DNA from: Sphaerotilus hippei
GTDB lineage: Bacteria; Pseudomonadota; Gammaproteobacteria; Burkholderiales; Burkholderiaceae_C
Assembly (NCBI RefSeq): GCF_003201595.1
Contig: NZ_QJJS01000002.1
Coordinates: 124,001-188,000 of the forward strand
Length of the DNA: 64,000 nt
Direction: 5' to 3'
In this document: positions 1-64,000 of the stretch, in pieces
Numbering within the stretch: position 1 is the first letter of the stretch
How the letters are laid out: each line of letters begins with the position of its first letter
Made by a program: the position numbers and the translations under genes
Notes under the pieces: generated by a model
The model's database searches: none
The model's input: the letters and a program-made list of their open reading frames with translations, nothing else
What the model was told of the DNA's origin: nothing

Positions 1-1230
1 CACTACGGCGACGCCCGCCAGGGGCGCCATGAGTTCATCGCCATCGACACCGGCGGCTTCGAGCCCGACTGCACCTCCGGCATCTTCCAGGAGATGGCCC
101 GGCAGACGCGACAGGCCGTGGCCGAGGCCGATGCGGTGATCTTCGTCGTCGACGTGCGTGCCGGTCTGTCGGCCCAGGACCACGACATCGCCCGTTTCCT
201 GCGCACCGCCAACAAGCGCGTGCTGCTGGCGGCCAACAAGGCCGAAGGCATGAAGGACGGACCGCAGCTGGCGGAGTTCTACGAGCTGGGCATCGGCGAG
301 CCGCACCCGATCTCCTCGGCCCACGGCCAGGGCATCCGCAGCCTCATCGAGGCGGCGCTCGACGACCTGTTCCCCGAGCTCGACGAGGACGACGAGCCGC
401 CGCGCGACGAGAACGGCCGCGGCCCGACCCGCCTGGCGATCGCCGGGCGCCCGAACGTGGGCAAGTCCACGCTGATCAACACCTGGCTTGGCGAGGAGCG
501 GCTGGTCGCCTTCGACCTGCCGGGCACGACCCGCGACGCCATCCACGTGCCTTTCGAGCGGGATGGCAAGGCCTACGAGCTGATCGACACCGCCGGCCTG
601 CGCCGCAAGGGCAAGGTCTTCGAGGCGATCGAGAAGTTCTCGGTGGTCAAGACGCTGCAGGCCATCGCCGATGCCAACGTCGTGCTGCTGCTGATCGACG
701 CGACCGAAGGCGTGTCCGACCAGGATGCGCACATCGCGGGTTATGCGCTCGATGCCGGCCGTGCGGTGGTCATCGCCATCAACAAGTGGGATGCGATCGA
801 CAGCTACCAGCGCGAGCTGCTGCAGCGCTCGGTCGAGCAGCGCCTGGCCTTCCTGCGGTTCGCGCCGGTGCTGCACATCTCGGCCAAGCGCCGGCAGGGC
901 CTGGGCCCGCTGTGGAAGGCGATCGACGACTCCTGGGCGTCGGCCACGCGCAAGATGCCCACGCCGGTGCTGACGCGCATCCTGGGCGAGGCGGTGCAGT
1001 ACCAGCAGCCCAAGCGGGTCGGCGCCTACCGGCCCAAGCTGCGTTATGCCCACCAGGGCGGCCAGAACCCGCCGGTCGTGGTCATCCACGGCAATGCGGT
1101 CGAGCACGTCACCGAGGTCTACAAGCGTTATCTGGAAGGGCGCATCCGCGAGCATTTCAAGCTCGTGGGCACGCCCATGCGCATCGAACTGAAGAGTTCC
1201 CACAATCCGTTCACGGAAAGGGATTCCTGA
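1..1230 (+). CDS. der: Ribosome biogenesis GTPase Der (EngA), 5' end cut by window edge
   Basis: Double-GTPase that works in maturation of the 50S ribosomal subunit. The reading frame is open from base 1, so the N-terminal first G1 motif (roughly 45 residues) lies outside the window. Visible are the first-domain DTGG (bases 46-57) and NKAE (about 235-246). The second G domain has GRPNVGKS (445-468), DTAG (586-597) and NKWD (781-792), followed by the C-terminal KH-like domain with the family's basic ending. The two G domains in tandem are specific to Der. The in-frame ATG at 94 is internal and not the start. The next gene, hfq, follows after an 80-base gap, the usual order in Burkholderiales. 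Confidence 0.97.
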
Positions 1231-1310
1231 TGCGTCCAGCCAGTTCTGGAGTCGTGTGCTAACGTATGGACTTCATCTACGTCATTTAATCTTCCAACAC
1301 GGAGAATATC

Positions 1311-1553
1311 GTGAGCAATAAAGGGCAACTCCTACAAGACCCGTTTCTGAACCTGCTGCGCAAGGAGCATGTTCCAGTTTCGATCTATCTGGTCAACGGC
1401 ATCAAGCTGCAGGGTCACATCGAGTCTTTCGACCAGTACGTCGTGCTGCTTCGCAACACGGTGACGCAGATGGTCTACAAGCACGCCATCTCGACGGTCG
1501 TGCCGGGTCGACCGGTCAACTTCCACGCCGGCGAGGCGTCGGAAACCCTCTGA
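1311..1553 (+). CDS. hfq: RNA chaperone Hfq
   Basis: Hexameric Sm-like RNA chaperone that pairs small RNAs with mRNAs. The 80-residue product carries the Sm1 region ([16 protein letters not shown]), the Sm2-type YKHAISTV motif and the conserved Q8, D9 and F39-type residues of the family. The start is GTG at 1311, supported by GGAGA at 1301-1305 with a 5-base spacer; no upstream ATG gives a better fit. The C-terminal tail after the Sm core is short (about 15 residues), as in other beta-proteobacteria and unlike the longer E. coli tail. It sits directly before hflX, the classic hfq-hflX-hflK-hflC cluster. Confidence 0.97.
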
Positions 1554-1590
1554 TCTCCGGCCTCGCCGGAAGGAAGCAGCGCCTCTCATC

Positions 1591-2898
1591 TTGACTTCAA
1601 CGGAAAGACTCGAATCCCCGCGGGCCGTGCTCGTCGGGGTCGATTTCGGGCCCGGTTCTTCATTCGAGTCCAGCCTGGACGAACTTGCCCTGCTGACCGA
1701 GTCGGCGGGTGACCTCCCGGTGGCCCGGTTGACGGCCAAGCGGCGATCTCCCGATCCCGCCCTGTTCGTCGGCAGCGGCAAGGCCGACGAGATCAAGTCG
1801 CTCGTCGACCTGTACCAGGCCCATTGCGTCATCTTCGATCAGGCGCTGGGCCCGGCCCAGCAGCGCAACCTCGAGCGCCACCTCGGCGTCGAGGTGCTCG
1901 ACCGCACCAGCCTGATCCTCGAGATCTTCGCCGCCCGCGCGCGCAGCCACGAGGGCAAGCTCCAGGTCGAGCTGGCCCGCCTGCGCTACCTGTCGACCCG
2001 GCTGGTGCGGCGCTGGACCCACCTCGAGCGTCAGCGGGGCGGCGTGGGCCTGCGCGGTGGTCCGGGTGAAACCCAGATCGAGCTCGACAAGCGCATGATC
2101 GCCGTGCGCATCAAGGCCGTTCGTGATCGCCTGGACCGTGTCAAGCGCCAGCGCGGCACGCAGCGGCGCGCCCGCGAGCGGCAGGGCACCTTCCGCATCT
2201 CGCTGGTGGGCTACACCAACGCCGGCAAGAGCACGCTGTTCAATGCGCTGGTGAAGGCCCAGGCCTACGCCGCCGACCAGCTGTTCGCCACGCTGGACAC
2301 CACCACCCGCCAGCTCTACCTCGACGAGGCGCGTTGCAGCGTCTCGCTGTCGGACACCGTCGGTTTCATCCGCGACCTGCCGCACAGCCTGGTCGAGGCC
2401 TTCCAGGCGACGCTGCAGGAGGCCGCCGACGCGGACCTGCTGCTGCACGTGGTCGACGCCTCGAGCCCGACCTGGCTGGATCAGGTCCACGAGGTCGAGC
2501 GTGTGCTGGCGGAGATCGGTGCGGATCAGGTGCCCCAGGTGCTGATCTTCAACAAGCTCGATGCGGTCGAGGAGAGCGCGCGCCCGCGTGCGCTGCACGA
2601 CCAGTTCGAGCGCTCGCCCGGCCAGGTCGTGCCGCGCCTGCATGTCAGCGCGCTGACCGGCGAGGGGCTGGACGGGCTGCGTGCGCTGCTGTCGCAGCGC
2701 GCCAGTCCCGAAGCCCGTCGTGCCGCCGAGGACGACGGCCAGCCCGATCCCCGTGACATCGACCTGGCGCCGTCGGTGCCAACCACCGCACGATCCGACG
2801 AGGACCTCGAGTCCTGGTCGGACGAGGGGGAGGACGGCGCCGCGGATGATCCGGACGCCGTGGTAGCCTTGTCCCCACATTCGCCGCCCGCGGCGTGA
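1591..2898 (+). CDS. hflX: GTPase HflX
   Basis: Ribosome-binding GTPase of the Obg/HflX class, known in other bacteria to split stalled or heat-stressed ribosomes. The 435-residue product has the HflX-specific N-terminal domain, a central GGxGLRGGPGETQ-type linker, the G1 motif GYTNAGKS at residues 207-214, a G3 DTVGF and the G4 NKLD near residue 321. The chosen start is TTG at 1591; the purine-rich AGGAAG ends about 14 bases upstream, so the start is not certain. The C-terminal 60 residues are acidic and low in complexity, and may be poorly conserved. Confidence 0.93.
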   Translation: MTSTERLESPRAVLVGVDFGPGSSFESSLDELALLTESAGDLPVARLTAKRRSPDPALFVGSGKADEIKSLVDLYQAHCVIFDQALGPAQQRNLERHLGVEVLDRTSLILEIFAARARSHEGKLQVELARLRYLSTRLVRRWTHLERQRGGVGLRGGPGETQIELDKRMIAVRIKAVRDRLDRVKRQRGTQRRARERQGTFRISLVGYTNAGKSTLFNALVKAQAYAADQLFATLDTTTRQLYLDEARCSVSLSDTVGFIRDLPHSLVEAFQATLQEAADADLLLHVVDASSPTWLDQVHEVERVLAEIGADQVPQVLIFNKLDAVEESARPRALHDQFERSPGQVVPRLHVSALTGEGLDGLRALLSQRASPEARRAAEDDGQPDPRDIDLAPSVPTTARSDEDLESWSDEGEDGAADDPDAVVALSPHSPPAA

Positions 2899-2922
2899 GA
2901 ACCCTGTTTCCACTTCAACACG

Positions 2923-4275
2923 ATGACGAATCCCATGGACGTCCGGACGCCTTTCCTTGACCGTGGCCTCGCGACCGCGGGCTCTGCGCTGCGCCTGGTT
3001 TCGGGTGCTGTCCGTGCCTTGCTGGCACGGCCTGCCCGTGGCCATGCGGGGCCGGCGGCCGGCTCGCTGATTCTCAACTCGGGTCGCAACGACGGTCCGC
3101 CCGACCTCGACGAGCTCTGGCGCGACTTCAACCAGAAGCTCGGCGGCCTGTTCGGCAGCAAGCCCGGTCGTGGCGGCGATGGCGGTGACGGTGGCAACGG
3201 CCCCGTCGGCGGCCCTGGCGACGGTCGCATCGCCGGCATCGGCGGCGGCCTGATCGCCGGCGTGGTCGCGCTGATCTGGCTGGCCAGCGGCTTCTTCATC
3301 GTCCAGGAAGGCCAGCAGGCCGTGGTGATGACCTTCGGCCGCTTCAGCAACACGGTCGACGCCGGCATCCAGTACCGCTGGCCCTATCCCTTCCAGTCCC
3401 ATGAGACCGTCAACGTGACGCAGACCCGCTCGACCGAGGTCGGGCGCAACGTGGTGGTGCAGACCACCGGGCTGCGCGACTCGTCCATGCTCACGCAGGA
3501 CGAGAACATCGTCGACATCCGCTTCACGGTGCAGTGGCGCCTGAAGCAGGCCAAGGACTTCCTGTTCGAGAACCGCAACGTCGAGGAGGCCGTGCTGCAG
3601 GCCGCCGAGTCGGCCGTGCGCGAGATCGTCGGTCGCAGCTCGATGGACTCGGTGCTCTACGAGCAGCGCGACGCGATCGCGGTCGATCTGGTCAAGCTGA
3701 TCCAGGTCCAGATGGACCGCCTGAAGGCGGGCATCCTGATCGTCAACGTCAACGTGCAGAGCGTGCAGGCGCCCGAGCAGGTGCAGGCCGCCTTCGACGA
3801 CGCCTTCAAGGCCGGCGCCGATCGTGAGCGCCTGAAGAACGAGGGCCAGGCCTATGCCAACGACGTCATCCCGCGTGCGCGCGGTGCCGCGGCCCGCCTG
3901 ACGGAGGAAGCCGAAGGTTACCGTTCCCGCGTGGTGGCGCAGGCCGAGGGGGATGCGCAGCGCTTCAGCGCCGTGCTGACCGAGTACCAGAAGGCCCCGG
4001 CGGTCACGCGCGATCGCCTCTACACCGACACGATGGCCCAGGTGTTCTCCAACGTCAGCAAGGTCATGGTCGACTCGCGCAGCGGCAGCAACCTGCTGTA
4101 CCTGCCGCTGGACAAGCTGATGGCGCAGACGGCCGCGCCGTCGACCGGCGGGGCCTCGACGCCTGCCGCCGTGGCGCCGGGTGCGGCGGGCACCGATCCG
4201 CTGCCGTCGTCCGGGGCCAACCTGGACATACGCTCCCGCGATGGTCAGCGCAGCCGCGACCGTGACGCACGCTGA
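2923..4275 (+). CDS. hflK: FtsH protease regulator HflK (SPFH membrane protein)
   Basis: Membrane-anchored SPFH protein that forms the HflKC cage around the FtsH protease. The 450-residue product has a proline/glycine-rich cytoplasmic N terminus, one membrane segment at about residues 107-127, then the SPFH/prohibitin domain (VQEGQQAVVMTFGRF onward) and an Ala/Glu-rich helical region. The family-conserved N-terminal block PPDLDELWRDFNQKLGG begins only near residue 58; the first 45 or so residues are Ala/Arg-rich and not recognisable. The start ATG at 2923 is therefore provisional. It is followed by hflC after 15 bases, as expected for a complex made of both. Confidence 0.94.
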   Translation: MTNPMDVRTPFLDRGLATAGSALRLVSGAVRALLARPARGHAGPAAGSLILNSGRNDGPPDLDELWRDFNQKLGGLFGSKPGRGGDGGDGGNGPVGGPGDGRIAGIGGGLIAGVVALIWLASGFFIVQEGQQAVVMTFGRFSNTVDAGIQYRWPYPFQSHETVNVTQTRSTEVGRNVVVQTTGLRDSSMLTQDENIVDIRFTVQWRLKQAKDFLFENRNVEEAVLQAAESAVREIVGRSSMDSVLYEQRDAIAVDLVKLIQVQMDRLKAGILIVNVNVQSVQAPEQVQAAFDDAFKAGADRERLKNEGQAYANDVIPRARGAAARLTEEAEGYRSRVVAQAEGDAQRFSAVLTEYQKAPAVTRDRLYTDTMAQVFSNVSKVMVDSRSGSNLLYLPLDKLMAQTAAPSTGGASTPAAVAPGAAGTDPLPSSGANLDIRSRDGQRSRDRDAR

Positions 4276-4290
4276 AGCAAGGAAGTGACG

Positions 4291-5187
4291 ATGAATCGCA
4301 TTGGTTTGATGATCGTTGGCGGGCTGCTGGTCCTGATGACCGCCATGTCGACGCTGTTCGTGGTGGATCAGCGCAATGTCGCGGTGATCTACGCTTTTGG
4401 CGAGATCAAGGAAGTCATTTCCGAGCCCGGCCTGAAGTTCAAGCTGCCGCCGCCGCTGCAGAACGTGGTCCTGATCGACCGCCGCACGCAGACCCTCGAC
4501 AGCCCCGAATCGCGGCCGGTCTTCACGGCCGAGAAGCAGAGCCTGGTGATCGACTGGCTGGTCAAGTGGCGCATCACCGAGCCGCGCCAGTTCATCCGCA
4601 ACACCGGCATCGACCTGCGCAACGCCGAGGCCCGTCTCTCGCCGATCGTGCAGGCGGCGCTCAACGAGGAAGTGACCAAGCGCACCGTGCGCGAGATGCT
4701 GTCGAGCGAGCGCGACAAGGTCATGCAGGGCGTGATGCGCCGGCTGTCCGACGACGCCAAGGGCTTCGGCATCGAGATCGTCGACGTGCGCATCAAGCGG
4801 GTGGACTTCGCCGCCACGATCACCGACTCGATCTACCGCCGCATGGAGTCCGAGCGCAAGCGGGTGGCCAACGAGCTGCGCTCCGAAGGTTCGGCCGATG
4901 GCGAGAAGATCCGCGCCGATGCCGATCGCCAGCGTGAGGTCATCCTCGCCGAGGCCTATCGTGATGCCCAGAAGGTCAAGGGTGATGGTGATGCCAAGGC
5001 CTCGGCCCTGTACTCCGAGGCCTTCGGTCGCGATCCGCAGTTCGCGCAGTTCTACCGCAGCCTGGAGGCCTACCGCTCGACCTTCCACAGCAAGTCCGAC
5101 GTGATGGTGCTGGACCCGTCGAGCGAGTTCTTCAAGGCCATGCGCAGCGGTGGCCCGGGTGCCGCCGCGGCCGCTGCCCGCAAGTGA
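4291..5187 (+). CDS. hflC: FtsH protease regulator HflC (SPFH membrane protein)
   Basis: Partner of HflK in the inner-membrane HflKC complex that modulates FtsH. The 298-residue product has one N-terminal membrane segment (about residues 3-22), the SPFH domain starting at VVDQRNVAVIYAFGE, a conserved basic/acidic helical segment (RKRVANELRSEG) and a C-terminal alanine-rich tail. The start chosen is ATG 4291 because GGAAG (4281-4285) lies five bases before it; a GTG at 4285 overlaps that ribosome-binding site and is less likely. Length is slightly under that of the E. coli protein (334). Confidence 0.95.
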   Translation: MNRIGLMIVGGLLVLMTAMSTLFVVDQRNVAVIYAFGEIKEVISEPGLKFKLPPPLQNVVLIDRRTQTLDSPESRPVFTAEKQSLVIDWLVKWRITEPRQFIRNTGIDLRNAEARLSPIVQAALNEEVTKRTVREMLSSERDKVMQGVMRRLSDDAKGFGIEIVDVRIKRVDFAATITDSIYRRMESERKRVANELRSEGSADGEKIRADADRQREVILAEAYRDAQKVKGDGDAKASALYSEAFGRDPQFAQFYRSLEAYRSTFHSKSDVMVLDPSSEFFKAMRSGGPGAAAAAARK

Positions 5188-5201
5188 GCTGAGGCGACGA
5201 C

Positions 5202-5390
5202 ATGGCTGAGACGCTGTGGCTCGCCCTGGCGCTGGTGCTGGTTCTCGAGGGGCTGCTGCCCTTCCTGAACCCGCCGTCCTGGCGCCGCGTGTTCGAGAAG
5301 GCCCTGCAGCTTTCGGACGGCCAGATCCGTTTCTTCGGCCTGTCGAGCATCGTCATCGGACTGCTGCTGCTCCTGCTGTTCGCTCCCTGA
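5202..5390 (+). CDS. DUF2065 small membrane protein
   Basis: Small 62-residue protein with two predicted membrane helices (about residues 3-20 and 43-60) separated by a short basic loop containing NPPSWRR. This layout matches the DUF2065 (YjeT-like) family, which is commonly encoded right after hflC. No function is established; the genomic link suggests a role with HflKC/FtsH, but that is inference. ATG 5202 follows hflC by 14 bases with GAGGCGA as a likely ribosome-binding site, so it is probably part of the hfl operon. Confidence 0.85.
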
Positions 5391-5400
5391 ACGGCTCCTT

Positions 5401-5425
5401 CGCCCCGCAGTTTCCTGCCGGGGCG
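5401..5425 (+). other. Intercistronic hairpin between DUF2065 and hisZ
   Basis: CGCCCCG (5401-5407) pairs with CGGGGCG (5419-5425), and an inner CAG/CTG extends the stem past a one-base bulge. There is no T-run after it, so it may be a weak or Rho-assisted terminator, or an mRNA-stabilising structure, rather than a clear intrinsic terminator. Confidence 0.45.
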
Positions 5426-5460
5426 ATCGACGTGATGCCGGGCAAGCCCGCCTGCCCCGG

Positions 5461-5466
5461 TAGAAT
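5461..5466 (+). promoter_or_regulatory. Possible -10 element for hisZ
   Basis: TAGAAT followed by C resembles the TATAATC form of -10 seen before rpsB and carA in this window. It lies 25 bases before the hisZ ATG. No convincing -35 hexamer is visible at the normal spacing, so this is tentative. Confidence 0.3.
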
Positions 5467-5491
5467 CACGCTTTTGTCTTCTCCATTCCCT

Positions 5492-8039
<2,548 letters not shown>

Positions 8040-8094
8040 ATTCCCAGTCCACCCGACCGCACCCGCGATGTCCGAAGCATTCGAAGGAATGAAC

Positions 8095-8619
8095 ATGCTC
8101 ACCGATGATGGCAAGCACCTGTATGTGTCCTGGGATCAGTATCACCAGCTGATCGAGCGCCTGGCGATCAAGGTGCACCAGTCAGGCTGGCAGTTCGACC
8201 AGATCCTGTGTCTGGCGCGTGGCGGCATGCGCCCCGGCGACGTGCTGTCGCGGGTGTTCGACAAGCCCCTGGCGATCATGTCGACCAGCTCCTACCGTGC
8301 CGAGGCCGGCACGATCCAGGGCCGGCTCGACATGGCCAAGTACATCACGATGCCCAAGGGCGAGCTGGCGGGCCGGGTGCTGCTGGTCGACGACCTGTCG
8401 GATTCGGGCGTGACGCTGCAGGCCGTGGTGGAGCGCCTGCGTGGCATGCCGGCCATCCGCGAGCTGCGTTCGGCGGTGCTGTGGGTCAAGGGCGTGTCGG
8501 TCTACACGCCCGACTATTTCGTCGACATGCTGCCGACCAGTCCCTGGATCCACCAGCCGTTCGAGCAGTACGACGAACTGCGGCCCGACGCCCTCGAGCG
8601 CAAGAGCTCGGTGGGTTGA
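8095..8619 (+). CDS. Purine-type phosphoribosyltransferase
   Basis: Type I phosphoribosyltransferase, probably salvaging a purine base with PRPP. The 174-residue protein has a SRVFDKP/ARGGMRPGD region and the PRPP-binding loop VLLVDDLSDSGVT at residues 95-107. The exact base (xanthine, guanine or hypoxanthine) cannot be read from the sequence. The start ATG 8095 is chosen because AAGGA (8084-8088) lies six bases before it; ATGs at 8068 and 8089 are also in frame but have no suitably spaced ribosome-binding site. It follows purA by 55 bases and ends at a strong terminator. Confidence 0.88.
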   Translation: MLTDDGKHLYVSWDQYHQLIERLAIKVHQSGWQFDQILCLARGGMRPGDVLSRVFDKPLAIMSTSSYRAEAGTIQGRLDMAKYITMPKGELAGRVLLVDDLSDSGVTLQAVVERLRGMPAIRELRSAVLWVKGVSVYTPDYFVDMLPTSPWIHQPFEQYDELRPDALERKSSVG

Positions 8620-8625
8620 AATGGA

Positions 8626-8652
8626 AACGGCGCCTCTGGCGCCGTTTTTTTT
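8626..8652 (+). terminator. Intrinsic terminator of the purA-phosphoribosyltransferase unit
   Basis: AACGGCGCC (8626-8634), loop TCT, GGCGCCGTT, followed by a run of eight T. A textbook Rho-independent terminator just after the phosphoribosyltransferase stop codon. Confidence 0.9.
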
Positions 8653-8714
8653 CATCGACATCGCATCGCTGCGGCCGCCTGGGGTGATCAGCGCGGCAGT
8701 GTGGAGCGCCCATG

Positions 8715-8742
8715 AAAAAAGCCGACTGACGTCGGCTTTTTT
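8715..8742 (-). terminator. Bidirectional intrinsic terminator next to tRNA-Leu
   Basis: AAAAAAGCCGAC (8715-8726), loop TGAC, GTCGGCTTTTTT (8731-8742). The A and T runs on both sides allow termination on either strand. On the minus strand it lies just past the 3' end of tRNA-Leu and is the natural end of that transcript. Confidence 0.88.
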
Positions 8743-8751
8743 GCTTGCGTT

Positions 8752-8836
<85 letters not shown>

Positions 8837-9066
8837 TTGCAGGATTCTTGCAACCAATCCACCGAAGTCGACCTCAGGATGCAACTCCTGAGCCTTGAAC
8901 CGTCACAAGCCTGTTAGGCTTGCAGGGTTTCGATGAACTTGAAGCGATTCGATTTCCAGGATTCCGACCGATGAATCTGTCGTCTCTTGCAAACCGGCTT
9001 GAATCAAGCGAAGAAAAAGATTATGGCATGACATTCCTTGCAAACGCAAGAGGAAGAGGAAAAGAC
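8837..9066. other. AT-richer divergent region between tRNA-Leu and rnr
   Basis: These 230 bases separate tRNA-Leu (minus) from rnr (plus) and must hold both promoters, though no consensus pair stands out. They contain two hairpins: CTCAGGA/TCCTGAG (8873-8892) and CAAGCCT/AGGCTTG (8906-8922). CTTGCA recurs at 8836, 8847, 8919, 8986 and 9037. A frame open to 8920 joins rnr, but codon use there is unlike the rest of the window, so it looks like untranslated leader. Confidence 0.5.
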
Positions 9067-11301
9067 TTGAACGCCACGTTGATGAGTGAAGCGGAGGGCA
9101 CCGTCCAGGGCCACCGTGATGGCCATGGCTTCGTCATGAGGGACGATGGCGAGGCGGATGTCTACCTCGCGCCGCAGGAGATGCGCGCGGTGCTGCACCG
9201 GGATCGGGTGCGCGTGCGGGTCATCCGGCACGATCGCAAGGGCCGGCCCGAAGGTCGGGTGCTCGACATCCTGGCACGGCGACCCACCCCGATCATCGGT
9301 CGCCTGCTGCACGAGAACGGCATGTGGATCGTCGCGCCCGAGGACAAGCGTTATGGCCAGGACATCCTGATCCCGAAGAACGGCACGGCCAAGGCGCAGG
9401 CCGGGCAGGTGGTGGCCGTCGAGCTGACCGAGCCGCCTTCGCTGTATTCGCAGCCGGTGGGCCGCATCACCGAGGTGCTGGGCGACATCGACGATCCCGG
9501 CATGGAGATCGAGATCGCGGTGCGCAAGTACGAGGTGCCGCACCAGTTCTCGCCCGAGACGCTGGCGCAGACCGGCGCGCTGCCCGAGCGGCTGCGGCCG
9601 GCCGACCGGCGCCACCGCGTCGACCTGCGTGACGTCGCGCTGGTCACGATCGATGGCGAGGATGCCCGCGATTTCGACGATGCGGTCTACTGCGAGCCGG
9701 CCAAGGTCGGCCGGGTCAAGGGCTGGCGCCTGATCGTGGCCATCGCCGACGTGAGCCACTACGTCAAGCCGGGCGATCCGCTCGATGCCGATGCCTACGA
9801 GCGGGCCACCTCCGTGTACTTCCCGCGGCGGGTGATCCCGATGCTGCCGGAGAAGCTCTCCAACGGCCTGTGCTCGCTCAACCCGGAGCAGGAGCGGCTG
9901 TCGATGGTCTGCGACATGCTGGTCACCCCGGGCGGCGAGGTGCATGCCTACCAGTTCTATCCGGCGGTGATCTGCTCGCATGCCCGCTTCACCTACACCG
10001 AGGTGGCGGCCATCCTGGCCAACACCCGTGGCGTGGAGGCCCAGCGCCGGGCCGACCTGGTGCCGCACCTGCTGCACCTGCACGAGGTCTACCGCGCGCT
10101 GCTCAAGCAGCGTGCCACCCGTGGTGCGGTCGACTTCGAGACCACCGAGACGCAGATCGTCTGCGACGACAACGGCCGCATCGAGAAGATCGTGCCGCGC
10201 ACCCGCACCGAGGCGCACCGGCTGATCGAGGAGGCGATGCTGGCGGCCAACGTCTGCTCGGCCGATTTCATCCAGAACGGCGGCCATGCGTCGCTGTTCC
10301 GGGTCCACGAGGGGCCCACGCCCGAGAAGCGCACGCTGCTGCAGAACTACCTGCGCAGCCTGGGCCTGGGTTTTGTCGTCAGCGAGGAGCCATCACCGGG
10401 CGAGTTCCAGGCCATCGCCCAGCAGACCCGTGAGCGGCCCGATGCGGCGCAGATCCACCAGATGCTGCTGCGCTCGATGCAGCAGGCCATCTACACGCCG
10501 ATCAACAGCGGCCACTTCGGTCTGGCCTATGGCGCCTACACGCACTTCACCAGCCCCATCCGGCGTTATCCCGACCTGCTGGTGCACCGGGTCATCAAGG
10601 CGCTGCTGACCGGCAAGGTCTACCACCTCGACGTGCCGACGCATGTGCCGGTGGCCACCTCGTCGCGCCGCGGGCCCCGCCCGGGCGGGCCGGCCAAGAA
10701 GGAGCTGTCGGGCTGGGAGGCGGCCGGTGCGCACTGCAGTGCCAACGAGCGCCGTGCCGACGAGGCCTCGCGTGATGTCGAGGCCTGGCTGAAGTGCAAG
10801 TTCATGCGCGAGCGCCTGGGCGAGGAGTACATGGGCACGGTCAGCGCGGCGACCAGCTTCGGCCTGTTCGTGCAGCTCGACGAGCTTTATGTCGAGGGCC
10901 TGGTGCACATCACCGAGCTGGGCGGCGAGTATTTCCGCTTCGACGAGGCCCGCCAGGAGCTGCGCGGCGAGCGCACCGGCATGCGCTACGGCGTGGGCAC
11001 CCGCATCCGGGTGCAGGTCAGCCGGGTCGACCTGGATGGCCGCAAGATCGATTTCCGCCCGGTGCGCGAGCCCGGCATGCCGGTGCCGACGGCAGCCCCG
11101 CGGGGTGCGGCGCCCCGTGAGCGGCCCGCCAGCGCCCAGCAGGAGCTGGCCACGCTGCAGGACAGCGACCGCGAGGTGCGGCGCTCGGCCCGCAAGGCCG
11201 CGGCCAAGGTCGGGCAGCGTGCGGCCAAGGCGGCTGGCAAGCGCAGCACGGCCGCCAAGTCGGGGGCCGAGGGCGGCCGGACCAAGCGCACCCGCCGTTG
11301 A
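9067..11301 (+). CDS. rnr: Ribonuclease R
   Basis: Processive 3'-to-5' exoribonuclease that degrades structured RNA. From the chosen start the 744-residue product holds the cold-shock OB domains (from GTVQGHRDGHGF), the RNB catalytic domain with GEDARDFDDAVY (metal-binding Asp at residues 199, 202, 204, 205), an S1 domain at about 587-670 and a Lys/Arg/Ala-rich tail (about 700-744). TTG 9067 is preferred because AGGAAGAGGA (9051-9060) sits six bases upstream. Other in-frame starts at 8920, 8971, 9028 and 9082 are possible. With any of them the N-terminal helix-turn-helix domain common in RNase R is not recognisable. Confidence 0.92.
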   Translation: MNATLMSEAEGTVQGHRDGHGFVMRDDGEADVYLAPQEMRAVLHRDRVRVRVIRHDRKGRPEGRVLDILARRPTPIIGRLLHENGMWIVAPEDKRYGQDILIPKNGTAKAQAGQVVAVELTEPPSLYSQPVGRITEVLGDIDDPGMEIEIAVRKYEVPHQFSPETLAQTGALPERLRPADRRHRVDLRDVALVTIDGEDARDFDDAVYCEPAKVGRVKGWRLIVAIADVSHYVKPGDPLDADAYERATSVYFPRRVIPMLPEKLSNGLCSLNPEQERLSMVCDMLVTPGGEVHAYQFYPAVICSHARFTYTEVAAILANTRGVEAQRRADLVPHLLHLHEVYRALLKQRATRGAVDFETTETQIVCDDNGRIEKIVPRTRTEAHRLIEEAMLAANVCSADFIQNGGHASLFRVHEGPTPEKRTLLQNYLRSLGLGFVVSEEPSPGEFQAIAQQTRERPDAAQIHQMLLRSMQQAIYTPINSGHFGLAYGAYTHFTSPIRRYPDLLVHRVIKALLTGKVYHLDVPTHVPVATSSRRGPRPGGPAKKELSGWEAAGAHCSANERRADEASRDVEAWLKCKFMRERLGEEYMGTVSAATSFGLFVQLDELYVEGLVHITELGGEYFRFDEARQELRGERTGMRYGVGTRIRVQVSRVDLDGRKIDFRPVREPGMPVPTAAPRGAAPRERPASAQQELATLQDSDREVRRSARKAAAKVGQRAAKAAGKRSTAAKSGAEGGRTKRTRR

Positions 11302-11356
11302 CGGGCGCGCCGCTGGCGTCGGTGGCCGCCGTCGGCCTGCCGATGCCCGTGGTCCG

Positions 11357-12967
11357 TCAGGCGATCGGCCCGGGACCGGTGTCGGGGTGGCGTGGCCTCA
11401 GCAGGCAGGCCGCCTCGGCCAGCCGGCTGGCCGGCAGGGCGGCCCGGTCCGGGCTCAGTCGCTGAGCCTGCTGGCCGTGCAGGTGCACGGCCAGCCGTGC
11501 GGCCTGTTCGCTCGCTTGCCAGGGGTCGGCAGGCGAGGCGGGGAGCGTGGCGCGCCGTGACCAGCTTGCCCCGAGCCAGCCCGCCAGCACGTCGCCGCTG
11601 CCGGCCGTGGCCAGGGCCGCACTGCCGCTGGTGTTGATCCAGGGCAGCCGTCCCGGTGCGGCGATCACGCTGCCCGAGCCCTTGAGCACGACCACCGCAT
11701 GGCAGCGCCTTGCCAGTTCCTGGGCTGCGGCCAGGCGGTCCTGCTGGATCGTCTCGAGGGGGTAGCGCAGCAGGCGGGCCGCTTCCAGCGGATGCGGCGT
11801 GATGACCGTGCGACCCGCCTCGCGCTGGTGCAGCAGCGCCAGCAGGGCGGAGTCGGCCGCGAGCGCGTTCAGCGCGTCGGCATCCAGCACCAGCCGCGCG
11901 GCGTGGCGTGACAGCTCGGGCAGCCAGCCGATGATGTCCGTGGCGCCGCCGCATCCGGCCACGACGGTGCAGCGGGCCAGCAGGTCGCTGTCGGGGCGGC
12001 TGCAGTGCATCAGTTCGGGGTGCAGCGGGTCCGTGGCCAGTCCCTGCGGATCCAGCGGGTGCAGGTGCACGCGTCCGGCGCCGGCGACGAGGGCGGCACG
12101 GGCGGCCAGCATCGCCGCGCCCCCCATGCCGCGGGCCCCGCCGATCACCAGCACGTCGCCGCTGCTGCCCTTGTGCAGCGCATGGGGGCGCAGCGGCATC
12201 AGTCTTTCGATGCTGCGTCCGTCGTTGAGTCGGGCGTCGGCGGGCATGGGTTGCGGGTCGTCCAGCGTGCCCAGCGGGTCCTGCCAGATCTCGCCGGCCA
12301 GGTCCCGGCCGGCGCCGGTGAACAGGCCCGGGGCCAGCGTCAGCAGTGCCAGGGTCCAGTCCGCCCGCACGCACGGGCCGACCGGGTGCCCGCCGTCGCC
12401 GGGCAGGCCCGAGGGCAGGTCGACCGCCAGGGTCGGGAGACCGGCGTCGTTGATGGCCTCGATGGCGGCGGCCAGCGGGCCTTCGGCCGGCCGGCCGAGT
12501 CCCCGGCCCAGCAGGGCGTCGATGACGAGGTCGGCCTGCCCGGCGCCCGGCGGGCTCTGCGTGCCGGTGTGGATGACGAGGCCGGCGTCCCGGGCCCGCT
12601 GCTGCGCCAGCCGGGCGTCGTCGGGTGCGGTGCTGCCTGCCGGGGGCTCGAGCAGCTGCAGTAGCACCTGTCGGCCGGCCTGCTGCAGATGGATTGCCGC
12701 CTCGAGGCCGTCGCCGCCGTTGTTGCCGTGTCCGCAGGCGATCCAGACCGTGCGGGCATGCGGCTGCAGCGCCAGTGCCAGGCGCGCCACGGCCAGGCCG
12801 GCGCGTGCCATCAAGGCATGGGGGGCGCGGGTGGCCAGTGCCTGCCGTTCCCGCTGCCGGGCGCTGGCGGCCCGGTGCAGGCCGATGGCGCCGTGCTCGT
12901 CTCGCCTGCCGATCGCCTCGCGGACGGGCTCCGGGAGCACCCGGGCCGGAAGGGCGTTCGGGCTCAT
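11357..12967 (-). CDS. nnr: Bifunctional NAD(P)H-hydrate epimerase/dehydratase
   Basis: Repairs damaged NAD(P)H hydrates. The N-terminal YjeF_N domain (about residues 1-235) epimerises NAD(P)HX, and the C-terminal ribokinase-like domain (about 250-536) dehydrates the S form using ADP. Visible are GHGNNGGDG at 79-87 in the epimerase and KGSG then ATAGSGD (GSGD at 456-459, catalytic Asp) in the dehydratase. The 536-residue length fits the fused bacterial form. Its ATG overlaps the stop of the upstream PIN gene by four bases (ATGA), so the two are translationally coupled. It converges on rnr with 55 bases between the stops. Confidence 0.93.
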   Translation of the reverse strand: MSPNALPARVLPEPVREAIGRRDEHGAIGLHRAASARQRERQALATRAPHALMARAGLAVARLALALQPHARTVWIACGHGNNGGDGLEAAIHLQQAGRQVLLQLLEPPAGSTAPDDARLAQQRARDAGLVIHTGTQSPPGAGQADLVIDALLGRGLGRPAEGPLAAAIEAINDAGLPTLAVDLPSGLPGDGGHPVGPCVRADWTLALLTLAPGLFTGAGRDLAGEIWQDPLGTLDDPQPMPADARLNDGRSIERLMPLRPHALHKGSSGDVLVIGGARGMGGAAMLAARAALVAGAGRVHLHPLDPQGLATDPLHPELMHCSRPDSDLLARCTVVAGCGGATDIIGWLPELSRHAARLVLDADALNALAADSALLALLHQREAGRTVITPHPLEAARLLRYPLETIQQDRLAAAQELARRCHAVVVLKGSGSVIAAPGRLPWINTSGSAALATAGSGDVLAGWLGASWSRRATLPASPADPWQASEQAARLAVHLHGQQAQRLSPDRAALPASRLAEAACLLRPRHPDTGPGPIA

Positions 12968-13464
12968 GCGAGCGGCTCCGGTGCGAGGCGCATGTGGTCC
13001 GCTGCCGTGGCGGCCCAGCGCTCCGGGGTCAGGACCTCGACCCCCTGCAGCCGGGCCCGCCGCGCGAGCCGCAGCAGCGCGTGGTCGCGGCTGAGCAGCC
13101 AGCGGGTGCCGCGGTCCAGGGCCAGGTTGATGAAGACCTGGTCGTCCGGGTCGGTGCAGTGCAGGCGCCGAGGCAGCGGCAGGGCGCGGGGTTCGGCCAC
13201 CCGCACCGACCAGGCCTCGACGGCGGCGAGCGCGTCGGCATGGCGGTGCTGCCAGCGCATCAGCGAGGGCAGGGTCAGCAGCCGCCCCAGCACGTCGATC
13301 AGCTCGTCGTGCATCGTGTCGCTGACGATCCAGCGCAGTCGGCCGTCGCGCACCTGCTGCCCGATCATGCGGCCCTGGGCCTGCTCGAACACCAGCCAGT
13401 CGAGCACGACGTTGGTGTCGAGGATGATGTCGTCGGCTTCCAGGGTGGCGGGGGTGGTGCTCAT
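12964..13464 (-). CDS. PIN-domain protein (putative ribonuclease, orphan)
   Basis: A 166-residue PIN-fold protein of the type often labelled a toxin-antitoxin component. Acidic residues fit the PIN active site: D16 in ILDTN, E54 in MHDEL, D105/D107/D108 in CTDPDDQVF, and D127 in LLSRD. No antitoxin-like gene adjoins it. It overlaps both neighbours by four bases (ATGA): its start is inside the end of the DadA-like gene, and its stop is inside the start of nnr. The operon position argues for a housekeeping RNA-processing role rather than a mobile toxin, but function is unknown. Confidence 0.82.
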   Translation of the reverse strand: MSTTPATLEADDIILDTNVVLDWLVFEQAQGRMIGQQVRDGRLRWIVSDTMHDELIDVLGRLLTLPSLMRWQHRHADALAAVEAWSVRVAEPRALPLPRRLHCTDPDDQVFINLALDRGTRWLLSRDHALLRLARRARLQGVEVLTPERWAATAADHMRLAPEPLA

Positions 13465-14801
13465 GCGTTCATCCGGTCGGTGGCGACGAGGGGTGCCGTG
13501 GCGGTGACGGGGGTGGCGGACGTGGCCGAGGCCGCGACCAGATCGGCGAGCCGGCGTGCGCTGCCGCAGGCCAGGGCCCAGCCCGCGCCGCCGTGACCCA
13601 TGTTCAGCCAGATGCCGGCCTGCGCACTGGCGCCGATGGTGGGCAGCGGGCCGGGCAGGCAGGCCCTGGCGCCGGTCCAGACCTGGGAATCCGCACGCTG
13701 GATCGCGCTGGGAAACCAGCGCTCGACTGCCTGGTAGAGCGCCTGCAGCGCGGCGTCGCCGGCCGCCGGGGGCGTGGCGTCCGCCGGGGTGAGCCGGTGG
13801 GTGCCGGCCACGCGCAGCCGGTCGCCCAGGCGGGTGATCGTCACGCCGGTCTGTGCATCGACCACGGCCGAGCGGATCGGCAGGCCCTGCGGGTGCAGGC
13901 GGAAGGTGATCGTGTGACCCCACACCGCGCGCAGCGGCAGGGTCTGGGGCATCCGGGCCGTCAGTCCGCCCGAGGCGCCCGTGCAGAGCACCACCGCATC
14001 GAAGTCCTCCTGCCAGGTGCGGGGCAGGGTGGCCGTGTCGGCGAACGGGGCGGGGCCGGGCGCGTGGCGGTCGGGGGCGTCACCGGCGAGGGCCTCGGTG
14101 GCGGGACGATCGGCCGGGCGGTGCAGGGTGAGCAAGGGCCTGCCGCCGCTGCTGGCGAGCTGCTGCACGCTGATGCCGAAGTGGAACTGCGCACCGTGCT
14201 GACGCTCGGCGCGGTCGCGCAGCTGCTGCGCGAACTGCCGGCAGTTGCCCGCGCCCTCGTCGGGCAGGTGCAGGCCGCCGGCCAGCTCGAGCGGCCGGTC
14301 GCGGGTCTGCGGGTCGCCGCCCAGACCGGGCTCGAGGGCCTGGCAGGCCTCGGCGTCGACCAGCCGCGCCGTCAGCCCGGCCTGCTGCCACGTCGGCAGC
14401 CGCGCGGCGGCCTCGTCGAGCTGCGCCGCGTCGTGCAGCAGCACCAGCGTGCCCTGGCTGCGCTCGATCTGGATGTCCAGGCGGCGGCACAGGTGGTCCA
14501 GGTGCTGGCGGCTGGCCGCGCCCAGCTGGTGCAGCGCCTGCAGGTCGGCCGGCGTGGTGGTGCGGCCGGAGCGCCGGTGGGCGCGCAGCCAGCGCCATTC
14601 CTTCAGGGCCGTCGTGGCGCCGTGCCGGGGCGGGGGCATGAAGGACGGCGCCAGCGTGCCCAGCAGGCCGGTGTGCGCGAAGCTGGACTGCGCGGCGACG
14701 CTGTCGTGGCGGTCGAAGCAGTGCACGTCGTGGCCGTCGTCCGCCAGCTCCCAGGTGGTGCACACGCCCACCACGCCGGCGCCGATCACCGCGATGCGCA
14801 T
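13461..14801 (-). CDS. DadA-like FAD-dependent amino-acid dehydrogenase/oxidoreductase
   Basis: Flavoprotein of the glycine oxidase/D-amino acid dehydrogenase (DAO) family, 446 residues. It begins MRIAVIGAGVVG, the FAD-binding Rossmann motif, and includes FAHTGLL in the flavin region, a central TGASGG, and the C-terminal LNMGHGGAGWALACGSARRLADL segment typical of DadA. The probable reaction is oxidative deamination of a D-amino acid with electrons passed to the respiratory chain. The substrate cannot be read from sequence, so I do not assign dadA. ATG 14801 lacks a clear ribosome-binding site. It is the first gene of the DadA-PIN-Nnr operon. Confidence 0.85.
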   Translation of the reverse strand: MRIAVIGAGVVGVCTTWELADDGHDVHCFDRHDSVAAQSSFAHTGLLGTLAPSFMPPPRHGATTALKEWRWLRAHRRSGRTTTPADLQALHQLGAASRQHLDHLCRRLDIQIERSQGTLVLLHDAAQLDEAAARLPTWQQAGLTARLVDAEACQALEPGLGGDPQTRDRPLELAGGLHLPDEGAGNCRQFAQQLRDRAERQHGAQFHFGISVQQLASSGGRPLLTLHRPADRPATEALAGDAPDRHAPGPAPFADTATLPRTWQEDFDAVVLCTGASGGLTARMPQTLPLRAVWGHTITFRLHPQGLPIRSAVVDAQTGVTITRLGDRLRVAGTHRLTPADATPPAAGDAALQALYQAVERWFPSAIQRADSQVWTGARACLPGPLPTIGASAQAGIWLNMGHGGAGWALACGSARRLADLVAASATSATPVTATAPLVATDRMNA

Positions 14802-15116
14802 GGGGAGATGCCGGGCACGAAGAAGGGGGCCGAAGGGGCGAGAAGAGGCATGGCGAGCCCGCTGCACGGGTCCTGAGGTTCGGGGGCTGGAGGGCCGGGG
14901 GTCAAGGCTGATATAATCGTCGGGTTTATCCGAACACGGTCTCATTCCGAGGCCGGGCGCCGGTCGTGAACACGACCCGGATGCCAGCGGAAAACCAAGC
15001 CCGAATCCGGCTGCCTGAAGGTGTTGCGCCGCAGGAGTGACTCAGCGAGAGCCGCGTCACTTTTGTACTGCGTGCAATTCGAGCCGGATTCTAGATCCAA
15101 CCTTTGGAGTTACAAG
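14802..15116. other. Divergent intergenic region and long rpsB leader
   Basis: These 315 bases separate the DadA-like gene (minus) from rpsB (plus). The plus strand has an extended -10 promoter near 14909-14917, giving an rpsB leader of about 190 bases. No ORF in it looks real. S2 leaders bind S2 in other proteobacteria and the length here would permit that, but I cannot confirm a structure. No clear minus-strand promoter is visible. Confidence 0.5.
14909..14917 (+). promoter_or_regulatory. Extended -10 promoter of rpsB-tsf
   Basis: TGATATAAT is a perfect TGn-TATAAT extended -10. The region 17 bases upstream is G-rich and lacks a -35 hexamer, which fits extended -10 promoters. Transcription would start near 14924. 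Confidence 0.7.
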
Positions 15117-15863
15117 ATGTCCTTCACGATGCGCGAAATGCTGGAAGCCGGTGTCCACTTCGGTCACCAAACCCGCTTCTGGAACCCCAAGATGGCTCCG
15201 TACATCTTCGGTCATCGCAACAAGATCCACATCATCAACCTCGAGAAGACGGTTCCGCTCTTCACCGAGGCGACGAAGTTCGCTCGTCAGCTGGCGGCTC
15301 GCCGCGGCACCATCCTGTTCGTGGGCACCAAGCGCCAGGCGCGCGAAGTGGTGGCCGAAGAAGCACGCCGTGCCGGCATGCCCTTCGTCGACCAGCGCTG
15401 GCTCGGCGGCATGCTGACCAACTTCAAGACCGTCAAGGGCTCGCTGAAGAAGCTCAAGGACATGCAGGCCCAGACCGAAGCCGGTCTGGAGCAGCTGAGC
15501 AAGAAGGAAGGCCTGATGTTCCAGCGCGAGCTCACCAAGCTCGAGAAGGACATCGGCGGCATCCAGGACATGGGCGCACTGCCTGATGCCCTGTTCGTCA
15601 TCGACGTCGGCTATCACAAGATCGCCATCGCCGAAGCGCAGAAGCTGGGCATCCCCGTCATCGGCGTGGTGGACACCAACCACTCGCCGGTGGGCATCGA
15701 CTACGTGATCCCGGGCAACGACGACTCTGCCAAGGCAGTGGCGCTGTACGCCCGCGTGATGGCCGATGCGGTTCTCGAGGGCCGTGCCAGCTCCCTGAAC
15801 GAGGTGGTCGAGCAAGTGGCTTCGGGCAGCGACGAGTTCGTCGAGGTCAACGAAGCCGCCTGA
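15117..15863 (+). CDS. rpsB: 30S ribosomal protein S2
   Basis: Component of the small ribosomal subunit, 248 residues. It begins [20 protein letters not shown] and contains [10 protein letters not shown], the [12 protein letters not shown] block and DALFVID, all S2 hallmarks. ATG 15117 is preceded by TTGGAG. A long upstream leader and an extended -10 promoter precede it. A terminator-like hairpin at 15885-15912 separates it from tsf, so the distal genes probably receive partial readthrough. Confidence 0.98.
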
Positions 15864-15884
15864 TCTTTTTCAGGCTCGGCATGC

Positions 15885-15912
15885 AAGGGGCTGTGATTCA
15901 GCCCCTTTTTTT
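15885..15912 (+). terminator. Terminator/attenuator between rpsB and tsf
   Basis: AAGGGGCTG (15885-15893), loop TGATT, CAGCCCC, then seven T. It is a strong intrinsic terminator shape in a gene order normally co-transcribed (rpsB-tsf). Partial termination would set S2 above EF-Ts. Confidence 0.8.
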
Positions 15913-15934
15913 CAGAATGATGAGGAAAGACACA

Positions 15935-16855
15935 ATGCCTGCAATCACTGCCAGCATGGTCGCTGAACTGCGCGCCAAGACCGATGCCCCGATGATGGAG
16001 TGCAAGAAGGCGCTCACCGAGGCCGACGGCAACATGGACAAGGCCGAAGAGCTGCTGCGCGTCAAGCTGGGCAACAAGGCCAGCAAGGCCGCCTCGCGCG
16101 TGACCGCCGAAGGCATCGTCGCCGCCGCCATCGACGGTGGCAAGGGCGCGCTGGTCGAGGTCAACTGCGAAACCGACTTCGTCACCAAGAACGACGACTT
16201 CCTGGCCTTCGGTCAGGCCGTCGCCCGCCTGGCCGCCGAGAACACCCCGGCCGACCTGGCCGCGCTGTCGGCACTGCCGCTGACCCAGGGCGACTTCGGT
16301 CCGACCGTGGAAGACGTGCGCAAGGGCCTGATCGGCAAGATCGGCGAGAACATGTCCATCCGCCGCTTCCGCTGCTACGACGGCGCGGTGAACCTGGCCA
16401 GCTACCTGCACGGCACCCGCATCGGCGTGGTCGTCGAGTACACGGGTGACGCCACGGCCGCCAAGGACGTCGCGATGCACATCGCCGCGATGAAGCCGGT
16501 CGCGCTGACGTCGGCTGACGTGCCGGCCGAGCTGATCGAGAAGGAGCGTGCGGTCGCTGCGGGCAAGGCTGCCGAGGATGCCAAGACGGCCGAAGCCGCC
16601 GGCAAGCCGGCGCAGTCCGCCGAGATCGTTGCCAAGCGCATCGACGGTTCGGTCCAGAAGTACCTGAAGGAAGTCTCGCTGTTCAACCAGTCGTTCGTGA
16701 AGAACGACAAGCAGACCGTCGAGCAGATGCTCAAGTCGGTCGGCACGGTGGTCAGCGGCTTCGCGATGTTCGTCGTGGGCGAGGGCATCGAGAAGAAGCA
16801 GGACGACTTCGCTGCCGAAGTGGCTGCCCAGGTGGCCGCTGCCAAGGGCCAGTGA
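15935..16855 (+). CDS. tsf: Translation elongation factor Ts
   Basis: Nucleotide exchange factor for EF-Tu, 306 residues. The N-terminal UBA-like domain begins [19 protein letters not shown] and includes [18 protein letters not shown]; the core follows with VNCETDFV and repeated EF-Ts dimerisation segments, ending with [23 protein letters not shown] 15935 is supported by TGAGGAAAG at 15921-15929. It is followed by pyrH after 48 bases. Confidence 0.97.
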
Positions 16856-16903
16856 TCTCCTTCGCCTAAACTTTCAACGTCTTCCAGCTTCGAGGAAACC
16901 TGC

Positions 16904-17614
16904 ATGCCGGCTTACCAACGCATCCTGCTGAAACTTTCTGGCGAGGCCCTGATGGGCGATGATGCCTATGGCATCAACCGCGCCACCATCGTGCGCATGG
17001 TGCGCGAGGTCCAGGAGGTCACCCAGCTCGGATGCCAGGTGGCCGTCGTCATCGGCGGCGGCAACATCTTCCGTGGTGTGGCCGGCGGCGCGGTCGGCAT
17101 GGACCGCGCCACCGCCGACTACATGGGCATGCTGGCCACGGTGATGAACTCGCTGGCGCTGGCCGACACCATGCGCCAGGAGGGCATGACCGCCCGCGTG
17201 ATGTCCGCGCTCAGCATCGACCAGGTGGTCGAGCCGTACGTGCGGCCCAAGGCGCTGCAGTACCTCGAGGAGGGCAAGGTCGTGGTGTTCGCGGGCGGAA
17301 CCGGCAACCCCTTCTTCACCACCGATACCGCCGCCGCGCTGCGTGGCGCCGAGATCGGTGCGCAGGTGGTCCTCAAGGCCACCAAGGTCGACGGTGTCTA
17401 CACCGCCGATCCGAAGAAGGACCCGAGTGCCACCCGCTACACCAGCCTGACGTTCGATGAGGCGATCAGCCGCAACCTGCAGGTGCTGGATTCGACCGCG
17501 TTCGCGCTGTGTCGCGACCAGAACCTGCCGATCAAGGTGTTCTCGATCTTCAAGCCGGGCGCGCTCAAGCGTGTGGTCGAAGGCGGGGACGAAGGGACGC
17601 TGGTGCACGTCTGA
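16904..17614 (+). CDS. pyrH: UMP kinase
   Basis: Phosphorylates UMP to UDP; hexameric bacterial amino-acid-kinase family member, 236 residues. Motifs include [13 protein letters not shown] at the N terminus, [24 protein letters not shown], and the late [13 protein letters not shown] loop. A GAGGAAACC ribosome-binding site lies just before ATG 16904. It belongs to the common rpsB-tsf-pyrH-frr block. Confidence 0.97.
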
Positions 17615-17620
17615 TGAACC

Positions 17621-17652
17621 CGGCCGGGGCGATCACGCGATCGCCCCGGCCG
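17621..17652 (+). other. 14-bp perfect inverted repeat between pyrH and frr
   Basis: CGGCCGGGGCGATC (17621-17634), loop ACGC, then its exact reverse complement (17639-17652). It has no T-run after it and lies inside a conserved operon, so it is more likely an mRNA processing/stability hairpin or a weak terminator. Confidence 0.7.
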
Positions 17653-17685
17653 TCGTTCCGTTGTTCCGGCACCGAGGAGAATTCG

Positions 17686-18246
17686 ATGAGCATCGCTGAC
17701 ATCAAGAAAAACGCCGAAGCCAAGATGGCCAAGTCCGTCGAGGCGTTCAAGCATGAGCTGTCCAAGATCCGCACCGGCCGTGCACACCCCGGCCTGCTCG
17801 ATCAGGTGCAGGTGGAGTACTACGGCTCGATGCTGCCGATCAGCCAGGTCGCCAACGTGACCCTGGTCGATGCGCGCACCATCAGCGTCCAGCCCTGGGA
17901 AAAGCCCATGGGCCAGAAGATCGAGAAGGCCATCCGTGAATCGGACCTGGGCCTGAACCCCTCGAGCATGGGCGACATCATCCGCGTGCCGATGCCCGCG
18001 CTGACCGAAGAGCGTCGCAAGGAGCTGACCAAGGTCGCCCGCAACGCCGGCGAGGACGCCAAGGTCGCCGTGCGCAACCTGCGCCGCGACGCCAACGAGC
18101 AGGCCAAGAAGCTGCTCAAGGACAAGCTGATCAGCGAGGACGACGAGCGCCGCTCGCTCGACGAGGTCCAGAAGCTGACCGACCGCACGATCGTCGAGAT
18201 CGACAAGCTGGTCCACGGCAAGGAAGCCGAGATCCTCGCGGTCTGA
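17686..18246 (+). CDS. frr: Ribosome recycling factor
   Basis: With EF-G releases the 70S ribosome from mRNA after termination. The 186-residue product starts [21 protein letters not shown] and contains the RRF signatures [28 protein letters not shown] and [23 protein letters not shown] 17686 is preceded by GAGGAG at an ideal distance. It follows a strong intercistronic hairpin after pyrH and precedes uppS by 15 bases. Confidence 0.97.
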
Positions 18247-18261
18247 TCGGCGCGTCGATCC

Positions 18262-19014
18262 GTGGCTGCGGTCCCTTCCTCCGTCCCCCGGCACGTGGCC
18301 ATCGTCATGGATGGCAACGGCCGCTGGGCCAATCGCCGTCTGATGCCCCGTGTCGTCGGGCACAAGTTCGGCGTCGATTCGCTGGTCCACACGATCAATG
18401 CCTGTGCCGATCGGGGCGTCGAGTACCTGACGGTGTTCGCGTTCTCGTCCGAGAACTGGAAGCGGCCGCAGGAAGAGGTCTCGGGCCTGATGAACCTGGT
18501 GCTGATGGCCGTCTCCAGGTACCTGGCCCGCATGGCCCAGGATGGCGTGCGCATCCGCATCGTCGGTGACCGGGCCATGGTGTCGGACAAGGTCCGCGCG
18601 GCCTGGGACGAGGCCGAGACCCTGACCCGTGACAACCGCCGCATCACCGTCTCGGTGGCCTTCAACTACGGCGGCCGCTGGGACATCGTGCAGGCCTGCC
18701 AGCAGGCGATGCGTGATGGCTTGCCCCCCGAGCAGCTCGACGAGCAGCGCCTGGCCTCGTACATGTCGATGGCCTACGCGCCCGATCCGGACCTGTTCAT
18801 CCGCACCGGTGGCGAGGTGCGCATCTCCAACTTCCTGCTGTGGCAGTCGGCCTACTCCGAGCTGGTCTTCACCGACTGCCTGTGGCCCGACTTCGATGAC
18901 AAGGCGCTGGATGCCGCCTTTGCCGACTACGGGCGGCGCGACCGGCGCTTCGGCCGGGTCAAGACCGATGTCGGGCCCGCGGGCCAGGCCGTGACCGTTC
19001 CTCCTGCTGCCTGA
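18262..19014 (+). CDS. uppS: Undecaprenyl diphosphate synthase
   Basis: Cis-prenyltransferase that makes the C55 lipid carrier for peptidoglycan and O-antigen. The 250-residue product has VAIVMDGNGRWA (Asp17 catalytic), PRVVGHKFG, TVFAFSSENWKRP, and the C-terminal DLFIRTGGEVRISNFLLWQ and ELVFTDCLWPDF blocks. The start is GTG 18262; there is no better ATG. It is followed by cdsA and dxr, grouping isoprenoid and phospholipid synthesis. Confidence 0.95.
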   Translation: MAAVPSSVPRHVAIVMDGNGRWANRRLMPRVVGHKFGVDSLVHTINACADRGVEYLTVFAFSSENWKRPQEEVSGLMNLVLMAVSRYLARMAQDGVRIRIVGDRAMVSDKVRAAWDEAETLTRDNRRITVSVAFNYGGRWDIVQACQQAMRDGLPPEQLDEQRLASYMSMAYAPDPDLFIRTGGEVRISNFLLWQSAYSELVFTDCLWPDFDDKALDAAFADYGRRDRRFGRVKTDVGPAGQAVTVPPAA

Positions 19015-19032
19015 TCCCCTCAGGCCGGTTCC

Positions 19033-19860
19033 ATGCTCAAACAACGAGTCATCACCGCAGTGCTGCTGCTGCTGGTGCTGCTGCCGGCGCTGGCTGCGCA
19101 GGCCGCCTGGCCTTTCGGGTTGCTGACCCTGGTGATGATCGGCGCGGCCGGCTGGGAATGGGCCCGCCTCAACGGCCGCTCCGGAGCGGGCTCCGTGAGC
19201 TCGGGCCTGATGCTGGCCTTCGTGTCGATGGCCGCCGGCCTGACCGGCATGGTCGTGCCGCCCTGGATGTGGTGGGCGGCCGTGCTGCTGTGGGTGCTGG
19301 GCGGCACCGCCGTGCTGCGTCTGGGGGTGCCGGCCTGGCCGCAGCTGCCGCCCGGCTGGCGCCAGCTGGGCGGGCTGCTGATGCTGTGGCTGGCCTGGCT
19401 GGCCATCTGGACCGCCCACGGGCGCGGCCTCAATTTCCTGCTGTCGCTGTTCTGCCTGGTCTGGGCGGCCGACATCGCCGCCTACTTCGGTGGCAAGGCC
19501 TTCGGGCGCCGCAAGCTGGCGCTGTCCATCAGCCCCGGCAAGAGCTGGGAGGGCGCGTTCAGCGGCATGCTCGGCGTGCTGGTCGTGGCCGGGCTGTGGA
19601 TGTACCTCGACACCCGCCTGCCGGTCGACGGCCCCAGCCTCTACACCGTGCTGTGGCAGCGCTGGGGTGGTGCGCTCGCGGTGCTGTGCTGCCTGTTCCT
19701 GGCCAGCATGAGCGTGGTGGGTGACCTGTTCGAATCCCTCGTCAAGCGGGCCGCCGGCGTCAAGGACAGCAGCGGCCTGCTGCCTGGCCATGGCGGGGTG
19801 CTGGACCGCATCGATGCACTGCTGCCGGTGTGTCCCCTGGCCCTGGCCCTGATTCAGTGA
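19033..19860 (+). CDS. cdsA: Phosphatidate cytidylyltransferase
   Basis: Integral membrane enzyme forming CDP-diacylglycerol from phosphatidate and CTP, 275 residues. Multiple hydrophobic helices begin at residue 7 or so. The C-terminal family signature [20 protein letters not shown], followed by GVLDR, is complete. ATG 19033 lies 18 bases after the uppS stop and the stop is 7 bases before dxr, so the unit is tightly packed. Confidence 0.95.
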
Positions 19861-19867
19861 TCGCCCC

Positions 19868-21100
19868 ATGACCCCTTCCGTGTCTTCCGCCGCGCGTCGC
19901 CAGCGCATCAGCATCCTCGGCTCGACCGGCTCCATCGGCACCAGCACGCTCGACGTGCTGTCGCGCCATCCGGAGCGTTTCGAGGTCTTCGCGCTGACGG
20001 CGCACAGCCGCGTCGATGAGCTGGCGGCCCAGTGCCTGACCTGGCGGCCTCGCCTTGCGGTGATGCCCACGGCCGAGCTGGCGCAGCAACTGCGCGAGCG
20101 GCTGCGCGCGGCCGGCCTGCACACCGAGGTGCTCGAGGGGCCGTCGGCGCTCGAGCACGTGGCCTCGCATCCGGAGGTCGACAGCGTGATGGCCGCGATC
20201 GTCGGCGCCGCCGGGCTGCGGCCCTGCCTGGCGGCCGCGCGCGCCGGCAAGCGGCTGCTGCTGGCCAACAAGGAGGCCCTGGTGGTCGGTGGCGCGCTGT
20301 TCATGCAGGCGGTGCAGCAGGGCGGGGCGACGCTGCTGCCCATCGACAGCGAGCACTCGGCGATCTTCCAGTGCCTGCCCGAGGAGCGCAGCGCCTGGGC
20401 CCGCCGCATCGACCACATCGTGCTGACCGCCTCGGGCGGGCCGTTCCGCAGCCGGGATCCGGGCACGCTGGCCGACGTGACGCCGGCCCAGGCCTGTGCC
20501 CATCCGAACTGGACCATGGGCCGCAAGATCTCGGTCGATTCGGCCACGATGATGAACAAGGCGCTCGAGGTCATCGAGGCCCGCTGGCTGTTCGACCTGA
20601 CGCCGCAGCAGGTCCGGGTGGTGATCCATCCGCAGAGCATCATCCACTCGATGGTGGTCTGCCGGGACCGCTCGGTGCTGGCGCAGCTGGGCACGCCCGA
20701 CATGCGCGTTCCCATCGCCTACGGCCTGTCCTGGCCCGAGCGCATCGAGTCGGGCGCGCAGACGCTGGATTTCTGCAGCCTGTCCTCGCTGACCTTCGAG
20801 CCGGCGGACGCGACGCGTTTCCCCGGCCTGCACCTGTCCTGGCAGGCGCTGGCCGCCGCCGAGGGCAGCACGACCGTGCTGAACGCGGCCAACGAGGTGG
20901 CTGTCGCCAGCTTCCTGGCGGAACGATTGCGCTTTGATCAGATCCACGCCCTGAACGCCGAGACGCTGGCCTGCCTGTCGATCGATGCCGGCGAGGTCAC
21001 TTCGGTGGATGGCCTGCTGGCGCTCGACGAGCGGGCCCGGGCCCACGCCCGCGAGATCGTGGGCCGCTGGCAGGGTCGGGTCGCCGTCCCGGCATCCTGA
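19868..21100 (+). CDS. dxr: 1-deoxy-D-xylulose 5-phosphate reductoisomerase
   Basis: Second enzyme of the MEP isoprenoid pathway, making 2-C-methyl-D-erythritol 4-phosphate with NADPH. The 410-residue product has the NADPH-binding [44 protein letters not shown], the active-site loop [20 protein letters not shown] and GLELxEAx-type helix. Length fits the family (about 400). Start ATG 19868. It feeds isoprenoid for the upstream uppS product. Confidence 0.96.
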
Positions 21101-21137
21101 TGCCCGACCCGCGCCGCGTGGTCTTCCTGGAGAGACG

Positions 21138-22517
21138 ATGAACACCTTGCTGGCCTTCCTGCTCACCATCGGGGTGCTGATCGTCGTGCACGAGCTGGGC
21201 CACTACGGCGCCGCACGCGCCTGCGGGGTCCAGGTGCTGCGCTTCTCGATCGGCTTCGGCCAGCCGCTGTGGCGCCGCCGGATCGGCGAGACCGAATGGG
21301 TGCTCAGCCTGCTGCCGCTGGGGGGCTACGTCAAGATGCTCGACGAGCGCGAGGCGCCGGTGCCGCCGGCGCTGCTGCCGCGGGCCTTCAATCGCCAGTC
21401 GCTGAGCCGGCGCAGCTTCATCGTGCTGGCCGGACCGCTCGCCAACCTGGTGCTGGCGGTGCTGCTGTACGCCGCCTCGCACTGGCTGGGCACGACCGAG
21501 CCGGTGGCCGTGCTGGGTTCACCCGTGGCGGCCAGCCTGGCCGATGCGGCGGGTGTGCGTGCCGGGGACCAGGTCACCGCGCTGGCCGTGCTCGACCGCG
21601 ACGAGGTCGCCAGCAGCGAGCGCTGGAAGCCGGTCGCGTCGATGACCGACCTGCGCTGGCAGCTGACCCGTGCGGCCATCGATGGCCACGACGTGGTGCT
21701 GGAGGTGCGTGCGGGCAGCGCGTCGGGCAAGCGTGAGGTGACGCTGCCGCTGTCGCGCCTGGACTCCCGCGAGGCCGATGCCGCGATGATGCGCGCCATC
21801 GGCCTGGGCGCACCGTTCACCGAGCCGGTGATGGGCGAGGTGGTCGAGGGCGGGGCGGCCGACCGGGCGCGCCTGAAGACGGGCGACCGGGTGCTGTCGG
21901 TCGATGGTCGGCCCGTCGTCGATGGCGCCGGGCTGCGGGCGCTGATCCGTGCCAGCGGCGAGACCGGCGAGATCCGGGCGCAGCGCTGGCTGGTGCGCCG
22001 TGCCGGCGTGCCCGTCGAGCTGACGGTGCTGCCCGAGCTGCGCGAGGACCGTGGCCAGCGCATCGGCCGCATCGAGGCCGTGGTCGGTTCGCCCCCCGAG
22101 ATGACGCGGGTGCACTACGGCGTGCGCGAGAGCTTCGGGCGGGCCTTCTCCGAGACCGGCAGCATGATCGTGCTGACGCTGAAGATGTTCGGCCGCATGA
22201 TCATCGGCGAGGCGTCGCTGAAGAACCTGACCGGGCCGCTGACCATCGCCGACTACGCCGGCCAGTCGGTGGCCCTCGGGCTGTCCTACTACCTGGGTTT
22301 CCTGGCGGTGGTCAGCATCAGCCTGGGGGTGCTGAACCTGTTGCCGCTGCCGATGCTCGACGGCGGACACCTCCTGTATTATCTGATCGAGGGAGTGACT
22401 GGCCGACCGATCCCCGATGGGTGGATCGAGCGGTTGCAGCGAGGTGGTGTGGTGCTCATCCTCATGATGATGTCGCTCGCCCTGTACAACGATGTGGCTC
22501 GTCTGATGGGCCTGTGA
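21138..22517 (+). CDS. rseP: RIP metalloprotease RseP
   Basis: Inner-membrane site-2 protease; in E. coli it cleaves RseA and signal peptides. The 459-residue product has the zinc motif HELGH at residues 18-22 in the first membrane helix, two central PDZ domains (around 110-320) and the second zinc motif LDGGH (Asp408). Starts at ATG 21138 within the conserved order dxr-rseP-bamA. The frame is open upstream but the homologous start is here. Confidence 0.95.
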   Translation: MNTLLAFLLTIGVLIVVHELGHYGAARACGVQVLRFSIGFGQPLWRRRIGETEWVLSLLPLGGYVKMLDEREAPVPPALLPRAFNRQSLSRRSFIVLAGPLANLVLAVLLYAASHWLGTTEPVAVLGSPVAASLADAAGVRAGDQVTALAVLDRDEVASSERWKPVASMTDLRWQLTRAAIDGHDVVLEVRAGSASGKREVTLPLSRLDSREADAAMMRAIGLGAPFTEPVMGEVVEGGAADRARLKTGDRVLSVDGRPVVDGAGLRALIRASGETGEIRAQRWLVRRAGVPVELTVLPELREDRGQRIGRIEAVVGSPPEMTRVHYGVRESFGRAFSETGSMIVLTLKMFGRMIIGEASLKNLTGPLTIADYAGQSVALGLSYYLGFLAVVSISLGVLNLLPLPMLDGGHLLYYLIEGVTGRPIPDGWIERLQRGGVVLILMMMSLALYNDVARLMGL

Positions 22518-22524
22518 AGATTGC

Positions 22525-24840
22525 ATGCGTTTTCCGACCGAATCTCTCCTCTCTCCCCGTCCCGTCGTCTGTGCCGTGGTGGCCGCCCTGTCGGCGCTGT
22601 CGCTGCCGGCCTGGGCCGCCCAGCCCTTCGTGCTCAAGGACATCCGCGTCGAGGGCCTGCAGCGCACCGAGGCCGGGACCGTGTTCGCGGTGCTGCCCTT
22701 CCGCATCGGTGACACCTACACCGAGGACAAGGGCGCGACCGCGCTGCGGGCGCTGTTCGCCACCGGCCTGTTCAAGGACGTGCGCCTCGAGGTCGAGGAC
22801 CAGAGTGTCATCGTCGTCGTCGAGGAGCGTCCGATCATCGCCAGCGTCGATTTCTCCGGCGCCCGCGAGTTCGACCGCGACACGCTGCTGAAGGCGCTCA
22901 AGAGCATCGGCGTGGGCGAAGGCCAGCCTTTCGACAAGGCCCAGGCCGACCGCGCCGAGCAGGAGCTCAAGCGCCAGTACCTGACGCGCAGCCTGTACGG
23001 CGCCGAGGTCGTCACCACCGTCACGCCGGTGGAGCGCAACCGCGTCAACGTGACCTTCGCGGTCAACGAAGGCGGCGTGGCGCGCATCGCCGACATCCGC
23101 ATCACCGGCAACGAGGCCTTCTCGGAGAGCACGCTGCGCTCCGAGCTCGACCTGACCACCGGCGGCTGGCTGACCTGGTACACCAAGAGCGACCGCTATT
23201 CGCGCGCCAAGCTCAATGCCGACCTCGAGACGCTGCGTGCCTACTACCTGAACCGCGGCTACCTCGAGTTCAACGTCGAGTCGACCCAGGTGGCGATCTC
23301 GCCGGACAAGCAGAACATCTCGATCACCGTCAACGTCAAGGAAGGCCAGCGTTACCTGGTCACCGGCGTGAAGCTGTCGGGTGACTTCCTCGGCAAGGAC
23401 GAGGAGTTCAAGTCGCTGGTCAGCATCCGGCCCGGCGAGGCCTACCGCGCCGAGGACGTGGCCAACACCCAGCGTGCCTTCATCGAGCGTTATGGCGAGT
23501 TCGGCTTCGCCTTCGCGCGCGCCGAGACGGTGCCGCAGATCGACCGGGACACCGGTCGGGTGATGGTGATGATCAACGGCGATCCGGGTCGCCGGGTCTA
23601 TGTGCGCCGCATCAACGTCTCGGGCAACACCAAGACCCGCGACGAGGTCATCCGCCGCGAGTTCCGCCAGTTCGAGTCGGCCTGGTACGACAGCCGCCGC
23701 ATCAAGCTCTCGCGTGACCGGGTCGACCGCCTGGGCTACTTCGCCGACGTGGATGTCGAGACCAACGAGGTCACCGGCACGCTCGACCAGGTCGACCTGA
23801 CGGTCAACGTCAAGGAAAAGCCCACCGGCAGCCTGCTGGTCGGCGCGAACTTCTCCAGCGCCGAGAAGCTGTCCTTCTCCGCGTCGATCAAGCAGGAGAA
23901 CGTCTTCGGTTCGGGCAACTACCTGGGCATCGAGTTCAACACCAGCCGCTACAGCCGCACCTACGTGCTGTCGACGGTGGACCCGTACTTCACCAACGAC
24001 GGCATCTCGCGCTCGCTGGACCTGTACTACCGCACCAACAAGCCGCTCAACAGCCAGGGCGAGTCCTACGAGCTGGTCACGCCGGGCGCCTCGGTGCGCT
24101 TCGGCGTGCCGTTCTCCGACTACGACACGGTCTTCCTGGGCGTGGGCGTGGAGCGCACCGAGATCCGTTCCTCGGCCAACCTGCCGGAGAACTACGAGCG
24201 CTACCGCTACGTCTATGGCGACAAGAGCACCTCGGTGCCGCTGACGCTGGGCTGGCAGCGTGACGGTCGCGACAGTGCGCTGGTGCCCACCGATGGCCGC
24301 TACCAGCGCCTGAACGTCGAATGGGGCGTGGCCGGGGACACCCGCTACCTGCGCAACAACTACCAGCTGCAGCAGTACTTCCCGCTGTCCAAGCGCTTCA
24401 CGCTCGGCCTGAACGCCGAGGTGGGCTGGGGCGTGGGCCTGAACGGGCGCACCTACCCGATCTTCAAGAACTTCTACGGCGGCGGTCTGGGCACGGTGCG
24501 TGCCTTCGACCAGAACTCGCTCGGCCCGATCGACGTGACCAATGCCTACATCGGCGGCAACCGGCGCATCAACGTCAACGCCGAGCTCTACGTGCCCTTC
24601 CCGGGCGCCGGCAATGACCGCACCCTGCGCCTGTTCGGCTACACCGATGCCGGCAACGTGTGGGGTGAAGGCCAGTCGATGGCCGACACCAAGGACAACC
24701 CGATCCGGGTGTCCGCCGGCATCGGCCTGTCCTGGATCTCGCCGGTCGGCCCGCTCAAGCTCAGCTGGGGCACGCCCTTGCGTTATGCGCGAACGGATAG
24801 AATCCAACGCTTCCAGTTCCAGATCGGCACTGCATTCTGA
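22525..24840 (+). CDS. bamA: Outer membrane protein assembly factor BamA
   Basis: Central component of the BAM complex that inserts beta-barrel proteins into the outer membrane. The 771-residue product has a signal peptide (about residues 1-32, cleavage after AWA), five POTRA domains up to about residue 430, and a C-terminal 16-strand barrel ending in a hydrophobic FQFQIGTAF with the canonical terminal Phe. The following skp start overlaps its stop (ATGA), giving the outer-membrane chaperone from the same transcript. Confidence 0.97.
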   Translation: MRFPTESLLSPRPVVCAVVAALSALSLPAWAAQPFVLKDIRVEGLQRTEAGTVFAVLPFRIGDTYTEDKGATALRALFATGLFKDVRLEVEDQSVIVVVEERPIIASVDFSGAREFDRDTLLKALKSIGVGEGQPFDKAQADRAEQELKRQYLTRSLYGAEVVTTVTPVERNRVNVTFAVNEGGVARIADIRITGNEAFSESTLRSELDLTTGGWLTWYTKSDRYSRAKLNADLETLRAYYLNRGYLEFNVESTQVAISPDKQNISITVNVKEGQRYLVTGVKLSGDFLGKDEEFKSLVSIRPGEAYRAEDVANTQRAFIERYGEFGFAFARAETVPQIDRDTGRVMVMINGDPGRRVYVRRINVSGNTKTRDEVIRREFRQFESAWYDSRRIKLSRDRVDRLGYFADVDVETNEVTGTLDQVDLTVNVKEKPTGSLLVGANFSSAEKLSFSASIKQENVFGSGNYLGIEFNTSRYSRTYVLSTVDPYFTNDGISRSLDLYYRTNKPLNSQGESYELVTPGASVRFGVPFSDYDTVFLGVGVERTEIRSSANLPENYERYRYVYGDKSTSVPLTLGWQRDGRDSALVPTDGRYQRLNVEWGVAGDTRYLRNNYQLQQYFPLSKRFTLGLNAEVGWGVGLNGRTYPIFKNFYGGGLGTVRAFDQNSLGPIDVTNAYIGGNRRINVNAELYVPFPGAGNDRTLRLFGYTDAGNVWGEGQSMADTKDNPIRVSAGIGLSWISPVGPLKLSWGTPLRYARTDRIQRFQFQIGTAF

Positions 24841-25367
24841 TGATGAAGTCAATCCTACGCCCCCTCACCGCCTCGTTCGTCATCGCGCTGGGCGCACTCG
24901 CCGCCCCGGCCTCCCAGGCGCAGGAGCTGCGCATCGGCTACGTGAATGGCGACCGTGTGCTGCGTGACGCCGCGCCCGCCAAGGCTGCCCTGGCCAAGCT
25001 GGAGGCGGAATTCGGCAAGCGCGACAAGGACCTGAACGATCAGGTCAGCCGCCTGAAGGTCTCGGCCGACAAGCTCGAGAAGGAAGCGCTGACGCTGACC
25101 GAGACCGAACGTTCGCGCCGCCAGCGTGAGCTGGTCGAGCAGGACCGCGACCTGCAGCGCAAGCGCCGCGAGTTCCAGGAAGACTTCGCTCAGCGCAAGA
25201 ACGAGGAGACCCAGGGCATCGTCGAGCGCGCCAACCGGGTCATCAAGCAGATCTTCGAGCAGGAAAAATACGACCTGATCGTGCAGGACGCGGTGTTCGC
25301 CTCCCCGCGCGTGGACATCACCGACAAGGTGATCAAGGCCCTCAACGCCGGCAGCAACGGCAAGTGA
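24840..25367 (+). CDS. skp: Periplasmic chaperone Skp/OmpH family
   Basis: Small periplasmic chaperone that carries unfolded outer membrane proteins to BAM. The 175-residue product begins with a signal peptide (about 27 residues, ending ASQA) followed by QELRIGYVN. The rest is largely helical and charged, typical of the Skp tentacles, ending [14 protein letters not shown]. Two ATGs lie at 24840 and 24843; the first overlaps the bamA stop. Translation is likely coupled to bamA. Confidence 0.93.
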
Positions 25368-25416
25368 GGGTGTGCGGCCGCTCCGGCGGCCGTGCCCCAG
25401 TTTCGGAGTACATGTC

Positions 25417-26448
25417 ATGACGCCGGTTTCCTTGCAGGCGCTGCAGGCAGCGCTGGGTGGAGAGCTGGCGGGTGACGTCGACCGCACGGTCGATCGAATC
25501 AGCCCGCTGGCCAGCGCCGGCCCGCAGTCCATCAGCTTCGTCACCCACCCGCGCTACCGCGCCCAGCTCGAGGCCTCGACGGCCGCCTGCGTGATCGTGT
25601 CGCCGGCCATGGTGGCCATGGTGCCCGCCGGGGTGGTCGCCTGGGTCGTGCCCGATCCCTACCTGCACTTCGCCCGGCTGACCCAGTGGTGGGCGCGCCA
25701 GGTGCGTCCCGGTGCCACCCTCGGCGTGCACGCCACGGCGGTGGTTGCCGACGACGTGGTGCTCGGCGAGCAGGTCAGCATCGGGCCGATGGTGGTGATC
25801 GAGCCGGGCTCGGTCATCGGTGATGGCGCGGTCATCGGCGCCCAGTGCTGCCTCGGCCGTGGCACGCGCATCGGCGCGGCCACGCGGCTCGCGCCCCGGG
25901 TCACGCTGATGGACGACGTGCACATCGGCCAGCGCTGCCTGATCCACAGCGGCGCGGTGCTCGGGGCCGACGGCTTCGGCTTCGCCCCGCAGGACGGGCG
26001 CTGGATCAAGATCGAGCAGCTCGGCGGCGTGCGCGTGGGCGACGACGTCGAGATCGGCGCGAACACCTGCATCGACCGTGGTGCCCTCGAGCACACCGTG
26101 ATCGGCGAGGGCGTCAAGCTCGACAACCAGATCCAGATTGGACACAACGTGCACATCGGTGCCCACAGCGCGATGGCCGGCTGCGTCGGCGTGGCGGGCA
26201 GCACGCGCATCGGCAGCGGCTGCACCGTCGGTGGGGCCGGCATGATCCTCGGGCATCTCGAGATCGCCGACGGTGTGCACATTTCGGCGGCCAGCGTGGT
26301 GATGAGGTCGATCACCAGGCCCGGCCAGTACACGGGGATCTTCCCCATCGATGAAAACGGCTCGTGGGAGAAGAACGCGGCATCGCTGCGTCAGCTCCAT
26401 GTCCTCAGGGACCGCATCCGAGCCTTGGAAAAGAAGACACAGCCATGA
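25417..26448 (+). CDS. lpxD: UDP-3-O-(3-hydroxymyristoyl)glucosamine N-acyltransferase
   Basis: Third enzyme of lipid A synthesis; adds the N-linked hydroxyacyl chain. The 343-residue protein has an N-terminal uridine-binding domain and a C-terminal left-handed beta-helix with hexapeptide repeats (IGxGxxI) from about residue 100, including GADGFGFAP and the catalytic-type HNVHIG. ATG 25417 has CGGAG at 25405-25409. The stop overlaps the fabZ start by four bases. Confidence 0.95.
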
Positions 26449-26891
26449 GCGTGATGGACATTCACCAGATTCTGAAGAAACTGCCGCACCGTTATCCCCT
26501 GCTGCTGATCGACCGCGTGGTCGAGCTGGAGAAGGGTGTGCGCATCGTCGCTCAGAAGAACGTGACGATGAATGAGCCGCACTTCACCGGCCACTTCCCG
26601 CAGCGCCCGGTCATGCCGGGCGTGCTGATCCTCGAGGCCATGGCCCAGGCGGCGGCCATCCTGTCGTTCACGACCGAAGGCATCGAGCTCGACGACAAGA
26701 CGGTCTACTACTTCGCGGGCATCGACGGCGCACGCTTCAAGCGTCCGGTCGAGCCGGGTGACCAGCTGATCATCGACGTCTCGATCGACCGGGTCAAGGC
26801 CGGCATCTACAAGTACAGCGCCAAGGCCCTGGTCGACGGCAACGTCGTCTGCGAGGCCCAGCTGATGTGCACCCAGCGCCGCGTGGAGTGA
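26445..26891 (+). CDS. fabZ: 3-hydroxyacyl-ACP dehydratase FabZ
   Basis: Hot-dog fold dehydratase of type II fatty acid synthesis that also competes for hydroxyacyl-ACP with lipid A enzymes. The 148-residue protein has [15 protein letters not shown], the active-site block [19 protein letters not shown] (catalytic His; Glu in [10 protein letters not shown]) and [11 protein letters not shown]. The ATG overlaps the lpxD stop (ATGA), a coupling well known in this cluster. Confidence 0.96.
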
Positions 26892-26899
26892 AGCCGGCC

Positions 26900-27688
26900 A
26901 TGGCGCAGATCCATCCGACCGCGCTGGTCGACCCGGCGGCCCGGCTGGGCGACGGGGTCGTCGTCGGCCCCTGCACGGTCATCGGCCCTGACGTGTGCAT
27001 CGGCGCAGGCACCCGGGTGGGTGCGCACTGCGTGATCGAAGGCCGCACGACCATCGGCGTCGACAACCGCATCTTCCAGTTCAACTCCATCGGCGCGGTG
27101 CCTCAGGACATGAGCTACGGGGGCGAGCCCACCGAGCTGGTGATCGGGGACCGCAACACCATCCGCGAGTTCTGCACCTTCAACACCGGCACGCTGAAGG
27201 AAGAGGGCGTCACCCGCGTCGGCTCCGACAACTGGGTCATGGCCTATGTGCACATCGCCCACGACGTGCGCCTGGGCGACCACTGCGTGCTGGCCAACAA
27301 CGCCACGCTGGCCGGCCACGTCCATGTCGGCGACTGGGCGACGATCGGCGGGCTGAGCGGCGTGCACCAGTTCGTGCACATCGGCGCGCACGCGATGATC
27401 GGCTTCCAGGGTCATGTGGCGCAGGACGTGCCGCCGTTCATGACGGTCGACGGCAACCCGCTGGCGGTGCGCGCGGTCAACCTGACCGGGCTGCGCCGGC
27501 GCGACTTCAGCGCCGAGCGCATCACGCTGATCCGCCAGATCCACAAGCTGATGTACCGATCCTCGCTGCCGCTGGAGCAGGCGATGGAGCAGGTCGCCGC
27601 GCTGCGCGGCAGCTCGCCGGACTCCGATGCCGACGTGCAGGTCATGCTGGACTTCGTGGCCGGCGCTCGCCGCGGCCTCGTGCGCTGA
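26900..27688 (+). CDS. lpxA: UDP-N-acetylglucosamine acyltransferase
   Basis: First enzyme of lipid A synthesis, adding 3-hydroxyacyl from ACP to UDP-GlcNAc. The 262-residue length equals the E. coli enzyme. It begins [17 protein letters not shown], with hexapeptide-repeat beta-helix to about residue 190, the catalytic [12 protein letters not shown] and [13 protein letters not shown] blocks and a C-terminal helical domain. An in-frame GTG at 26888 would add four residues; ATG 26900 is preferred. Confidence 0.96.
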
Positions 27689-27696
27689 ATCGACCG

Positions 27697-28845
27697 ATGT
27701 CGTCTTCCGATCCCCGAGTGGCCCTGGTGGCCGGCGAAGCGTCCGGTGACCTGCTCGCCGGCATGCTGCTGCGGGCCTTGCGCGAACGCTGGCCCGGGCT
27801 GCAGTCCGCAGGCATCGGCGGGCCGCAGATGGCCGCGCAGGGCTTCGATGCCTGGTGGCCGCACGACCTGCTGGCCATCCATGGCTACAGCATGGAGCTG
27901 GTGCGCAAGCTGTGGGGCCTGCTGCGCCTGCGCCGTGAACTCGGCGACCGGCTGCTGGCCGAACGGCCCGAGGTCTTCATCGGCGTGGATGCACCCGACT
28001 TCAACCTCGGGCTCGAGACCCGCCTCAAGCGGGCCGGCATCCCCACCGTGCACTTCGTCAGTCCGTCGATCTGGGCCTGGCGCGGTTCGCGCATCCACAA
28101 GATCCGCGCCGCCTGCGACCACGTGCTGTGCCTGTTCCCGTTCGAGCCCGAGATCTACCACCGGGCCGGCATCGCCGCGACCTACGTGGGCCATCCGCTG
28201 GCCGACGTCATCCCGATGGAGGTGCCGCGGTCGAGCGCCCGTGCGGCGCTGGGCCTGCCCGAGGACGCCACCGTGATCGCGCTGCTGCCGGGCAGCCGGC
28301 GTGGCGAGATGAACTACATCGCCCCGCGCCTGCTGGCGGCCGCGGCGCTGCTGCGGCAGCGCCGCCCGGAGCTGCGCTTCGTGCTGCCGGTCGTGCCCGG
28401 CCTGCGGCCGCTGCTCGAGCCGATGCTGGCCCGCCATGCGCCGGGCGTGCCCATCCAGGTGCTCGACGGCCAGTCGCATGCCGCGCTGGCGGCCTGCGAC
28501 CTGACGCTGATCGCCAGCGGCACGGCCACGCTGGAGGCCGCGCTGTTCAAGCGGCCGATGGTCATCACCTACAACATGCACTGGGCCTCGTGGCAGCGCA
28601 TGCAGCGCATGGCCTACCAGCCCTGGGTGGGCCTGCCCAACATCCTGCTGCGCAGCTTCGTCGTGCCCGAGCTGCTGCAGCAGTCCTGCACCGCCGAGGC
28701 GCTGGCCGGCGAGGCGCTGTCCTGGCTGGACAGCCCGTCGCGCCGTGCCGGCGTCGAGCAGCGCTTCACCGAACTCCACCACCAGCTGCGCCAGGGAACG
28801 GCGCAGCGTGCGACCGATGCGATCGCGCAAGTGCTCGGTCGATGA
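27697..28845 (+). CDS. lpxB: Lipid-A-disaccharide synthase
   Basis: GT19 glycosyltransferase that couples lipid X and UDP-diacylglucosamine. The 382-residue protein has the N-terminal [19 protein letters not shown]-like block ([12 protein letters not shown]), [34 protein letters not shown] and a C-terminal [18 protein letters not shown]. It is the last of the lpxD-fabZ-lpxA-lpxB run. Its 3' end may overlap an alternative rnhB start. Confidence 0.96.
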
Positions 28846-28879
28846 GCGCGCCACCGTCACGTCTGCCGGGTCGCAGTTC

Positions 28880-29485
28880 GTGCTGAGTTTCGATCGTCCG
28901 GGGCTGATGGCCGGCGTCGACGAGGCCGGCCGCGGGCCGCTGGCCGGCCCGGTGGTGGCCGCCGCCGTCATCCTCGACGACCTGAACCCGGTCGACGGCC
29001 TGGCCGACTCCAAGGTGCTGTCGCCGCGTCGCCGCGAACGGCTGTTCGACGAGATCCGCGCCCGTGCGCTGGCCTGCTGCATCGCCGAGGCCAGCGTCGA
29101 GGAGATCGACCGCCTCAACATCCTGCAGGCCACGATGCTGGCCATGCGCCGGGCGGTCGAAGGGCTGCGCCTGCGGCCGGCCAAGGTGCTGGTCGACGGC
29201 AACCGCATCCCGACCCTGCGCATCCCGGCCGAGGCCATCGTCAAGGGCGATTCGAAGGTGCAGGCGATCTCGGCGGCATCCATCCTGGCCAAGGTCCATC
29301 GTGACCGCCTGTGCCTGGCGCTGCACGAGCGCCATCCGCTGTACGGTTTTGACGTGCACAAGGGCTATCCGACCGCCGCTCACCTGGCGGCGCTGCGCCA
29401 GCACGGTCCTTGTGAACAGCATCGCCATTCTTATGCCCCGGTGCGCGAGGCGGCTGCTCGCCAGCGGCTGCCCGGTGGCGCCTGA
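28880..29485 (+). CDS. rnhB: Ribonuclease HII
   Basis: Endoribonuclease that removes ribonucleotides from DNA and RNA primers. Motifs: [15 protein letters not shown] (catalytic Asp-Glu), [12 protein letters not shown] and [13 protein letters not shown]. With GTG 28880 the product is 201 residues, matching the usual 200 or so. An ATG at 28817 would extend it by 21 residues and overlap lpxB; neither start has a clear Shine-Dalgarno, so the exact N terminus is uncertain. lpxB-rnhB adjacency is conserved in proteobacteria. Confidence 0.93.
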
Positions 29486-29502
29486 ACCCGAGGGCTCCCG
29501 CC

Positions 29503-30282
29503 ATGAAAGAACCCAGACACATCACGTCGCGCAACCATCCGCTGGTCAAGGACCTGCGGCGGCTGGCGCAGGAGCCCGGTGCCTATCGCAAGCTGGGCCT
29601 GGTCTGGCTCGAGGGCGATCACCTCTGCCGCGCGCTGCTGGCCCGCGGCGGCGTGCCGCTGCAGTCGGTCGTCGGCGCGAGCGCGTGGTTGCAGCCGGGG
29701 CCGCGCGAGCTGGCCCTGGCGGCGGCCGAGGTGACGGTGATCGACGATGCGCTGCTGGGCGAGGTGAGTTCGCTCGAGTCGCCGGCGAACATCGGCTTCC
29801 TGATCGCCGCGCCGGAGCGCGGGCGTGCGCCGCTGCAGGGTGTGCCCACCGTGGTGCTTGACCGCCTGCAGGACCCCGGCAACGTCGGCACCATCCTGCG
29901 CAGCGCCGGTGCGCTGGGCGTGCGCCAGGTGCTGGCGCTCAAGGGGGGCGCGGCCTTCTGGTCCCCCAAGGTGCTGCGCGCGGGCATGGGGGCCCACTTC
30001 GGCCTGCACCTGGTCGAGGGGCTGATCGTCAGCGAACTCGACGCGATCGAGGTGCCGCTGATCGCCACCAGCTCGCACGCGGCCGATGCGCTGCACGAGC
30101 GGCGCCTGCCGACCCCCTGCGCCTGGGTGTTCGGCCACGAGGGTCAGGGGGTGGCCCCGGCCCTGATGGAGCGCTGCCAGCTGACGCTGCGCATTCCCCA
30201 GCCGGGCGGCGAAGAATCGCTCAACGTGGCGGCAGCCACCGCGATCTGCCTGTACGAATCGGCCCGCCAGCGGCTGGTCTGA
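29503..30282 (+). CDS. SpoU/TrmH-family RNA 2'-O-methyltransferase
   Basis: SPOUT-fold methyltransferase, 259 residues, with an N-terminal SpoU substrate-binding domain (SRNHPLVKDLRRLA, residues 8-100) and a C-terminal knot: VVLDRLQDPGNVGTILRSA, WVFGHEGQG and LRIPQPGGEESLNVAAATAI are motifs 1 to 3. It probably methylates rRNA or tRNA, but the exact site (RlmB-like or other) is not determinable from sequence. It is the last gene of the long envelope/translation unit; ppsR converges on it. Confidence 0.88.
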   Translation: MKEPRHITSRNHPLVKDLRRLAQEPGAYRKLGLVWLEGDHLCRALLARGGVPLQSVVGASAWLQPGPRELALAAAEVTVIDDALLGEVSSLESPANIGFLIAAPERGRAPLQGVPTVVLDRLQDPGNVGTILRSAGALGVRQVLALKGGAAFWSPKVLRAGMGAHFGLHLVEGLIVSELDAIEVPLIATSSHAADALHERRLPTPCAWVFGHEGQGVAPALMERCQLTLRIPQPGGEESLNVAAATAICLYESARQRLV

Positions 30283-30336
30283 TCCCCGCATCCGCCTGCG
30301 CGAACGCCGCGCGGGCAGGGCGGTGCGTCGGGTGGC

Positions 30337-31158
30337 TCAGTAGATGAGCCGGTCCGGGCGGATGTCGCGCAGGATGGTGGTGGCGATCTCCTCGATCGAC
30401 TTGTGGGTCGACGACAGCCAGGAGATGCCGGCCCGCTTCATCAGCCGTTCGGCCTCGTTGATCTCGTAGCGGCAGTTCGACAGCGCCGCGTACTTGCTGC
30501 CGGGTCGACGCTCGTTGCGGATCTGGCTCAGCCGGTCGGCATCGATGGTCAGGCCGAAGCACTTGCGCTTGTAGGGCTCGAGCATCGAGGGCAGGCAGTC
30601 GCGCTCGAAATCCTCGGGGATCAGCGGGTAGTTGGCCGCCTTGACGCCGTGCTGCATCGCCAGATAGAGCGAGGTCGGCGTCTTGCCGCTGCGGCTGACG
30701 CCCACGAGGATCACGTCGGCCGAGTCGAGGTTGCGGGCCGACTGGCCGTCGTCGTGGGCCAGCGAGAAGTTGATCGCCTCGATGCGGTCGTGGTACTCCT
30801 GACTCTTGGCTACGTCCGAGAAGCGGCCGACCCGGTGGTTGCTCTTGATGCCCAGCTCGCTCTCCAGCGGCTCGACGAAGCTCTGGAACATGTCGAGCAC
30901 CAGCGCATTGGCGTTGTCGTGCACCAGGCGCCGGGCCTCCTCGTCGATCAGCGTGATGAACACGATCGGCCGCTGGCCTTCGGTGGCCACCGTCGTGTTG
31001 ATCTCCTCGAGGATCTGGCGGGCCTTCTCCGGGGTGTCGATGAAGGGTCGACGCACGTGGCGGTGCTTGGTGGAGAACTGGGCCAGGATGGAGTTGCCGA
31101 AGGTCTCGGCGGTGATGCCGGTGCCGTCGGAGACGAAAAAGACTGTGCGGTTGGGCAT
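30337..31158 (-). CDS. ppsR: PEP synthase regulatory protein (bifunctional kinase/pyrophosphorylase)
   Basis: DUF299 family; uses ADP to phosphorylate PEP synthase and Pi to reactivate it. The 273-residue product starts MPNRTVFFVSDGTGITAET and contains the P-loop GVSRSGKT (residues 153-160), the Asn-Tyr block LAMQHGVKAANYPLIP, and YEINEAERLMKRAGI. ATG 31158 is family typical; an upstream extension to 31323 does not match. It is divergent from ppsA, its target, with 224 bases between them. Confidence 0.95.
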   Translation of the reverse strand: MPNRTVFFVSDGTGITAETFGNSILAQFSTKHRHVRRPFIDTPEKARQILEEINTTVATEGQRPIVFITLIDEEARRLVHDNANALVLDMFQSFVEPLESELGIKSNHRVGRFSDVAKSQEYHDRIEAINFSLAHDDGQSARNLDSADVILVGVSRSGKTPTSLYLAMQHGVKAANYPLIPEDFERDCLPSMLEPYKRKCFGLTIDADRLSQIRNERRPGSKYAALSNCRYEINEAERLMKRAGISWLSSTHKSIEEIATTILRDIRPDRLIY

Positions 31159-31208
31159 GCTGGTCGCGGGCAAGTGCAAAAAGTGGCCTCGTGCGAGGTA
31201 CAGGGACG

Positions 31209-31238
31209 TTACATGATAGGTCCGCACGACCTTAGAAT
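31209..31238 (+). promoter_or_regulatory. Possible sigma-70 promoter of ppsA
   Basis: TTACAT (31209-31214), 18-base spacer, TAGAAT (31233-31238). The region lies between the divergent ppsR and ppsA. The match to consensus is moderate, and a start near 31245 would give a leader of about 140 bases. Confidence 0.4.
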
Positions 31239-31382
31239 GTCTGCCAATACGCGACGCCCCATGAGCTTTCCGATCCCACCCCGCCACGAACAACACCCAC
31301 AAAGGTGTGGTGGATCGACGCACGCCCGCACGGGCACTCTGGCTGGCGACGCCCCGGTTTTTTTACATCACGGAGCTTCTGC

Positions 31383-33779
<2,397 letters not shown>

Positions 33780-33831
33780 TGCGTCCTGCCAGGCCCTGAC
33801 CTCACCGGTCCGGGCCTGCGCCACCCCTGCA

Positions 33832-33865
33832 CCCCGGGCCCGCGCGAGCGATTCCCGGGGTTTTT
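33832..33865 (+). terminator. Intrinsic terminator of ppsA
   Basis: CCCCGGG (33832-33838) pairs with CCCGGGG (33854-33860) across a 15-base loop, followed by TTTTT. It ends the ppsA transcript before the symporter. Confidence 0.8.
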
Positions 33866-33971
33866 CTTGAGCGGTGCGGGCCGGCGCGCGGCGACACTGT
33901 GACGGCGCGCCGTGCGCCGGCGCTGCCGTGCGGCCCCGTGTCGTCCCGCCGCCTGCTGAGGAGAGACCTTC

Positions 33972-36086
33972 TTGTCCCGACCTGCCGCGCCCTCGGAGCA
34001 GACCAGGGTGTTCACCCATGTGCTGCACCGGCGTTATGCGCTCTACACCGTCGGCGTGCTGCTGTTCGTGATCCTGCTGGGGTTGCTGGAGCGCGTGGGC
34101 TGGTCCCGCAGCTGGATCGGCGGCACCTTCCTGTTCGCCACCGTCATCGTCTATGCGGTCATCGGCCTGATGTCGCGCACCACCGACGAGGCCGAGTACT
34201 ACGTGGCCGGACGCCGGGTGCCGGCGATCTACAACGGCATGGCGACGGCGGCGGACTGGATGTCCGCCGCCTCCTTCATCGGCACGGCGGGCGTGCTCTA
34301 CCTGCAGGGCTTCGCCGGCCTGGCCTACATCCTGGGCTGGACCGGCGGCTACTGCCTCGTGGCCCTGCTGCTGGCGCCCTACCTGCGTCGCCAGGGCTGC
34401 GTCACCCTGCCCGAGTTCCTGGGGGCCCGCTACGGCGGCGTGCTGCCGCGGCTGGTCGGCGTGGCCGCGGTGGTGCTGGTGTCCTTCGTCTATGTCGTCG
34501 TGCAGATCTACGGCGTCGGGCTGATCACCTCCCACCTGACGGGCTTCAATTTCGAGGTCGGCGTCTTCGTCGGGGTGGGCGGGGTGCTGGTCTGCTCCTT
34601 CCTGGGCGGCATGCGGGCGGTCACCTGGACCCAGGTGGCGCAGTACATCGTGCTGATCGTCGCCTACCTGACGCCGGTGGTGTGGCTGTCGCTGAACCAG
34701 ACCGGCAGCCCCTTGCCGCTGATGAGCTACGGCCAGCAGCTGGCCCAGGTGAGCGCCCGCGAGGCGGCCCTGCAGCACGATCCCGGCGAACGCTCGGTGA
34801 GGGACATGCTGGCGCTGCGGGCGGCCGACCTGCAGCGCAAGCTCGACGACGTGCCTCAGGCCATGGTCGACGATGCCGAGACCCTGGCGGCGCAGGCCCG
34901 TGCGCTGCAGGCGGCCGACGCGTCGCTGCCGGCGCAGCAGCGTGCCGAGCGGCGCTACCTCAACCGCCCGCAGACCGAGGAGGCCGCTCGCCTGGCCTAC
35001 CAGCACCAGTACGACGAGACCCGGCTGCACGCGGCGCCGCTGGCGGGCATGCCACCCCAGGCGCTGCCCCATGCCGCAGGGGATCCGGCGGGGGATGCGG
35101 CGTCGAGGTCGGCCTACGAGGTGGCGCGCCGCAACTTCGCCGCGCTGGTGATGTGCCTGATGCTGGGCACGGCCGCCATGCCCCATGTGCTGACCCGCTA
35201 CTTCACCACGCCATCGGTGCGTGAGGCCCGGCGCTCGGTGGCCTGGTCGCTGTTCTTCATCGTGCTGCTCTACCTGGCCGCGCCGGCGCTGGCGGTGATG
35301 GTCAAGTACGAGGTGCTGACCACGCTGATCGGCACGCCCTTCGATCAGCTGCCGGCCTGGATCCAGCGCTGGAGCAAGCTCGATCCCAGCCTGGTGGCGG
35401 TCGAGGACGTCAACGGCGACGGCCTGCTGCAGCTGGCCGAGATGCGCCTGGGGGGCGACGTCATCGTGCTGGCGGCACCGGAGATCGGCGGCCTGCCGCT
35501 GGTGGTGACCTATCTGGTGGCCGCGGGCGGCCTGGCGGCGGCGCTGTCGACGGCCGACGGGCTGCTGCTGACCATCTCCAATGCGCTGTCGCACGACCTC
35601 TACTACCGCGTGGTCAATCCGGCGGCCGCGCCGATCCGGCGTGTCATGGTGTCCAAGTTCCTGGTGCTGGTGGTGGCGCTGCTGGCGGCGTTCATCGCGT
35701 CGCTGAAGTTCGCCGACATCCTGCAGTTCGTCTCGGCGGCGTTCTCGCTGGCCGCGGCCGCCTTCTTCCCGGCGCTGGTGCTGGGCATCTTCTGGCGCCG
35801 GGCCAGCCGGACCGGGGCGAGCCTGGGCATGCTGGTCGGGCTGGCCGTGTGCCTCTACTACATGGTGACCAACCAGCCCCAGCTGCGGGCCCTGTTCGGC
35901 GTGACCCTGCCGCTGGCGCAATGCCGGTGGTGGGACATCGAGCCGATCGCCGCGGGCATCTTCGGCGTGCCCGCGGGCATGGCGGCCCTGGTGGTGGGCA
36001 GCTGGCTCTGGCCGGCCTCCCCCGACGAGCATGAGGCGCACCAGCGGGTCGTCGATGCGATCCGCTTCCCGGGGCCTGGCGAATAG
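33972..36086 (+). CDS. Sodium:solute symporter, VC_2705-like subfamily
   Basis: Member of the SSS (solute:sodium symporter) family, 704 residues, with about 13-14 membrane helices. Recognisable are [32 protein letters not shown] and, in the second half, [20 protein letters not shown]. Residues about 250-390 form a long charged, Ala/Gln/Arg-rich insert not membrane-like. Residues 479-490 match an EF-hand loop ([12 protein letters not shown]). Start TTG 33972 is supported by AGGAGAG (33959-33965). The subfamily is probably a Na+-coupled carboxylate or acetate transporter, but the substrate is unknown. Confidence 0.85.
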
Positions 36087-36091
36087 TCTGC

Positions 36092-36121
36092 TGGACCTGG
36101 GGTGGTGGCAGGTGCTATACT
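36092..36121 (+). promoter_or_regulatory. Promoter upstream of rpsF
   Basis: TGGACC (36092-36097) with an 18-base spacer precedes TATACT (36116-36121), which carries an extended -10 TGC just before it (36113-36115). It lies just after the symporter stop and gives an rpsF leader of about 70 bases. Confidence 0.55.
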
Positions 36122-36198
36122 GGTCGGCTTTCCCTTGCTGCACCTGTTACAGACGCAACGGTGCGGCTTCCGATTCACGGAACCCACAAGGAGTATCC

Positions 36199-36561
36199 AT
36201 GCGTCACTACGAAATCGTGCTGCTGGTCCATCCGGACCAGAGCGAACAAGTTCCAGCCATGCTGGAGCGTTACAAGAGCCTGGTGACCGCCAGCGGCGGT
36301 GCCGTGCACCGTGTTGAGGATTGGGGCCGCTTCCAGCTGGCCTACATGATCAACAAGCTGGCCAAGGCGCACTACCTGTGCATCAACATCGAGTGCACCA
36401 AGGAAGTGTTGGTCGAGCTCGAAACCGGCTTCCGCTTCAACGATGCGGTGCTGCGTCATCTGACCGTCAAGAAGGACAAGGCTGACACCGGTCCTTCCGC
36501 GATGATGAAGCGCGTCGAGAAGGAAGAAGCCCGCAAGTCTCAGCAGGAGACGACCTCCTGA
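36199..36561 (+). CDS. rpsF: 30S ribosomal protein S6
   Basis: Small-subunit protein that binds S18, encoded two genes downstream. The 120-residue product begins [19 protein letters not shown] and has [15 protein letters not shown]-like core ([20 protein letters not shown]), ending in an acidic/basic tail. ATG 36199 is preceded by AAGGAG at 36188-36193. First gene of the rpsF-priB-rpsR-rplI operon. Confidence 0.97.
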
Positions 36562-36608
36562 GTGTGCGCTGCACGCCCAGCTCCTGATCCGCGCGAGCGA
36601 GACCGGTC

Positions 36609-36917
36609 ATGAATCGGATTGAACTCAGCGCCCAGATCATGGAGCGTCTGCCCATGCGCTACACCCCCGCCGGCCTGCCGGCTCTGGATGTCCGGCTGTC
36701 CCATGCCTCCAGGCAGGAACATCTGGGCCAGATGCGGCAGGTGGATCTCGAGATCCACGCCACCGGCATCGGGGAAACGGCCTTGCAACTGGAGCGTCTG
36801 GCGGTGGGTTCCACCGTCCAGGTCACCGGTTTCCTGGCCAGGCAGCGCAACGGGCGTGGCGTGATGCTGCACATCATCGAGCTCGACTCTCGTTCCAACG
36901 TTCCAGATTCGTTTTAG
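36609..36917 (+). CDS. priB: Primosomal replication protein N
   Basis: Single-stranded DNA-binding OB-fold protein of the PriA-dependent restart primosome, 102 residues. It resembles a shortened SSB: MNRIELSAQIMERLP at the start, LPALDVRLSHAS, ALQLERLAVGSTVQVTGFLA. It lies between rpsF and rpsR, the invariant location in beta- and gamma-proteobacteria. Start ATG 36609. Confidence 0.93.
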   Translation: MNRIELSAQIMERLPMRYTPAGLPALDVRLSHASRQEHLGQMRQVDLEIHATGIGETALQLERLAVGSTVQVTGFLARQRNGRGVMLHIIELDSRSNVPDSF

Positions 36918-36926
36918 GAGGTTCAC

Positions 36927-37211
36927 ATGCCCCCGCCACGTGGTAAGTTTTCCAAAGACCGCAAGACCAAGCGCAACCAGCAATCGCTGCTGTTCAAGCG
37001 CAAGCGCTTCTGCCGCTTCACGGTCGCCGGTGTCGAGCACATCGACTACAAGGACATGGATGTCCTGCGCGACTTCGTCGGCGAGAACGGCAAGATCACG
37101 CCGGCTCGCCTGACGGGCACCCGTGCCATTTTCCAGCGCCAGCTGACCGTGGCCATCAAGCGTGCTCGCTTCCTGGCCCTGCTGCCGTACAGCGACCAGC
37201 ACAAGGTCTGA
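36927..37211 (+). CDS. rpsR: 30S ribosomal protein S18
   Basis: 94-residue basic small-subunit protein that pairs with S6. The conserved motif KRFCRFTV and [25 protein letters not shown] are present, with an N-terminal [12 protein letters not shown] extension. A TAGGAGG precedes ATG 36927 and overlaps the priB stop codon. Confidence 0.97.
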
Positions 37212-37221
37212 GGAGCCACTG

Positions 37222-37674
37222 ATGCAAATCATCCTGCTCGAAAAAGTGTCGAACCTGGGCAACCTGGGTGACGTGGTCAAGGTGAAGGACGGCTACGCCC
37301 GCAACTTCCTGATCCCGACGGGCGCTGCCCGCCGTGCCACGACCAAGGCCGTGGCCGAATTCGAAGCCCGTCGTGCCGAGCTCGAGAAGGCTCACGCCGA
37401 GAAGCTGGCGGCCGCTCAGGCTCAAGGCGAGAAGCTGGCTGGCCAGACCGTCCCGGTCTCCCAGAAGGCTGGCGTCGATGGCCGTCTGTTCGGTTCGGTC
37501 ACCAACGCTGACGTCGCTGCCAGCCTGAAGGCCATGGGCTTCGACCTGCTCAAGGCTCAGGTGCGTCTGCCCAACGGCCCGCTGAAGGTCGTCGGCCAGC
37601 ACGCCGTGACCGTCGCGCTGCACACCGACGTCGTGGTTGAAGTCACCGTCGCCGTGGTGGGCGAGAGCGCCTGA
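37222..37674 (+). CDS. rplI: 50S ribosomal protein L9
   Basis: Large-subunit stalk-base protein, 150 residues. It begins [21 protein letters not shown] and includes the signature [16 protein letters not shown] and a long charged connecting helix, ending [11 protein letters not shown] 37222 follows AGGAG. A strong intrinsic terminator follows the gene. Confidence 0.98.
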
Positions 37675-37698
37675 TCGCTCTGCGGCTCTCACTGCCTG

Positions 37699-37724
37699 AA
37701 AGGCCGGCTGATGCCGGCCTTTTT
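37699..37724 (+). terminator. Intrinsic terminator of the rpsF-rplI operon
   Basis: AAAGGCCGGC (37699-37708), loop TGAT, GCCGGCC, then five T. It ends the ribosomal operon, so dnaB must be read from readthrough or its own promoter. Confidence 0.88.
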
Positions 37725-37772
37725 CGTTTCCGCCTCTGCTGCCGCGGGTGACGTCCCGCCTATCATCGAGTC

Positions 37773-39191
37773 ATGGCTGTCCTGTTTCCTGGTGCCGCTG
37801 CCGCTTCGTCCGGTGGTGATGATGAAGTTGCCCGCCTGCGCATTCCGCCCCATTCAGTCGAGGCGGAGCAGAGCGTGCTGGGTGGCTTGCTGCTCGACAA
37901 CAGCGCGTCCGACCGTGCCGGTGACCTGCTCAAGGAAGACGACTTCTATCGGCACGAGCACAAGCTGATCTATGCCGCCATCATGGCGCTGATCGGCGGC
38001 AACAAGCCGGCCGACGTGATCACGGTCTACGAGCACCTGCAGAACATGGGGCGCTCGGAGGAGGTCGGCGGGCTGGTCTACCTGAACTCGCTCGCGCAGA
38101 GTGTGCCCAGTGCGGCCAACCTGAGGCGCTATGCCGAGATCGTGCGCGAGCGGGCCATCCTGCGCAAGCTGGTGGCCGCCAGCGACGAGATCGCCACCAA
38201 TGCGCTCAATCCCCAGGGCAAGGCGGTGGCCGAGATCCTCGACGAGGCCGAGGGCAAGATCTTCAAGATCGGCGAGGAGGGCTCGCGCAACAAGCAGGGT
38301 TTCCAGTCGATGGACAACCTGGTGGTGCAGCTGATCGACCGGGTCCAGGAGCTGGCCGAAAACGGTGCCGGGGACGTCACCGGCGTGCCCAGCGGCTTCG
38401 TGGACCTCGACCGCATGACCGCCGGCCTGCAGCCGGGCGACCTGGTCATCCTGGCGGCCCGCCCGTCGATGGGCAAGACCGCGTTCGCGCTCAACATCGG
38501 CGAGCACGTGGCCGTCAAGGAGCAGCTGCCGGTCGTCGTGTTCTCGATGGAAATGGGCGCCTCCCAGCTGGCGCTGCGCATGGTCGGCTCGCTGGGGCGG
38601 GTCGACCAGCAGCACCTGCGCACCGGTGCGCTGCGCGACGACGAGTGGGGCCGGCTGTCCGAGGCGGTCGACCAGCTGCGCAACGTCAGCCTGTTCATCG
38701 ACGAGACGCCGGCGCTGAGCTCGACCGAGCTGCGCGCGCGCTCCCGGCGCCAGGCCCGCCAGTGTGGCAAGCTGGGCCTGATCATCATCGACTACCTGCA
38801 GCTGATGAGCGGCTCGAGCTCCAGCAGCGGCGAGAACCGCGCCACCGAGATCAGCGAGATCTCGCGCGGGCTCAAGGCGCTGGCCAAGGAGCTGCAGTGT
38901 CCGGTGATCGCGCTGTCGCAGCTCAACCGCTCGGTCGAGCAGCGCACCGACAAGCGCCCGATGATGAGCGACCTGCGTGAATCGGGTGCCATCGAGCAGG
39001 ATGCCGACGTCATCATGTTCATCTACCGCGACGAGTACTACAACAAGGACACCAAGGAGCCGGGGGTCGCCGAGATCATCATCGGCAAGCAGCGCAACGG
39101 GCCGGTCGGCACCGTCAAGCTGGCCTTCCTGAAGCCGCTGACGAAGTTCGAGAACCTGGCGCCGGGCTCCTACGGCGGCAGCGAGTACTGA
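37773..39191 (+). CDS. dnaB: Replicative DNA helicase DnaB
   Basis: Hexameric helicase that unwinds the fork. The 472-residue product has the N-terminal DnaB domain (HSVEAEQSVLGGLLLDN), the Walker A ARPSMGKT (Lys235), a Walker B-type LGLIIIDYLQLMSG and the arginine-finger region RNGPVGTVKLAFL. Start ATG 37773 is 48 bases past the rplI terminator, and no clear ribosome-binding site is seen. Gene order rplI-dnaB is conserved. Confidence 0.97.
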   Translation: MAVLFPGAAAASSGGDDEVARLRIPPHSVEAEQSVLGGLLLDNSASDRAGDLLKEDDFYRHEHKLIYAAIMALIGGNKPADVITVYEHLQNMGRSEEVGGLVYLNSLAQSVPSAANLRRYAEIVRERAILRKLVAASDEIATNALNPQGKAVAEILDEAEGKIFKIGEEGSRNKQGFQSMDNLVVQLIDRVQELAENGAGDVTGVPSGFVDLDRMTAGLQPGDLVILAARPSMGKTAFALNIGEHVAVKEQLPVVVFSMEMGASQLALRMVGSLGRVDQQHLRTGALRDDEWGRLSEAVDQLRNVSLFIDETPALSSTELRARSRRQARQCGKLGLIIIDYLQLMSGSSSSSGENRATEISEISRGLKALAKELQCPVIALSQLNRSVEQRTDKRPMMSDLRESGAIEQDADVIMFIYRDEYYNKDTKEPGVAEIIIGKQRNGPVGTVKLAFLKPLTKFENLAPGSYGGSEY

Positions 39192-39214
39192 GTCCGCCGG
39201 CCGGGCCTCCACGA

Positions 39215-39252
39215 ACATCGGGCGCATCCCCGCGAGGGGATGCGCCCGATGT
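39215..39252. terminator. 17-bp perfect inverted repeat with GCGA loop (bidirectional)
   Basis: ACATCGGGCGCATCCCC (39215-39231), loop GCGA, and the exact reverse complement (39236-39252). It lies between the convergent dnaB and Bax-inhibitor gene and can serve either. GCGA is a GNRA tetraloop, so the RNA form would be very stable. No T-run follows. Confidence 0.75.
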
Positions 39253-39301
39253 CGTTGGTGGCCTGGATGCGGGTGCGGTGTGCCGCGCCCGCAGGCGGGG
39301 C

Positions 39302-39997
39302 TCAGTCGCGTTCGCCGCCGAAGATGCCCAGCAGGGCCAGCAGGTTCTGGAAGATGTTGTAGAGGTCCAGATAGATCGCCAGCGTGGCGCTGATGTAGTT
39401 GGTCTCGCCGCCGTCGATCACGCGCTTGATGTCGTGCAGCATGAAGGCCGAGAACAGGCCGATCGCGATCACCGACAGCGTCATCATCAGCGCGCTGGAC
39501 TGCACGAACAGGTTGATCAGGCCGGCGGCCAGCAGCACGATCGCGCCGATGAACAGGAACTTGCCCATGCCTGACAGGTCGCGCTTGATCACCGAGGCCA
39601 GCGTGGCCATCGCGAAGAACACGCCGGCCGTGCCGCCGAAGGCCATCATGATCAGCTGGCCGCCGTTGCGCAAGCCCAGCACGGCCGCCAGCATGCGCGA
39701 GAGCATCAGCCCCATGAAGAAGGTGAAGGCCAGCAGCACGGCCACGCCGACGGCCGATTCCTTGGTGCGCTCGATGGCGTACATGAAGCCGAAGGCGCCG
39801 GCCATGAAGATCACCAGGCTCATGCCCATGCCCAGGCTGGCCATGACGCCGGTGCTCACGCCGATCCAGGCGCCCAGCACGGTGGGCGCCATCGACAGCG
39901 CCAGCAGCCAGTAGGTGTTGCGCAGCACGCGGTGACGCTGGGCGGCCTGAGTCCCCGAGCCCGTGGTTCCGGGGAGGCCGTGAAGGCTGTGGTCCAT
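39302..39997 (-). CDS. Bax inhibitor-1/YccA family membrane protein
   Basis: 231-residue polytopic protein with seven predicted membrane helices, of the BI-1 (UPF0005) family. Conserved features include RNTYWLLALSM at the start, FGGTAGVFFAMAT, the central SAFMLHDIKRVIDGGETNYI with the Asp pair, and LDLYNIFQNLLALLG at the end. Some members leak calcium or bind FtsH (E. coli YccA); neither is shown here. Start ATG 39997. Confidence 0.9.
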   Translation of the reverse strand: MDHSLHGLPGTTGSGTQAAQRHRVLRNTYWLLALSMAPTVLGAWIGVSTGVMASLGMGMSLVIFMAGAFGFMYAIERTKESAVGVAVLLAFTFFMGLMLSRMLAAVLGLRNGGQLIMMAFGGTAGVFFAMATLASVIKRDLSGMGKFLFIGAIVLLAAGLINLFVQSSALMMTLSVIAIGLFSAFMLHDIKRVIDGGETNYISATLAIYLDLYNIFQNLLALLGIFGGERD

Positions 39998-40348
39998 GTG
40001 ATCTCCAGAAAGGACGGTGAGTGACAGGGCGTGGACCCGGCGAAGCTCATTCTAGTTCCCGCTCCCTGGGGTGGCGGGGGTGCAAGCCGGGCCGGCGCGC
40101 CCCGTGGCGGGGCTCGCCAGCGAGTCGGCAACAGGGTGTACGGGGCAGCGATGCAAAGTGGTGCATGCCGTCAAGGTTATAATCCCGCGGTTTGTCCGCC
40201 AACTACGCCGCCTAGCGCCTACCCTCTGTCCGCCTCCCGAAGGCCGCTGCTTCCTTGTCACCCTGTTGCATGGGTGGGAGGAGCGCGACTTCGAGCGATC
40301 GCCGCGGAAGAAGGCCGTTCCGCTGGGTGCGCACTATCCGGAGTTCCC
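39998..40348. other. Divergent intergenic region with carA leader
   Basis: 351 bases between the Bax-inhibitor gene and carA. The plus strand has TATAAT near 40178-40183, giving a leader of about 160 bases. A GCCCCG/CGGGGC hairpin (loop TGG) lies at 40099-40113. A TAGAAT on the minus strand (40054-40049) could serve the Bax-inhibitor gene. No small gene looks real here. Confidence 0.45.
40178..40183 (+). promoter_or_regulatory. -10 element of carA
   Basis: Exact TATAAT followed by C, with a poor -35, as before rpsB. A start near 40190 leaves a 160-base leader before GTG 40349. Confidence 0.55.
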
Positions 40349-41525
40349 GTGCTGCCCGTCCTGCCCCCCGCTATCCTCGCACTCGCAGACGGCACGGTCT
40401 TTCTTGGCACTTCGATCGGCGCTGCCGGTCACACGGTCGGTGAAGTGGTGTTCAACACCTCGCTCACCGGCTATCAGGAAATCCTCACTGACCCGAGCTA
40501 CTGCCGGCAGATCGTGACCCTCACGTATCCGCACATCGGCAACTACGGTGTCAATGAACAGGATGTCGAAGCCTCGAAAGTCCATGCCGCCGGTCTGATC
40601 ATCAAGGATCTGCCCGTCCGTTCATCCAACTTCCGGCAGACGCTCACGCTCTCCGACTACCTGGCCCGCGAAGGCACGGTGGCCATCTCCGACATCGACA
40701 CCCGCCGCCTGACGCGCGTGCTGCGCACCCAGGGTGCACAGAACGGCTGCATCATGGGCTTCGCCGCTGACACGGTGGTGACCCAGGCGATGATCGACGA
40801 GGCCGTCGCCCTGGCGCGTTCGGCGCCGAGCATGGCCGGCCAGGACCTGGCCCGGGTCGTCAGCCGCAGCGAGCCGCAGGTCTGGACCGAGACCGAATGG
40901 CAGCTGTTCGGCTCGAACGGCCAGCCGGGCTTCGGTGTCCAGGACGCACCGCGTTTCCATGTCGTCGCCTACGACTTCGGCGTCAAGCGCAACATCCTGC
41001 GCATGCTGGCCGAGCGCGGCTGCAAGGTCACCGTGGTGCCCGCCACGACGTCCGCTGCCGAAGTGCAGCAGTTCAAGCCTGACGGCATCTTCCTGTCCAA
41101 CGGCCCCGGCGACCCGGAGCCCTGCGACTACGCCATCGAGGCCGCCCGCGAGCTGATCGAGACCGGCATCCCGACCTTCGGCATCTGCCTGGGTCACCAG
41201 ATCATGGCGCTGGCCTCGGGTGCGAAGACCTTCAAGATGAAGTTCGGCCACCACGGCGCCAACCACCCGGTCAAGGACCTGGACAACGGCCGCGTGTCGA
41301 TCACCAGCCAGAACCACGGTTTCGCGGTCGACGCCGACACGCTGCCGGCCAACCTGCGCCCGACGCACGTCAGCCTGTTCGATGGCACGCTGCAGGGCCT
41401 GGCCCGCACTGACCGTCCCGCGTTCTGCTTCCAGGGTCACCCGGAAGCCTCGCCCGGCCCCCACGACATTGCCTACCTGTTCGACCGCTTCACTGCATTG
41501 ATGTCGGCACAAGCGGAGAAGAAGA

Positions 41526-41533
<8 letters not shown>
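40349..41533 (+). CDS. carA: Carbamoyl-phosphate synthase small subunit
   Basis: Glutaminase subunit feeding arginine and pyrimidine synthesis. The 394-residue protein starts at GTG 40349 ([20 protein letters not shown]), preceded by CGGAG at 40339-40343. It contains [32 protein letters not shown], the class I amidotransferase loop FGICLGHQ with Cys280, and [12 protein letters not shown] much longer frame is open upstream but carries no homology. The stop overlaps carB by eight bases. Confidence 0.96.
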
Positions 41534-44801
<3,268 letters not shown>

Positions 44802-44820
44802 ACTGCATCCGGCCTGAAGC

Positions 44821-44856
44821 CCGCCGCCGCTCTCCCGTCAGGGGGCGCGGCGGCGG
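44821..44856 (+). other. 10-bp hairpin between carB and greA
   Basis: CCGCCGCCGC (44821-44830) pairs with GCGGCGGCGG (44847-44856) across a 16-base loop. The trailing TCCTTCC is only weakly T-rich, so termination would be partial at best. Confidence 0.5.
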
Positions 44857-44907
44857 TCCTTCCTGGGTGCTCTCCGATTTCCTTTCCACGAACAGACACG
44901 AACAGAC

Positions 44908-45384
44908 ATGGCCACGATTCCGTTGACCAAACGCGGCGCCGCGCTGCTGAAGGAAGAGCTGCATCGCCTCAAGACGGTGGAGCGCCCGGCCGTCATCACC
45001 GCGATCGCCGAAGCCCGCGCCCAGGGCGACCTGTCGGAGAACGCCGAATACGACGCCGCCAAGGACAAGCAGGGCTTCATCGAAGGCCGCATCCAGGAGG
45101 TCGAGGGCAAGCTGTCGGTGGCCCAGGTGATCGATCCGTCCACGCTCGACGCGGGCGGGCGGGTCGTGTTCGGCTCCACCGTCGACCTCGAGGAAGAGGA
45201 GAGCGGTGCGGAGGTGACCTACCAGATCGTCGGCGAGGACGAGGCCGACCTGAAGCAGGGACTGATCTCCGTGGGCTCGCCGATCTCGCGTGCGCTGATC
45301 GGCAAGTCCGCCGGCGACGTGGCCGAGGTGCAGGCGCCGGGCGGCATCAAGCGCTACGAGATCATCGACGTGCGTTACGCCTGA
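44908..45384 (+). CDS. greA: Transcription elongation factor GreA
   Basis: Stimulates transcript cleavage by backtracked RNA polymerase. The 158-residue product has the coiled-coil N domain ([39 protein letters not shown] with the acidic tip) and a C-terminal FKBP-like domain ([26 protein letters not shown]). Start ATG 44908. greA after carB is a common arrangement. Confidence 0.96.
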
Positions 45385-45398
45385 GATCGGAGCACGAC

Positions 45399-45884
45399 AT
45401 GCTGCTGCGCGTGCGTGGGGTGCTGGTCGCGCTCTGGCTGGGTCTGGTGGTGACGCTGGCGCTGGTGGTCGCGCCCACGCTGTTCGGTCAGCTCGACCGG
45501 GTGCTGGCCGGCCAGGTGGCTGGCGCGATGTTCCGCATCGAGGCCCATGCGGCCCTGGGGCTGGCCGCGGCGCTGTTCCTGATCGAGCGGCGCCTGGCGC
45601 GCTCGGCGGCGCTGCAGGGCAGCCCCTTGCCGATGACCGGCCTGCTGCTGGTGCTGGGGGCGCTGTTCTGCACCGTCTTCGGCTACTTCGCGCTGCAGCC
45701 GATGATGGAGGCCATCAAGGCGGGCACCCCGGGGCGCTGGAGCTTCGGCATGCTGCATGGCCTATCCAGCAGCTTCTTCGCGCTCAAGGGCCTGCTGCTG
45801 CTGGTGCTGATGTGGCGCTGCGTGTCGGCCACGGCATCGGGTCCGTGCGCCAGGCCGGTCGCGGCGACGGCCTCGCGGGCATGA
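45399..45884 (+). CDS. DUF4149 membrane protein
   Basis: 161-residue protein with four predicted helices (about residues 6-25, 48-65, 78-96 and 120-137). The pattern RVRGVLVALWLGLVVTLAL and VAPTLFGQLDR at the start plus FGMLHGLSSSFFALK late in the sequence matches DUF4149 (TMEM205-like). Function unknown. It follows greA by 14 bases and probably shares its transcript. Its last helix ends close to the C terminus, which is Ala/Ser-rich. Confidence 0.8.
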   Translation: MLLRVRGVLVALWLGLVVTLALVVAPTLFGQLDRVLAGQVAGAMFRIEAHAALGLAAALFLIERRLARSAALQGSPLPMTGLLLVLGALFCTVFGYFALQPMMEAIKAGTPGRWSFGMLHGLSSSFFALKGLLLLVLMWRCVSATASGPCARPVAATASRA

Positions 45885-45920
45885 AAAAGCCGGTGAGCCC
45901 CCTCGAAGGGCTCACCGGCC
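45884..45920 (-). terminator. Intrinsic terminator of yhbY (minus strand)
   Basis: GCCGGTGAGCCCC (45889-45901), loop CTCGAA, GGGGCTCACCGGC (45908-45920). The five A at 45884-45888 become a T-run on the minus strand, so it terminates yhbY. The stem also lies just past the DUF4149 stop. Confidence 0.85.
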
Positions 45921-45943
45921 GATGGATGAAAGGGCCTGGCGGG

Positions 45944-46423
45944 TCAGTCCGTCTGGGAGCGCTTCTTCACGCTGAGCAGGCGTTTCTTGGTGCGCTTGAC
46001 GATGCCGCCGGCGGTCAGGCGCTGGTTGCCCAGCACGGTCAGTTTCTTGACCTGGGCACGCTGGCTGCCGCTCTTGGAGAACTTCAGGATCTTGACGACC
46101 CGCGGGCCGGGGTGGCGGCTGGTCGACTCGTCGGCCACGGCCTTGGCAGGGATCGGCCGCCACAGCACCAGCAGCTTGCCGATGTGCTGGATCGGCGCGG
46201 CGCCCAGCTGGTCGGCCAGCTCGGTCAGGAAGGCCTCCCGCTGGATGCGGTCGTCGCTGAACACGCGGATCTTGATCAGGCCGTGGGCCTTGAGCGCGGC
46301 GTCGATTTCCTTCGTCACGGCAGGAGTGAGTCCCTCGCCCCCGATCATGACGACCGGGTCGAGGTGGTGGGCGGCCGCGCGATGTTCTTTGCGCTGGGCC
46401 GGGGTCAATTGGATTGCAGACAT
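45944..46423 (-). CDS. yhbY: YhbY-type CRM-domain RNA-binding protein
   Basis: 159-residue protein with an N-terminal CRM (YhbY) domain of about 95 residues: [20 protein letters not shown], the GxxG-type loop MIGGEGLT, and [11 protein letters not shown]. The remaining 60 residues are basic and variable, longer than the 97-residue E. coli YhbY. The E. coli homologue binds pre-50S particles. It is divergent from rlmE with 20 bases between start codons. Confidence 0.9.
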
Positions 46424-46443
46424 TCCTCTATTATCGTGCGCTC

Positions 46444-47124
46444 ATGAAGGTCGACACCAAAAGCAAGAAACTCAACAAGGCGTGGCTCAACGAGCACATC
46501 CACGATCCTTACGTCCGACAGGCCCAGAAGGACGGCTATCGCTCCCGCGCGGCCTACAAGCTCAAGGAGATCGACGAGACCTTCCACCTGATCCGGCCCG
46601 GCCAGGTCGTCGTGGACCTGGGGGCCACGCCCGGCGCCTGGAGCCAGTACGTGCGGCGCCGGCTGGCGCCCAAGGGGGTCTCGGGCGGCGGTGCGGCCGT
46701 CGGCGAGCTCAACGGCAGCATCATCGCGCTGGACCTGCTCGATTTCGAGCCCATCGAAGGGGTGCAGTTCATCCAGGGCGACTTCCGCGAGGACAGCGTG
46801 CTCGAGCAGCTGGTGTCGCTGCTGGAGGGGCGCAAGGTCGATGTCGTCGTGTCGGACATGGCGCCCAACCTGTCGGGCATCGACGTCTCCGATGCGGCGC
46901 GCATCGCGCATCTGGTCGAGCTGGCGATCGAGTTCTGCCAGTCGCACCTGCGCACCGATGGAGCCCTGGTCTGCAAGGTGTTTCACGGCAGCGGCTACAG
47001 TCAGCTGGTCGACACCTTCCGGCAAGCCTTCCGCGTGGTCAAGCCGGTCAAGCCCAAGGCCTCCCGGGATCGCTCGTCGGAGACCTTCCTGGTCGGGATC
47101 GGGCTGAAACCCTCGAAGGCATGA
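46444..47124 (+). CDS. rlmE: 23S rRNA (uridine-2'-O)-methyltransferase RlmE (FtsJ)
   Basis: Heat-shock-inducible methyltransferase of U2552 in 23S rRNA (E. coli). The 226-residue product has the SAM motif [13 protein letters not shown] at residues 57-69, the catalytic Lys in [12 protein letters not shown], a [11 protein letters not shown] block and [12 protein letters not shown] at the C terminus. ATG 46444 has no upstream Shine-Dalgarno and the leader may be very short. In many bacteria it is followed by ftsH. Confidence 0.95.
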
Positions 47125-47199
47125 CGTGAAACGGTGCGCCATGCACGAAGTTCGTGAAAGACGCAAGCGCCCGACGGGCATTGCCTCGGTCGGGTCCCC

Positions 47200-47227
47200 C
47201 TTGTGTGGACTAAAATCAGCCCCATCT
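47200..47227 (+). promoter_or_regulatory. Sigma-32-like (RpoH) promoter of ftsH
   Basis: CTTGTGT (47200-47206), 13-base spacer, CCCCATCT (47220-47227). The -10 is an exact match to the sigma-32 consensus CCCCATnT, the -35 matches CTTG of CTTGAAA, and the spacing is in the normal range. A start near 47235 would give a 65-base leader. Confidence 0.7.
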
Positions 47228-47301
47228 ACCGCGAAGGTATGCGCGTTTGGCGCATCGCTGGGCCCGGGCACAGGGCCAATTGATTCTATAAAGGAGCCGC
47301 G

Positions 47302-49209
<1,908 letters not shown>

Positions 49210-49241
49210 GTCCATCGGGCCACCGGCCTGATCCGATCTTG

Positions 49242-49262
49242 ACGGGGCTTCGGCCCCGTTTT
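49242..49262 (+). terminator. Terminator between ftsH and folP
   Basis: ACGGGGC (49242-49248), TTCG tetraloop, GCCCCGT, then TTTT. Short but stable UUCG-type hairpin. It lies 27 bases before the folP start, so partial readthrough to folP-glmM is likely. Confidence 0.75.
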
Positions 49263-49288
49263 CCATGGTGCAAGAGGAGCTTTGGTTC

Positions 49289-50119
49289 ATGGCCTGCTGG
49301 CAGACCTCCCGTTTCCTGCTCGATCTGGAGCACCCGCTCGTGATGGGCATCGTCAACGTCACCCCGGACTCGTTCTCGGACGGCGGGCGCGACGTGCGGC
49401 AGGCCCTGGCGCACTGCGAGCAGCTGCTGCGTGACGGTGCGCACATCCTCGACATCGGTGGCGAGTCGACCCGGCCCGGCGCGACGCCGGTGCCGCTGAC
49501 CGAAGAGCTGGCGCGCGTCGTGCCGGTGGTGCGCGAGGCGGTCAGGCTGGGCGTGCCGGTGTCGGTCGACACCTTCAAGCCGCAGGTGATGCGTGCCGTG
49601 CTCGACGAGGGCGCCGACATCATCAACGACATCCACGCCCTGACGGTCGATGGTGCGGTCGAGGCCGTGGCGGCCCACCCGTCCTGCGGGGTCTGCCTGA
49701 TGCACATGCGTGGCCAGCCCGCCTCGATGCAGGCCGGCCCGCTCGACTACCCCGATGTCGTGGCCGAGGTCACCGACTTCCTGGCCGCCCGGGTGGCCGT
49801 GCTGCAGTCCCGCGGCGTGCAGCCGCCGCGCATCGTGCTCGATCCGGGCATCGGCTTCGGCAAGCGCGTGGTCGACAACTTCGCCTTGATCCGTGGCCAG
49901 GCGGCCTTGCTGGCGCTGGGTCTTCCGGTGCTGGCCGGCTGGTCGCGCAAGTCGTCGGTCGGTGCCGCCACGGGACGCGAGGTCGACCGGCGTCTGGCCG
50001 GCAGCCTGGCGGCGGCGCTGGCGGCGGTGCACTGTGGCGCCCGGGTCGTGCGGGTTCACGACGTGGCCGAGACCGTCGATGCCTTGGCCGTGTGGACGGC
50101 GGCCGGCTTGTTGCCATGA
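49289..50119 (+). CDS. folP: Dihydropteroate synthase
   Basis: Joins p-aminobenzoate to the pterin diphosphate in folate synthesis; sulfonamide target. The 276-residue product has MGIVNVTPDSFSDGG, ILDIGGESTRPGAT, DEGADIINDI, VLDPGIGFGK and GWSRKSSVG. ATG 49289 is preferred over 49265 because AGAGGAG (49273-49279) lies nine bases before it. The ftsH-folP-glmM order is conserved in proteobacteria. Confidence 0.95.
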   Translation: MACWQTSRFLLDLEHPLVMGIVNVTPDSFSDGGRDVRQALAHCEQLLRDGAHILDIGGESTRPGATPVPLTEELARVVPVVREAVRLGVPVSVDTFKPQVMRAVLDEGADIINDIHALTVDGAVEAVAAHPSCGVCLMHMRGQPASMQAGPLDYPDVVAEVTDFLAARVAVLQSRGVQPPRIVLDPGIGFGKRVVDNFALIRGQAALLALGLPVLAGWSRKSSVGAATGREVDRRLAGSLAAALAAVHCGARVVRVHDVAETVDALAVWTAAGLLP

Positions 50120-50209
50120 ATGTATCCAGATGTTTCCTGGTGCGACACAATCGCTCCACGAGGCCCCCGCATTCCCGCTGAGGCGCTTCCTGAAAAAAAG
50201 AGAGAGGTC

Positions 50210-51544
<1,335 letters not shown>

Positions 51545-51547
51545 GCG

Positions 51548-51568
51548 CAGGCCCCGGCCCGGGGCCTG
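51548..51568 (+). other. Hairpin after glmM
   Basis: CAGGCCCC (51548-51555), five-base loop, GGGGCCTG (51561-51568). It sits just past the glmM stop with no T-run; possibly a Rho-dependent or weak terminator separating glmM from the phosphate regulon. Confidence 0.5.
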
Positions 51569-51606
51569 AACGTGGCGGCCCGATCGTGATCCAGGTCACG
51601 ATCGGG

Positions 51607-51628
51607 CTGTCACATGATTTCGTGACAG
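51607..51628. promoter_or_regulatory. Inverted CTGTCAC-N8-GTGACAG motif upstream of pstS
   Basis: CTGTCAC (51607-51613) and GTGACAG (51622-51628) are perfect inverted repeats with an 8-base spacer. Each half resembles a single Pho half-site, on opposite strands. It could be a second PhoB site or the site of another regulator. Confidence 0.45.
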
Positions 51629-51701
51629 TACCGCGACGGCCATCGATCGCATCGATCCGCACGCCACGGCGTGTCGCTGCCGCTGTCACAAATGCCTTGT
51701 G

Positions 51702-51734
51702 CGTCACGAGATCGTCACAGAGCGCCCATACAGT
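51702..51734 (+). promoter_or_regulatory. Pho box and promoter of pstS
   Basis: CGTCACG (51702-51708) and CGTCACA (51713-51719) are 7-base direct repeats spaced by AGAT, an exact 11-base period like the PhoB consensus CTGTCAT-N4-CTGTCAT. A -10 TACAGT at 51729-51734 lies 9 bases beyond, the normal geometry. Another CTGTCAC lies upstream at 51683-51689. Confidence 0.75.
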
Positions 51735-51780
51735 CCGTCCTGTCGGTATTTCTACCGCCTAGCGATCGAAAGGGCATTCC

Positions 51781-52821
<1,041 letters not shown>

Positions 52822-52841
52822 TCGCATCCTCGTGATGCACG

Positions 52842-52876
52842 AAGGGCTGGGTGCGGTGTCGCACCAGCCCTTTTTT
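52842..52876 (+). terminator. Attenuating terminator between pstS and pstC
   Basis: AAGGGCTGG (52842-52850) with GTGC/GCAC inner stem and CAGCCC followed by TTTTTT (52871-52876). One G is bulged on the left arm. A partial terminator here explains why the binding protein is usually made in excess of the permeases. Confidence 0.8.
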
Positions 52877-52892
52877 ACGACCCGGAGGCACT

Positions 52893-53909
52893 GTGGCTGC
52901 TACCCTTCCTGCATCAACGCAGGACAAGACTATGAAACCATCCGAGCGCACCTCGGGATCGGGCGGCCCGCGCGCGCCTGTTCGTGCACCCTGGGCCGAT
53001 CCGCTGTTCGCCTTCCTGGCCCAGGCCGCGGCCTGGCTGACGCTGGCCCTGCTGGCGGGCATCATCGTCTCGCTGGTGATCGGGGCGATGCCCGCGATCC
53101 GCGAGTACGGCCTGTCCTTCCTGTGGCGGGCCGAGTGGAATCCGCCGGAGGACAAGTACGGCGGCCTGGTGATGATCTACGGCACGCTGATGACCTCGTT
53201 CATCGCGCTGCTGATCGCCGTGCCGGTGAGCTTCGGCATCGCGCTGTTCCTGACCGAGCTTTCCCCCAAGTGGCTCAAGCAGCCGCTGGGCACCGCCATC
53301 GAGCTGCTGGCGGCCGTGCCGTCCATCGTCTACGGCATGTGGGGCCTGCTGGTGTTCGGGCCGCTGCTGGCCGAATACGTGCAGGCGCCGCTGATGACGG
53401 CCTTCCGGGGCGTGCCCTTCTTCGGCGAGCTGTTCTCGGGCCCGCCGGTGGGCATCGGCCTGCTGTCGGCCGGCATCATCCTGGCGATCATGATCATCCC
53501 GTTCATCGCCTCCGTGATGCGTGATGTCTTCGAGGTCACGCCGCCGATGCTCAAGGAGAGCGCCTACGGCCTGGGCTCGACCACCTGGGAGGTGGTCTAC
53601 AAGGTCGTGCTGCCCTACACCAAGGCCGGCGTGGTCGGCGGCATCATGCTCGGCCTGGGCCGTGCGCTGGGCGAGACCATGGCCGTCACCTTCGTGATCG
53701 GCAACATGAACCAGCTGTCGTCGCTGTCGCTGTTCGAGGCGGCCAACAGCATCACGTCGGCCCTGGCCAACGAGTTTGCCGAAGCGGGTGAAGGCCTGCA
53801 CCAGGCTTCGCTGATCTACCTGGGCCTCGTGCTGTTCTTCATCACATTCGTCGTGCTGGCGCTGTCCAAGGTGCTGCTGGCGCAACTCAAGAAGGGCGAG
53901 GGTCGTTGA
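52893..53909 (+). CDS. pstC: Phosphate ABC transporter permease PstC
   Basis: One of two integral-membrane subunits of the PstSCAB transporter. The product is 338 residues from GTG 52893, which has GGAGG (52884-52888) four bases before it; ATG 52932 (325 residues) with AGGA at 52921 is a rival start. Six or so helices are predicted, with the EAA-type loop [20 protein letters not shown] and the [17 protein letters not shown] region. It overlaps pstA. Confidence 0.93.
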
Positions 53910-54772
53910 TGACGAGCGCAACTCTGCTGGCATCGCGCGTGGCGATGCACCGCAAACGCAAGGTGGTCAACGCCATCGCGCTGATGATGTCGCTGGCCGC
54001 GATGGCCTTCGGCCTGGTCTGGCTGATCTGGATCCTGTTCGAGACCGTGCGACTGGGCCTGGGCGGCATCTCGCTGGCGCTGTTCACCGAGATGACGCCG
54101 CCCCCGATGGAAGAGGGCGGGCTGGCCAACGCGATCTTCGGCTCGCTGCTGATGGTCGGCGCAGCCACCCTGATCGGCACGCCGATCGGCGTGCTGGCCG
54201 GGGTCTACCTGGCCGAGTACGGCCAGGCCAACTGGCTGGGCCGGGTGACCCGTTTCATCAACGACATCCTGCTGGCGGCGCCGTCGATCGTGATCGGCCT
54301 GTTCATCTACTCGATCTGGGTGTCGCGCCAGAAGTCCTTCTCCGGTTTCGCCGGCGTGCTGGCGCTCGCGCTGATCGTCATCCCGGTGGTCATCCGCACC
54401 ACCGAGAACATGCTCAGCCTGATCCCCAACGCGCTGCGCGAGGCCGCCTACGCGCTGGGCACGCCGAAGTGGAAGGTCATCCTGGCCATCACGCTGAAGA
54501 CCGCCCGCGCCGGCGTGATGACCGGCATCCTGCTGGCCATCGCCCGCATCGCCGGTGAGACCGCACCGCTGCTGTTCACCGCGCTGTCCAACCAGTTCTG
54601 GACCTCCAGCCTCGGCGAGCCGATGGCCAGCCTGCCGGTGACCATCTTCAAGTTCGCGATGAGCCCTTACGAGAACTGGCAGAAACTGGCGTGGGCAGGC
54701 GTGTTCCTGATCACCGTGGGTGTGCTGGCGCTGAACATCGTGGCGCGCACCTTCTTCCGCAACAAGCACTGA
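53909..54772 (+). CDS. pstA: Phosphate ABC transporter permease PstA
   Basis: Second membrane subunit, 287 residues, with about six helices. The EAA-type loop is [20 protein letters not shown], and [19 protein letters not shown] follows, a PstA hallmark. ATG 53909 overlaps the pstC stop codon (TGATG); a TTG at 53906 is in frame but less likely. Its stop is 19 bases before pstB. Confidence 0.95.
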
Positions 54773-54791
54773 ATCCCTGCCGAGGCATTCC

Positions 54792-55577
54792 ATGGACACC
54801 AAAGTCAATCTGCCGGTGAGCGAGAAGATCAAGCTCTCGGTCCGCAACCTGAACTTCTACTACGGCCACTTCCATGCGTTGAAGAACATCAACATGGAGC
54901 TGCCCGAGAAGAAGGTCACCGCCTTCATCGGCCCCTCGGGCTGCGGCAAGTCCACGCTGCTGCGCACCTTCAACCGCATGTTCGAGCTCTACCCCGAGCA
55001 GCGTGCCGAAGGCGAGATCCTGCTCGACGGCCAGGACATCCTCAAGAGCAAGGAAGACATCTCGCTGATCCGTGCCCGCGTGGGCATGGTCTTCCAGAAG
55101 CCCACGCCCTTCCCGATGTCGATCTACGACAACATCGCCTTCGGCGTGCGGCTGTTCGAGAGCCTGTCGCGTGCCGAGATGGACGAGCGGGTCGAGTGGG
55201 CCCTGAAGAAGGCCGCGCTCTGGACCGAGGTGAAGGACAAGCTCGACAAGAGCGGCTCGGGCCTGTCGGGTGGCCAGCAGCAGCGCCTGTGCATCGCGCG
55301 CGGCATCGCCATCAAGCCCGAGGTGCTGCTGCTCGACGAGCCCTGCTCGGCGCTGGATCCGATCTCGACGGGCAAGATCGAGGAGCTGATCGACGAGCTC
55401 AAGAGCGACTACACCGTGCTGATCGTGACCCACAACATGCAGCAGGCCGCGCGCAGTTCCGACTACACCGCCTACATGTACCTGGGTGACCTGATCGAGT
55501 TCGGACCGACGTCGGAGCTCTTCATGAAGCCGAAGAAAAAAGAGACGGAAGACTACATCACCGGCCGTTTCGGCTGA
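54792..55577 (+). CDS. pstB: Phosphate ABC transporter ATPase PstB
   Basis: ATPase subunit, 261 residues. Walker A GPSGCGKS at 47-54, the signature [13 protein letters not shown], Walker [14 protein letters not shown], and the switch His in [10 protein letters not shown]. Length and the ENINF-like [13 protein letters not shown] start fit PstB. A two-tier hairpin follows before phoU. Confidence 0.97.
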
Positions 55578-55586
55578 CGTCCGGCA

Positions 55587-55615
55587 GGCCCGCAGCGACG
55601 CGGGTCGTGCGGGCC
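55587..55615 (+). other. Two-tier hairpin between pstB and phoU
   Basis: GGCCCGC (55587-55593) pairs with GCGGGCC (55609-55615), with an inner CGAC/GTCG (55596-55607). No T-run follows. It may stabilise the upstream mRNA or slow transcription to phoU. Confidence 0.55.
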
Positions 55616-55638
55616 ACTCTTCTTGAAGGACTCCTTCC

Positions 55639-56343
55639 ATGGACAAGCATCTCGTCAGCCAGTTCGACAACGAGCTCAACGGCATTTCCACCCGCGTGCT
55701 CGAAATGGGCGGCATGGTCGAATCCCAGGTGGCCCAGGCCATCTACGCGCTGACCCATTTCAGCAGCGAAACCGCCGCCCAGGTCATCCAGACCGAGGAG
55801 CGTGTCAACCAGATGGAAGTGGAGATCGATCGTGACCTGTCGGGCATCATCGCCCGCCGCCAGCCCACGGCGCGCGACCTGCGCCTGCTGATCGCGATCT
55901 CCAAGACCATCGGCAACCTCGAGCGGGTGGGCGACGAAGCCGCCCGCATCGCCCGCACCGTGCAGCGCCTGGTCAACACCGGCGTCTCCAGCCGCCTGCG
56001 CCTGCCGGTGTCGGACGTGTCCTTCGAGGCGCAGCTGGCCATCGCCTCGCTGCACAAGGCGCTCGACGCGTTCGCGCGCCTGGACGTCAACCAGGCCATC
56101 GCCGTCATCAAGCAGGACAACGAGATCGACGCCGAGTTCGACGGTTTCATGCGCAAGCTCATCACCTACATGATGGAAGACCCGCGCACGATCTCGGCCT
56201 CCATCGACCTGGTCTTCGTGGCCAAGGCGATCGAGCGTGTCGGCGACCACGCGAAGAACCTAGCCGAGCAGATCATCTACATCGTCAAGGGCACCGACGT
56301 GCGTCACAACACGCCCGACACGGTCGAGACGCTGGCCAAGTGA
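55639..56343 (+). CDS. phoU: Phosphate signalling regulator PhoU
   Basis: Helical-bundle protein that links PstSCAB activity to PhoR. The 234-residue product consists of two PhoU repeats (about residues 20-105 and 125-215) with the metal-binding-like acidic motifs ERVGDEAARIA and ERVGDHAKNLAEQ. Start ATG 55639. The order pstB-phoU-phoB-phoR lets transport, signal and response be expressed together. Confidence 0.95.
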   Translation: MDKHLVSQFDNELNGISTRVLEMGGMVESQVAQAIYALTHFSSETAAQVIQTEERVNQMEVEIDRDLSGIIARRQPTARDLRLLIAISKTIGNLERVGDEAARIARTVQRLVNTGVSSRLRLPVSDVSFEAQLAIASLHKALDAFARLDVNQAIAVIKQDNEIDAEFDGFMRKLITYMMEDPRTISASIDLVFVAKAIERVGDHAKNLAEQIIYIVKGTDVRHNTPDTVETLAK

Positions 56344-56375
56344 TTGAAGGAGTTTTCTGTGTCCGGGGTGTCTAA

Positions 56376-57074
56376 ATGAGTCGAGTGCTGGTCGTCGAGG
56401 ACGAGACCGCGATCGCGGAGCTGATCTCCATCAACCTGCGCCATGCCGGCTACGAGGTCACGCTCGCGGCCACGGCCGAACAGGCCCAGGCGGCGGTGGA
56501 TGCGGTGCTGCCCGATCTGGTGCTGCTGGACTGGATGCTGCCCGGCAGCTCCGGCATCGCGCTGGCCCGCCAGTGGCGTGCGGCGGCCCGCACGCGCGAG
56601 CTGCCCATCATCATGCTGACGGCCCGCGCCGAGGAGTCCGACAAGGTCGTGGGCCTCGATGCCGGCGCCGACGACTACCTGACCAAGCCGTTCTCCACCG
56701 GCGAGCTGCTGGCGCGCATCCGTGCGGTGCTGCGCCGCCGTGCGCCCGAGGCGCTCGACAGCGCGGTGGAGGTCGGTCACTTGCGCCTGGACCCGTCGAC
56801 CCGCCGCGTCACCCGCGGGGCCGAGGAGATCCGGGTCGGTCCGACCGAATTCCGCCTGCTGCACTTCTTCATGACCCATCCCGAGCGTGTGCACACCCGT
56901 GCGCAGTTGCTCGACCGGGTCTGGGGTGACCATGTGTTCATCGAGGAGCGCACGGTGGACGTGCACGTCAAGCGCCTGCGCGAGGCGCTGTCGCCGGTGC
57001 AGTGCTCGCAGATGATCGAGACGGTGCGTGGCGCCGGCTATCGACTGACGCAGAGCGGGCTGGCGGCCGCCTGA
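56376..57074 (+). CDS. phoB: Phosphate regulon response regulator PhoB
   Basis: OmpR-family regulator, 232 residues. The receiver domain has DE near residues 9-10 and phospho-acceptor Asp52 (in LLDWMLPG), then the conserved Thr and Lys; the winged-helix DNA-binding domain covers about 130-230 with VGPTEFRLLHFFMTHPERVH and VDVHVKRLREAL. It should act at the Pho box before pstS. phoR follows. Confidence 0.95.
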   Translation: MSRVLVVEDETAIAELISINLRHAGYEVTLAATAEQAQAAVDAVLPDLVLLDWMLPGSSGIALARQWRAAARTRELPIIMLTARAEESDKVVGLDAGADDYLTKPFSTGELLARIRAVLRRRAPEALDSAVEVGHLRLDPSTRRVTRGAEEIRVGPTEFRLLHFFMTHPERVHTRAQLLDRVWGDHVFIEERTVDVHVKRLREALSPVQCSQMIETVRGAGYRLTQSGLAAA

Positions 57075-57102
57075 GCGGGCCGATTTCAGGGGATTGCGGG
57101 CC

Positions 57103-58488
57103 ATGGGCTTGATTGCAGGACGTCTGTTGATGGCGATCTTCCTGATGAGCCTGGGGGCCCTGACGGGTTTCCTGGTCGGTCGGGTGGTCGGTCATGTCTT
57201 CTGGGGGGTGTGGATTGGCGCGGTGCTGGGCGTGTCGCTGGCCCAGGTGCGCGAGACCTACCGCGCGCTGCGCCTGATCCGCTGGCTGCGCGAGGGCGGC
57301 GACGGGCCGGCACCACGTGCCGGCGAGGTCTGGGGCGAGCTCGCCTACCGCTTCGAGCGCCACCTGCAGCTGCGCCAGCGGGAGCTGGTCGGTGAGCGCC
57401 AGCGCCTGGCGCAGTTCCTCTCGGCCATCGAGGCCTCGCCGATCGGCCTGCTGCTGCTCGACGCCGAGGAGCACATCAGCTGGCTCAATCCGGTCGCGGC
57501 CGACCACCTCGGCCTGCACCGCGAACGTGACCTGGGCCAGCGCATCACCAACCTGGTCCGCCATCCTGCCTTCGTGGGGCATCTGCAGCAGGCCGATCCC
57601 GTCGAGCCGGTGAGCATGCTCAACCACCAGAACGGCCTGACGCTGTCGGTGCAGATCCGGCCCTACGGTGACGGGCTGCGCCTGATCCTGACCCAGGACG
57701 TGACCGAGCGCCTGCGCGCCGACGCGATGCGGCGCGACTTTGTGGCCAATGTGTCCCACGAGATCCGCACGCCGCTGACGGTGCTGGCCGGTTTCGTCGA
57801 GACGCTGACCAATCTGCCGCTGACGCCGGTGGAGCGCCAGCGGGTGCTGGCCCTGATGACCCAGCAGACCAACCGCATGCAGTCGCTGGTGTCGGACCTG
57901 CTGACGCTGGCCCAGCTCGAGGGCAGCCCGCGCCCGCCGGCCGACCACTGGGTGCCGGTCAGCGCCTTGCTGCAGCAGGTCGAGCTGGAGGCGCAGGCGC
58001 TGTCCAAGGGCCGCCACCAGCTGGTATTCCACGAGCCCGGCCAGCCCGCCGCGGCCATCGCGGGCCACCAGAGCGAGCTGCTGTCGGCCCTGGCCAATCT
58101 GGTCAGCAACGCGGTGCGCTACACGCCCGACGGGGGCCGCATCGAGGTCCGCTGGCTTGCGGGCAGCACCACGCAGCCTGGCTGCTTCGAGGTCAGGGAC
58201 ACCGGCATCGGCATCGCCCGCGAGCACCTGCCCCGCATCACCGAACGTTTCTACCGCGTCGATGGCAGCCGCTCTCGCGAGACCGGGGGCACGGGCCTGG
58301 GCCTGTCCATCGTCAAGCACGTGCTGCAGCGCCACGGTGCCGAGCTCGAGGTCGACAGCGAGCCGGGCAAGGGCTCGTGCTTCCGCATCGTCGTGCCGGC
58401 CGTGCGCACCCGTTATGTCCAGGCGGTGCCGTCGATCGGCCCGGCCGGGCGCGAGAGCGAACCCGCGACGGCGCTGCGCGGCCGCTGA
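57103..58488 (+). CDS. phoR: Phosphate regulon sensor histidine kinase PhoR
   Basis: Membrane sensor kinase, 461 residues. Two N-terminal helices (about residues 5-22 and 28-50) with almost no periplasmic loop, a PAS-like domain (about 100-200), the HisKA phosphorylation site His219 in SHEIRTPLTVL and the HATPase block with NLVSNAVRYTP, DTGIGIARE and GGTGLGLSIVKHVL. ATG 57103 follows AGGGGA; a TTG at 57094 is less likely. It pairs with PhoB. Confidence 0.95.
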   Translation: MGLIAGRLLMAIFLMSLGALTGFLVGRVVGHVFWGVWIGAVLGVSLAQVRETYRALRLIRWLREGGDGPAPRAGEVWGELAYRFERHLQLRQRELVGERQRLAQFLSAIEASPIGLLLLDAEEHISWLNPVAADHLGLHRERDLGQRITNLVRHPAFVGHLQQADPVEPVSMLNHQNGLTLSVQIRPYGDGLRLILTQDVTERLRADAMRRDFVANVSHEIRTPLTVLAGFVETLTNLPLTPVERQRVLALMTQQTNRMQSLVSDLLTLAQLEGSPRPPADHWVPVSALLQQVELEAQALSKGRHQLVFHEPGQPAAAIAGHQSELLSALANLVSNAVRYTPDGGRIEVRWLAGSTTQPGCFEVRDTGIGIAREHLPRITERFYRVDGSRSRETGGTGLGLSIVKHVLQRHGAELEVDSEPGKGSCFRIVVPAVRTRYVQAVPSIGPAGRESEPATALRGR

Positions 58489-58533
58489 GCCGCATCGAGG
58501 AAAGGCCCGGGCCGCGCGGCGGCCCGGCGTGTC

Positions 58534-60195
58534 TCAGGCGCGTCGGTAGAGGTAGAACACCTCGTTGCGATCGGTGGGGCGGCGCAGCTTGTCGACCAGC
58601 CGCCAGCCCTGCGGCACGACCTGGTGGGTGCTCGGGGCGGGGCGGTTGACCGCTTCGGTGCGCCGGATGATCATCCAGTCGCAACCGGCCTGCGAACGAT
58701 CGCGGCTCAGTCGCCAGCGCCCCTGGGCCTCGAGGGCCGCCAGCTGGCTGCGACCCAGGTCGGGGCCGGCGATGCAGGCCTCCGCGGGGATGATGCGCGC
58801 GATGCGGTTCATCAGCGGACGGTAGCTGCGCGCATGGTCGAGCAGCGGCAGCCACAGCGTCATCAGCAGCAGCCAGCTCAGCGCCACGCCGCTGGCGGGC
58901 AGCACCAGGCTCTTCCACAGCACCGGGCGGTGCTGCGACGTGCGCCAGCGCACCAGCCAGATCCAGGCGATCGTCGCCAGCAGGGCCAGCACGAAGACGG
59001 GGGCATTGAAGCGGTGCTCGAACCCGGGTGCCAGGCGGGCGATGTTGATGGCCGGCTGGGCCGGCACCCCCGTCTGCACCGAGGCGTAGAGCACCCACAG
59101 CAGCAGCGCCAGGATGCTGAAGAAGAAGACCGAGAACCAGTCGATCGCCGCACTGACGGTGCGCTTGAGCGTCGGCAGCGAAAACGCGGCCAGCACGGCC
59201 AGCGAGGGCAGGGCGATCATCAGCGCCCGCTCCGACGCGCCCATCGCGGCGCTGGCGCCGATCGCCACCGCCGCCACCGACAGCGGGATCAGCACGTGGT
59301 GATGGCCCAGCTGGCGGCGCCAGCGCCACAGCGTCCAGCCCACCAGCGGCCAGATCGGCCAGGTGAACCAGGCCAGCAGCTTGGGCATGCCCAGCACCTC
59401 GGGCAGCGGCGCGAGCCGGGAGGCCCAGGCGTCCACCGCGGCGGCCGCGGCGGCCGAGATCAGCATGCCCAGCAGCAGCCAGGGCACCAGCGCCCGTGTG
59501 GGGGCGTGTGACGAGCGCCGGGCCAGCACCACGCCGACGCCGCCATAGAGCAGACCGGTGGTCGCCGCCCCGCTCAGGGCCAGCGCCGGCAGGGCCACCA
59601 GCAGGGCGATGATGCTGCGGCCATGCCGGTGCCGACTGGCCGCCAGGCCGTAGAGCAGCAGGCTGCTGGCCGCCAGCTGCACCAGCTCCGGCGTGGTCTC
59701 GTGACCCAGCTGCAGCAGGCCCAGCGGGGCGATCAGCGCCAGCACCGAGGCGTCGGCCATCGTGCAGGCGTAGTCGATGCGCGAGGCCTCGCCCCCGAAG
59801 GCAAAAGGCAGCGGCTGCGCCTCGTCGGTGCGGGCGAGGTGGAAGCAGGCGTACCAGGTCAGGGCGAGCGTGGCCACCAGCAGCAGCGCGAACGGCAGCC
59901 GGGCGGCCAGGGCCTGGTCCATCCAGCCCCCGAACGCCTGGATGGACCAGGCCCCGAGCCAGTAGGGCAGGGCGCTGCCCTCGCTGGACAGTCCGGCGAT
60001 GCTCGGATTCAGCCAGCCGGAGTCGCCGCGCACCAGGCTCAGCATGTAGCCGAAAGCGGTGATGTCGGCATTTTTCCAGGGGTCCCGGAAGAAGATGCCG
60101 GGCAGCACATAGGCTGCGCACAGCAGCCACAAGGCCAGCCGGGGCAGTCGCCGCACGGCTCGCTGGGTCACGAGGGCCGGATTGGGAGTGTTCAC
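58534..60195 (-). CDS. PMT/ArnT-like glycosyltransferase family membrane protein
   Basis: 553-residue protein with about 10-12 helices and a soluble C terminus from about residue 440. The start FFRDPWKNADITAFGYMLSL, with acidic residues in the first loop, is typical of PMT/ArnT-type (GT39/83) enzymes that use a polyprenyl-phosphate sugar. No specific substrate is recognisable and only weak similarity to known ArnT is expected. It starts at GTG 60195. It converges on phoR and lies before rpmE2 in a minus-strand cluster. Confidence 0.7.
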   Translation of the reverse strand: MNTPNPALVTQRAVRRLPRLALWLLCAAYVLPGIFFRDPWKNADITAFGYMLSLVRGDSGWLNPSIAGLSSEGSALPYWLGAWSIQAFGGWMDQALAARLPFALLLVATLALTWYACFHLARTDEAQPLPFAFGGEASRIDYACTMADASVLALIAPLGLLQLGHETTPELVQLAASSLLLYGLAASRHRHGRSIIALLVALPALALSGAATTGLLYGGVGVVLARRSSHAPTRALVPWLLLGMLISAAAAAAVDAWASRLAPLPEVLGMPKLLAWFTWPIWPLVGWTLWRWRRQLGHHHVLIPLSVAAVAIGASAAMGASERALMIALPSLAVLAAFSLPTLKRTVSAAIDWFSVFFFSILALLLWVLYASVQTGVPAQPAINIARLAPGFEHRFNAPVFVLALLATIAWIWLVRWRTSQHRPVLWKSLVLPASGVALSWLLLMTLWLPLLDHARSYRPLMNRIARIIPAEACIAGPDLGRSQLAALEAQGRWRLSRDRSQAGCDWMIIRRTEAVNRPAPSTHQVVPQGWRLVDKLRRPTDRNEVFYLYRRA

Positions 60196-60257
60196 GGGAC
60201 GGGGCAGAAGCCGCAGTGGAGGAGGCGCACCGATTCTGGCGCCGAAACGGGCGGACC

Positions 60258-60285
60258 AAAAAAAAGGGCAGCCGGAGCTGCCCTT
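60258..60285 (-). terminator. Intrinsic terminator of rpmE2
   Basis: On the minus strand: AAGGGCAGC, loop TCCG, GCTGCCCTT, then T-run from A 60258-60265. It lies just past the rpmE2 stop. Confidence 0.88.
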
Positions 60286-60306
60286 CCTGACGTCTGCGAC
60301 AGGATC

Positions 60307-60564
60307 TTACTTCTTGATGCCCACGCGGAACTTGTTGCGGAACTTCTCGACGCGTCCACCCAGACTGTCGATGCTCTTCTGCGTGCCGGTGTAGAACGGG
60401 TGCGTTTCGCTGGTCGTTTCCAGCTTGAACAGCGGCAGTTCGCGGCCATCTTCCATCGTGATGTTCTCACGAGCCGGCGCGCACGAGCGCGTCACGAACT
60501 TGAAGCCGTTGGACAGATCCACGAAGCAAACTTCGCGGTAGTTCGGGTGGATGCCTTCTTTCAT
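60307..60564 (-). CDS. rpmE2: 50S ribosomal protein L31, type B
   Basis: 85-residue L31 of the zinc-independent type. It begins [20 protein letters not shown] and has [27 protein letters not shown] and the basic end [11 protein letters not shown]. The four-Cys zinc-ribbon of type A is absent. Type B L31 commonly replaces the zinc form when zinc is scarce. ATG 60564 fits the family; an upstream start would not. Confidence 0.95.
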
Positions 60565-60648
60565 TGGAGCCTCGCTGTGATGCCGGGAGCCACGTTGCGC
60601 ACCATGCACAAGCACTTTCCGACAGCGGAAAAACGTTGATTATAGCCT

Positions 60649-61911
60649 TCAACCGCCTCGGCGCATCAGGTCGAAGAACTCGACGTTGTTCTTCGTGGAC
60701 TTCATCTTGCCCAGGATGAACTCCATCGCCTCGATTTCGTCCATCGGATAGAGCAGCTTGCGCAGGATCCAGGTCTTCTGCAGGATCTCCGGCTTGAGCA
60801 GCAGCTCCTCGCGGCGGGTGCCCGACTTGTTGAGCATGATCGACGGGTAGACCCGCTTTTCCGACATGCGGCGATCCAGCTGGATCTCGCAGTTGCCCGT
60901 GCCCTTGAACTCCTCGTAGATCACCTCGTCCATGCGGCTGCCGGTGTCGACCAGCGCCGTGCCGATGATGGTCAGCGAGCCGCCTTCCTCGATGTTGCGG
61001 GCCGCGCCGAAGAAGCGCTTGGGGCGCTGCAGCGCGTTGGCGTCCACGCCACCGGTCAGCACCTTGCCCGACGAGGGCAGCACGTTGTTGTAGGCACGCG
61101 CCAGACGGGTGATCGAGTCCAGCAGGATGACCACGTCCTTCTTCAGCTCGACCAGCCGCTTGGCGCGCTCGATCACCATCTCGGCGACCTGCACGTGACG
61201 GGCGGCGGGCTCGTCGAAGGTGGAGCTGATCACCTCGCCGCGCACGGTGCGCTGCATCTCGGTCACTTCTTCCGGCCGTTCGTCGACCAGCAGCACGATC
61301 AGGTGGGCATCCGGGTGGTTGGCCACGATGGCATGCGCCAGGTGCTGCATCATCACCGTCTTGCCGCTCTTGGGCGGCGCGACGAGCAGTGCCCGCTGGC
61401 CTTTGCCCAGCGGCGCGATCAGGTCGATGATGCGGCTGGTGATGTTTTCTTCACCCTTGACCTCACGCTCGAGCCTGAACTGTTCCGTCGGGAACAGCGG
61501 GGTCAGGTTCTCGAACATGATCTTGTTCTTGCTCTCCTCGGGCGTCAGTTCGTTGACGCGGTCGACCTTGACCAGGGCGAAATACCGCTCGCCATCCTTG
61601 GGCACGCGGACTTCACCTTCGATCATGTCGCCGGTGTGGAGATTGAAGCGGCGAATCTGGCTGGGCGAGAGGTAGATGTCGTCGGTGCTGGCCAGGAAAC
61701 TGGCGTCGGGCGAGCGCAGGAAGCCGAAGCCGTCGGGCAGGACTTCGAGCACGCCGTCACCGAAGATCTGCTCGCCTTGCCGGGCGCGCTTCTTCATGAT
61801 CGCGAACATCAGCTCCTGCTTGCGCATGCGGCCGGTGTTTTCGATCTCGAGCGTCTCCGCCATCTTGACCAGTGCCGAGATGTGTTGCGCCTTGAGTTCG
61901 GAGAGATGCAT
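60649..61911 (-). CDS. rho: Transcription termination factor Rho
   Basis: Hexameric RNA helicase that terminates transcription. The 420-residue protein begins [19 protein letters not shown], with the N-terminal RNA-binding CSD ([15 protein letters not shown]), the Walker A APPKSGKT, Walker B region [20 protein letters not shown] and the Q-loop/R-loop [13 protein letters not shown]. Length fits E. coli (419). It follows trxA in the minus-strand order, conserved in Burkholderiales. Confidence 0.97.
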
Positions 61912-62213
61912 GTGGGTAGGGACCCTGATAGCAGGCGAACACGATGCCAGTCGTGGTCGCCGATGGTGTCGGACACTCCCTCACCCCGTGCGGTGTCCGC
62001 GCCGGATGCACTGGGGCTCGGTGCGGACCTGGCAGCCGATCACCTTGTGGGTGAGACCCGGGGCGTCAGGCACCGGGGGCTGTCAGGCGGATAGGCAGTC
62101 GGGGAGGGAGGGTGCCGAGGCTGCGTTCGAACTGAGACCCTGGATCGGGAACCCTCAGGGGAAGCGCAGTGGCATACGGTACGCAACAGCCGCGAGGCTG
62201 CTGTTGCGCCCGA
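61912..62213 (-). other. rho leader and trxA-rho intergenic region
   Basis: 302 bases between trxA and rho on the minus strand. CGCAACAGC (62182-62190) pairs with GCTGTTGCG (62200-62208) just after the trxA stop but lacks a T-run, so it may be a weak terminator. CTCACCC at 61980 can pair with GGGTGAG at 62049. A long C-rich leader would suit Rho autoregulation, as known in E. coli, but no promoter is clear. Confidence 0.45.
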
Positions 62214-62543
62214 TTATAGGTTGGCGTCGATGAATGCGGTCAACTGAACCTTCGACAGGGCGCCAACTTTGGTCGCAGCGAGTTCGCCGCCCTTGAAGAT
62301 CATCAGCGTCGGGATGCCGCGGATGCCGAACTTGGCCGGGACCGCGCGGTTTTCGTCGACGTTCATCTTGGCGACCTGCAGGCGGCCGCCGTAGCTGCCG
62401 GCGATCTCGTCGAGGATCGGCGCGATCATCTTGCAGGGGCCGCACCATTCGGCCCAGTAATCCACCAGAACCGGTTTGTCGGATTGAATCACGTCGGTGT
62501 CGAAGGACGCGTCAGAAATGTGTTTGATGAGGTCGCTGCTCAT
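62214..62543 (-). CDS. trxA: Thioredoxin
   Basis: Redox protein with the WCGPC active site (Cys34, Cys37). The 109-residue product begins [19 protein letters not shown] and has [40 protein letters not shown] and FKGGE. Start ATG 62543; a longer upstream frame has no homology. It reduces ribonucleotide reductase and other targets. trxA-rho linkage is common. Confidence 0.97.
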
Positions 62544-62799
62544 GGCAAATCCGTGGGAGGTCACAACCATCTCGTCAAATCGACGGTTCGATGGGCTCAC
62601 GTATTTTGGCATGAACCATCCGGCCCGGCAGGAACGGGCCCGCTGCGCCTGGCTATGGTGGTGATAGCCGCGGGCCAATAACGGGGCCTGAGCGGTCCTG
62701 TTCACCGTTTTGATCCGGTCCGCGGTGCGGCACACTGGGGCGCATCGAGAGGGAGTGCGCGTTGCGTTCCTGGCGAATTCGAACTGTCGAGTGCTGCTC
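62544..62799. other. Divergent region between trxA and the kinase/HDOD gene
   Basis: 256 bases hold promoters for trxA (minus) and the kinase-like gene (plus). A GGCTAT/ATAGCC hairpin with 7-base loop is at 62651-62669. I see no consensus promoter pair on either strand. Confidence 0.4.
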
Positions 62800-64000
62800 A
62801 TGGCCGATGCCGTCTACACCGCACCGGGCGTCCTGACGCCTTCTGACCGGAAGCCGGCGGCTGCATTGCGCACCTTCGGCCGGTTTGCCCTGCGGCAGCT
62901 GCTCGGGCGCAGCTCGTTGACGATGGCCTGGCTGGCCCACGACCCCCGCGTGCGCCAGGACGTGCTGCTGATGCTGCCGCGCAAGCCTCCCGCCACGGCC
63001 GGTGCGCTGCGGCTGTGGGCCGAGTCGGTCCAGCGGGCCGGGCGCCTGTCCCATCCCCGCCTGCTGGCGCCCGTCGAGGTGTCGGCCCACGAGGGCTGGC
63101 CTTACCTGGTCTGCGAGCGTTCTGCGGGTGCCGTCACCATGGCCGAGTACCTGTCCGGGCATCGGCCGCCAGCGCCGGCCGAGGTGGTCGACTGGTGCGT
63201 CGACCTGCTGTCGGGCCTGGCCGTGACGCACGAGGCCAATCTGTGCCACGGCGACATCGGCCTGCACAGCGTGGTGATCGATCGGCAGGGGCATCTGGCG
63301 CTGTGGGGGCTGGCGGTGTCCTGCGAGGCGGCGCCCGACGAGATGCCGGGCTCGACGGGCGCACTCGAGCGCCTGCGGGCCCATGCCGAGCGGGATGTCG
63401 CGGCCAGCGGCCTGCTGCTGTTCCAGTGGCTGTCGCGCCAGTCGGCCTTCGACGAACCTGATCTGTCGGTGGCCAGCGCCCGGCTGGGCGAAGACGTCGT
63501 GCGCCTGCCCTTCAATCTGCCCCATCCGGTGCCCGAGGCCTTGCGGGCCATCGTGAACCGCGCCGTCGACCGCCATCCGCGGCGCCGCTATGTCGGTGCC
63601 CGCAGTTTCGAGCGGGCGCTCGACGGCTGGCGCCAGGTCCAGTCCGCCGACAGGGACGGCCCGCTCGCGCTGCTGCTCGACCGCCTGCGCACGGCCGGGC
63701 ATCTGCCGGCCCAGCCCGGCCTGGCTCAGCGTGTGGTCCAGGTCGCGAGGATGGAGAACCGTCGGGTCGACGTGCTCGCGGACCTGGTGCTCCAGGATCC
63801 CGCGCTGTCCTTCGAGCTGCTGCGCATGGTCAACCTGGCCCGGTTCGGGGCGGGCAAGGAAGGGCAGGTCGTCACGGTGCGACGTGCCATCCTGCTGATG
63901 GGCGTGGCGGGGGTGCGCCGTGCCGCCTCGTCGCTGCGGTCCTGGCCCGGGCCGCTGCGGGGCGATGCCGTCGAGGCGATGCAGGCCGGCATGCGGCGCG
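62800..64000 (+). CDS. Degenerate protein-kinase/HDOD fusion protein, 3' end cut by window edge
   Basis: At least 400 residues, open at the window edge. Residues about 25-270 follow a Ser/Thr kinase fold: a glycine-loop-like start ([20 protein letters not shown]), then [12 protein letters not shown] (150-161) in place of HRDxKxxN, and LWGLA (168-172) in place of DFGLA. The VAIK lysine, the catalytic-loop Lys and Asn, and the DFG Asp are missing. From about residue 289 an HDOD domain begins ([17 protein letters not shown] and [20 protein letters not shown]). ATG 62800 lacks a clear ribosome-binding site; GTG 62755 is a rival. Likely a signalling scaffold. Confidence 0.8.

Follow-up and report, generated by a model that had tools for sequence, protein, structure and literature searches.

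A pseudokinase fused to an HDOD domain in Sphaerotilus hippei and its relation to active kinase-HDOD paralogues

Results

A kinase-like gene at the edge of the analysed region

The DNA analysed here, referred to as the window, is a 64,000-nt stretch of the Sphaerotilus hippei genome (contig NZ_QJJS01000002.1, positions 124,001 to 188,000). An open reading frame that starts with the ATG at position 62800 (the in-frame GTG at 62755 is a possible alternative start) remains open up to the window end, and the parent contig carries the frame on to G000:C2:188590, followed by a stop codon. The product is a 597-aa protein, P0001. A first-pass annotation made from the window sequence described this frame as a pseudokinase fused to an HDOD domain that continues past the window edge; in the complete protein, the HDOD domain indeed extends to residue 499. 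The features of the locus are as follows, with the short clade being the group of 51 related proteins, P0001 included, that is defined below.

62800..64000, + strand: pseudokinase-HDOD gene of 597 codons (its 3' end, 590 coding bases plus the stop codon, is past the window at G000:C2:188001-188593)
62872..63633, + strand: protein-kinase fold, residues 25-278 (Pfam, PDB phmmer, structure model, and structural comparison)
62971..62973, + strand: M58, at the position of the beta3 (VAIK) Lys (alignment with relatives)
63247..63270, + strand: catalytic-loop equivalent HGDIGLHS, residues 150-157 (D152 kept, Lys replaced by G154, Asn by S157)
63307..63315, + strand: DFG equivalent G170-L171-A172 (alignment with relatives)
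63394..63396, + strand: alphaF Asp D199, kept (Asp in 47/51 and Glu in 4/51 short-clade proteins)
63703..64000, + strand: N-terminal part of HDOD, residues 302 onward (the Pfam match extends to residue 499, past the window)
62214..62543, − strand: thioredoxin gene (named by eye), divergent neighbour
60649..61911, − strand: rho gene (named by eye), next divergent neighbour

The divergent trxA-rho neighbourhood is found beside 15 of the 51 short-clade genes, including all eight that were fetched from the genus of the window. No sigma-70-like promoter or terminator was seen in the 62400-62900 region. Downstream of the pseudokinase-HDOD gene lies a 273-aa frame on the − strand (L002:4794-5615) that has no Pfam match above cut-off. 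Elsewhere in the window (51781-58488), there is what looks like a run of phosphate uptake and sensing genes (pstSCAB, phoU, phoB, and phoR; named by eye).

P0001 combines a kinase fold with an HDOD domain

The HDOD assignment is clear from Pfam (PF08668, residues 302-499, E=5.5e-17, 62.3 bits against a gathering score of 22.9). The Pfam kinase model scores 24.7 bits with the whole protein and 27.1 bits with its N-terminal half, both below the cut-off of 31.7; a phmmer search of the PDB returned an S. aureus Ser/Thr kinase as the best match (4.5e-13, residues 28-274). Structure prediction, which had been proposed in the first-pass annotation, was carried out for the whole protein with an AlphaFold input of 42 aligned sequences of both the short and the long type. 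The resulting model (mean pLDDT 90.6, pTM 0.83) shows the elements of the kinase N-lobe and C-lobe, although the segment that links the DFG equivalent to alphaF is short; the HDOD half that comes next is entirely helical. Judged from sequence and predicted structure together, the N-terminal half adopts a Hanks-type (eukaryotic-type) protein kinase fold.

The best 50 VIA-align rows listed for the P0001 model are kinases or kinase homologues (Z 18.9-22.7); since kinase chains fill these rows, the absence of HDOD structures among them is uninformative about the fold of the HDOD half. The top rows belong to the Mycobacterium tuberculosis pseudokinase MviN (Rv3910), with Z of 22.7 (rmsd 4.6, 236 residues) and 22.5 (rmsd 2.6, 226-227 residues). 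The active kinase PknA is tied with MviN within 1 Z (Z 22.2, rmsd 4.0, 242 residues), PknB is next at 21.4, and the first Foldseek row is S. aureus Stk1. For the active paralogue of the long type described below (pLDDT 80.5, pTM 0.42), the best structural match is PknB (Z 33.4, rmsd 2.0 over 256 residues, 36% identity), and the absence of MviN from the best 50 rows listed for it carries no weight.

The likeness to MviN brings up the possibility that P0001 is a phosphorylated docking hub, comparable to MviN for PknB and FhaA: another Ser/Thr kinase would modify the tail, to which an adaptor would then bind, a mechanism described for MviN in the available sections of PMC12599244. The last ~17 residues of P0001, which include Ser/Thr, are poorly ordered in the model (pLDDT about 45-50), and there are six other kinase-region matches in the same genome. 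However, the stretch past position 560 ranges from 17 to 95 residues across the short clade, and we regard such a role, which is drawn by analogy, as unlikely.

At the position that we take to be that of the HD metal dyad, P0001 has Q428-H429; in the short clade, the first residue is Gln in 50/51 proteins and the second is Asn in 35/51. With the dyad replaced, the HDOD half would not be an HD-GYP or HD phosphohydrolase.

Short and long kinase-HDOD proteins form two clades

We collected 95 kinase-HDOD frames (E<=1e-20) from 61 loci, 60 of them fetched and one being the window's own locus, L002. A tree based on HDOD columns only, which was built by a quick method with SH-aLRT support in place of bootstrap, split 51 short from 44 long proteins (SH-aLRT 99). 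Since the kinase columns were left out, kinase decay could not have driven this split. When 16 further proteins were added, the 51 short proteins were again found on one side of a branch (SH-aLRT 99). One short gene, at L113:4262-6251 (G092), is broken into two reading frames near the activation segment, through either an assembly error or a real break, and its two fragments were left out of the set.

Homologues with normal kinase motifs, which the first-pass annotation had held to count against its reading, do not occur in the short clade, but they make up nearly all of its sister: the full K-E-D-K-N-D-G set is present in 43/44 long proteins. The exception, L092:6551-8866 (G254), is a decayed second tandem copy that lies behind an intact kinase-HDOD-GAF gene, has HGH for HRD, and keeps the GAF match; it may have become a pseudokinase separately, or it may be a side branch. 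A Pfam scan of five long-type proteins, namely L092:6551 and four with intact motifs, gave a GAF match at E<=0.1 in each, in addition to kinase and HDOD. The score passes the Pfam cut-off in L064 only; L108 and L092:3923 narrowly miss it, L092:6551 falls further short, and L111 scores least (16.7 of 22.4 bits). In the three short-type proteins scanned, GAF was not found at E<=0.1. The median length of the activation segment is 38 residues in the long clade versus 30 in the short one.

At every locus that holds both types (32/32), the long gene is located directly downstream of the short one on the same strand, and the two clades branch in similar order on the HDOD tree, as judged by eye. Two intact long-type kinase-HDOD genes in tandem, which are sisters on the tree and thus a duplication without decay, were found in G049 (L109:4151-6670 and L109:6640-9090). 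In 24 genomes from other families, no match was stronger than 2.2e-43; the full-length relatives shown from these families keep the beta3 Lys, the HxD Asp, and DFG, and the five included in the tree form one clade. Relatives outside the family that are of the intact type and form one clade would fit a duplication within the family.

The nucleotide- and metal-binding residues are lost in the short clade

The residues of P0001 at the kinase motif positions are M58 (beta3 Lys), S76 (alphaC Glu), H150-G151-D152 (HRD), G154 and S157 (loop Lys and Asn), and G170-L171-A172 (DFG). The first-pass annotation was right that the VAIK lysine is missing and that Ser stands in place of the catalytic-loop Asn. 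Its reading of HGDIG for HRDxK is also accurate as written, but the catalytic Asp itself is retained; the DFG motif is lost as it had proposed, while the WGL named as its replacement is one residue out of register. Of the beta3 Lys, HRD Asp, and DFG Asp, P0001 thus has only the second, and it would not be a catalytically active protein kinase.

The same holds across the clade. Neither the beta3 Lys nor the DFG Asp is found in any of the 51 proteins, which bears out the pseudokinase assignment: the former position is occupied by Cys, Thr, Leu, Val, Met, Ala, or Ser and the latter by Gly, Ala, or Pro in 51/51. The loop Lys (position 154) is replaced by Gln or Gly in 48/51, and the loop-end Asn is present in only 3/51. 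The HRD Asp is retained in 49/51 proteins and missing in L090 and L073; in the former (L090:6046-8547, G116), the kinase half has no Pfam kinase match.

A displaced Lys of the WNK type in the glycine loop was not found, as position 41, which is presumably the corresponding site, is Thr or Ser in 48/51. Another glycine-loop position, 37, is Lys or Arg in 47/51 short proteins. R61, located at the end of beta3 three residues past the Lys position, is found in 50/51 short versus 12/44 long proteins and is a candidate compensating residue. At the position of the DFG Gly, there is Glu in 19/51 short proteins, 16 of which have Lys37 as well. These features, reminiscent of POMK, together with the HRD Asp that is also kept in DLHK pseudokinases (according to the accessible part of PMC12599244), raise the question of whether nucleotide binding or other chemistry is maintained through a rebuilt pocket, and the basic residue at position 37 may leave room for a nucleotide-binding variant. 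Yet there is free variation at the positions of the beta3 Lys, the alphaC Glu, and the catalytic-loop Asn, the DFG Asp is replaced in every member, P0001 has A172 and not Glu, and position 37 is basic in 22/44 long proteins too. A rebuilt pocket therefore seems improbable to us.

The fold core is conserved under relaxed overall constraint

Mean entropy at ten catalytic or nucleotide-binding positions is 1.66 bits in the short clade versus 0.16 bits in the long clade, while at fifteen fold-core positions it is 0.15 versus 0.30 bits. Both site sets were picked by hand, the core set after the alignment had been seen, and D152 belongs to both, so that these values serve as an illustration and not as a test. 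Within the short clade, variability is the same in the kinase half (1.69 bits) as in the HDOD half (1.66 bits), and each half exceeds its long-clade counterpart (1.43 and 1.41 bits, respectively), i.e., the short clade is under relaxed constraint overall. At 22 positions, a residue that is at least 90% conserved in the short clade occurs in less than 40% of long proteins; these include R61, R268, E339, and H438. Position 339 is Glu in 48/51 short versus Lys in 43/44 long proteins, and the position of H438 is Tyr in 43/44 long proteins.

For the closest pair of short genes (L062/L065, for which no active partner was found), dN/dS is 0.072 in the kinase half and 0.098 in the HDOD half; for the next closest pair (L100/L097), the values are 0.217 and 0.432. 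Distant pairs gave values from 0.3 to above 1, which we do not trust since synonymous sites are seemingly saturated or skewed.

The loss of catalytic residues, the further erosion in L090, the split gene of L113, and the higher variability compared to the sister clade could be taken to mean that the short gene is a decaying relic of a duplicated kinase. This reading is already disfavoured by the conserved fold core, by the dN/dS values of the two closest pairs, and by the uninterrupted frames in the genus of the window, and we consider it very improbable. All 13 genomes of this genus keep the pseudokinase, with open frames of 606-708 aa from stop to stop. Because these frames cover residues 24-577, the single TGA flagged in each of four genomes (G001, G005, G006, and G010) is located at the end of the match.

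The active partner is missing from many genomes that carry the pseudokinase

In an even draw of 399 genomes of the same family, 183 had a match at E<=1e-28 and 216 did not, which indicates that the function is dispensable. The short type was assigned to 137 genomes from 47 of 141 genera (best E<=1e-70), and the best match was of the other type in 46 genomes. The cut for the short type was set by hand, with genus g153 set aside, as the best match there is an intact one (verified for a single genome, G254). The survey scored three candidates per genome and included many draft assemblies, so single genomes are possibly misfiled.

A second family match was present in 103 of the 137 carrier genomes and absent from 34. 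As a second gene could have been missed with three candidates per genome, 30 of the 34 apparently solo genomes (all except G219, G243, G361, and G418) were searched again with the long protein. In 29 of them, there was no intact kinase-HDOD-GAF gene, and G423 contains the start of one, cut at a contig end. In G109, only 1 kb separates the short gene from the end of its contig, and the neighbour of this gene may be missing from the assembly. A full-length active partner was likewise found in none of the 13 genomes of the window's genus when they were searched with the long protein.

Instead of an intact partner, some genomes carry a kinase-less HDOD-GAF gene. In the window's genus, it was found elsewhere in the genome in 6/13 genomes, including that of the window, with matches to the long protein beginning at residues 255-279. 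In the other 7/13, there was no match at E<=1e-10; two of these seven genomes come from assemblies that are only 68% and 83% complete. The gene of the window's own genome (L114:4543-6150; G000:C6, − strand), an apparent counterpart of the C-terminal half of the active paralogue, adjoins regulator-like and pyrD-like genes (named by eye). In all five genomes of genus g58, a kinase-less HDOD-GAF gene is located apart from the short gene, and no intact partner was found. Among the 24 genomes of this search, which include those of g58, G089 also has such a gene, G109 has one broken by stops, and the rest have none at E<=1e-35. A Pfam GAF match was obtained for L114 (below cut-off) and not for L121, in which the region was assigned by alignment to the long protein.

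The kinase-less HDOD-GAF proteins fall on the long side of the HDOD tree in three groups: the window's genus (g1) with G089; g58; and G032 with G021. The simpler reading is that the live kinase was lost in several lineages, although the tree itself is silent on loss versus gain; kinase loss would be least sure for the g1 group, which has a long stem at an open fork. In G015, a long-type protein (L049:247-3147) has GAF and HDOD with a kinase region not recognized by Pfam at E<=0.01, by its sequence a case of independent kinase decay. Beyond the family survey, the single match from a contig search of named close relatives was a distant kinase in a Verrucomicrobia bin, and plasmid sequences yielded no match at E<=1e-15.

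These data bear on whether P0001 acts chiefly as an allosteric partner, a dead copy that would form a heterodimer with the neighbouring active kinase and switch it on or off. The gene order at the 32 shared loci, the similar branching of the two clades, and the second family match in most carriers all speak for such a role. It is at odds with the lack of an intact partner in 29 of the 30 rechecked solo carriers, in the window's genus, and in g58, and it may be the ancestral role and not the present one in the window's genus. We see it as a serious possibility that falls short of being probable.

Comparison with known pseudokinases and HDOD proteins

The closest relative in architecture is the active kinase-HDOD-GAF paralogue, which shares the kinase-HDOD order, forms the sister clade, and is the downstream gene at all shared loci; it differs by the intact motif set, a longer C-terminal region that matches GAF, and a longer activation segment. 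We take the kinase-HDOD architecture to be already present in sequence databases; no report of a pseudokinase-HDOD fusion was found in the open-licence PMC papers searched.

The bacterial pseudokinase families listed in the available text of PMC12599244 are ActPs1-3, GLW, CP1, DYD, and DLHK. MviN (Rv3910), a member of ActPs3, resembles P0001 in being a pseudokinase with a shortened activation loop and in providing the top structural rows. ActPs3 members are described there as mainly actinobacterial, often membrane-linked, and with canonical motifs completely degraded, whereas here the HRD Asp is kept in 49/51 proteins and the partner domain is HDOD; by sequence, the short clade would therefore lie outside ActPs3. 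DLHK pseudokinases, according to the same text, are primarily proteobacterial and keep the HRD Asp while the beta3 Lys and DFG are degraded, a pattern shared by the short clade. A Pseudomonas aeruginosa DLHK member is tabled with AVLT/Hrdlrpas/GFG, and its loop also ends in s. Compared by description only, DLHK proteins differ from the short clade in their conserved loop-end Asn and in linked helicase domains in place of HDOD. Further marks of the DLHK family are its sequence kinship and three arginines in the pocket. As far as that text defines them, DLHK is nearest in motif pattern and ActPs3/MviN nearest in fold, with neither definition matched in full. The other families described there are more distant. 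GLW pseudokinases have GLW for HRD, where P0001 has HGD. CP1 proteins have a linked COG3899 domain, whereas Pfam finds in P0001 the kinase, HDOD, and one chance-level match, as judged by residue coverage. DYD proteins have Arg for the beta3 Lys and a DYD motif; there is no Arg at that position in 51/51 short proteins, and P0001 has GLA.

HDOD modules occur in the signalling proteins SadB, HdpA, GsmR, and ZpdA, where they are described as non-catalytic (PMC6543031 and PMC12607878, in the portions available); the domain is said to lack catalysis in the former and is tied to metals in the latter. In SadB, HDOD is combined with a YbaK-like domain, in ZpdA it is combined with EAL, and those portions describe no kinase fold for HDOD proteins. 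SadB is reported to bind c-di-GMP, the binding domain not being specified in the available part of PMC6543031. The link between HDOD and motility invoked in the first-pass annotation holds for SadB and GsmR, according to the same part, but nothing at this locus points to it.

Discussion

The putative role of ligand sensor or scaffold suggested in the first-pass annotation is plausible. In our opinion, P0001 is rather probably a non-catalytic two-domain signalling adaptor that started out as a duplicate working alongside an active kinase, its mechanism being deduced from the features described above. It couples a kinase fold that lacks the ATP- and Mg-binding residues and keeps its structural core with an HDOD domain in which the HD metal dyad is replaced. 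Tandem duplication of an intact kinase-HDOD gene with a GAF-like C-terminal region may have given rise to the pseudokinase-HDOD gene, whose product would first have served as a partner of the live kinase, with contacts most likely both between the kinase domains and between the HDOD domains. Of its two lobes, the pseudokinase could read a partner, a phosphosite, or a ligand, and the HDOD lobe could relay this state to a target further downstream. For the former partner, the live kinase-HDOD-GAF protein is the best candidate; in the window's genus, its place may now be taken by the HDOD-GAF protein or by a different kinase.

Since genomes in which no active partner was found still have the pseudokinase, an HDOD-mediated interaction, rather than phosphotransfer by a neighbour, is probably its essential output. 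The conserved HRD Asp, which pure scaffolding does not demand, speaks against the adaptor reading, and the further erosion of the kinase half in some lineages (L090 and L073) indicates that the kinase lobe is not indispensable everywhere. The lack of a match in 216 of the 399 family genomes and the relaxed constraint on both halves of the short clade weigh against this reading as well. The adaptor reading and the rivals considered above overlap, and their probabilities are not exclusive.

A bolder version of the adaptor reading, which we put forward tentatively and regard as rather doubtful, is that the live kinase-HDOD-GAF and the dead kinase-HDOD proteins, born in tandem, signal through an HDOD-HDOD heterocomplex, and that lineages repeatedly drop the live kinase domain while the dead one and both HDOD domains are kept. 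If this were true, the kinase fold would end as a phosphorylation-independent sensor. The mechanistic role of HDOD was called not established in 2019 (PMC6543031, available part). The clade contains natural controls in the form of genomes with the live/dead pair, genomes with the dead protein and a kinase-less HDOD-GAF protein, and genomes with the dead protein alone. A comparison of these three genome types asks what a kinase fold incapable of phosphorylation does, and what HDOD does.
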